Source: a virus
Direction: 5' to 3' (one strand)
IMG/VR virus record: IMGVR_UViG_3300009481_000059
Coordinates: 1 to 30,852 of that record
DNA: 30,852 nt
A program made the position numbers and the translations under genes. A model generated the notes under the pieces. The model ran no database searches. It saw nothing but the letters and a program-made list of their open reading frames with translations, and had not been told where the DNA came from. Shown one piece after another: positions 1-30,852 of the stretch (positions within the stretch are counted from its first letter, which is position 1; every line of letters begins with the position of its first letter).

Positions 1-402
1 TATGCCTAATGCACTGCTTTCTGGATCTTCATTAAATGCCTCATATGTTAGAAAAATATTACAATGTCTATAATCATCAGGTGTTTTATTCCAATGTTCT
101 ATGTAAGGAACTGTTGAATGAATGTACATACTCCAATCACCATCAGGTAGGAACTCCGTCATTTCTACTTGCCAATCAAGTATTGCTCTCCATGATTCAA
201 ATTCTACGTCTTTCCAATACTTCCAATCAACATGAGTTGGATTAGGTTCAAACAAACAAACTTGTGGTCTTACGTCATGTCTTACACCAAGATATTCATA
301 TTTGTCATTTTCTGGAAATTGCCCAAATGCTGTTAGTATGCCAAAAAAACATACTAACGATACTATGGCTACTATTATTATCACTTTTTCTGCGATATAC
401 AT
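1..402 (-). CDS. Secreted or membrane-anchored protein, N-terminal part (possible matrixin-like metallopeptidase)
   Basis: Open from an ATG at 402 through the window edge, 134 residues, so the C-terminus is missing. Residues about 6-26 are a hydrophobic stretch (VIIIVAIVSLVCFFGILTAF) that fits a signal peptide or anchor. The exported part starts YEYLGVRHDVRPQVC and later has HCNIFLTYEAFNE and SALGI. From memory these resemble the N-terminal half of secreted matrixin-like proteins of ammonia-oxidising archaea; the catalytic HExxH would lie outside the window, so the peptidase call is inference. A TATA box at 425-432 sits 26 bp upstream, so the mRNA is probably leaderless. The rightward ORF over the same bases is a shadow. 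Confidence 0.72.
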   Translation of the reverse strand, partial: MYIAEKVIIIVAIVSLVCFFGILTAFGQFPENDKYEYLGVRHDVRPQVCLFEPNPTHVDWKYWKDVEFESWRAILDWQVEMTEFLPDGDWSMYIHSTVPYIEHWNKTPDDYRHCNIFLTYEAFNEDPESSALGI

Positions 403-407
403 AACAC

Positions 408-432
408 TTATAAATTAAGCTTACATTTATAT
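408..432. promoter_or_regulatory. Overlapping divergent TATA boxes
   Basis: TTATAAATT at 408-416 lies 26 bp upstream of the rightward ATG at 438. ATATAAAT (complement of 425-432) lies 26 bp upstream of the leftward ATG at 402. Each box sits in the other gene's promoter, so both genes would start without a leader and compete for the same DNA. Confidence 0.7.
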
Positions 433-437
433 TTTTC

Positions 438-833
438 ATGGGAACTAAAATATCTGCAAAATATAATGGTCAGTGTAAGATATGTGGCGATGAATGGAAT
501 GTCGGTGAAAGTATATTTTATCAAAAAGAACCTAAAGCCATTTGTGGTGACAAAGAATGTTTTGAAGGACAGGGTGGTAAATTCACACCATTTAAATCAC
601 AATCAAATTTCAGTGGTGGATTTAGACAACCAATAATCACAAAACTGCCTGATGTTGAAATAAGTGATGATGTTAAAAAAATAACAGAATATTGGGATCA
701 ATTTTTTGTAGTAGCACATCATAAAACAAAAGCTGTTTACCCTGATGAAGATGTAAACGGTGATAGATTTGGTCAGATTAGATCAAAAATGATGGATCAA
801 TTAATGTCATTAATTCAAATGATAAAGGAATAG
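438..833 (+). CDS. Zinc-binding protein of unknown function
   Basis: 131 residues. The N-terminal 45 residues form a probable zinc site: CKIC, then GESIFYQKEPKAIC and DKECF (C-x2-C ... C-x4-C). A Gly/Ser/Gln linker follows, then a helical C-terminal half (VKKITEYWDQFFVVAHHKTKA). The layout of a zinc knuckle plus helical tail is common in nucleic-acid-binding proteins, but I recognise no named family. The start is fixed by a TATA box 26 bp upstream and no room for a leader. It heads the first rightward series of small genes. Confidence 0.8.
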   Translation: MGTKISAKYNGQCKICGDEWNVGESIFYQKEPKAICGDKECFEGQGGKFTPFKSQSNFSGGFRQPIITKLPDVEISDDVKKITEYWDQFFVVAHHKTKAVYPDEDVNGDRFGQIRSKMMDQLMSLIQMIKE

Positions 834-834
834 A

Positions 835-843
835 TATATATAA
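835..843 (+). promoter_or_regulatory. TATA box for the gene at 864
   Basis: TATATATAA centred 25 bp before the ATG at 864; implies a leaderless transcript. Confidence 0.6.
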
Positions 844-863
844 TCGGATTACTTTCATAAGAT

Positions 864-1193
864 ATGAATATTTCACAAGTCGCTGACTTTGATGGTTCAT
901 TTGAAAAGTCTTCAAAACTCGAAGCAGGGGATTACATAAAAATCCAAGGTTTAAAAACAAAAGAAACTGACGAATATGGTGTAGTCGCTGAAATAAAGAC
1001 AACTGAAGGGTTAAGACATTCATTTGGAAAAGCTATCATTGGGTTGGCAAAAAGTGAGAAAATGCAAGGTCATGTTGCAGCCGTCTTGAAAAAAGATGCA
1101 AGTGACGGACTTGAAGCTTGGGTTGTAGAGAAAGAATCTACTACAACTGGAAGACCAATGTTAACTCTTTCATTGTTTAATCCTAAAGATTAA
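864..1193 (+). CDS. Small beta-rich hypothetical protein (possible OB-fold)
   Basis: 109 residues, no cysteines, mixed charge. Alternating short strands (AGDYIKIQGLKTKE, GVVAEIKTTEG, HVAAVLKKD, AWVVEKES, PMLTLSLFNP) suggest a beta-barrel such as an OB-fold, and the own-promoter position among DNA-metabolism genes would suit a single-strand DNA-binding protein; both points are inference. It has more C-ending codons than its neighbours, which may mean high expression. Start supported by the TATA box 25 bp upstream. Confidence 0.75.
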   Translation: MNISQVADFDGSFEKSSKLEAGDYIKIQGLKTKETDEYGVVAEIKTTEGLRHSFGKAIIGLAKSEKMQGHVAAVLKKDASDGLEAWVVEKESTTTGRPMLTLSLFNPKD

Positions 1194-1198
1194 CCAAA

Positions 1199-1219
1199 GA
1201 GTTATATTCTCTTTTTTTT
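1199..1219 (+). terminator. Weak hairpin plus T-run
   Basis: AGAG-ttatatt-CTCT followed by TTTTTTT directly after the stop of the 864 gene. The stem is only 4 bp, so the T-run is the main signal, as is usual in archaea. It overlaps the TATA box of the next gene. Confidence 0.45.
1202..1208 (+). promoter_or_regulatory. TATA box for the gene at 1230
   Basis: TTATATT centred 25 bp before the ATG at 1230, inside the loop of the putative terminator of the preceding gene. Confidence 0.45.
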
Positions 1220-1229
1220 ATACTAAATT

Positions 1230-1607
1230 ATGAGTAAAACTTGTAATAAATGTGGTAAAGGAAATTTAGGTTGGAATAAAAAATATCATGATAAAACAGG
1301 TAAATGGAAATTAGATGATCATAAAAACAAAGAAGGTGAATGGTGTATTAGAAATAATAATGAAAAAAAATCATATATCACAAATAAAAAAGATGTTATA
1401 ATATGTGAATATTGTAAAGATTCAAGTTTTGGATTATGCCGAAGTAAAAAAGACTATGAAGCTCATGTCAAAGCATACCACCCAAACCATGAAATCCTAA
1501 CAGATTTAGATTACAAAATGAAACATAGTGGTAAAGTAAATAAAAATGTTTTAAAAAATTGGAAAAGCGATGCACATTATTCTCACTGGGATAAATTTGC
1601 ACAATAG
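1230..1607 (+). CDS. Two-zinc-finger protein
   Basis: 125 residues, strongly basic. CNKCGKG near the N-terminus forms half of one site, completed by C39 or nearby histidines. A second finger reads CEYCKDSSFGLCRSKKDYEAHVKAYHP, which is C-x2-C ... H-x4-H, the spacing of a C2H2-type DNA-binding finger. The C-terminus (KNWKSDAHYSHWDKFAQ) is aromatic and His-rich. Probably binds nucleic acid, perhaps as a regulator; the target is unknown. Confidence 0.78.
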   Translation: MSKTCNKCGKGNLGWNKKYHDKTGKWKLDDHKNKEGEWCIRNNNEKKSYITNKKDVIICEYCKDSSFGLCRSKKDYEAHVKAYHPNHEILTDLDYKMKHSGKVNKNVLKNWKSDAHYSHWDKFAQ

Positions 1608-1608
1608 G

Positions 1609-1616
1609 TTTATAAG
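1609..1616 (+). promoter_or_regulatory. TATA box for the gene at 1638
   Basis: TTTATAAG centred 25-26 bp before the ATG at 1638, directly after the stop of the zinc-finger gene. Confidence 0.6.
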
Positions 1617-1637
1617 AGGGGTTCAGGTAGGATCTAC

Positions 1638-2471
1638 ATGAAACTGAAAGGAAGAAGCAAGTCTTCAAAGACGATTTTGAATTTGGCTGATGTACATGAA
1701 GGAGCCGTAACCTCTGTATGTACACCTGAACCTGTTATAAGTGATCTAAATACAACATTCAAACCAAATAAATTACAAAAAGCATTATACAATGTATGGG
1801 AATCAATACCTGACACACTCTCTAAAAAGAAAACTGATTTAATTGTAATTAATGGTGAACCTGTTGACGGAGCAAATAAGAAAGGATTAGGTCAACAATC
1901 ATGGACAACAAATCTATGGGATCAAGCAGAAGACTTTATGAAATTAATGAAAGTCCACAGATATGACAACATTCTATTTACAAGAGGATCAGGTTATCAT
2001 GTTCAATTAGATGGTACTAATGTAGAAGAGATAATTGCCAAACAAATGGGAGCCTTAAAATACAAAGCATATGGTGGTGAAGGAGCCACAGATTACTACG
2101 CATTTGTTGAAGCTTATGGTAAGATGTTCAATTTTACTCATCATGTAGGATTTAATAAATGGGCTGCATATAGAACCACAGCATTAGCTAGAGAAATGGC
2201 TGGTATGGTATTTGAAAACAATAAATTACACAAGTCCGATGTCATAGTAAGAAGTCACGTTCATTACTTTGTTCATGTAGAGTTTACAAACACACATGGT
2301 TGTACAACGCCTGCATGGAAATTCCCTGACGGACATCTTTTTCGTGGTGGTGTAGCAGGTACAACACCTGATATCGGAGCTGTTGAATTCATAGTTGAAC
2401 CAAACGGTGAAGTCTTAGTTCAAAAACATATATCAGAAATAGAATTAAAACCATTGGTGCGACATATATGA
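1638..2471 (+). CDS. Calcineurin-like metallophosphoesterase
   Basis: 277 residues. The family's metal ligands appear in order: DVHEG (residues 18-22, for D-x-H), GEPVDG (73-78, for GD-x-x-D-x), RGSGYH (116-121, in place of GNH), a His pair at 168-169, and SHVHY (206-210, for GH-x-H). The GN-H motif replaced by GSGYH is something I associate with viral members. The family hydrolyses phosphodiesters or phosphomonoesters with two metals; the substrate (DNA ends, nucleotide or protein) cannot be told. It has its own promoter and overlaps the next gene by 4 bp (ATGA), so the two are probably cotranslated. Confidence 0.85.
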   Translation: MKLKGRSKSSKTILNLADVHEGAVTSVCTPEPVISDLNTTFKPNKLQKALYNVWESIPDTLSKKKTDLIVINGEPVDGANKKGLGQQSWTTNLWDQAEDFMKLMKVHRYDNILFTRGSGYHVQLDGTNVEEIIAKQMGALKYKAYGGEGATDYYAFVEAYGKMFNFTHHVGFNKWAAYRTTALAREMAGMVFENNKLHKSDVIVRSHVHYFVHVEFTNTHGCTTPAWKFPDGHLFRGGVAGTTPDIGAVEFIVEPNGEVLVQKHISEIELKPLVRHI

Positions 2472-2728
2472 AAAAAAAATACGTTATAACACTAGATGAA
2501 GCCACATATATGACTTTAACAGATGGAATTAAAGAACAAATATATAAAATGTTACCTGTTGGAAAGAAAACAACACCTTCTCTTGTAGCGAAATCAATTG
2601 GTACAAGTCGGAGAAACGCACATAGTGTTCTTACTCAATTAGAGAAAGAAGGTAAAGTAAAGTCGAAACTCGGTCTTATAAAGTTCAAAAATACAACTTC
2701 TCGATGTAGAATCTTTGAAAGAATATAA
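2468..2728 (+). CDS. Winged-helix DNA-binding protein
   Basis: 86 residues. The segment PSLVAKSIGTSRRNAHSVLTQLEKEGKVKSKLG, split here at its turn, matches a winged helix: helix, turn, recognition helix (RRNAHSVLTQLEKEG), then a basic wing (KVKSKLGLIKF). Such proteins bind DNA as small transcription regulators. It overlaps the phosphoesterase stop by 4 bp, so it depends on that promoter. Confidence 0.8.
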   Translation: MKKKYVITLDEATYMTLTDGIKEQIYKMLPVGKKTTPSLVAKSIGTSRRNAHSVLTQLEKEGKVKSKLGLIKFKNTTSRCRIFERI

Positions 2729-2749
2729 CACACATATAATTAGAAATAA

Positions 2750-2756
2750 TTAAATA
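2750..2756 (+). promoter_or_regulatory. TATA box for the 42-codon gene
   Basis: TTAAATA centred 26 bp before the ATG at 2779. Confidence 0.5.
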
Positions 2757-2778
2757 CCAACTCGTTTTAAATGACTTT

Positions 2779-2907
2779 ATGTTCATTAATATCTGTTGGA
2801 AAAAAGACAACGAAATTAAAAAAACACTAGTACATATATCTAAATTACATCCTATGGTGAAAGAATTAGAATCTCATGGCGTAAAAACTTGGTTACAAAC
2901 CGAATAA
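2779..2907 (+). CDS. 42-residue basic protein
   Basis: Reads MFINICWKKDNEIKKTLVHI and ends KELESHGVKTWLQTE. A TATA box lies exactly 26 bp upstream of this ATG and a T-run follows the stop, so it looks like a complete transcription unit. The alternative ATG at 2771 stops after 19 codons. The mixed basic and amphipathic sequence could be a small helical binder or inhibitor; no family recognised. Confidence 0.6.
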   Translation: MFINICWKKDNEIKKTLVHISKLHPMVKELESHGVKTWLQTE

Positions 2908-2910
2908 TAC

Positions 2911-2924
2911 CCTTCCTTTTTTTG
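2911..2924 (+). terminator. Pyrimidine/T-run terminator
   Basis: CCCTTCCTTTTTTTG immediately after the 42-codon gene, with no stem: an archaeal U-tract terminator. Confidence 0.5.
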
Positions 2925-2930
2925 TTAACT

Positions 2931-3012
2931 AACTTAAGTAACTTAACATTCGTATATCGTTTGATTAAATATTACTTAACTCAGATCTCAACCTTACATA
3001 ACTTAACTTAAC
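2931..3012. repeat. Cluster of ACTTAAC/G repeats upstream of the replication operon
   Basis: ACTTAAG or ACTTAAC occurs at 2932, 2941, 2974, 3001 and 3006 (the last two overlapping) within 82 bp, between the terminator of the 42-codon gene and the promoter of the MCM operon. No ORF fits here on either strand. The repeats could be sites for a repressor or for the small protein encoded just downstream, or a replication element. Confidence 0.55.
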
Positions 3013-3060
3013 TAACTTTTTCTTTTCTAGCTAAGATTTGATCAATTGTTAACCAATAGA

Positions 3061-3068
3061 CTTATATT
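3061..3068 (+). promoter_or_regulatory. TATA box of the MCM-RadA operon
   Basis: CTTATATT centred 25-26 bp before the GTG at 3090; the spacing supports that GTG as the start. Confidence 0.6.
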
Positions 3069-3089
3069 GAAACTTCACATATCCTTTTT

Positions 3090-3428
3090 GTGAAATTCAG
3101 AAAAACAACTACTATTTCTGTTGGTGACAAAACTAAACCGATCTATGAGAGTTTGGAATTGTTGAGGTTAACACAAGCTCCACACTTATCATTTAGTTTG
3201 TATTTAGCCACAGTCATAGAAGAGTATCTAAAGAATCAGAAAAAAGATAGTAAGATAACAGAGTTTGATTCATTAGCAGTTTCTTCAAAGTTTCCATTAA
3301 TTATGGCAACTATTGAGAAATGGAATACTACCGTACATGGTATGTCTAATGATGATATTCTTAAATTACAAGAAAGAATAACACAGTTGAATAACTTAGT
3401 GAGAAAAGAGGTGTCAAAGAGATTATGA
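3090..3428 (+). CDS. Small helical protein, possibly ribbon-helix-helix, first gene of the MCM operon
   Basis: 112 residues from a GTG start positioned 26 bp after a TATA box. The N-terminal FRKTTTISVG strand followed by two helices (PIYESLELLRLTQ, SFSLYLATVIEEYLK) has the shape of a ribbon-helix-helix DNA-binding domain. The C-terminal half is a long helix with heptad character. The gene overlaps MCM by 4 bp. It could autoregulate through the ACTTAAC repeats just upstream, or load the helicase; both are inference. Confidence 0.75.
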   Translation: MKFRKTTTISVGDKTKPIYESLELLRLTQAPHLSFSLYLATVIEEYLKNQKKDSKITEFDSLAVSSKFPLIMATIEKWNTTVHGMSNDDILKLQERITQLNNLVRKEVSKRL

Positions 3429-5380
3429 TGTCAACTGATTCTGCAAAAATAGATATGATTGTTGATGGGTTATACAAGCATAATTATGTGGATATAATTG
3501 ACGGTTTACGACCTGATTCTACATTTAATATCAACCCATCACTACCTTCTTTTATTGATATTTATTTAGAAGATTCTAAGAAATTTGTGGATTTGATTTA
3601 CAAAGCAATATTTAGAATAATAGCAGAAAAAAGAGGTTCTAGTAAATATGAGATAATAGAAAGTTTTTTTTCTGATTTAAAGATAAAATTAGTTGTTGAT
3701 GATGTTATTAATCTACATCAAGTTAGTGCAAAGAATGAAAATTGTACTATAACATTTGATTGTCAGATTATAGCTACTGATTTTCCTAAATCCTATATAA
3801 AAAAGGCTTTATTCATATGTCCTATTTGTAGTAGAGATCAACCTATGAATTGTGATATTAATAGAAAGATAGGACAACCATATTGTATGAATACTTCATG
3901 TAAAAAAGCTAAAATGGAAGTTGATCAGAGATCAATAGTAACTGATGATGTTCAAACTATTTTAATGCAAGAACTTATGGAAAATTCTGAGAACCATTCA
4001 CCTGTTATTATGGCTGGAAAACTCATAGGTAATAATGTTAGAACTTCATTTGTAGGTCAGAGAAAAAGGATAACAGGTTTGTTCAGAAGTGAGATAGATA
4101 TAAAGAAGAATGAGAATGATATTTTTATAGATATTTTATCATTAACTGACTTAGAGGAATCTAAACCACTAATACCAACAGAAGAAGCAATAAAGATGAT
4201 AACAAAAGATTCAAAGGAAGACGGTTTTCTTGAAAAAGTTGTGGGTTCATTTGCTCCAAATATATTTGGATATAGTGATATAAAATTATCAATTTTATTA
4301 GAATTGGTAGGGGGTGTTAGAACTAAGAAACGTGGTGATATCAATATATTTCTAGTTGGTGATCCTTCAATGGCAAAATCAGAGTTGTTAAAATTTTCTA
4401 AAAATATAACACAAAGGTCAATTTATACTAGTGGTCGTGGTTCTAGTGCAGCAGGTTTAACAATTGGAATGGTTAAAATGCCTGATGGAAGAATGATAGC
4501 TCAGGCTGGTGTATTACCTATTTGTAATAACGGTTTTGCTTTTATTGATGAATTTGATAAAATGAATAAAGATGATAGAAGTTCAATGCACGAAGCCATG
4601 GAGCAACAAACAGTTTCAATAGCAAAATCAGGTGTTCAAATGACTTTACCAACTAAGACTAGTATTTTGGCAGCAGCCAATCCAAAGTATGGTGTTTATG
4701 ATAGTAGTATGACTTTAAGAGATAATATAGATATACCAGCCCCATTACTTAGTAGGTTTGATTTAATTTGGTTAATAAAAGATAAGGTACATCAAACAGA
4801 AGATATGCAGAAAGCAAGTCATATTTTAGATACATTTACTTCTGACAAGAAAGAAGTTTATTTTAACGAGAAAGAGTTAACTGCTTTTTTGAATTATGCA
4901 AGAGGGTTTAAACCTGTATTACAAGAAGAAGCGAAATCTAAATTACTTGAGATTTATGAACGTATGAGAAATGCAAGTGTTAAATCTGATATGCCTGTTG
5001 GTACAAGACAGTTAGAAGCATTAGTTAGACTTAGTATGGCTTATGCAAAATTATTTTTACGAGATCGTGTGACAATTGAGGATATAGAAAACGTTGAACT
5101 TTTAGTTAATTCTATGTATGAAAGTTTTGGTCAATCTCTTACTAAAGGTGGTATTCAACAGCAAATATATTTTGATAAAAAAAATACAAAACAACATGAT
5201 GCATTAAGTATTTGGAATGAATGTAGAGATGAAAAACTTCAAGTGAAGTTAAATAAGTTTGAAGAAGCTCTTAGAGAAGCTGGTATGCCTGAAATTGAAG
5301 CGAAAAGGTTAATAGATCAGTGGGAGAACAATAATTTAATTAAACTGAATGAAAATGGAACATACACAAGAATTGGATAA
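3425..5380 (+). CDS. mcm: MCM replicative DNA helicase
   Basis: 651 residues, normal for an archaeal MCM. The N-terminal domain has a zinc site at C132, C135, C143/C154 and C159. The AAA+ core shows Walker A GDPSMAKS (312-319), Walker B FAFIDEFDKM (371-380), sensor I in LAAANP (415-420), and the arginine finger LLSRFD (441-446). The C-terminal 80 residues are a winged helix (KRLIDQWENNNLIKLNENG). MCM forms a hexameric ring that unwinds the replication fork 3'-5'. The glycine usual after GDP in Walker A is a serine; otherwise all catalytic residues are present. It is followed by radA with a 32-bp overlap. Having its own MCM means the virus controls fork assembly while borrowing the host polymerase, none being visible here. 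Confidence 0.97.
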   Translation: MMSTDSAKIDMIVDGLYKHNYVDIIDGLRPDSTFNINPSLPSFIDIYLEDSKKFVDLIYKAIFRIIAEKRGSSKYEIIESFFSDLKIKLVVDDVINLHQVSAKNENCTITFDCQIIATDFPKSYIKKALFICPICSRDQPMNCDINRKIGQPYCMNTSCKKAKMEVDQRSIVTDDVQTILMQELMENSENHSPVIMAGKLIGNNVRTSFVGQRKRITGLFRSEIDIKKNENDIFIDILSLTDLEESKPLIPTEEAIKMITKDSKEDGFLEKVVGSFAPNIFGYSDIKLSILLELVGGVRTKKRGDINIFLVGDPSMAKSELLKFSKNITQRSIYTSGRGSSAAGLTIGMVKMPDGRMIAQAGVLPICNNGFAFIDEFDKMNKDDRSSMHEAMEQQTVSIAKSGVQMTLPTKTSILAAANPKYGVYDSSMTLRDNIDIPAPLLSRFDLIWLIKDKVHQTEDMQKASHILDTFTSDKKEVYFNEKELTAFLNYARGFKPVLQEEAKSKLLEIYERMRNASVKSDMPVGTRQLEALVRLSMAYAKLFLRDRVTIEDIENVELLVNSMYESFGQSLTKGGIQQQIYFDKKNTKQHDALSIWNECRDEKLQVKLNKFEEALREAGMPEIEAKRLIDQWENNNLIKLNENGTYTRIG

Positions 5381-6419
5381 CACTAATAAAGAAGAAGCCT
5401 ACCTAGTAGGTATGGCAAAAAAGAAGGAAGAGGAAGAAGGTTTACACTTACAACCACCTGAACCTGAAATAGATTTATCTGTATCACAACTAGATGGTGT
5501 TGGTGCTGTCACTCAAAAGAAACTTGAAGCGTTTGGTGTTACTAATTTAATTGATATATGTGTAAGAGGATCAAGAGAAGTATCAGAAATAACAGGTGTT
5601 TCTAAACCTACTTGTGACACTTGGGTTTTTAAAGCACAAAAACTTCTTGAAGATAATGACATGATTAGAAAAGCTGACATGGGTGTAATGGATCTTATGG
5701 ATTATCATGAAAATATGCCTGTGTTAAGTACAAAGTGTGATGATGTTGATAAATTAATGGGTGGTGGTGTTCGTGCTGAAGCCACATATGAAATATATGG
5801 TGAGTTTGGTGCTGGTAAAACACAATTCTGTAACACGTTAGCTTGTGAAGCTATAAAAGATGAAGGTAATGTTATTTGGATAGATTGTGAAGATACTTTT
5901 AAACCAAGACGTATAATTGAAATGCTTGTTGCTAGAGAAGAAATAACACCTGAAGAAGCAAGAGAAAAATTAAATCAGATTACATATTTATACACACCTA
6001 ACACTGAGCAATTATTGGGTGTAATTAATGGATTATCTGAAACACTTATGACTAAAAAACCAAAACTAGTTATTTTAGATGGTGCTATTGGTCAATTTAG
6101 AGAAGAGTATTTAGGAAGAGGTACACTTGCTGAAAGACAAATGCAGATAGCTAGATTAATGACTCATATTAAGAATATATCATTTTATTTTAGATGTCCA
6201 GTTGTATTTACAAATCAAGTACAATCAGATCCAAGTATGATGTTTGGTGATCCAATTAAGCCTATTGGTGGTAATGTAGTTGCTCATGCTTCAACATATA
6301 GATTATATTTCAAAAAATCAGGTAAAAAGAGAGTTGCACGTATGGTAGATAGCCCTGAACACGCACAAGCTGATGCAGAATATATTTTAACTGATAAAGG
6401 TCTTGTTAATGTTGAATGA
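5349..6419 (+). CDS. radA: RadA/Rad51-family recombinase
   Basis: 356 residues from the ATG at 5349. Residues 42-100 are the helix-hairpin-helix domain (LDGVGAVTQKKLEAFG). The ATPase core has Walker A GEFGAGKT (151-158), Walker B LVILD (240-244) and EEYLGRGTLAERQ (252-264), a RadA/Rad51 signature; FTNQVQ is the L2 region. RadA polymerises on single-stranded DNA and drives strand exchange, here probably for recombination-dependent replication. The start is ambiguous: ATGs at 5355 and 5412 are alternatives, the last giving MAKKKEEEEG and no overlap with mcm. The usual VDS after Walker B is LDG. Confidence 0.96.
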   Translation: MKMEHTQELDNTNKEEAYLVGMAKKKEEEEGLHLQPPEPEIDLSVSQLDGVGAVTQKKLEAFGVTNLIDICVRGSREVSEITGVSKPTCDTWVFKAQKLLEDNDMIRKADMGVMDLMDYHENMPVLSTKCDDVDKLMGGGVRAEATYEIYGEFGAGKTQFCNTLACEAIKDEGNVIWIDCEDTFKPRRIIEMLVAREEITPEEAREKLNQITYLYTPNTEQLLGVINGLSETLMTKKPKLVILDGAIGQFREEYLGRGTLAERQMQIARLMTHIKNISFYFRCPVVFTNQVQSDPSMMFGDPIKPIGGNVVAHASTYRLYFKKSGKKRVARMVDSPEHAQADAEYILTDKGLVNVE

Positions 6420-6778
6420 GTAAAAAAGACATAATAGATAAAGCTAAACGTGATGTGGCTGCCATGCCACAATTTGATTTAAAATGTGCAGTTTGTCATA
6501 GAAAATATGGTAAATATTTTGTATTTCATCATAAAAAATACCTTAATAGTGATAAAATATACTCTGATTTTAAGGACACATATGCCTATAATGAATATGT
6601 TTTACCTATAATAAAAAAAGATCCTAATAGATTTGCATTACTTTGTAAAAAACACCATACTTCAGTAGAAAGATTAAAGATGTTTACAAAAGAAAACTTC
6701 GAAAGGCTTATTAAATTAGCTAAAGAAAGTAGAAATGATGGCGAAAGTAGAGTCCGTAAACGAAAAGTTCGTAGGTGA
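6416..6778 (+). CDS. HNH-family endonuclease
   Basis: 120 residues. CAVC (residues 22-25), FHHKKYL (39-45) and LCKKHHTSVERLKMF (near 80-94) give the C-x2-C ... HH ... C-x2-HH pattern of a zinc-bound HNH beta-beta-alpha-metal nuclease. The tail is very basic (SRVRKRKVRR). Overlaps radA by 4 bp (ATGA). Position after RadA suggests a role in recombination or genome processing; a homing or packaging nuclease is possible. Confidence 0.83.
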   Translation: MSKKDIIDKAKRDVAAMPQFDLKCAVCHRKYGKYFVFHHKKYLNSDKIYSDFKDTYAYNEYVLPIIKKDPNRFALLCKKHHTSVERLKMFTKENFERLIKLAKESRNDGESRVRKRKVRR

Positions 6779-7175
6779 AGGTGAAAGAGCTTGTCTTTCC
6801 ATTTTAAAATCTTTATTTGGTAAAAATTGTGAATACAAAACACAATACCCATTTGCAAAACTTATGAAGGGTGACTTTGCAGATTCTTTATCTGACAGGC
6901 AACAAAAACAAACTCTTGATATAGTCATATTTAGAAATGGTGATACAGATAGTATTGGAAAAAAACCAACTATTGTTGTAAGAGTTCAAGATAAACACCA
7001 TAAAGGCATATTAACAGCTTCAAGGGACTTAGTTCAAAAACAAATGTTAGAATGGAATGAATGTGTTGTTGTTGATCTGTGGTGGGAAGAATGTCCAGAA
7101 TTATGGGAAGAAAATGTCAATGAAAAATCTATTGAAGAGGTTTCTGTTTATCTTAGAAAATCAAATTTATTATAA
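6735..7175 (+). CDS. PD-(D/E)XK-like protein, possible recombination nuclease
   Basis: 146 residues (or 145 from the second Met at 6738). The order GEGERACLSILKSLF, then QTLDIVIF, then TIVVRVQDKHHKG, then ECVVVDLWWEECPE recalls the helix-strand-strand-helix core of the PD-(D/E)XK fold: E, D, and a strand carrying VQDKHH where E-x-K normally sits. The missing classical E-x-K makes the nuclease call uncertain. It overlaps the HNH gene by 44 bp and ends the replication operon. Confidence 0.7.
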   Translation: MMAKVESVNEKFVGEGERACLSILKSLFGKNCEYKTQYPFAKLMKGDFADSLSDRQQKQTLDIVIFRNGDTDSIGKKPTIVVRVQDKHHKGILTASRDLVQKQMLEWNECVVVDLWWEECPELWEENVNEKSIEEVSVYLRKSNLL

Positions 7176-7406
7176 ACTATGTTCTGCCCATTGAAAACAA
7201 AAAATTAATCTTTCTTCCATTTCTTCATCCATGTTGTCAGTTTCATCATGTTTGTCTAAACAAAAATGAATTAATTCATGTGTTATAGTCTTATATATAT
7301 CTTCAAGAGTTTCATGGTTTGGTAAATATATTATACATCTTTCTGTTTCAGAGTAGTATATACCCCTGTTATCATCATGCTTAACCCTAAAGTCAACTTT
7401 TACCAT
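7170..7406 (-). CDS. Minimal zincin-like metalloprotein (HELIH)
   Basis: 78 residues. THELIHFCLDKHD carries the HExxH zinc motif in a helix, preceded by two strands (GIYYSETERCIIYLP) as in small zincins, with an acidic stretch (DETDNMDEEMEERL) that could give the third ligand. Too short for most proteases, so it may be a domain that acts with a partner. Overlaps the stop of the previous gene by 6 bp on the opposite strand. Confidence 0.75.
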   Translation of the reverse strand: MVKVDFRVKHDDNRGIYYSETERCIIYLPNHETLEDIYKTITHELIHFCLDKHDETDNMDEEMEERLIFCFQWAEHSL

Positions 7407-7424
7407 ATTGTTTAACCGAAAAGA

Positions 7425-7436
7425 TTAATAATAAAG
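7425..7436. promoter_or_regulatory. Shared AT box between divergent genes
   Basis: TTAATAATAAAG. Read leftward (CTTTATTA) it is 26-27 bp before the ATG at 7406; read rightward it is about 25 bp before the ATG at 7453. The whole gap is 46 bp, so the two genes share one control point. Confidence 0.5.
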
Positions 7437-7452
7437 TTTTTGACTTATTTTT

Positions 7453-7722
7453 ATGAGTAATCCACTTGTTTCATTCTTAAACTGGTATGATAGGCATTTA
7501 ACTGAGTCATTAGCTTTAAGTGCATTTATACTCTATCTTCAAATACCACACACGATTTCGGCTGCCGAGTGTTTTTTCGGTGGCGATGTCGGACTTTACG
7601 GTTTTCACCCGCTGACCGATTTTTTTCTCTATGGGATAGATTTATTAGAAATAATACCATTAATTGGTGTAACGTTGGCAATTATAGCTAGGATAAAGAG
7701 TAAATATGGACTTTCCAAATAA
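7453..7722 (+). CDS. Small membrane protein with two membrane segments
   Basis: 89 residues. Hydrophobic segments lie at about 17-37 (SLALSAFILYLQIPH) and 57-80 (FFLYGIDLLEIIPLIGVTLAIIA), with a polar loop containing AECFFGGDVGLYGFHPLTD between. A patch at about 7558-7625, coding for that loop, is visibly richer in G+C than the surroundings, a hint of a more recent acquisition from host DNA. No family recognised. It overlaps the methyltransferase gene by 17 bp. Confidence 0.75.
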   Translation: MSNPLVSFLNWYDRHLTESLALSAFILYLQIPHTISAAECFFGGDVGLYGFHPLTDFFLYGIDLLEIIPLIGVTLAIIARIKSKYGLSK

Positions 7723-8254
7723 AAAATATAATATTATTTATGCTGATCCTCCTTGGAAGTACAGGGATAAAAGACAAAATCCTAATTCAGATAGACCAGC
7801 TAGATATGGTGGTATATCTTATGATGTAATGGACACTAGTGATATATCTAATTTACCTGTTAATGAGATAGCAGAAGACAATTGTATGTTGTTTATGTGG
7901 GTTACTTTTCCAAATTTACAAATAGGTTTAGATGTTATTAAAGCGTGGGGTTTTGATTATAGAACTCTTGGGTTCTCATGGATAAAATTAAATAAAAAAA
8001 ATGAAAAACCATTTTTTGGGATAGGATATTATACAAAATCAAATTGTGAGTGCTGTTTAATAGGTGTCAAAGGTAAGCCTATTGTTGCGAGTAATCGTGT
8101 TTCTAGTGTAGTTATGACACCAAGAGAACGACATTCACAGAAACCTAATATAATACGTGATAAAATAGTAGAATTATGTGGGGATTTACCAAGAATTGAA
8201 TTGTTCGCTAGAACTAAAACAGAAGGTTGGGATGTTTGGGGAAATGAAGTGTGA
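7706..8254 (+). CDS. MT-A70-family adenine-N6 methyltransferase
   Basis: 182 residues. IIYADPPWKY (residues 10-19) is the catalytic DPPW motif; CMLFMWVTFPNLQIGLDVIKAWGF and SWIKLNK follow as in MT-A70 proteins, and RERHSQKPNIIRDKIVELCGDLPRIELFAR is the C-terminal motif of the family. It should transfer methyl from S-adenosylmethionine to adenine N6, most likely in DNA given the viral setting. No restriction partner is adjacent, so self-protection or marking of viral DNA is likelier than a restriction system. Confidence 0.92.
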   Translation: MDFPNKKYNIIYADPPWKYRDKRQNPNSDRPARYGGISYDVMDTSDISNLPVNEIAEDNCMLFMWVTFPNLQIGLDVIKAWGFDYRTLGFSWIKLNKKNEKPFFGIGYYTKSNCECCLIGVKGKPIVASNRVSSVVMTPRERHSQKPNIIRDKIVELCGDLPRIELFARTKTEGWDVWGNEV

Positions 8255-8351
8255 CAAATGTGGTGAAGAAATGAGAAAAATGACAGTATGTCATCAAATA
8301 TGTGAGAATTGTGGTGCAGTTGTAGATTGTTCTGATGGGGTGTTTGATTAA
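8244..8351 (+). CDS. 35-residue zinc ribbon
   Basis: MKCDKCGEEMRKMTVCHQIC, then ENCGAVVDC: two CxxC pairs plus extra cysteines, the layout of a rubredoxin-like zinc ribbon with an acidic end. It overlaps the methyltransferase stop by 11 bp and its stop shares a base with the next ATG (TAATG), so it sits in the operon in a translated position. Confidence 0.7.
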   Translation: MKCDKCGEEMRKMTVCHQICENCGAVVDCSDGVFD

Positions 8352-8893
8352 TGGAAATTGTATTTGAAACTAAACATTTAGATAAAAAATTATATCAAAA
8401 ATTAATTTTACATTATATATATGAGCATTATCACTACAAAGATTATGATAAATTAATGAAACAAGATAAATGGAAGATTACTTTAGTTAGTACAAAAGAA
8501 TTTGATAGATCATTTTATTCAGGTGTTCCAAATGATCAATTAGATTATAGTATTCCTCATGGTGTTACAGGTCAAGGAACTGTTATTTGTTATTTAACAG
8601 ATAGTACCAACCCACTTATTATGTTACAAAATATGTCAGTTATTTGTCATGAATTAGCCCATATGATTTTAATGGTTTATTATCCAAATAAGTTAACAAC
8701 ACAAAGGTATGATGATTTTTATGGAAAAGCAGGTGATCAAAGAAAGTTTTTTTCTTCAGAAGTACATGATAGAGTTGCAGAAGGTAGAGTAAAGCAGTTT
8801 AAATACCCAAAAGCATTTAGAAGATACCAAAATTACATTGGTGTTGACATAACTGATATTACTAACAATAGAAAATCTTTTGATATTAAGTAG
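8351..8893 (+). CDS. Zincin-like metallopeptidase (HELAH)
   Basis: 180 residues. VICHELAHMILMVYYP holds the HExxH motif at about residue 103; a downstream EVHDRVAEGRVKQFKYP gives acidic and His candidates for the third ligand. The fold order (strands, then HExxH helix) is that of small zincins. No signal peptide, so it acts in the cytoplasm. One of three HExxH proteins within 4 kb. Substrate unknown. Confidence 0.8.
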   Translation: MEIVFETKHLDKKLYQKLILHYIYEHYHYKDYDKLMKQDKWKITLVSTKEFDRSFYSGVPNDQLDYSIPHGVTGQGTVICYLTDSTNPLIMLQNMSVICHELAHMILMVYYPNKLTTQRYDDFYGKAGDQRKFFSSEVHDRVAEGRVKQFKYPKAFRRYQNYIGVDITDITNNRKSFDIK

Positions 8894-9089
8894 TAGTAAG
8901 TTTATTTGTACTGTAAAATATTTTTACTTTATTTCTAACTAATCCATTACAACAAGAACATCTTCTTCTTCCTTCATTTTTATTTTCTTTATGTGTGTGT
9001 TTTTTAGGAATATATTTTGCACAATTTTGACAATAGTAGTTTTTTTCACCTTGCTGTCTTTCAAAACGTGAACAAGTATTTTTACACAT
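8886..9089 (-). CDS. Basic zinc-ribbon protein
   Basis: 67 residues. CQNC and CSCC pairs plus an N-terminal MCKNTC, in a Lys/Arg/His-rich chain (KKHTHKENKNEGRRR). A TATA box at 9111-9120 lies 26 bp upstream, inside the end of the neighbouring gene, so it may be expressed separately from the long leftward operon. Converges with and overlaps the 8351 gene by 8 bp. Confidence 0.7.
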   Translation of the reverse strand: MCKNTCSRFERQQGEKNYYCQNCAKYIPKKHTHKENKNEGRRRCSCCNGLVRNKVKIFYSTNKLTTT

Positions 9090-9110
9090 TATTTTATTTT
9101 ATTTTCACTT

Positions 9111-9120
9111 CTATATAAAT
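9111..9120 (-). promoter_or_regulatory. TATA box for the 9089 gene
   Basis: ATTTATATAG on the minus strand, centred 26-27 bp before the ATG at 9089. Confidence 0.6.
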
Positions 9121-9386
9121 CATTTCATTAAGTCATTTATTACAGAACCACCAAGTAGTGCTTCTTCTGATAAATCTTCAAATATTTCTTTAACATCTTC
9201 ATTTGTCAAGTTTCTACATCTTGTTGATAAAATTACTTTTATATCATTTTGTTCTTCTGCTGTTATACTCATTTTTTCAGAATCTTCTAATTGTTCACCT
9301 TCTTTATTATATCTACTTCCTATTATTCTTAAAGTTGATAAAGTTATAAAGTGATGTATGAATCTTTCTCTTTCTGTTAAACTCAA
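9120..9386 (-). CDS. Hypothetical helical protein
   Basis: 88 residues, all-helical, acidic C-terminal half (EDVKEIFEDLSEEALLGG). Start is a TTG at 9386, chosen because it overlaps the upstream stop (TTGA) and has GGAG at 9397-9400 with the leader also seen at 11297 and 19508. No family recognised. Confidence 0.7.
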   Translation of the reverse strand: MSLTERERFIHHFITLSTLRIIGSRYNKEGEQLEDSEKMSITAEEQNDIKVILSTRCRNLTNEDVKEIFEDLSEEALLGGSVINDLMK

Positions 9387-9547
9387 TTTTTATTTTCTCC
9401 ATATAATATTTCATGAGCTTGTAGATATCTTTTTAATCCATCATCATCTCTTTTTTCTAATTCACTTTCACTTTCAACGTGCATTGGTATGAATAATGAT
9501 TCTTGCAATTTAATTATTCTTTTTATAGCCTTTTCTCGTTTAAACAA
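9383..9547 (-). CDS. 54-residue hypothetical protein with TTG start
   Basis: Begins (M)FKREKAIKRIIKLQESLFIP and ends GLKRYLQAHEILYGENKN. The TTG at 9547 overlaps the stop of the VWA gene and the TGA overlaps the next TTG, so the reading frame exactly fills the gap. Amphipathic basic helix followed by an acidic and then a helical segment. Confidence 0.6.
   Translation of the reverse strand: MFKREKAIKRIIKLQESLFIPMHVESESELEKRDDDGLKRYLQAHEILYGENKN
9387..9400 (-). promoter_or_regulatory. Ribosome binding site deciding a TTG start
   Basis: GGAGAAAATAAAAA directly before the TTG at 9386; nearly identical leaders precede 11297 and 19508. Confidence 0.6.
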
Positions 9548-11297
9548 GTGTACTCATTACTATGTTTCTGAATTGTTTTATAACTTTTTCGCTACCTAAT
9601 TCTGCATTAGCCACACTTACTATATTCTTACCACCAAATAGTTCTTTCATTGTTTCATGTACCCATAATCTTGGATTTATAACGACAAATATTATGTTTG
9701 GTGTGACTCTCATAGCTTTTACATATGATTTCTTACATAGTTTATAGTAATGATTTCTTTGCATACGAACACCATTTTTCCAATAATTTGGAACTCCATC
9801 AGTGACAACAATCATTAATTTCTTGTTACCTCTCATTTCTTTTAATGTTCTAGCTGAATATTCGAGTGCTAAATGTGTTGGCGTTCCATTATAATCATTC
9901 GTAACAGTTACATTTCGTACATCTGATATACTCTTTATTTCTGTTAAACCAACACTACCTTCACCATTACTACCCCATATATTCCCTTTTAGTTCTATGT
10001 TTGGAATGTTTTCAAGTGACTTGTATAACGTAGCCACAAGATTTCTTGCAATATCTATTCTACTATATGATTTCATAGAAGAAGAAGCATCTATTGATAT
10101 TAATATAGAACCACCTCTAGCAGTTTTCATATTCGTGAAACTTTTACCAATATCAACACCTCTTGTAATATTATTTATGTATGAATCAACATTTACGTCA
10201 TGCCCATGATAATCTACATATGGTTTTAATCCCATCTGTAAGTGTTTGAATACCCTGTTTAACTTATTTGCAGTTGAATAATCAGGTACAAATTTTGCAG
10301 TTTGTCTTTCAATTCTCTTTATACTAGAAGGCGTATTATCATAAGTTGCTGCTTCTGCCAATATTGTTTCTTGAATATCATTATATTCTTCTTCGCCCAA
10401 ATCTTTACCTGTTTGTATTAAATCTTGTTTTTGATCATCACTTACTTTTGAAGAATCATTGTTAGCTAATTCTTGTAAATCTTCTGGAATTTGTTCACCA
10501 GCACCATACGCTTCTGATGTACTATCCCATGAACTAATATGTCTATTTCTTTCATGTCGTGCTTCTGATCGTTCACCTGTTTCTTCTCTAATAGCTTCTG
10601 ATATTTGTGTTGCTGATTGATGTAAATCATTAGCACTACCTTCACCAGCACTACATATTTGTTCTGCTTTCTCTTTTTGGTTATTACGTTGTTCCAAATA
10701 GTCATCTAAAACATCTTTTATTGTGATTAAGATTCGTAATGCACCATATTTATCAGTACCTTTTACATCTTCCATAGCTTGTTCTAGTCTTGGAAAGTAT
10801 CTAGTTCTAAAAACTGTATCACTTCTCATACATCTTATTGCAAATAATATATTTATTGGGTTTGCATTTATTGGTTCATCTTCTAAGTCTTTATCAGGTA
10901 TTGTTTGTCCTAAACCTTTTAAAGTTGTATTGAATCTCTTTCCATATGCCAAGTATTCTCGTCTTAAATGAGATTCTATTCTTTCATCTTCCAATAAATT
11001 ATAAACATTAAAGTAAAAGTCAGTGTTATCCCAATCTTTCATTAATTTATCAACTTGATAAAATGGGCTTTGATATAATATATGAGCTAATTCATGTATT
11101 AATGCAGTATATTTTGGTATATGTTTAATTGTTGGTGTGGCAATATTTACTTTATAATCTCTTCCGTTTACTCTTTTACACCAATTATCCCCAGCTTTAT
11201 ACTGTATATCTATCCTACAATCTCTAACATATTCAACTATACTAGATGATTTATCAAATAATTCTTTCTCAGGTAATAAGTCTAGGTTTCTAGGCAT
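9540..11297 (-). CDS. Zincin-like domain fused to a von Willebrand A domain (CobT-like)
   Basis: 585 residues. The N-terminal part has ALIHELAHILY (HExxH, 68-72) followed by NLLEDERIESHLRREY (101-116), which gives the downstream glutamate of a zincin. An acidic, Ser/Gln-rich linker occupies about 205-310. The VWA domain starts near 395: SIDASSSM (MIDAS D-x-S-x-S, 403-407), GTPTH (T473), VVTDG (D500). MoxR-type ATPases work with VWA partners to remodel or load metal into target proteins; the matching ATPase is encoded three genes upstream (11783). It may be annotated elsewhere as cobaltochelatase CobT, but no cobalamin gene is near and the zincin half makes that unlikely. Confidence 0.88.
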   Translation of the reverse strand: MPRNLDLLPEKELFDKSSSIVEYVRDCRIDIQYKAGDNWCKRVNGRDYKVNIATPTIKHIPKYTALIHELAHILYQSPFYQVDKLMKDWDNTDFYFNVYNLLEDERIESHLRREYLAYGKRFNTTLKGLGQTIPDKDLEDEPINANPINILFAIRCMRSDTVFRTRYFPRLEQAMEDVKGTDKYGALRILITIKDVLDDYLEQRNNQKEKAEQICSAGEGSANDLHQSATQISEAIREETGERSEARHERNRHISSWDSTSEAYGAGEQIPEDLQELANNDSSKVSDDQKQDLIQTGKDLGEEEYNDIQETILAEAATYDNTPSSIKRIERQTAKFVPDYSTANKLNRVFKHLQMGLKPYVDYHGHDVNVDSYINNITRGVDIGKSFTNMKTARGGSILISIDASSSMKSYSRIDIARNLVATLYKSLENIPNIELKGNIWGSNGEGSVGLTEIKSISDVRNVTVTNDYNGTPTHLALEYSARTLKEMRGNKKLMIVVTDGVPNYWKNGVRMQRNHYYKLCKKSYVKAMRVTPNIIFVVINPRLWVHETMKELFGGKNIVSVANAELGSEKVIKQFRNIVMSTLV

Positions 11298-11499
11298 TTT
11301 TATTTCTCCTACTCATCAATATAGAAAACTCTTCTATTAATTGATCTCGTTTTATTATTTTTTTCATAATTCTATGTTTTACTGTTTTAGAGTCCCAACC
11401 TGCTCTTATTAAGAGATCAACATCATCACATATCTCAAATTCTGTGTCACTCCAAGCTTCCATTATTTCTTCTTCTTGTTCTTTTTGATGTTTATTCAT
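11290..11499 (-). CDS. 69-residue acidic hypothetical protein
   Basis: Begins MNKHQKEQEEEIMEAWSDTE; C-terminus is a basic helix (VKHRIMKKIIKRDQLIEEF). Lies between the MoxR and VWA genes and overlaps both neighbours by 4-8 bp, so it may be an adaptor of that machine; inference from position only. Confidence 0.7.
   Translation of the reverse strand: MNKHQKEQEEEIMEAWSDTEFEICDDVDLLIRAGWDSKTVKHRIMKKIIKRDQLIEEFSILMSRRNKNA
11298..11310 (-). promoter_or_regulatory. Ribosome binding site of the zincin-VWA gene
   Basis: AGGAGAAATAAAA before the ATG at 11297, a clear Shine-Dalgarno match in contrast to the leaderless rightward genes. Confidence 0.65.
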
Positions 11500-11783
11500 T
11501 TATCCATCATGTCAAACTTAAATGTGACAGCTTTATTTCTTCGTTTTTTTGTTCTGTTTCTTGAACTTGTAGTAGGTGTTATTCTAGCATTAACATGGCA
11601 ACATGGACACATAACTTTAGCACCATTCTTATTTGGTGTTAAATGTGTTTTAAGAAAGAAAACATTACAATGCCTACAAAAAGCATTTTCCTTGTAAACA
11701 TCTTCACCTTGAGAATGTCGCATATTCTTACTTAATCTTCCACAAATGCCTTTGCATAAGCTTCCCTTTATTGTGCAAGGCAT
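11496..11783 (-). CDS. Zinc-ribbon protein of the MoxR-VWA cluster
   Basis: 95 residues. Central zinc ribbon CRHC ... CPCC (about residues 36-64), with extra cysteines near the N-terminus (C3, C10, C14), and a basic tail (TTSSRNRTKKRRNK). The start ATG overlaps the stop of the MoxR gene by one base. Nucleic-acid binding or an adaptor role is possible. Confidence 0.75.
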   Translation of the reverse strand: MPCTIKGSLCKGICGRLSKNMRHSQGEDVYKENAFCRHCNVFFLKTHLTPNKNGAKVMCPCCHVNARITPTTSSRNRTKKRRNKAVTFKFDMMDK

Positions 11784-12682
11784 TATATATTCACCCCAAA
11801 TGTATCAGAAGCACGTACTCGTATGAATTCTCGTTCACTAGGATCACTGTATTTAATTAAGAATACTTCTCTCAATGTATCTCTTAGAATGTCAGTTGAA
11901 TATGCTTTCTGTTCTTTAACATTAATATCCAAATTGGTTCTATAATGGTTAAGAAATTGTGATATATCTCTTATAGATAAAGCGTACTCAACCTCACCTT
12001 TCACTCTCATAGCATAAACATCTTGCACGAATTTCAGTAATGGTGCTTTAACACTAGATTCATTGATGTTTTCCCAATTCATTATTCTATCAATATCTTC
12101 TGATTTTGGATATGCCCATGCTCTTCCTATGAATCTTGATCTCAAATCTTCTGTCATAGTATTGATTCCAGCATATGTAATAGGATTTACAGTCCAAACA
12201 ATAGATAGTTTACAACCTTCATTCAATTTGTATGTTTTACCATTTGCTACTATACTACTTCTTCCATCACAAATACTATTCCACCATCTTTGTATATCAT
12301 GGTCTTGTGAGTTTGCATCGTCACCATATAATAGTGCGTGTCCATAATGATTTGCAACTTCTATTGCTGTTGGTAACAATCCTAATCTGAATACTGTTCC
12401 ATCACGATTTATTTCTCTGTTTCCAATTAAATCATATTTTGTAGTACCACTACCAACAGGTTCAGTAACTAATGCTATATTGTTTTGTTTACAAATTGTA
12501 TGTACAAGTAGAGTTTTACCTTGACCTTTCTCTGATTCTATCAAATATGGAATATTTCTTTTTAATACTGCTTTCTCAAGGTCTTTTCTTTCAGTACCTA
12601 TTTCAATATATTTATCCCAAACCAAGATATTACTTGGATCATATTGTTCATAATCTATTTCGGCTATTTTTTCTTCGTTCAT
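11783..12682 (-). CDS. MoxR/CobS-type AAA+ ATPase
   Basis: 299 residues. Walker A ESEKGQGKT (49-57), the MoxR-type TTKYDLIGNRE segment (80-90, normally D/E-L-x-G), Walker B LLYGDDAN (117-124, with DDA in place of the usual DEIN), sensor I N166 in TVNP, and RSRF (181-184). These ATPases form hexamers that act with a VWA partner; that partner is at 9540. It overlaps its downstream neighbour by 1 bp and its upstream neighbour by 4 bp. The replaced Walker B glutamate could slow ATP hydrolysis. Confidence 0.9.
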   Translation of the reverse strand: MNEEKIAEIDYEQYDPSNILVWDKYIEIGTERKDLEKAVLKRNIPYLIESEKGQGKTLLVHTICKQNNIALVTEPVGSGTTKYDLIGNREINRDGTVFRLGLLPTAIEVANHYGHALLYGDDANSQDHDIQRWWNSICDGRSSIVANGKTYKLNEGCKLSIVWTVNPITYAGINTMTEDLRSRFIGRAWAYPKSEDIDRIMNWENINESSVKAPLLKFVQDVYAMRVKGEVEYALSIRDISQFLNHYRTNLDINVKEQKAYSTDILRDTLREVFLIKYSDPSEREFIRVRASDTFGVNI

Positions 12683-13002
12683 TCTAATCTATAAAATGTT
12701 CCTCGGACATATGAATCTTTTGTTAGAGTAACTCTTGCTATCATTTTTGCACATTTTTCATCTCTTCCACAACATTTTCTACTACTACCGTCACCATATT
12801 TAACTTCATAGTTGACATTTCCTAACTTTAGTCCCTTGCATATATACTCTCTCACTTCTTTTTTATTCTCTAATCTGATCATAAGATTATGTGGTTTTTC
12901 CAATAGTCTATTATACCTCATACCTATCTTACCTTCAAATCTTCTCATGGCAAGTTCTTTCATATTAATACCACCTATTCGTTTCATTGTTCTAAGGTTC
13001 AT
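12679..13002 (-). CDS. Basic cysteine-containing hypothetical protein
   Basis: 107 residues, or about 94 from an internal MKELAM start. Strongly basic N-terminal half, then SSRKCCGRDEKCAKMIARVTL with three close cysteines that may bind zinc. Ends TKDSYVRGTFYRLE. Overlaps MoxR by 4 bp. No family recognised. Confidence 0.65.
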   Translation of the reverse strand: MNLRTMKRIGGINMKELAMRRFEGKIGMRYNRLLEKPHNLMIRLENKKEVREYICKGLKLGNVNYEVKYGDGSSRKCCGRDEKCAKMIARVTLTKDSYVRGTFYRLE

Positions 13003-13721
13003 TAGTAATTTATCTCCGTTTTATTCATACTATCAGGTATTAAGTTGCTACATAACATAGTTCTTGCTGGTTTACCAAATATCTTTTTCTTTTTATTACT
13101 CTTGACAATCAAGGTATTCCACTTAGATTTAGTTAGTACACCTCTACACTCATGTTCATCAGCACTAGAAGCTATAAACCAATCACCCTTCAAAGTTTCA
13201 ACCATATCTAACAATGTGTTATAGTATTGTGGTATGGATTGATCACATACGAAAAAGTCATTATGTGTATAGATTTTTTTTCTCCAAGGTGGATCAATCA
13301 TAAAGAACGTATTCTCTGAGTCAACAGCTTGTATAGTTTTCTCATATGAAACACCTGTAATTGTTGCTTCAGGGAATTCTTTTTGACAAAATTCTTGTGA
13401 GTGAGGTGATAAATCATTAAGATATATTTCCATTCTTTCTTTGAAAAATCTATAACCATATTCATTTAGAACTTCTTTTCCACTTTTTTCTTTATCTCTC
13501 AAAACTTCATATGTTCTTGCTTTACCAGCAAATGGTTCACAATAAACTTCATATGAATCTCTACCTTCTGGTATTAATCTATACCAAAGTGCAACTATCT
13601 GATCTGCTGTTAAAGACATACCAGCAGTTCCACCTAGTAATTTTTTACCCCATACACTAGTTCTTTTATCGTTCATATCGCCACTACCAAATTGGTTAGC
13701 CCATTTTTTAGGTTCGGTCAT
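13002..13721 (-). CDS. Adenine-N6 DNA methyltransferase (DPPW type, Dam-like order)
   Basis: 239 residues. SAM-binding motif I is CEPFAGKAR (61-69), motif II-III region YLNDLSPHSQEF (100-111), catalytic motif IV MIDPPWRKKIY (141-151). This motif order (FxG first, DPPW later) is that of D12/Dam-like amino methyltransferases, unlike the MT-A70 enzyme at 7706, so the virus carries two unrelated adenine methylases. Target unknown; GATC is an attractive guess because of the GATC cluster at 21567-21792. Confidence 0.88.
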   Translation of the reverse strand: MTEPKKWANQFGSGDMNDKRTSVWGKKLLGGTAGMSLTADQIVALWYRLIPEGRDSYEVYCEPFAGKARTYEVLRDKEKSGKEVLNEYGYRFFKERMEIYLNDLSPHSQEFCQKEFPEATITGVSYEKTIQAVDSENTFFMIDPPWRKKIYTHNDFFVCDQSIPQYYNTLLDMVETLKGDWFIASSADEHECRGVLTKSKWNTLIVKSNKKKKIFGKPARTMLCSNLIPDSMNKTEINY

Positions 13722-14029
13722 AATCCTAGCTTCTCCAATTTTTTATGTAATTCTAGTCTTGATTCTTCTGACAATTCATTAAAGTATTCCATGAGATAGT
13801 TGTATGCTTTAATTTGGTTTTTAAACATACGATATTGTACTCTATCTTGCCATTTTTCATGATCTTTGTTACATTTTTTTCCTTTTCTCATTCTACCTTG
13901 ACCAACTTCTATACAATCACAAGCTAATTTTTCTCTCATAATTAATTCCATTATTTTACCATCAACTTCTTCCCATTCATGGTTAACTATTGGTTTTTCC
14001 ATGCCACCTTTTTTATTATTCATTTTCAT
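13718..14029 (-). CDS. Basic hypothetical protein
   Basis: 103 residues. Start could be 14029 or an internal Met in the KMNNKKGGMEK segment. Contains ACDCIEVGQGRMRKGKKCNKD with three cysteines, and a helical C-terminus (YLMEYFNELSEESRLELHKKLE). Overlaps both neighbours by 4 bp. Confidence 0.65.
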   Translation of the reverse strand: MKMNNKKGGMEKPIVNHEWEEVDGKIMELIMREKLACDCIEVGQGRMRKGKKCNKDHEKWQDRVQYRMFKNQIKAYNYLMEYFNELSEESRLELHKKLEKLGL

Positions 14030-14166
14030 TGTTCACAACCACACAAGCTACAGTAATCATCTGGAAGTTCTTTAAGTTCTTCTTTACACATAAAACATTT
14101 AACAAATACTGCACCGTTTTTAGCTCCACATGAAGCACAGAAAATATATTCTAAGTTCCAATTCAT
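14026..14166 (-). CDS. 46-residue double zinc-ribbon protein
   Basis: FCASCGAKNGAVFVKCFMC then DDYCSLCGCEQ: three CxxC pairs in 46 residues, a compact treble-cleft or ribbon pair. Both ends overlap neighbours through ATGA. Confidence 0.7.
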   Translation of the reverse strand: MNWNLEYIFCASCGAKNGAVFVKCFMCKEELKELPDDYCSLCGCEQ

Positions 14167-14387
14167 TCTTCTATTTTTTCCCCTCTTGACATTTTAACTG
14201 CAATCACATGATAACAATTCAATGTGTGTTGAAATCCTAGACAGTCACAATCATATTCATTATTTATAATCTGAACTGTATGTGTTTTTGATTCGTCACT
14301 TTTAGAAGGTAATATCCAAGTTTTCTCATCAACAGTAGTTATTTTACCTAATATTTCTGTGGCTTTCTTTACTTGTTGTATACTCAT
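14163..14387 (-). CDS. SWIM-type zinc finger protein
   Basis: 74 residues. YDCDCLGFQHTLNCYHVIAVK fits the SWIM pattern C-x-C-x(n)-C-x-H, preceded by strands (WILPSKSD, HTVQIINN) as in SWIM domains. SWIM proteins bind DNA or partner proteins and often accompany recombinases. Contained in the ATGA-coupled chain. Confidence 0.8.
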   Translation of the reverse strand: MSIQQVKKATEILGKITTVDEKTWILPSKSDESKTHTVQIINNEYDCDCLGFQHTLNCYHVIAVKMSRGEKIEE

Positions 14388-14521
14388 AATGCTTTAAGCT
14401 CCTTCATCTTTTCTTTTACTTCAAAGATTACGTCCTCTGTATTTATGAATTCATCTAAATTTTCTTTTATAGATTTAACTGCTTCAAGCAAATCTTCAGT
14501 AAATTCATTTATATCTCTCAT
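14384..14521 (-). CDS. 45-residue acidic helical protein
   Basis: MRDINEFTEDLLEAVKSIKE and VIFEVKEKMKELKAL give two amphipathic helices, likely a coiled-coil hairpin. Overlaps the SWIM gene start by 4 bp (ATGA). Confidence 0.65.
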   Translation of the reverse strand: MRDINEFTEDLLEAVKSIKENLDEFINTEDVIFEVKEKMKELKAL

Positions 14522-14523
14522 TT

Positions 14524-14721
14524 TTACCACTCTACTGGACAATCTCTATCATTGATTACCCAGTGCATTTTCTTTTTTTTATTTGTCATAATTTTATATC
14601 CTTTTTTGCTAGGTGGAAGTTCCATATATAAACCATCTTCTAAATCATGAATAATTATTCCTTCTTCATGTTTAAAATTACAGCTAACATATCTTGGTTC
14701 TTGATCCCAATCTTTATTCAA
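14524..14721 (-). CDS. 65-residue hypothetical protein with TTG start
   Basis: Start is a TTG at 14721 overlapping the upstream stop (TTGA). Beta-rich chain: RYVSCNFKHEEGIIIHDLED, LYMELPPSKKGYKI, KKMHWVINDRDCPVEW. No family recognised. Confidence 0.6.
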   Translation of the reverse strand: MNKDWDQEPRYVSCNFKHEEGIIIHDLEDGLYMELPPSKKGYKIMTNKKKKMHWVINDRDCPVEW

Positions 14722-14861
14722 TCTAAATCATTCCTTGATTCTTCATATGCGATACCAGCTTCATTGGCACATTCTTCACACATATTGTTATCATCTGTAC
14801 ATTCAACTGTTTCATTACAGGCTTCACATATAGGAAAGTCATGTTCAAAATTTGCGTTCAT
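14718..14861 (-). CDS. 47-residue acidic zinc ribbon
   Basis: PICEACNETVEC then NNMCEECANEAG: two CxxC pairs with an acidic surface. Preceded by a 20-bp gap holding the conserved 16-base repeat found again at 19542. Confidence 0.65.
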   Translation of the reverse strand: MNANFEHDFPICEACNETVECTDDNNMCEECANEAGIAYEESRNDLD

Positions 14862-14870
14862 TTTATTTTT

Positions 14871-14886
14871 TTTCTATTGACTCACC
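14871..14886. repeat. 16-bp repeat, copy 1
   Basis: TTTCTATTGACTCACC, identical to 19542-19557. Both copies sit between a tiny ORF ending in Trp-rich residues and the start of the next leftward gene. Confidence 0.6.
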
Positions 14887-15028
14887 ATTGTTTCCTCATT
14901 ATGAATTGTATTACATTATTCATTGTAAAATATATCCCTTGACGAGTAAATCCCCATTTAAACTCGTCAAGAGATGTAGTCATTACACTCGTATGTTTGC
15001 AATAGTTGACTAATCTATTTACTATCAT
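14882..15028 (-). CDS. 48-residue hypothetical protein
   Basis: MIVNRLVNYCKHTSVMTTSL at the N-terminus; ends MNNVIQFIMRKQW. ATG overlaps the upstream stop (ATGA). The last 13 residues resemble the 17-residue ORF at 19545-19598, pointing to a local duplication. Confidence 0.55.
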   Translation of the reverse strand: MIVNRLVNYCKHTSVMTTSLDEFKWGFTRQGIYFTMNNVIQFIMRKQW

Positions 15029-15384
15029 TTCGATCTTTCCTCTATATATCGAACCATTAATGCTCTCATTGTTGCTGATAATTGTCTATCACCACATAAT
15101 TGTTTGAATCCTTCATATAATTCTATTGGACAACTAAACATTATTACTTTCTTTGATTTTTGTCGTGATTCTTTATTTAATTTAAATCTTATTTGACCTT
15201 TAATTCTATCTTCAATCTGTCTTTTCATAAGACCAAATGCACTTGCTCTTACAACTGTAAACATACCTTTTTTCTTCTTTTTTGGAACAATAGAGTTTAA
15301 TTTTTCTATCTCAGCTTCGGTAAGCCAATCAGTTAAATTACAATCTTCAGGTTTCATTATATCTGTCATTAGAATTTCTCCCAA
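15025..15384 (-). CDS. Ribbon-helix-helix-like DNA-binding protein
   Basis: 119 residues, basic centre. The C-terminal 45 residues (KVIMFSCPIELYEGFKQLCG, then LSATMRALMVRYIEERSK) have the strand-helix-helix pattern of CopG/MetJ repressors. The N-terminal half contains LTEAEIEKLNSIVPKKKKKG. Likely regulator; could act on the palindromic operator near 21442. Internal Met at position 6 is an alternative start. Confidence 0.72.
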   Translation of the reverse strand: MGEILMTDIMKPEDCNLTDWLTEAEIEKLNSIVPKKKKKGMFTVVRASAFGLMKRQIEDRIKGQIRFKLNKESRQKSKKVIMFSCPIELYEGFKQLCGDRQLSATMRALMVRYIEERSK

Positions 15385-15782
15385 TTATTTTGAGCAAATG
15401 TATATGCTTCATGTACATATTCATCTACTGTCATATTTCTTGCATACATGGTAGCTTCAATTATTTTATAATAATCATATAACTGGTCTTTTGTAAACAT
15501 TTTTTTCATTGTTTTCATCATTGACGTAATTATTACTTCCATAGCATTTTTCTCGTTTGGTTTATAGTGATCAGTTATATCAATAGCTAATCTTGCTAGA
15601 AACCTATCTGATAATTCATATGCAACGTCTTCACATTTTGCTCCATAACCTATATTATTTTTTGAACTAGTTAATATTTTTAATTCTTCCATTTCTGCAC
15701 ACATTACAGCTATATCTTTTTCTGTTGGTTTAGCTCTAAACATATCGTTTCCCTCATCTTTATTATTCATCTTCATCGTCAC
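15369..15782 (-). CDS. Helical hypothetical protein
   Basis: 137 residues from a GTG at 15782 that overlaps the upstream TGA; ATGs at 15776 and 15770 are alternatives. Mostly helix (VIITSMMKTMKKMFTKDQLY), no cysteine pairs. Overlaps the ribbon-helix-helix gene by 16 bp. Confidence 0.7.
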   Translation of the reverse strand: MTMKMNNKDEGNDMFRAKPTEKDIAVMCAEMEELKILTSSKNNIGYGAKCEDVAYELSDRFLARLAIDITDHYKPNEKNAMEVIITSMMKTMKKMFTKDQLYDYYKIIEATMYARNMTVDEYVHEAYTFAQNNWEKF

Positions 15783-15838
15783 AACAATTTCCTCTTTTTG
15801 GTACCCATATTCTTTTTTTCATCTTCATGTTCTTCCAT
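15779..15838 (-). CDS. Possible 19-residue peptide
   Basis: MEEHEDEKKNMGTKKRKLL. Begins 14 bp inside the 15825 gene and ends in overlap with the GTG at 15782. It fills the only gap in this chain; it may be a translational coupler rather than a functional protein. Confidence 0.3.
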   Translation of the reverse strand: MEEHEDEKKNMGTKKRKLL

Positions 15839-16085
15839 TACGCCATTCCCATATATTGTTTAAGTAATCTTGACTTTTTGTCTTCCAATTACCTAATTCA
15901 TTAGTTTCTTCTTGCAAATTCTCTTTAAATCCATATAATACTGTTTCTTTCCTTGCACATGATTTACATATCCATCTTTCTAATGTTCCACCACCAAATA
16001 CAACTAATGATTTTTCTTTTTTCTTTTGTTCTTTTTCACAAACATAACAAACAAATGTTGGATTCAAGTTATATGTTCTATTCAT
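15825..16085 (-). CDS. Zinc-ribbon protein
   Basis: 86 residues. CYVC (13-16) and CKSC (40-43) around a basic hairpin give a classical four-Cys ribbon; the C-terminal half is Trp-rich helix (ELGNWKTKSQDYLNNIWEW). Overlaps 16082 through ATGA. Confidence 0.72.
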   Translation of the reverse strand: MNRTYNLNPTFVCYVCEKEQKKKEKSLVVFGGGTLERWICKSCARKETVLYGFKENLQEETNELGNWKTKSQDYLNNIWEWRNGRT

Positions 16086-16369
16086 TGTAGTGACCTCGCT
16101 ATTTCGTATAATGATCTTCCTTCTTCCAAGTTATCATATATGTATCTTGCATAAGTTGTTGGATATCCACCTGTTCTTAACATTTTTTTTACTGATAATC
16201 TACCAAAATTTGATAAACCTAAATGTGGATCTCGTCTAACTGCATAAGCCGTAATATATCCCATTTCATCACTTAACGCTAAATACGGACAACCACAAGA
16301 ATATATTTTTTTATCAGCTCTGTATAATGCTTTAACTAGTGATATTCTATTATTCATGATCTTTATCAT
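16082..16369 (-). CDS. Hypothetical protein
   Basis: 95 residues, or 91 from the Met at 16357. Basic, with SCGCPYLALSDEMGYITAYAV and a C-terminal helix (RSLYEIARSL). Start region overlaps 16350 by 20 bp. No family recognised. Confidence 0.65.
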   Translation of the reverse strand: MIKIMNNRISLVKALYRADKKIYSCGCPYLALSDEMGYITAYAVRRDPHLGLSNFGRLSVKKMLRTGGYPTTYARYIYDNLEEGRSLYEIARSLQ

Positions 16370-17033
16370 CCTCGAAATATTCTGAAAACTTTTCTATTTC
16401 ACCTAATGGATATCTTAATGGTTCTTCAATAGATTTATTCACCCACTCATTACCTTTAGTTCCTTCTTCATTGTAAAGATAACAATTATTAAATAATTGC
16501 ATCCACTGTCCTCGCCAAGTTTCTTGATCACGTAATGACTCTTTTATTGTTTCTGGGAAATCATTTCTTATTCTAGTTACTAATTTCATATTTATGAGAA
16601 TTTGATAATTATGCCATAGTATTTGATCTAATACTTTTCTCCAATCAAGCATATCATTTGTAAAGAATCTTGTGTTTTCTGATAACATAGTCCATATTTC
16701 CTTACCAATAAGGGCAACTGATATGGTAGTTTCATAGTTAAAGGGGTTAGTAGTATCACCTTTTCTATTTCGCATAACATATCTTGCTCTATCATCACCA
16801 TACAACCACGACATCATTTTACTTGTACTCAATGTAAAATCACCTGTTCGTACTTGAAGTTCTGATATATATCCTAATTCCAAAGATAACATAGTTAATG
16901 GATCAGGTGATAAACTTTTTCCCTTTTTTATAATATTTCTTATAGCTTCAATTATTTCATCAGGGTAACTTACTAAATCCCATGTTGAACCATAGTATAT
17001 TTTGTCCAACAAATAGTTAGGAAGAGTGGTCAA
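16350..17033 (-). CDS. Hypothetical 227-residue protein
   Basis: Mostly helical and Trp-rich, ending in an acidic tail (SEYFEDDKDHE). Segments such as DWRKVLDQILWHNYQILINM and RDQETWRGQWMQLFNNCYLY show no motif I know. It lies directly downstream of the glutamine amidotransferase with a 4-bp overlap, so a link to that pathway is plausible but unproven. Confidence 0.72.
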   Translation of the reverse strand: MTTLPNYLLDKIYYGSTWDLVSYPDEIIEAIRNIIKKGKSLSPDPLTMLSLELGYISELQVRTGDFTLSTSKMMSWLYGDDRARYVMRNRKGDTTNPFNYETTISVALIGKEIWTMLSENTRFFTNDMLDWRKVLDQILWHNYQILINMKLVTRIRNDFPETIKESLRDQETWRGQWMQLFNNCYLYNEEGTKGNEWVNKSIEEPLRYPLGEIEKFSEYFEDDKDHE

Positions 17034-17965
17034 TTATTATGATCCCCCTGTTTATTTTGCTCTTTTACCATTTCTTGTCTTAAACACCATTCTTGCCATG
17101 TTTCATAATCTTCCAATGCCTCTTCAGGTATATTACCAGCGAGTTCACTAGAAATATCCTCGTAATCTTCCAAAGTAGCCTTGCTTTTTAGTTGTTTTTG
17201 AGCTATTTCCTTTTCTATTGCCTCTTCTACTACGTCTATCTTCTTTTGCTTTGAGCTTTTGTTCTCTTTTTTGCTTTCGTCTTTCTTTTTTGCTGAGCTT
17301 ACCTGTGTTATTCGGAAGTTGCCCTGAAAAGAATCATTAGGTTGAGATTTCCCATAATAACTTCCCCAACTTGAATTTTGATATCCATATGTAGGTTTCT
17401 TTTCAAAGTTACTATTAGAACAAGCAACCTTATCTACTGTTGTCCAACCTTTACCAAATGTTTGTATTCCTTTAGGTGTTAATACACATACTTTTTCATC
17501 TATCATTGATAAATAGTTCATGCCAAAGTATCTAACTAACCATGCCATAATTCTACTATCTGATATGTCACCATCAACTAATTTTGCATCTGGTCTATTC
17601 ATAAGTAGTTTTAATGCAACTTCTTTATAATCACGCCATATTCCATTATGGAATAACACACCTTCTTTATCAAATCCACTAGCCATTGTATCATCAACAT
17701 TACCACTAATAGCGAATGGGTGACATAATGGTGTATCAACAGAACCATGTGTTGCTATTCTAAAGTGTATAATAATTGGTAATTGTATTTTCTCACTTTC
17801 TATTTTATCCATTATAAACTGTGATGTAACGTGCATACCTTTTTCCCATCTTACATGATCGCCTTCTATCCATGCTATACCACCACCATCTTTATTCATG
17901 GCTTCCATACTATCTAGCATTTCTTTTGTTGGGAAAGCATCTTCATACTTTGCTATGACACACAT
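17030..17965 (-). CDS. Class II glutamine amidotransferase (Ntn hydrolase)
   Basis: 311 residues. Starts MC, so Cys2 becomes the N-terminal nucleophile after Met removal. Family features follow: NKDGGGIAW (24-32), IHFRIATHGS (66-75, Arg binding glutamine), FHNGIW (105-110), SDSRIM (135-140). The domain releases ammonia from glutamine for a partner synthetase. Residues about 180-311 are a low-complexity basic then acidic tail (KKKDESKKENKSSKQKK) that could dock a partner. The amidoligase at 18588 is the obvious acceptor enzyme. Confidence 0.88.
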   Translation of the reverse strand: MCVIAKYEDAFPTKEMLDSMEAMNKDGGGIAWIEGDHVRWEKGMHVTSQFIMDKIESEKIQLPIIIHFRIATHGSVDTPLCHPFAISGNVDDTMASGFDKEGVLFHNGIWRDYKEVALKLLMNRPDAKLVDGDISDSRIMAWLVRYFGMNYLSMIDEKVCVLTPKGIQTFGKGWTTVDKVACSNSNFEKKPTYGYQNSSWGSYYGKSQPNDSFQGNFRITQVSSAKKKDESKKENKSSKQKKIDVVEEAIEKEIAQKQLKSKATLEDYEDISSELAGNIPEEALEDYETWQEWCLRQEMVKEQNKQGDHNN

Positions 17966-18591
17966 TATACTATTTCCTCCATTAACGGATCGGTCAAATC
18001 TACGGTAGGTTTTATCAAATTACCTGTTATCCTAGATCCTTTCTTTGTTTCATATTCTATTGATAATGTTATTGTTCTGTTATCAGGTCTTAAGAATTGT
18101 TCATAAATGAATTTCATAAATTTACCTACTTGTTTTACATACATTTCAAATGCTCTATTACTCATTGGTCTATTTATGGCTAATAATACACCTTCATCAC
18201 TACCTTTTGAAGATAGCCATGAAATATTAGGTATTCCTATATTTGTCATGAAGTTTGGACTCATTAACATTTCATCATTACCCCAACCTCTTATAGCATA
18301 TTTCATATTCTTTCTACAATATTCTGATTCATTATTCATTGAACTTGGTGATGTAGTTGACATAAATAATGCATCACTAATAAATGCTGATACGTCATAA
18401 CCACGTATTTGATTATCTTGCCAATGACTACTATTTGTCATCATATTAGAATATGCTGAAAATAGATTGTGAAATATTTTAGATTTATAATAAATCTTTA
18501 TTCCAAATCCATCTCTCATTATTCTAACCTGAGCGATATTTTTATTTTTCATTTTTATTTCAATTTCTTTCATCGTTGTTGTAGTGTTCAT
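17965..18591 (-). CDS. Hypothetical protein between the amidoligase and amidotransferase
   Basis: 208 residues, mixed alpha/beta. Segments: AQVRIMRDGFGIKIYYKSK, GVLLAINRPMSNRAFEMYV, RTITLSIEYETKKGSR. It shares one base with the amidotransferase start and 4 bp with the amidoligase stop, so the three are cotranslated. It may be the protein substrate or an adaptor of the pair; inference from gene order. Confidence 0.72.
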   Translation of the reverse strand: MNTTTTMKEIEIKMKNKNIAQVRIMRDGFGIKIYYKSKIFHNLFSAYSNMMTNSSHWQDNQIRGYDVSAFISDALFMSTTSPSSMNNESEYCRKNMKYAIRGWGNDEMLMSPNFMTNIGIPNISWLSSKGSDEGVLLAINRPMSNRAFEMYVKQVGKFMKFIYEQFLRPDNRTITLSIEYETKKGSRITGNLIKPTVDLTDPLMEEIV

Positions 18592-19508
18592 TGTTTCTTA
18601 TACCTCTGTGTTATATTACTTATTTTACCCTTGATATCAAATTCAGGTTTAACTACTGTTTTATCTTTCTTAAATTGGGCGTGTGTGAGAATATAATTAC
18701 TTATGTAAGTAGTACATTCATTAACAGAATCTAAATATGTTGCTGCATCACTAAACATTGGTAATACTCTTACTTCCATAGTTCTATGTTTAAAGTAATC
18801 AAAGTTTAGCTGGCAATATCTATCACCTTCACCACTTACTTGTGATTCAGGCATATGCTCAGGTTTACAATAATCTGTACCTGATGTACATTTTTCAATT
18901 CTTTCTATTAATCTTTGCATACCTATTTTATTCAATTTTTTCTCACCCCATGAATAAAGATGATCAATTAAACCTGTGTACATATCATATTCCATGGCAA
19001 TATCATAAAATCTCATATCTCTAAAACTAATATGAAAATGTCCACCACAAGTTCTATTAACGTATGTTGGATATGCATCAATAACTAATTGTTCCAATTC
19101 TTGTAATTTCTCATTTTTAAATAAAACAGGTCGTGTTACATATTCACCAACATATGCTACATCCAAATTATCAAGATTTTTTACAGAACAATCTTCATGT
19201 TGTGTTAATAATCTATGTTCTTTAGGGTAATTTTCCCATAAACCTTCCATTTCAAATCCTATTTTCCATATTGGCATACGTAAATAGTTTAATGGGGTTG
19301 AGTTTACCAATACTTCTTTATGTCCACACTCAGAACAACGATAATAATCTGTTTTACATAATTCTACTTCTTGACCATTTAATTCTTTTAAACAGTGTGA
19401 ACAGTATGAGTGTTGATTATTTTTTTTATATGTACTATCTGATAATTTTTCAATTCTTTGTTTATTATAAGTAGTCCACATTCCATCATACGTGGTTAAT
19501 TTATTCAT
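18588..19508 (-). CDS. Amidoligase (COOH-NH2 ligase, glutamine-synthetase-like) with N-terminal zinc ribbon
   Basis: 306 residues. Zinc ribbon C36, C39, C58, C61. The ligase domain begins IGFEMEG (83-89, G-x-E-x-E), then HEDCSV (104-109, D-x-S), GEYVTRP (121-127), CGGHFHIS (154-161, G-x-H-x-H), and LNFDYFKHRTMEVRVLP (234-250, N ... R-x(n)-E-x-R): the metal and ATP ligands of the Amidoligase_2 family in order. These enzymes join an amine to a carboxylate using ATP. Pairing with class II amidotransferases in viral genomes has been noted by comparative genomics; the substrate is unknown, and archaeal hosts lack murein. Confidence 0.88.
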   Translation of the reverse strand: MNKLTTYDGMWTTYNKQRIEKLSDSTYKKNNQHSYCSHCLKELNGQEVELCKTDYYRCSECGHKEVLVNSTPLNYLRMPIWKIGFEMEGLWENYPKEHRLLTQHEDCSVKNLDNLDVAYVGEYVTRPVLFKNEKLQELEQLVIDAYPTYVNRTCGGHFHISFRDMRFYDIAMEYDMYTGLIDHLYSWGEKKLNKIGMQRLIERIEKCTSGTDYCKPEHMPESQVSGEGDRYCQLNFDYFKHRTMEVRVLPMFSDAATYLDSVNECTTYISNYILTHAQFKKDKTVVKPEFDIKGKISNITQRYKKQ

Positions 19509-19522
19509 TTTTATTTTCTCCT
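19509..19522 (-). promoter_or_regulatory. Ribosome binding site of the amidoligase
   Basis: AGGAGAAAATAAAA upstream of the ATG at 19508; same leader as at 9386 and 11297. Follows the 86-bp gap at 19509-19594, which may allow separate initiation of the amidoligase set. Confidence 0.65.
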
Positions 19523-19541
19523 AAGAGATATGGGGATTTTA

Positions 19542-19557
19542 TTTCTATTGACTCACC
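19542..19557. repeat. 16-bp repeat, copy 2
   Basis: TTTCTATTGACTCACC, identical to 14871-14886. Confidence 0.6.
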
Positions 19558-19598
19558 CATACTCCTTTAATATATGAAATGCTTTTTACACCGTTCAT
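19545..19598 (-). CDS. Possible 17-residue peptide
   Basis: MNGVKSISYIKGVWVSQ, ATG overlapping the upstream stop (ATGA). Resembles the end of the 48-residue protein at 14882 (MNNVIQFIMRKQW), with the same 16-bp repeat below; perhaps a remnant of a duplicated gene. Confidence 0.3.
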   Translation of the reverse strand: MNGVKSISYIKGVWVSQ

Positions 19599-19906
19599 TG
19601 TAATCCTTCCCTATTTTCTACATCTTGTTCTTGCAATATTGCCTGTGATTGTAGTAATTTACCAGCTACCATTTTCATTGCTTGTATAAATTCTACTGTT
19701 GTCAAACCACCATATTCTTCATTATTTGAGCAATATTCCCTCATTAATTTCATCATAACCGAAGATAATTTAATTACTCTTGTTGTTTCGTCAATATTTG
19801 CTTCCATTAAATAATCACTCAAATCCCATCTATCAGCTTCTTTAGACATTTGCAATAGAAATGGCATTTTGTCCATTCCTTTGTAATCTTTTTTATCATT
19901 TTTCAT
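19595..19906 (-). CDS. Helical hypothetical protein
   Basis: 103 residues, methionine-rich, mostly helix (RVIKLSSVMMKLMREYCSNN, EFIQAMKMVAGKLLQSQAIL). No motif recognised. Overlaps tiny ORFs on both sides. Confidence 0.65.
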   Translation of the reverse strand: MKNDKKDYKGMDKMPFLLQMSKEADRWDLSDYLMEANIDETTRVIKLSSVMMKLMREYCSNNEEYGGLTTVEFIQAMKMVAGKLLQSQAILQEQDVENREGLQ

Positions 19907-19982
19907 TTTTTATCAATTCCCAATATATTTTTATTTGTGTATATTCTCTTCTGCAATTATTACACTCACATAGTTGATTCAT
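19896..19982 (-). CDS. 28-residue Cys-rich peptide
   Basis: MNQLCECNNCRREYTQIKIY then WELIKNEK. C-x-C-x2-C could share a metal. Overlaps 19906 by 11 bp and the upstream ORF by 4 bp. Confidence 0.45.
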   Translation of the reverse strand: MNQLCECNNCRREYTQIKIYWELIKNEK

Positions 19983-20050
19983 AAGTCATGCTCACCTTCA
20001 TTAGTTATAATACCTAACGACCATAAAAATATTTCAATATATTTGTTCAT
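19979..20050 (-). CDS. 23-residue peptide
   Basis: MNKYIEIFLWSLGIITNEGE then HDL; hydrophobic first half. Linked on both sides by ATGA overlaps, which is the main evidence for translation. Confidence 0.4.
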   Translation of the reverse strand: MNKYIEIFLWSLGIITNEGEHDL

Positions 20051-20145
20051 TGTAATACAAATACCCCCATAACAACTGATATTGCTATCACACAAGCTGT
20101 GATATTAATAAGATGTGCTAATTTTCTAATTTTTCTAATATTCAT
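20047..20145 (-). CDS. 32-residue single-pass membrane peptide
   Basis: Basic start MNIRKIRKLAHLIN followed by ITACVIAISVVMGVFVL, one membrane helix, positive-inside. ATG directly follows the upstream stop, and its stop overlaps the next ATG. Confidence 0.55.
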   Translation of the reverse strand: MNIRKIRKLAHLINITACVIAISVVMGVFVLQ

Positions 20146-20844
20146 TTATATCAAATCCTCAAATAACATATGACCAAATCCACATTTCTTACAATACCAC
20201 ATATCTTTATTTTTAATATCTTCATTGTGTTTTTCAATACGTTTGTTATAAATCTCAGGGGTAGAAGTTATACTGGCACTATCTCTTAGTTTTATCTCTA
20301 GGTCTTCTACACCAGTATTATCAAGTGGTGATGTCTGGATAATATTTACTTGATAACTATTATTTTTCTTAACTCTGTCATATACAATAACATCTGCTGG
20401 TAATTCTATATGTTTCATTTCTTCATACACAAATTTAACTAATTCATTGTGTTTCATATAATCATTAAATCCGTCAATCATATCATTTATCTCGTCTAAT
20501 TTATCTTTTTGAACGGTCATAATCATTTCACTCAAATACTCTTTTGCTAAAATATCTGCAATTTTAACTGCTGTTTTATTTAATCTAATAACTCTCTCAA
20601 GCTGTTCAGTATGTAATTCATTACCTTCTAAACCTATTTTATATTTCATTTTACCATTACTATCTCTATATTTACCTAATTTAACTCTCAACTCATATAA
20701 CTCATTGATTGTGGACAATAATTTACGTTCATTCTTATTTTTTGGATAATTAATTCTTGCTTTTCTGTTATCATATAATTTGCCATACATATTATCTAAT
20801 ACCTCAGCTCTTTTAATTCTTGATATTCTTTTATTTCTAGTCAT
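20146..20844 (-). CDS. Hypothetical protein with C-terminal zinc knuckle
   Basis: 232 residues. Basic helical N-terminal half (RIKRAEVLDNMYGKLYDNRK), long helices (ERVIRLNKTAVKIADILAKE), a strand-rich segment (ADVIVYDRVKKNNSYQVNII) and WYCKKCGFGHMLFEDL at the end, a half zinc site. Possibly nucleic-acid binding; no family recognised. One base separates it from the upstream gene. Confidence 0.72.
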   Translation of the reverse strand: MTRNKRISRIKRAEVLDNMYGKLYDNRKARINYPKNKNERKLLSTINELYELRVKLGKYRDSNGKMKYKIGLEGNELHTEQLERVIRLNKTAVKIADILAKEYLSEMIMTVQKDKLDEINDMIDGFNDYMKHNELVKFVYEEMKHIELPADVIVYDRVKKNNSYQVNIIQTSPLDNTGVEDLEIKLRDSASITSTPEIYNKRIEKHNEDIKNKDMWYCKKCGFGHMLFEDLI

Positions 20845-21204
20845 TTATATTACCATCCATATTCCTTTTGGGTTTTCTCTAGCCCAACCCAATAGTATTT
20901 TAATTGAATAACCAGCATTACCTTTAGTTGATTTCCAATAATCACTATTACGCCTAGAACCTAATGCCATTAATACGTTTTCTAATTCTTTTATTGTATT
21001 TTTTGCATATTGACCATTTAACCAAAATATACCTTCATCATTTGGAAATTCTTTATAATAGTGTTTTGAGTAGTTATATGTTATATTCAAATCACATTCA
21101 GTAGTGCCACCTAATTGATATGTACCACCATATTCTATTTTATTTGTACTAACACAATGTTCTTCAAACCTATCATTAGTATAAAGGAATACACTATAAC
21201 TCAT
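20845..21204 (-). CDS. Conserved-looking viral hypothetical protein
   Basis: 119 residues. GGTYQLGGTTECDLNITYNYSK (split here: strands around GGTTE), GIFWLNGQYAKNTIKELENVL, DYWKSTKGNAGYSIKILLGWA, NPKGIWMV. I recall this pattern (GGT-E-L-ITYNY ... W-T-GNA ... L-WA) from hypothetical proteins in many phages; no function is known to me. Overlaps its upstream neighbour by 4 bp; GGAG lies 8 bp before the ATG. Confidence 0.78.
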   Translation of the reverse strand: MSYSVFLYTNDRFEEHCVSTNKIEYGGTYQLGGTTECDLNITYNYSKHYYKEFPNDEGIFWLNGQYAKNTIKELENVLMALGSRRNSDYWKSTKGNAGYSIKILLGWARENPKGIWMVI

Positions 21205-21413
21205 TGTAATCTCTCCATTAATACTATAATAGGGGATTGAATAGTCGCCATACTAACCCCCACAAGTTCCTTTCCGATCAGCGTCACATATAACTGGGGT
21301 AGGCGTGAGGCGATCACTCGGCTATTAATATTATTAATCATAATACATATACCCCTTCCCCTAACCCCAACCCCAATAACAAATACAATACCATAGACCA
21401 CGAATAGTGCCAC
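21201..21413 (-). CDS. 70-residue protein with N-terminal membrane segment; first gene of the long leftward operon
   Basis: Starts at a GTG (21413) preceded by GGGG at 21418-21421. Residues 1-25 are hydrophobic (ALFVVYGIVFVIGVGV). ATGA overlap with 20845 and the position right after the promoter and operator support it, but base composition here is higher in G+C than the rest of the operon, so part of this ORF could instead be leader RNA. Confidence 0.5.
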   Translation of the reverse strand: MALFVVYGIVFVIGVGVRGRGICIMINNINSRVIASRLPQLYVTLIGKELVGVSMATIQSPIIVLMERLQ

Positions 21414-21433
21414 AATAACCCCTTCAAGTTCCT

Positions 21434-21451
21434 TTTGACCAGTAGGTCAAA
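21434..21451. promoter_or_regulatory. Palindromic operator at the start of the leftward operon
   Basis: TTTGACC-AGTA-GGTCAAA: perfect 7-bp arms with a 4-bp spacer, placed 4 bp downstream (leftward) of the TATA box, over the expected transcription start. Position typical for a repressor in archaea. Confidence 0.7.
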
Positions 21452-21454
21452 CTG

Positions 21455-21462
21455 TTATATAA
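21455..21462 (-). promoter_or_regulatory. TATA box of the 12.5-kb leftward operon
   Basis: TTATATAA, itself palindromic. Start expected near 21431, giving a short leader to the GTG at 21413. Confidence 0.6.
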
Positions 21463-21551
21463 TTAATTTATTTGTTCATAACATTTATCCTAATACATCA
21501 GCGCCATACGTATATATACCTTCTCATTAATTTTTTTTTATTTTTAGGCGT

Positions 21552-21698
21552 GGCTTATATATAGGCGATCTAGGGAAACGCTGAACTATATAAGGCGTTC
21601 GGTCGATCTAGATCGCACTTGAACTATATAAGGCGTTTGGCACTTAGAACAAAAACAGAGTAGATCGCAAAATGAGTTGAACTATATAAAGCGATTGG
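21552..21698 (+). repeat. Direct repeats centred on TATA boxes
   Basis: TGAACTATATAAGGCGTT at 21582 and 21620, TGAACTATATAAAGCGAT at 21678, and a diverged copy GGCTTATATATAGGCGAT at 21552. The 21620 and 21678 copies share about 28 positions with three mismatches (through the following TTGGSACTTA). Each unit holds a full TATA box followed by a GCG motif; spacing is 30, 38 and 58 bp. They could be tandem promoters for the 21818 gene or protein-binding units. Confidence 0.75.
21604..21615. repeat. 12-bp perfect palindrome with two GATC sites
   Basis: CGATCTAGATCG between the second and third TATA repeats. Confidence 0.6.
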
Positions 21699-21729
21699 GA
21701 CTTAAGGATATGACAGTATCGATCAAACG

Positions 21730-21780
21730 TTCGTGCCTGAATGATCGCTGTTCGTGCCTAGTTGCGATCTTTTCGTGCCT
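21730..21780 (+). repeat. Three iterons with exact 21-bp period
   Basis: TTCGTGCCT at 21730, 21751 and 21772. The 12 bp after each copy also keep a GATC or near match (GAATGATCGCTG, AGTTGCGATCTT, AATCAGTTGATC). 21 bp is two turns of B-DNA, so bound proteins would line up on one face. Confidence 0.75.
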
Positions 21781-21793
21781 AATCAGTTGATCT

Positions 21794-21807
21794 GACAAGG
21801 ACTTGTC
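21794..21807 (+). promoter_or_regulatory. Leader hairpin before the 21818 gene
   Basis: GACAAG-GA-CTTGTC, directly followed by GGGG at 21807-21810, the likely ribosome binding site, and the ATG at 21818. The hairpin could hide or frame the ribosome site. Confidence 0.5.
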
Positions 21808-21817
21808 GGGGTTAGTA

Positions 21818-22090
21818 ATGACACTCGAAACAGAACGACAAGAGTTAGAGGCAAAGTTAAAGGCACTCGACGAAACACAGTGGAAACAAGTCGCTCCACA
21901 CTTCAAAATCGTTGCAGAATATATCGCCCTACACCTCACCAAATCAAGTTCTAAGAACGATAAAGACGGCAAACCTTACCCTGATTCAGTAGATTCAGAG
22001 GCACTAGGCGAGTTACTCACAAAGAGTCAAGATACGGTCAATATTGAGAATAGATTCAGATTCGGTCTTGTTATCTCACCAAAGAACTAG
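21818..22090 (+). CDS. Small soluble protein of the control region, probably highly expressed
   Basis: 90 residues from the ATG at 21818 (a TTG at 21803 is possible but lies in the hairpin). Begins MTLETERQELEAKLKALDET, a charged helix, then KQVAPHFKIVAEYIALHL and a polar segment (SSSKNDKDGKPYPDSVDS). It favours C-ending codons (CTC, ATC, AAC, TTC, CAC), like the capsid gene and unlike its neighbours, so strong expression is likely. Alone downstream of the TATA/iteron array, it may be a switch regulator or an initiator accessory protein; no family recognised. Confidence 0.78.
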   Translation: MTLETERQELEAKLKALDETQWKQVAPHFKIVAEYIALHLTKSSSKNDKDGKPYPDSVDSEALGELLTKSQDTVNIENRFRFGLVISPKN

Positions 22091-22093
22091 TAA

Positions 22094-22107
22094 TTAGCTT
22101 AAGCTAA
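22094..22107. repeat. 14-bp perfect palindrome
   Basis: TTAGCTTAAGCTAA, four bases after the 21818 gene's stop. Confidence 0.6.
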
Positions 22108-22118
22108 CGAATGAAAAT

Positions 22119-22147
22119 GTGGAACTTTTCCACGCACTTTTATTTTT
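22119..22147 (+). terminator. Terminator of the 21818 gene
   Basis: GTGGAA-CTT-TTCCAC (6-bp stem) followed after 4 bases by TTTTATTTTTATA. A further inverted repeat TACGC-ctagt-GCGTA follows at about 22155. Confidence 0.6.
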
Positions 22148-22200
22148 ATAGAATGTTACGCCTAGTGCGTATGGCGAAAATCTGATTTTTTGAATTTTAC

Positions 22201-22215
22201 CACATATATATAAGG
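22201..22215 (+). repeat. Fifth TATA-GCG element
   Basis: CACATATATATAAGGCG, same core as the array at 21552-21698, on the other side of the 21818 gene. No rightward gene follows; a transcript from it would be antisense to the tiny-gene operon. Confidence 0.5.
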
Positions 22216-22221
22216 CGTAGG

Positions 22222-22377
22222 TTATTTATCGGTTAATTCGTGGTTCTCTATACCGTTACTAACAAGTGTACCCTGTACTCTAAATAGACACCTAATAAGC
22301 TGTCTTTTTGAGTGTTCACCTAGGTGATCGTTACAGGCAATACACATAACCTTTTCGAGTTGTTTATTACCGATCAT
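22222..22377 (-). CDS. 51-residue CCHH zinc protein, last gene of the tiny-gene operon
   Basis: MIGNKQLEKVMCIACNDHLG then EHSKRQLIRCLF and more. C12, C15, H18 and H22 form a compact C-x2-C-x2-H-x3-H site. ATG overlaps the upstream stop (ATGA). It includes the 12-bp palindrome TCACCTAGGTGA (22316-22327) inside the coding sequence. Confidence 0.65.
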   Translation of the reverse strand: MIGNKQLEKVMCIACNDHLGEHSKRQLIRCLFRVQGTLVSNGIENHELTDK

Positions 22378-22574
22378 TTCACTTTCCTCGAAAATGTAAA
22401 ATTATTAGTAGCCTTTATATACTCATTCGTGAATTCCCATATCTCACCATTATCCAATATAACGGTGAAAACTTTCTCTATCTCACTACCATATTCGGTG
22501 ACTAGATATAATCTACCTCTACCCTTAGGTGTATCTACCCATACTTGTTGTTGTAACTCTAATATACTAATCAT
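22374..22574 (-). CDS. Small beta-rich viral protein
   Basis: 66 residues: QQVWVDTPKGRGRLYLVTEY, EIEKVFTVILDNGEIWEFTN. The VWVDTPKGRG opening with successive strands resembles a small protein common in phages (a SH3-like barrel), function unknown. The longer rightward ORF over it reads as a shadow. Confidence 0.72.
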   Translation of the reverse strand: MISILELQQQVWVDTPKGRGRLYLVTEYGSEIEKVFTVILDNGEIWEFTNEYIKATNNFTFSRKVK

Positions 22575-22668
22575 TTAAATCATCAACACGTTTACCACAG
22601 GTTCTACAATAGAACTTGAATTCCTTAAAGAAGAAATTAGGGTGGTTACATGGTCTATGTACATTCAT
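22567..22668 (-). CDS. 33-residue zinc ribbon
   Basis: MNVHRPCNHPNFFFKEFKFY then CRTCGKRVDDLND: C7, H9, and a CxxC pair give one zinc site. Shares one base with the upstream stop (TAATG) and 8 bp with the next gene. Confidence 0.65.
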   Translation of the reverse strand: MNVHRPCNHPNFFFKEFKFYCRTCGKRVDDLND

Positions 22669-22823
22669 TACTTATTCATAACCTCATAGTCATTTATAAG
22701 TTGTTCTATAATTTTACGCCTAAACAAATCGGTGGCTTTACTAGTACCAATCTTAGGTAGAACTTTCTTCCATTCTAAATAATGTTGCTTATAAGTCTTT
22801 TCGTCACTATACATCATGGGCAT
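22668..22823 (-). CDS. 51-residue basic helical protein
   Basis: MPMMYSDEKTYKQHYLEWKK then VLPKIGTSKATDLFRRKIIE. Two basic helices and an acidic end. GAGG lies 3-6 bases before the ATG; overlaps the upstream gene by 10 bp. Confidence 0.6.
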   Translation of the reverse strand: MPMMYSDEKTYKQHYLEWKKVLPKIGTSKATDLFRRKIIEQLINDYEVMNK

Positions 22824-22966
22824 ATCCTCGTTGAAGCTGTAAAGTGTTGTACACAGTCATCAGTTGTGTTCTTTATGATCGGTGTTTCATAGAAAAACGT
22901 ACCATATATCATCGTTATAAAGAATATAAAAAGGGGGATAATCCATATCCACTTTGTAAATATCAA
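22814..22966 (-). CDS. 50-residue single-pass membrane protein with TTG start
   Basis: Residues 5-25 (KWIWIIPLFIFFITMIYGTF) form a membrane helix; the outside part has two cysteines (DDC, RIC) that could pair. Start TTG at 22966 overlaps the upstream stop and has GGAGG seven bases before it. Confidence 0.6.
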   Translation of the reverse strand: MIFTKWIWIIPLFIFFITMIYGTFFYETPIIKNTTDDCVQHFTASTRICP

Positions 22967-23106
22967 TCCATTTCCTCCACTATTGGTTCTAATAATCTTA
23001 CATATGCCATTATCTTATATTGAGAACAACCACTAGCTTCACTTAATACACGATATGATATTCCCATATTACCGTACTTTCTACTTCCATCTCTACGTTC
23101 TGTCAA
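22963..23106 (-). CDS. 47-residue hypothetical protein with TTG start
   Basis: (M)TERRDGSRKYGNMGISYRV then LSEASGCSQYKIMAYVRLLE. Reads like a small helix-turn-helix (YRVLSEASGCSQYKIMAYVRLLEP, split here at the turn GCS). TTG overlaps the upstream TGA. Confidence 0.55.
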   Translation of the reverse strand: MTERRDGSRKYGNMGISYRVLSEASGCSQYKIMAYVRLLEPIVEEMD

Positions 23107-23234
23107 TCTGGGCTCCCAAACATTTGATACATTTCAAAGTCCCTCATGGTCTTTAATTTAGGTTTCCCATGACACGCACATTTACAGTCAACAGGTTCTT
23201 CCTCATGCTTTTCAGTACATACATCACAAGTCAT
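23103..23234 (-). CDS. 43-residue zinc protein
   Basis: MTCDVCTEKHEEEPVDCKCA then CHGKPKLKTM. Two Cys pairs (CDVC; CKCACH) with an acidic loop. GGAG lies 13 bases before the ATG. Overlaps both neighbours. Confidence 0.62.
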   Translation of the reverse strand: MTCDVCTEKHEEEPVDCKCACHGKPKLKTMRDFEMYQMFGSPD

Positions 23235-23298
23235 ATGTAACCACACTCCTTACTAAGCAATCGTCTTTTATATATGTTCTTTTTACTGTTACCTTCAT
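23224..23298 (-). CDS. Possible 24-residue peptide
   Basis: MKVTVKRTYIKDDCLVRSVV then TYDL. ATG shares one base with the upstream stop (TAATG). A TATA-like stretch (23265-23276) inside it might serve the 23103 gene instead. Confidence 0.4.
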   Translation of the reverse strand: MKVTVKRTYIKDDCLVRSVVTYDL

Positions 23299-23423
23299 TA
23301 CTTTCTCCCAAATGCGTACTTTAGTCTTTTCGCTCCACATTTGTCGCATATTGGAGCCCCATTGAATTTGGTTACAGTGTGTTGGTCAAACTGCCTCCAA
23401 CAAACTTCACATTGGAATTTCAT
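23298..23423 (-). CDS. 41-residue zinc ribbon
   Basis: MKFQCEVCWRQFDQHTVTKF then NGAPICDKCGAKRLKYAFGR: two CxxC knuckles 18 residues apart, a textbook zinc ribbon. ATGA overlap with 23420. Confidence 0.72.
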   Translation of the reverse strand: MKFQCEVCWRQFDQHTVTKFNGAPICDKCGAKRLKYAFGRK

Positions 23424-23617
23424 TGTGAATAGAACCACCTGCTTACTTCTTCTGCGTTATAATTGATTAGATCCCCATTAGGATAATCCAAAAGCATGAA
23501 TTTTCCCTGATCGAAAATTTGTGGTAAACATAACTCACAAATGAAGAAAAGACCAATTGTTGGTCGAAAGACCTTTCTAACGTGCTCCGTTTTATCACAA
23601 AGTTCACATTGTTTCAT
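23420..23617 (-). CDS. 65-residue zinc-ribbon protein, first gene of the tiny-gene operon
   Basis: CELC (4-7) and CELC (27-30) around a basic hairpin, then a helical acidic tail (NYNAEEVSRWFYSQ). A TATA box 27 bp upstream drives this and the nine genes after it. Confidence 0.75.
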   Translation of the reverse strand: MKQCELCDKTEHVRKVFRPTIGLFFICELCLPQIFDQGKFMLLDYPNGDLINYNAEEVSRWFYSQ

Positions 23618-23640
23618 AATCGACTTATCTACGTGGAAGA

Positions 23641-23650
23641 TATATATAAA
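23641..23650 (-). promoter_or_regulatory. TATA box of the tiny-gene operon
   Basis: TTTATATATA on the minus strand, about 27 bp before the ATG at 23617. Confidence 0.6.
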
Positions 23651-23661
23651 CCTACCCCTAC

Positions 23662-23682
23662 AAAAAAAACGCCTTCGGCGTT
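23662..23682 (-). terminator. GC-rich intrinsic-type terminator
   Basis: Minus strand: AACGCC-GAA-GGCGTT followed by TTTTTTTT, starting at the stop codon of the 23681 gene. A bacterial-style hairpin plus U-tract in an otherwise archaeal genome. Confidence 0.8.
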
Positions 23683-23869
23683 AGTCCTTCTCGTCTTTTG
23701 AATCAAGTTCGTCTTTAAGTTCTTTAAGTTTGTCTTCGGCAAGAAACGTTAATTTCCAAAAAACACGTACTGCTTTATCCGATATTTGATTTGTATCTTT
23801 TTCCATACCGTACTTGTGTGTAAACCAATTAAGTATCTCTGAATAATCCTCAGGTTCTAACTCCACCAT
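23681..23869 (-). CDS. 62-residue acidic hypothetical protein
   Basis: VELEPEDYSEILNWFTHKYG then a helix (KAVRVFWKLTFLAEDKLKEL) and an acidic tail. Its stop lies in the terminator stem, so the transcript ends right after it. Start Met at 23869. Confidence 0.7.
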   Translation of the reverse strand: MVELEPEDYSEILNWFTHKYGMEKDTNQISDKAVRVFWKLTFLAEDKLKELKDELDSKDEKD

Positions 23870-23933
23870 GAATTAGCTTTAAATAATAGTTTAATAAGGA
23901 TTGCCTAGCTACTTCGTTACGGTAGTCCTTCAT
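23850..23933 (-). CDS. Possible 27-residue peptide over the folded element
   Basis: MKDYRNEVARQSLLNYYLKL then IHGGVRT, overlapping the 23681 gene by 20 bp. The frame stays open upstream to 23993 and reads protein-like, but has no ATG, GTG or TTG there. The frame covers part of the inverted-repeat element, so either reading could be primary. Confidence 0.35.
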   Translation of the reverse strand: MKDYRNEVARQSLLNYYLKLIHGGVRT

Positions 23934-24009
23934 TTCCCTGTCATAGTCTAAGACTATTTGAACACATTGTTCAAGGTGAAATGTTATGCAAACTCACACC
24001 ACTAGGCAA
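23901..24009. other. Nested inverted-repeat element (structured RNA or DNA site)
   Basis: Outer stem TTGCCTAG (23901-23908) with CTAGGCAA (24002-24009). Inside: CTAC/GTAG (23909-23925), CATTTC (23931-23936) with GAAATG (23978-23983), which encloses two adjoining hairpins, ATAGTCT-A-AGACTAT (23943-23957) and TTGAACA-CAT-TGTTCAA (23958-23974). All pairs are Watson-Crick, so the strand cannot be told. It does not fit a tRNA. It sits between the terminator block and the head genes, where a small RNA, attachment site or packaging site would make sense. Confidence 0.6.
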
Positions 24010-24014
24010 CAATC

Positions 24015-24023
24015 TTTATATTA
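24015..24023 (+). promoter_or_regulatory. TATA box for the His-rich gene
   Basis: TTTATATTA centred 26 bp before the ATG at 24045. Confidence 0.6.
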
Positions 24024-24044
24024 AAACACCTATTATTATTATTT

Positions 24045-24209
24045 ATGGGATTACTAACAAAAAATGAACCTGAATACGAAATAGATCCAAATGAACATAC
24101 ACATGAGAATGGAGTTACTCATTCACATGAAGGTGGTCAAACCCCACATACACATGATTGTTTATGCGTAGAAAGACGAAATAGACAATGCAAACAACAT
24201 GGTGGATAG
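24045..24209 (+). CDS. 54-residue histidine-rich metal-binding protein
   Basis: Contains EHTHENG, THSHEGG, PHTHDCLC and a late CKQHGG: seven histidines in H-x-H pairs plus three cysteines, spaced by about ten residues. Likely binds several Zn, Ni or Cu ions. Own promoter 26 bp upstream. A related H-x-H cluster occurs in the protease-scaffold protein (28618), suggesting a shared role in head assembly. Confidence 0.7.
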   Translation: MGLLTKNEPEYEIDPNEHTHENGVTHSHEGGQTPHTHDCLCVERRNRQCKQHGG

Positions 24210-24238
24210 TGACGATTTCTTGACATTTTTGGACAAAG

Positions 24239-24248
24239 TTTATATATA
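24239..24248 (+). promoter_or_regulatory. TATA box of the portal operon
   Basis: TTTATATATA about 25 bp before the ATG at 24268. Confidence 0.65.
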
Positions 24249-24267
24249 GATACCGAGAGAAAGAAAC

Positions 24268-26220
24268 ATGGGTTTTGTAGATAAAATTCGTGGTGTGTTT
24301 AGATTAACTGATAAAGGTTTTACAGAAACCACAACTAGACCTTCAATAGCACAACCTTACATGAGTACCGATACAGGTGCTAAATTACCAATTTTTCCAT
24401 TCCCTCTCATAATGATTTATGAGTTAGCAGATAACATTGATGCACTTAGAATACCAATTGAAACCTTAAACAGAGAGATGTTTAAGAATGGTTTTGAGGT
24501 AACTGAAAGATGGAAGTACCAATGTAATAACTGTAAGAAGGAATTTCAGTATAAACCATTAGCTAGTGACTTGCCTGATGATCAACCATTTGAAACTAAC
24601 AATGATCCAGAATCAGCACAACCACGTAAAAAGGCTAATGAACCTAAGTTAGATCTAGATCAAATACAATGTGATACTTGTGGTTCTACCGATTTAAGAC
24701 GACCTATACCTGAAAACCGTAAGATATTGGAAGATATGTTAGCAAACCCTGTTAATGGAAATATGCAAACATTGGAAGATGTTTCAAGACAATTAGAACG
24801 TGATTTAGAGATAGCTGATAACGCATACTTACTTTGCTTAAAGAATTATTACATAGATGAACGTACAGGTAAAATAGACCATGAACGTTCTGTTATAAAA
24901 GAGTACCTTAGACTCGATCCACCACAGGTGGCGATGATAGCTGATAGTGATGGTCGTATAGGTTATGACGATAAAAGAAATAAGATTTTTGTTTGCCCAC
25001 GTTTCGAACACAGAGATAAACGTTTAACCGAACCTGTTTGTGATAGATGTGGTGCTCAAGCTTTAAAAGCCGTAATGGAAGTTAACTCTGTATATTCAAT
25101 AGGTATTCCACAGCCAAAACGTGTTGTTTATGGTGAAGGTGAAGTTATTTGGAAGGCTGGTAAATACAAACCATCGTTAATTTATGGATTTTCCCCTATC
25201 TATTCTATATGGTCAAAGGCTATGTCATTATCACATATGGATGAATATATTAGAAAATACTTTGATAAAATGCGACCACCAAGAGGTTTACTTGTTGTTG
25301 CTTCACGTAACTATGAAACATTTAGAAAGTCTTGGGATGTATTAAGTCAAAAAGCAGCAGAAGATCCATACATGATACACCCACTTATGGTAGAAAGTGA
25401 CAAGGGTAATGGTAACATGGCACAGTGGATGGACTTTACAGGTTCATTGAAAGAATTAGAATTTATTGAGATTAGAAGAGAATTAAGAATGATTATTGGA
25501 GCAGTATTTGGTGTATTACCATTCTACTTTGGTGAAACCCCAAGTGGTTGGTCACAAGAAGGACTTCAAGTAACCATTACTAATAGAGCAGTAAAGTGGG
25601 GACAAGACATACTTGAAAAATCATTTTTCAGTAAAATCGCATTAGCCCAAGGAATTGACGATTGGAAGATTGCATTGAAAGCTGGTGAAGAAACAGATAA
25701 ACTTAGAGATTTACAAACAGATGGTGTAGAAATACAGAATATGGCTATGTTACAACAAATGGGATTTGAGGTAACAAGAACACATACAGGTGAGTTTAAA
25801 GTAAGTAAAGATAGTGCTATGACAGCCGAAACATTGGCAATGGGTATGAGTTTAATGGGTAATAGTGGAGCAAATGGTAGAGGTAATGCAATGGGACAGC
25901 AAGAAGAGAATAAACAAAGCTTTGGTGGAGAACCAAAGAATTCAAGACCAAGTGATGTTGGTGGAACTATGGGTGGTTCACCAGCAAGTGGTACAGGTAC
26001 TACAATGAGTAAAAAGAACTATGTTGACGGTATAACACCAAGTAACTTTGAAGTAGTCAAGAAAACATTACAAACTTCAGTTGACTTTGGCTGGACTAAA
26101 ACAAAGACAGTTGATGAATTAAGAAGATTTGGTGGTATGACAGTTAGACAGGCAAGAGATATTGTTAAGAATGAATTTGAAGGTATGAAGGGATGGGAAG
26201 ATGAAGAAGAAAGTAAATAA
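24268..26220 (+). CDS. Portal protein with zinc-ribbon insertions
   Basis: 650 residues, longer than many portals. Portal-like features: IYELADNIDALRIPIETLNR (residues 50-69), DPPQVAMIAD, SPIYSIWSKAMSLSHMDEYI (309-328), PPRGLLVV, and LEFIEIRRELRMIIGAVFGV with PFYFGETPSGWSQEGLQV, the wing/stem segments of tailed-virus portals. Portals form a 12-mer ring at one capsid vertex for DNA passage. Two zinc sites are inserted: C86/C89 with C135/C138, and C243/C258/C261. The C-terminal 110 residues are Gly/Ser/Asn-rich, then helical. First gene of the head operon. Confidence 0.85.
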   Translation: MGFVDKIRGVFRLTDKGFTETTTRPSIAQPYMSTDTGAKLPIFPFPLIMIYELADNIDALRIPIETLNREMFKNGFEVTERWKYQCNNCKKEFQYKPLASDLPDDQPFETNNDPESAQPRKKANEPKLDLDQIQCDTCGSTDLRRPIPENRKILEDMLANPVNGNMQTLEDVSRQLERDLEIADNAYLLCLKNYYIDERTGKIDHERSVIKEYLRLDPPQVAMIADSDGRIGYDDKRNKIFVCPRFEHRDKRLTEPVCDRCGAQALKAVMEVNSVYSIGIPQPKRVVYGEGEVIWKAGKYKPSLIYGFSPIYSIWSKAMSLSHMDEYIRKYFDKMRPPRGLLVVASRNYETFRKSWDVLSQKAAEDPYMIHPLMVESDKGNGNMAQWMDFTGSLKELEFIEIRRELRMIIGAVFGVLPFYFGETPSGWSQEGLQVTITNRAVKWGQDILEKSFFSKIALAQGIDDWKIALKAGEETDKLRDLQTDGVEIQNMAMLQQMGFEVTRTHTGEFKVSKDSAMTAETLAMGMSLMGNSGANGRGNAMGQQEENKQSFGGEPKNSRPSDVGGTMGGSPASGTGTTMSKKNYVDGITPSNFEVVKKTLQTSVDFGWTKTKTVDELRRFGGMTVRQARDIVKNEFEGMKGWEDEEESK

Positions 26221-26506
26221 AACTACAAAAGGAGTTGATTCTGGGACACAATTCAGTCCTTGGGTAAAAAAAGAGGAAGCAGAACAAATACATAAAGAAC
26301 AAGTAGAACGTGTCGTAAAAGCAAAGAAAATAAAATTAAGTAGTGGTACAGTTAATGTTTACAAAGCAGAATTTGGTGAAATAGACAAATGCTTAGATGA
26401 AATACGAAAAGAATGTAGAACGCATGGATTGACAAATTATTCATGTAATAATATTAAAATCATACTTGAAGAAACATTAAAAAGGATCAAGTTATCAGAG
26501 AACTAG
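26201..26506 (+). CDS. Basic helical hypothetical protein
   Basis: 101 residues; overlaps the portal by 20 bp. N-terminus basic (MKKKVNKTTKG), then EEAEQIHKEQVERVVKAKKI and CLDEIRKECRTHGLTNYSCN with three cysteines, then a helix. Head operon position suggests a minor assembly factor. Confidence 0.68.
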   Translation: MKKKVNKTTKGVDSGTQFSPWVKKEEAEQIHKEQVERVVKAKKIKLSSGTVNVYKAEFGEIDKCLDEIRKECRTHGLTNYSCNNIKIILEETLKRIKLSEN

Positions 26507-26507
26507 T

Positions 26508-26951
26508 ATGGCAACAAAGTTAGATACAAATGCTGATGCTAATGATTTAACAAAAAAACTTTGGGAAAAACATCAGTCAGATGAGTTTACAAGGGTAGAT
26601 AATTATAAAGAAGCTGTTTGTATAAACTGTTTTAAACGTGATGCAAGTCTAGCTACAATAGTTGATATTTGTGGTGACTGTGCTGGAAAGCGTGGTAGAG
26701 AACCATTATTAGCTAAAATAAAGGATAATTACTATGGATATTGTTTCTTTTGTAATAAGTATAAATTTCACGTAGAACAGATTAATGCAAGATTTTGTAA
26801 GACTTGTCACCGTAGAATTGCAAATAATCTAAAAGATTTCAACAAAAAAGGTGGAATGTATGGAGCAGATCCATTTTGGCAAAAAATGAAGAAAAGACAT
26901 GGTAAAGATTGGCAAATAATTATGAGTCAAGGTTTAGGTAATAAGAGATGA
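26508..26951 (+). CDS. Double zinc-ribbon protein
   Basis: 147 residues. First site CINC ... CGDC (about 39-60), second CFFC ... CKTCH (about 81-105), then a basic tail (WQKMKKRHGKDWQIIMSQGL). Probably nucleic-acid binding; its place after the portal could suit a packaging accessory factor. Confidence 0.75.
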   Translation: MATKLDTNADANDLTKKLWEKHQSDEFTRVDNYKEAVCINCFKRDASLATIVDICGDCAGKRGREPLLAKIKDNYYGYCFFCNKYKFHVEQINARFCKTCHRRIANNLKDFNKKGGMYGADPFWQKMKKRHGKDWQIIMSQGLGNKR

Positions 26952-27070
26952 GTTACATAGAATCATGCCCTAAATGTAAAGCTACTAAGGGTTGGAAATG
27001 GACTTGGGGTAAAAATGATGGTCAATCAAAGGGGTTTTCTACCTGTAATGGTTGTGGTGCAAAATTTTGA
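26948..27070 (+). CDS. 40-residue zinc ribbon
   Basis: MSYIESCPKCKATKGWKWTW then a loop and STCNGCGAKF: CPKC and CNGC pairs around a Trp-rich turn. ATGA overlap with 26508; last gene of this transcript before convergent genes. Confidence 0.72.
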   Translation: MSYIESCPKCKATKGWKWTWGKNDGQSKGFSTCNGCGAKF

Positions 27071-27123
27071 TTTGTAATGAAGGTGGTTGGTTTTGGTTTA
27101 CTAATTGGTTTTTCAATACCTGT

Positions 27124-27282
27124 TTAATCTAAACCTTTACGTTTTTCTAACTTCCATTTTTCATATTCTTTCAAATCAGGTGGTGTTAGTAATAATTCTA
27201 GTAATTTTTGAATAGTTTCTAATGTATTCTCTATCTTTCCTAAACTTTCCTCAACATCACCTAAAAATAAATCAAACTTCAT
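27124..27282 (-). CDS. 52-residue coiled-coil protein
   Basis: MKFDLFLGDVEESLGKIENT then LETIQKLLELLLTPPDLKEY. Leucine heptads make one helix that should dimerise. Overlaps the upstream gene by 11 bp. Confidence 0.65.
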   Translation of the reverse strand: MKFDLFLGDVEESLGKIENTLETIQKLLELLLTPPDLKEYEKWKLEKRKGLD

Positions 27283-27712
27283 TCTTATCACACATAACCA
27301 AGTTTATTCTATCTCTAAATAAATCATAAAACCTATGTCCATAATCTATTTTTTTATCTTTGGTATTTTCACCATAAAAACGATCTACACGTAATGATAA
27401 AAGTGGTCTTCTTAAAAATTTTGGAAATATTTCTAACTTATTTTTCTTTTGATTGAATTTTAAAGATTCATGTAATACTAGTTTTTCTTCACCATTTCCC
27501 CATTCACCTAAAGATTTGTTTCTAAAATGAACTATTGAACGTTGTAATTCAGGTTGTTCTTTATGTAAACTTGTGTTTGTGACAACAAACAATTTACCTT
27601 CTCTAACATACAAATCAATTAACTTTGTTTCTCTCATCTCGTCACCTCTCTCAAGACCGTATATTTTATTATATTCTTTTAATGATTCGTAGATATATAT
27701 CGCAGTAGCCAT
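27272..27712 (-). CDS. Hypothetical protein in the head module, opposite strand
   Basis: 146 residues, beta-rich basic (TKLIDLYVREGKLFVVTNTS, RPLLSLRVDRFYGENTKDKK). Leaderless start supported by the TATA box 25-26 bp upstream. With 27124 it forms a two-gene leftward unit inside rightward structural genes, a pattern of inserted accessory genes; no family recognised. Confidence 0.7.
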   Translation of the reverse strand: MATAIYIYESLKEYNKIYGLERGDEMRETKLIDLYVREGKLFVVTNTSLHKEQPELQRSIVHFRNKSLGEWGNGEEKLVLHESLKFNQKKNKLEIFPKFLRRPLLSLRVDRFYGENTKDKKIDYGHRFYDLFRDRINLVMCDKNEV

Positions 27713-27730
27713 GTTTTATCAAAGCAAAAC

Positions 27731-27741
27731 TTATTTATAAA
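27731..27741. promoter_or_regulatory. Shared palindromic TATA box
   Basis: TTATTTATAAA holds TTTATAAA, which reads almost the same both ways; 25-26 bp from the leftward ATG (27712) and 22-24 bp from the rightward ATG (27759). Confidence 0.55.
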
Positions 27742-27758
27742 CCCTTAGCAAAAAGAAT

Positions 27759-27956
27759 ATGACTGAAATGGAATGTAACTGTGGTCATAAAATGTATGGT
27801 TATACAGATGATGAAGATCATAAAATTTTTGTTTGTTATAATTGTGGAAAATTTGAAGGCACAAGTAATGGGGATGAGGAATTCATGGACATGGTTACAG
27901 ATGAACCGTTGGTTATAATATCCATGATTGAAAATAAACAACTTAGACCATTCTAA
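27759..27956 (+). CDS. 65-residue zinc ribbon with acidic tail
   Basis: CNCGHKM (6-12) and CYNCGKFEG (26-34) form a ribbon; the rest is acidic (NGDEEFMDMVTDEP). Own promoter. Role unknown. Confidence 0.72.
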   Translation: MTEMECNCGHKMYGYTDDEDHKIFVCYNCGKFEGTSNGDEEFMDMVTDEPLVIISMIENKQLRPF

Positions 27957-27958
27957 TC

Positions 27959-27966
27959 TTTAAATA
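27959..27966 (+). promoter_or_regulatory. TATA box for the gene at 27988
   Basis: TTTAAATA centred 25-26 bp before the ATG. Confidence 0.55.
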
Positions 27967-27987
27967 GAACAAATTCAAAAGGTATTT

Positions 27988-28236
27988 ATGTTCGAAATGA
28001 TCGATGATTTATTTTCAGAAATAGTCATAGCAATAGCACTTGGTAGTGGTGGAACTCTTATAGCATATTTTAGAAAAATATCACTTACACAAAAAGATCT
28101 GTGTAATAGAGTAACTCAACTCCAAAAAGCCCTCATTATTTTAGCAACAGCACTAGATAGACAATCAAACAGGCTTCATGAAGAAGCAGATTCAGATATG
28201 GAAGACCTAGTGGGTAAAGTTTTAGACGATAAATGA
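27988..28236 (+). CDS. Small membrane-anchored coiled-coil protein
   Basis: 82 residues. One hydrophobic helix at about 9-27 (SEIVIAIALGSGGTLIAYF), then a long heptad helix (LTQKDLCNRVTQLQKALIIL) and an acidic end. This single helix plus coiled-coil form resembles small phage lysis or spanin-like accessory proteins in architecture only. Confidence 0.7.
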   Translation: MFEMIDDLFSEIVIAIALGSGGTLIAYFRKISLTQKDLCNRVTQLQKALIILATALDRQSNRLHEEADSDMEDLVGKVLDDK

Positions 28237-28244
28237 GTAGTAAA

Positions 28245-28255
28245 TTATATATATT
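28245..28255 (+). promoter_or_regulatory. TATA box for the gene at 28275
   Basis: TTATATATATT centred 25 bp before the ATG at 28275 and only 19 bp before the TTG at 28269, so it decides the start. Confidence 0.6.
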
Positions 28256-28274
28256 GGTCTAATGGGATTTGATT

Positions 28275-28535
28275 ATGGTAGATCCAGTACTAATAACTGT
28301 TGGCGCAGCAGTAGTCGGTGCAGGTTTAAACACACTACGAGGTTACTTACATAGAACAGATGAATCTTTCTCTGCAAGAAAATTCGCAGGTGCTTTAATC
28401 ATTTCAACCTTCGCAGCAGTAGCAATAGGTCAAACTATCGCAACTGAGGGCATTGGTGAAGTTGGTTTAGCCTTAATTGGTTTAACCACTGGTTTCGCAG
28501 CTGATTTCGCAGTTACAAAAGCAAAGAAAGAGTAA
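28275..28535 (+). CDS. Three-helix membrane protein (holin-like shape), probably highly expressed
   Basis: 86 residues. Membrane helices at about 4-24 (VLITVGAAVVGAGLNTL), 38-57 (FAGALIISTFAAVAIGQTI) and 63-80 (VGLALIGLTTGFAADFAV); ends in KAKKE. Ala/Gly-rich. Size and topology match class I holins, but also small virion membrane proteins. Codon use (GGC, TTC, ATC, GTC) resembles the capsid gene, arguing for abundant, late expression and against a tightly limited holin. It has its own promoter and terminator. Confidence 0.75.
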   Translation: MVDPVLITVGAAVVGAGLNTLRGYLHRTDESFSARKFAGALIISTFAAVAIGQTIATEGIGEVGLALIGLTTGFAADFAVTKAKKE

Positions 28536-28546
28536 ATGGCTATGTT

Positions 28547-28581
28547 TTGGGTGTATAACCCAACCATTTCACCTTTTTTTA
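28547..28581 (+). terminator. Terminator after the membrane protein gene
   Basis: TTGGGT-GTATA-ACCCAA (6-bp stem), then after 9 bases a run of T (28573-28580). Confidence 0.7.
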
Positions 28582-28588
28582 TAAAAAC

Positions 28589-28596
28589 TTTATATA
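28589..28596 (+). promoter_or_regulatory. TATA box of the protease-capsid operon
   Basis: TTTATATA centred 25-26 bp before the GTG at 28618, supporting a leaderless GTG start. Confidence 0.65.
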
Positions 28597-28617
28597 CAAA
28601 CAAATCTAAATCTATAC

Positions 28618-30192
28618 GTGGAAGAAGACTTATATTTCAATAGACTAGTGACCAAATCACTACACCCTATACAAGGTGATAGTAGATTCTTTGAGGGATA
28701 TCTTACTGTTCAAGTAAAGGATAAACAAGGTGAAATTACAGTAGTTGATGAATTAATCAAAGTATTACCTATTTGGATGGATAGAGGAGCACCGATTAGT
28801 GATACTCATTCTAATCGTATCATAGGTAAAGGTATCAGTTATGCACAAACAATTTACAAAGGTAGTAATGGTGAAGAATATCCAGCTATTAAAATAACAG
28901 GTAAAATACATAAAAATTATGAATTAGACAATGAAATTTGGTCTAAAATTAAAAGTGGTGAGTATAAGGGATTATCATTTGGAGGAGCAACTAAATCAAA
29001 TAGAACCCCAAAAGTAATGAAAGATGGTTCAGTAGCATATGAATTAAAGAATTTAGAGCATTATGAGGTAGCAGTTTGTAAAGATCCAGCAGTTCCATTA
29101 GCAGTTATTACTGATTATAATCCAATTGCCAAGGCAATGACTGATAATTATAAAGAAAGAGAAGATGGTAAAATGCTTATTCAATGTGACGGATTTGGGT
29201 GTTATATTGACAAATATAGTCTTGGTGGTGAACAGATGCACGCACATGGACAAAGAGGATTAGGTCATGATCACGCATATAATCAAAATTCAGGCATAGG
29301 CACAGGTGTTCAAACAACTGAAGTAAAAGACACAAATGAAGAGGAAAACAGTGAAAAAGACTCTGAAGGCAAACAAGATGCCGAAAATGACGGTACTAGT
29401 CATAGTATGTATAATCAAAACGTTAATGAAGATGCAAGTTCTAATAGACAAAAATCAAACGAAGAAGAAAGGTTTTTCTTCACTAAATCAGGGTATCAAA
29501 CCGAAGACGGAAATAACCAATTAGGTGGTCAAGGTAAGGCAGATGACGATGCATATAAAAGTAGCGAAATATATATAAACTCGAAAAATCAAGGATCTAA
29601 TAACAACATGGCTGAAGAAGAATCCAAAAAAGAAACTTTTGAAGAAGCTGAAGATGAAAAAGAAGAATCCAAAGAAGAGGTTGAAAAATCCTTCGAGGAA
29701 ACTGTAAACAAAAACATGGACACATTAACCGATGTAATCCAATCTCTAGCAGAAACTCAAAAATCAGTTGACAGTACCCTACAAGGTATTGATAACAGAT
29801 TAAAAGCACTCGAAACGCCAACCGACTTGCCTTTAAAACCAAAAACTTCTGACTCAGAAGACGTAGGTGCTAAAGTCACAGTCCCAGATGATTACCAATC
29901 AAATTCAAGACAAACTAGTCTTAATTCTGATCAAGAAGCATCTGACGGTGAAAAACACCCAGAAGGCGATGAAGGTGAATTGAAAATGCAAGAGAAAGCA
30001 GAACATTCCTTTTCAACTGAAACTCCAAGACCATCAGCAGCACAAGATGTGAATAAAAACTTCTCTGAAGATTACTCACCAATCTTGAAAGATGCAAGAG
30101 CTGAAGGTTATGAGGGCTTAGCAAACGTAGCTCGAAACATTCTGAAAGGTACATACTATACTCCATCAGCAGATGAGGTAGGTCAATATTAA
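28618..30192 (+). CDS. Prohead protease fused to scaffold
   Basis: 524 residues from a GTG. Residues 1-165 are the protease: FEGYLTVQ (25-32), IWMDRGAPISDTHSN with catalytic H64, YKGLSFGG with S120, and LEHYEVAV (E150), the His/Ser/acid order of HK97-type (U35-like) prohead proteases. A linker holds CDGFGCYIDK and a His cluster (MHAHGQRGLGHDHAY). Residues about 235-480 are acidic, low-complexity scaffold with a coiled coil (KNMDTLTDVIQSLAETQKSV). The end (EGYEGLANVARNILKGTYY) probably contacts the capsid protein. The protease normally cuts away scaffold after shell assembly. The capsid gene follows after 1 bp. Confidence 0.9.
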   Translation: MEEDLYFNRLVTKSLHPIQGDSRFFEGYLTVQVKDKQGEITVVDELIKVLPIWMDRGAPISDTHSNRIIGKGISYAQTIYKGSNGEEYPAIKITGKIHKNYELDNEIWSKIKSGEYKGLSFGGATKSNRTPKVMKDGSVAYELKNLEHYEVAVCKDPAVPLAVITDYNPIAKAMTDNYKEREDGKMLIQCDGFGCYIDKYSLGGEQMHAHGQRGLGHDHAYNQNSGIGTGVQTTEVKDTNEEENSEKDSEGKQDAENDGTSHSMYNQNVNEDASSNRQKSNEEERFFFTKSGYQTEDGNNQLGGQGKADDDAYKSSEIYINSKNQGSNNNMAEEESKKETFEEAEDEKEESKEEVEKSFEETVNKNMDTLTDVIQSLAETQKSVDSTLQGIDNRLKALETPTDLPLKPKTSDSEDVGAKVTVPDDYQSNSRQTSLNSDQEASDGEKHPEGDEGELKMQEKAEHSFSTETPRPSAAQDVNKNFSEDYSPILKDARAEGYEGLANVARNILKGTYYTPSADEVGQY

Positions 30193-30193
30193 A

Positions 30194-30852
30194 ATGGTAC
30201 AAATACGAACAATAGATGAGCTAGAAGCACAATACTACGGATATAACCGTAACCTTCTTAGAAAAGCAGATGCTCCAGTAACAACAAGTACAGCAGGTAC
30301 ATTCAATGCTATATTTGGTGCTTACGCATGGGCGCAATTAAACCTCGAAGCTAACGCTTTCGGTATATTGCCAAAATACCCATGGGATAAATCTGGATGG
30401 AGGGTTATTACAGCAAAACCTACACTGAACACTAACCAAGGCAATACTGCTTTAGGTGGTACAAGTGAGGGTGGAAATATCGCCGAAACTGTAAAGCCAA
30501 CTTTACAAGAGATCGATGTTAGACCAAAGACAGCTCAATTGCCATTTAGTGCAACTGAGGTTATGGAATGGTTAGCAACACACTCTAAAGACGATATTTG
30601 GGGAGGACTTGGTTCTCTACGTTTATACATGGCTGTACAACACAAAGAATTCCTAAACCGTATGCTACTAGCAGATGTTGAAGGTACAGTAAGTGGATCA
30701 GGCACATGGGCAGGTACAAAAGACTTTGAAACTCTCGACAGAATCATTTCAAGTGATGCTGAAGAAGATGCTCTAGGTGGAAGTACAACAGGTTCATATG
30801 ATCCATGGGCAGCTAACGCTACCATTGACAGAGATAGTGGTACTGACTTTGA
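30194..30852 (+). CDS. Major capsid protein, HK97 fold (N-terminal 219 residues)
   Basis: Open from the ATG at 30194 through the window edge. Begins MVQIRTIDELEAQYYGYNRN, then AWAQLNLEANAFGILPKYPW, GGTSEGGNIAETVKPTLQEI and FSATEVMEWLATHSKDDIW; the GG-SEGG-I-x-T-KP strand region and following spine helix suit HK97-type capsids of archaeal tailed viruses. Codons are strongly biased to C-ending forms (AAC, TAC, GAC), as in a highly expressed gene. Identity rests also on its place right after the protease-scaffold gene. Confidence 0.85.
   Translation, partial: MVQIRTIDELEAQYYGYNRNLLRKADAPVTTSTAGTFNAIFGAYAWAQLNLEANAFGILPKYPWDKSGWRVITAKPTLNTNQGNTALGGTSEGGNIAETVKPTLQEIDVRPKTAQLPFSATEVMEWLATHSKDDIWGGLGSLRLYMAVQHKEFLNRMLLADVEGTVSGSGTWAGTKDFETLDRIISSDAEEDALGGSTTGSYDPWAANATIDRDSGTDF

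Follow-up and report, generated by a model that had tools for sequence, protein, structure and literature searches.

The minus strand of an archaeal virus genome carries three overlapping genes, for a predicted carboxylate-amine ligase of the glutamine synthetase (GS) fold, a companion protein and a class II (Ntn) glutamine amidotransferase (GATase), and on balance we take their products to be one enzyme system for glutamine-dependent amidation, with the companion as a subunit. The mechanism that fits best is a glutamine-dependent amidation, or some other gamma-glutamyl ligation, whose carboxylate does not belong to murein. The genes lie in what is called here the window, the whole stretch of 30,852 bp that was analysed, which is an entire IMG/VR record and probably a fragment of a larger genome.

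The locus and its genomic setting

The ligase, companion and GATase ORFs encode 306, 208 and 311 amino acids, respectively, and are coupled as tightly as the preliminary description had reported: ligase and companion overlap by 4 bp, companion and GATase by 1 bp, and the GATase overlaps the next gene by another 4 bp. The features of the cassette, with the motifs of the ligase given after its ORF, are as follows.

18588..19508, minus strand: GS-fold carboxylate-amine ligase (amidoligase; Amidoligase_2, GS fold, invariant residues), predicted
19326..19403, minus strand: N-terminal zinc ribbon, CxxC-x18-CxxC, ligase residues 36-61; kept in L067-L069
19242..19259, minus strand: GFEMEG motif (E86, E88; GS-type metal ligands); E86, E88 and G89 invariant in 20 relatives
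19032..19049, minus strand: CGGHFH motif (H157, H159); invariant in the viral clade and like the GS GxHxH
18804..18821, minus strand: RYCQLN motif (R230, N235); R, Y and N invariant in the viral subset (27/27 rows)
18768..18779, minus strand: MEVR motif (E245, R247); E245 in 104/104, R247 in 102/104
17965..18591, minus strand: companion protein, a conserved third component with separate homologues and fused N-domains
17030..17965, minus strand: class II (Ntn) GATase; Cys2 nucleophile, R69, N107-G108, D136
16350..17033, minus strand: lineage-specific protein directly after the GATase, with relatives only in L067 and L068
16082..16369, minus strand: small CPYLAL protein, 95 aa, found together with the cassette within its viral family

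The trio sits in a long minus-strand block (~9.1-21.2 kb) that is flanked by replication genes and the structural module. Other genes of the window that bear on its interpretation are these.

3425-5380: MCM (Pfam match 1.1e-74)
5349-6419: RadA/Rad51 (Pfam match 2.5e-54)
7706-8254: MT-A70 putative DNA methyltransferase
13002-13721: Dam-like ORF, putative DNA methyltransferase
24268-26220: portal, structural module

MCM and Rad51/RadA are archaeal-type replication and recombination genes, and among 50,697 phage records the MCM, RadA and portal proteins of the window match archaeal viruses only; a search of the window RadA against genomes gave no matches. The assignment of the window to a virus of archaea, already made in the preliminary description, is confirmed by these sequence comparisons. 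The same genome also encodes a VWA-domain protein (9540-11297) and a MoxR/CobS-like AAA_5 ATPase (11783-12682), a duo that is conserved across the virus family and recalls the CobS/CobT-type chelatase pair.

The three predicted proteins

Against Pfam, the window ligase matches Amidoligase_2 (PF12224) with E=9e-4 and 19.6 bits, where the curated cut-off is 22 bits; its relatives match this family far more often than any other in Pfam (12 of 20, best E 1.1e-7). An alignment of 20 divergent relatives holds 17 invariant columns, and E86, E88, D106, E122, H157, H159, R203, R230, N235, E245 and R247 are invariant in these relatives, with H157 present in all 100 covered sequences. Taken in order, the invariant residues would correspond to the GS metal and ATP/glutamate ligands, a residue-by-residue equivalence deduced from the order of the motifs. 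The Foldseek search alone only suggested a GS fold. The AlphaFold model of the ligase has a pLDDT of 77, exceeding 90 in much of the core, and this core superimposes on glutamine synthetase with a Z of 10.0 and an rmsd of 3.3 Å over 171 aligned residues; among the 50 matches listed, the GS/carboxylate-amine ligase superfamily is the only one represented, and YbdK, GshAB and gamma-glutamylmethylamide synthetase appear among them. As a class of chemistry, the assignment to a predicted GS-fold carboxylate-amine ligase is well supported.

Two features of other ligases in the set deserve mention. Seven of them (L082, L083, L086, L094, L096, L098 and L101) have a long Cys-rich insert with many CxC/CxxC motifs between D106 and E122, which is missing from the window ligase, with its zinc ribbon at the N-terminus. 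On a 97-kb viral contig, a second GS-like ligase candidate (L078:3993-5156; GGHIHLG...GLEYR) lies immediately upstream of the amidoligase.

The window GATase has a single Pfam match at the 0.01 level, GATase_4 (E=3e-3), a family that includes EgtC/YafJ/Dug3-type proteins, and GATase_6 is matched by 22 of 37 relatives. A profile of the 37-row family finds GFAT glutaminase domains at 1.3e-5 and PurF at 0.03. Cys2 is kept in 113 of 113 covered GATases, four of which read V (GTG start) for M, and the remainder of the pocket is nearly as constant (R69 in 119/120, N107 and G108 in 120/120, D136 in 117/118); L003, whose match to the GATase was confined to a short C-terminal part of the tail, was left out. 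The glutamine pocket is intact, and the protein is a predicted glutaminase. The earlier identification of the two enzymes, as a GS-like COOH-NH2 ligase with a zinc ribbon and an Ntn glutamine amidotransferase, thus holds, and the loss of ligase ligands, or of Cys2, that it had contemplated for most relatives was not seen.

The middle protein had been listed as one possible target of the pair. Its standing as a conserved third component is borne out: separate homologues occupy the place immediately upstream of the ligase gene at L001, L067, L068, L069, L071, L073, L110 and L113, and in G009, G011, L070 and L074, as well as in near-copies of G011, the companion is the N-terminal domain of the ligase itself. 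The window alone puts the ligase first; in every other companion-bearing locus the gene order is companion-ligase-GATase. Pairwise E-values connect the window protein to that of L001 (2e-6) and the L001 protein to the G011 N-domain (4e-5), and in profile-profile comparison the window-type group reaches 96% with L001/L071, merged companion profiles then reach 88% with L110/L113, 54-67% with L073 and 42-73% with the fused domains, and seven control neighbours reach 2% at most. Proteins upstream in L077, L082, L088, L093, L096, L098, L115 and L083/L101, together with the L105 protein upstream of the GATase, were candidates in the companion position and are not counted as companions because they score weakly in profile comparison, at 24% at most.

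No companion match was found in Pfam, PHROG, NCBIfam or, by sequence, the PDB, and fold searches with its weak AlphaFold model (pLDDT 60) went no further than E 0.67 in Foldseek and Z 3.5 in VIA, without a match, which for such a model is not evidence of a new fold. Fusion to the ligase in relatives makes it most likely that the companion serves as a subunit or substrate-recognition domain and not as a diffusible substrate, and the role of amidation target becomes less likely; it could still act as a self-modified carrier. As a conserved, sometimes fused third component it is new relative to the literature searched, which includes Iyer et al. 2009 only through citations and in which no description of it was found, and it offers a new handle for a search for the substrate.

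Pairing, distribution and associated genes

The family became accessible through relatives of MCM and an alignment of four GATase rows; scans of viral contigs that started from one protein or two rows recovered almost nothing. There are 120 GATase loci, 10 of them limited by contig ends, and a ligase adjoins the GATase in 107 of the 110 evaluable ones, which are not 110 independent events because many loci are close relatives. Automatic scoring paired 105, and two were added on inspection: the window, where the companion gene lies between ligase and GATase, and L002, where a divergent zinc-finger ligase pairs with the GATase. Absence of one partner from relatives carrying the other, a further pattern that the preliminary description had considered, is confined among the evaluable loci to three Verrucomicrobia GATase loci without an adjoining ligase (L176, L181 and L185). 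In every pair of relatives tested, a set from which the window is absent for want of a close relative, the dN/dS ratios of ligase, companion and GATase are well below 1, with dS near saturation in the divergent pairs, and the three genes are under purifying selection in these relatives. Given these ratios and the recurrence of homologous pairs at >100 loci fetched separately, the pairing is not a matter of chance.

Within the archaeal virus family, the pair is present in 11 records that also carry MCM, and both genes are missing together from six large MCM-bearing members (G006, G026 and G029-G032). On the MCM tree the carriers need ~3 changes of state, at least two of them on well-supported branches, and the cassette was therefore gained or lost more than once. 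In the Verrucomicrobia genomes (L147-L185) the ligase-GATase pair is common, has no recognisable companion, and is found in several copies per genome in some instances.

The cassette is wider than three genes. Of the 11 MCM-bearing carriers, 8 encode a gamma-glutamyl cyclotransferase (GGCT, PF06094), compared with 1 of the 16 MCM-bearing records that lack the pair (Fisher p 6e-4), and in records >40 kb the counts are 7/9 against 0/6 (p 0.006), and the CPYLAL protein, which has no Pfam family, occurs in 8/11 cassette-bearing against 0/16 cassette-free MCM-bearing records; the p-values of these co-occurrences overstate independence because of shared ancestry, the carriers falling in few clades. 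The sole GGCT outside the carriers belongs to G005, a 21-kb fragment which apparently ends before the cassette region, and GGCT was not found in the window record, itself a 30.9-kb fragment. An R2K-like ATP-grasp was seen by eye in L002 only, none being noticed in the window, and a GARS-like ATP-grasp in L001.

Chemistry, target and known relatives

The commonest reason for one-to-one binding of a class II GATase to a ligase is ammonia coupling. In an amidation of this kind, the GS-fold ligase would spend ATP to turn a carboxylate, most likely of the gamma-glutamyl type, into an acyl phosphate, and the Ntn protein would hydrolyse glutamine at Cys2 to provide the ammonia for amide formation. 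The companion subunit would recruit the substrate or join the two enzymes, a task that in sister viruses would fall to the N-terminal domain of the ligase, and the GGCT of most archaeal carriers could remove or recycle gamma-glutamyl amides. Release and attachment of ammonia had been suggested at the outset, and this stands as the favoured activity of the pair; it is no longer the sole reading, as cleavage of gamma-glutamyl amides is a possible alternative role for the Ntn protein.

That second activity belongs to the main rival explanation, which we regard as rather unlikely: a protecting-group or carrier cycle in which the ligase joins the gamma-carboxylate of glutamate to an amine, the Ntn protein, with GGCT, hydrolyses the product, as in EgtA/EgtC or PuuA/PuuD, and no ammonia is transferred. 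The sole Pfam match of the window GATase, to GATase_4, fits such a cycle, as do the frequency of GGCT among the carriers and the gamma-glutamyl ligases matched by the GS-fold model. On the other side are the GATase_6 matches of the relatives and a family profile closest to the GFAT glutaminase domain, and the strict one-to-one adjacency with overlaps of 1-4 bp suggests a complex, not successive steps of a pathway. It is also conceivable, and in our view improbable, that the ligase works like the Pup ligase PafA and links a gamma-glutamyl carboxylate of a peptide or protein to lysine, marking or inactivating host proteins, with the companion as substrate adaptor or tag carrier. The dedication of the companion to the ligase, the hosts without murein and the Pup-system enzyme Dop, weakly present at rank 46 of the fold list, are consistent with tagging of this kind, which leaves the near-obligatory glutaminase partner unexplained and finds no conserved Pup-like C-terminal Gly-Gly-Glu/Gln in the companion. 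A part in DNA-base hypermodification, to which the early, non-structural position of the cassette and the two putative methyltransferases might point, is very improbable and was rejected as a leading idea because no thymidylate-synthase homologue, needed for hydroxymethylated precursors, was found in the 27 records searched.

If the favoured reading, glutamine-dependent amidation, is followed to its target, the hosts matter: they are archaeal and have no murein, so the cassette probably modifies something else, and the difficulty that the preliminary description saw in a murein target is real. The acceptor would then have to be sought among protein carboxylates, gamma-glutamyl polymers and gamma-glutamyl cofactors. 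Archaea offer non-murein gamma-glutamyl acceptors that include protein side chains, the poly-gamma-glutamyl tail of F420 and, in some haloarchaea, surface polymers of poly-gamma-glutamate or glutamine. We tentatively suggest, as one possibility, a virus-borne three-subunit amidation by ligase, glutaminase and new companion domain, directed at proteins of host or virion, at a gamma-glutamyl surface polymer or at a gamma-glutamyl cofactor like F420. If amidation of a non-murein archaeal target proves true, the murein reading becomes a special case of a general viral gamma-glutamyl chemistry.

MurT is a Mur-ligase-like enzyme and is paired with a class I-type GATase, folds that differ from those of the trio. 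MurT-GatD resembles the trio in the two-gene logic of ligase plus glutaminase, which amidates a peptidoglycan glutamate carboxylate (PMC3267633). Precedent among phages, to which the preliminary description had appealed, exists: amidoligase-GATase cassettes are already known (PMC10580990, PMC5498523, PMC3517423), cassettes of amidoligase, class II GATase, GGCT and ATP-grasp are credited to Iyer et al. 2009 as cited in PMC10580990 and PMC4431377, and RIO1-like podoviruses carry a seven-gene 'peptidoglycan modification cassette' (PMC5498523). The archaeal cassette is the archaeal branch of this phage amidoligase/GATase/GGCT cassette. Both place a GS-like amidoligase beside a class II GATase, occupy an early, non-structural position and include GGCT, in most carriers on the archaeal side. 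The window differs in its archaeal hosts without murein, in the companion, separate or fused, in the N-terminal zinc ribbon of its ligase, and in the order amidoligase-companion-GATase. An Amidoligase_2-type protein directly upstream of the GATase is likewise found in OM43 phages MEP401/402 and mycobacteriophages Marvin/Blackbeetle (PMC10580990), which, unlike the archaeal set, have no recognisable companion and infect bacteria. In phage C75C1 a class II GATase domain is fused to a GGCT domain (L190:3001-3897), with Amidoligase_2 (3.5e-30) upstream.

Action of the phage cassettes on peptidoglycan peptides has been a proposal of the literature since 2009, for which no biochemical proof of cell-wall peptide modification was found in the literature searched. 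With at least 11 archaeal virus records carrying the pair, with conserved active sites and hosts without murein, the accepted target cannot be general. A full-text literature search for archaeal viruses and amidoligase returned nothing evidently about this pair, and its occurrence in an archaeal virus family is new relative to the literature searched, with Iyer et al. 2009 included only as cited there.

A class II GATase has been noted in the haloarchaeal viruses phiCh1 and ChaoS9 (PMC8651126). Directly before it lies an uncharacterized protein of 355-357 aa (PhiCh1_200, L212:2216-3283; ChaoS9_220, L213:2216-3289) with GMEIEQ (GMExEQ), AGSHVH, FN and TIELR in the order of the ligase motifs. 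Unlike the window, these viruses have no companion gene, and the putative ligase is annotated as 'uncharacterized'; a profile comparison of PhiCh1_200 with the amidoligase was not significant. At the level of motifs, phiCh1 and ChaoS9 may thus carry an unannotated version of the ligase-GATase pair, a new lead that makes PhiCh1_200/ChaoS9_220 a candidate only. If the match is true, the question of the target becomes testable in cultured haloarchaeal viruses. The PhiCh1_200 gene is split in two in the original phiCh1 deposit, and the newer record states that it was corrected by re-sequencing.
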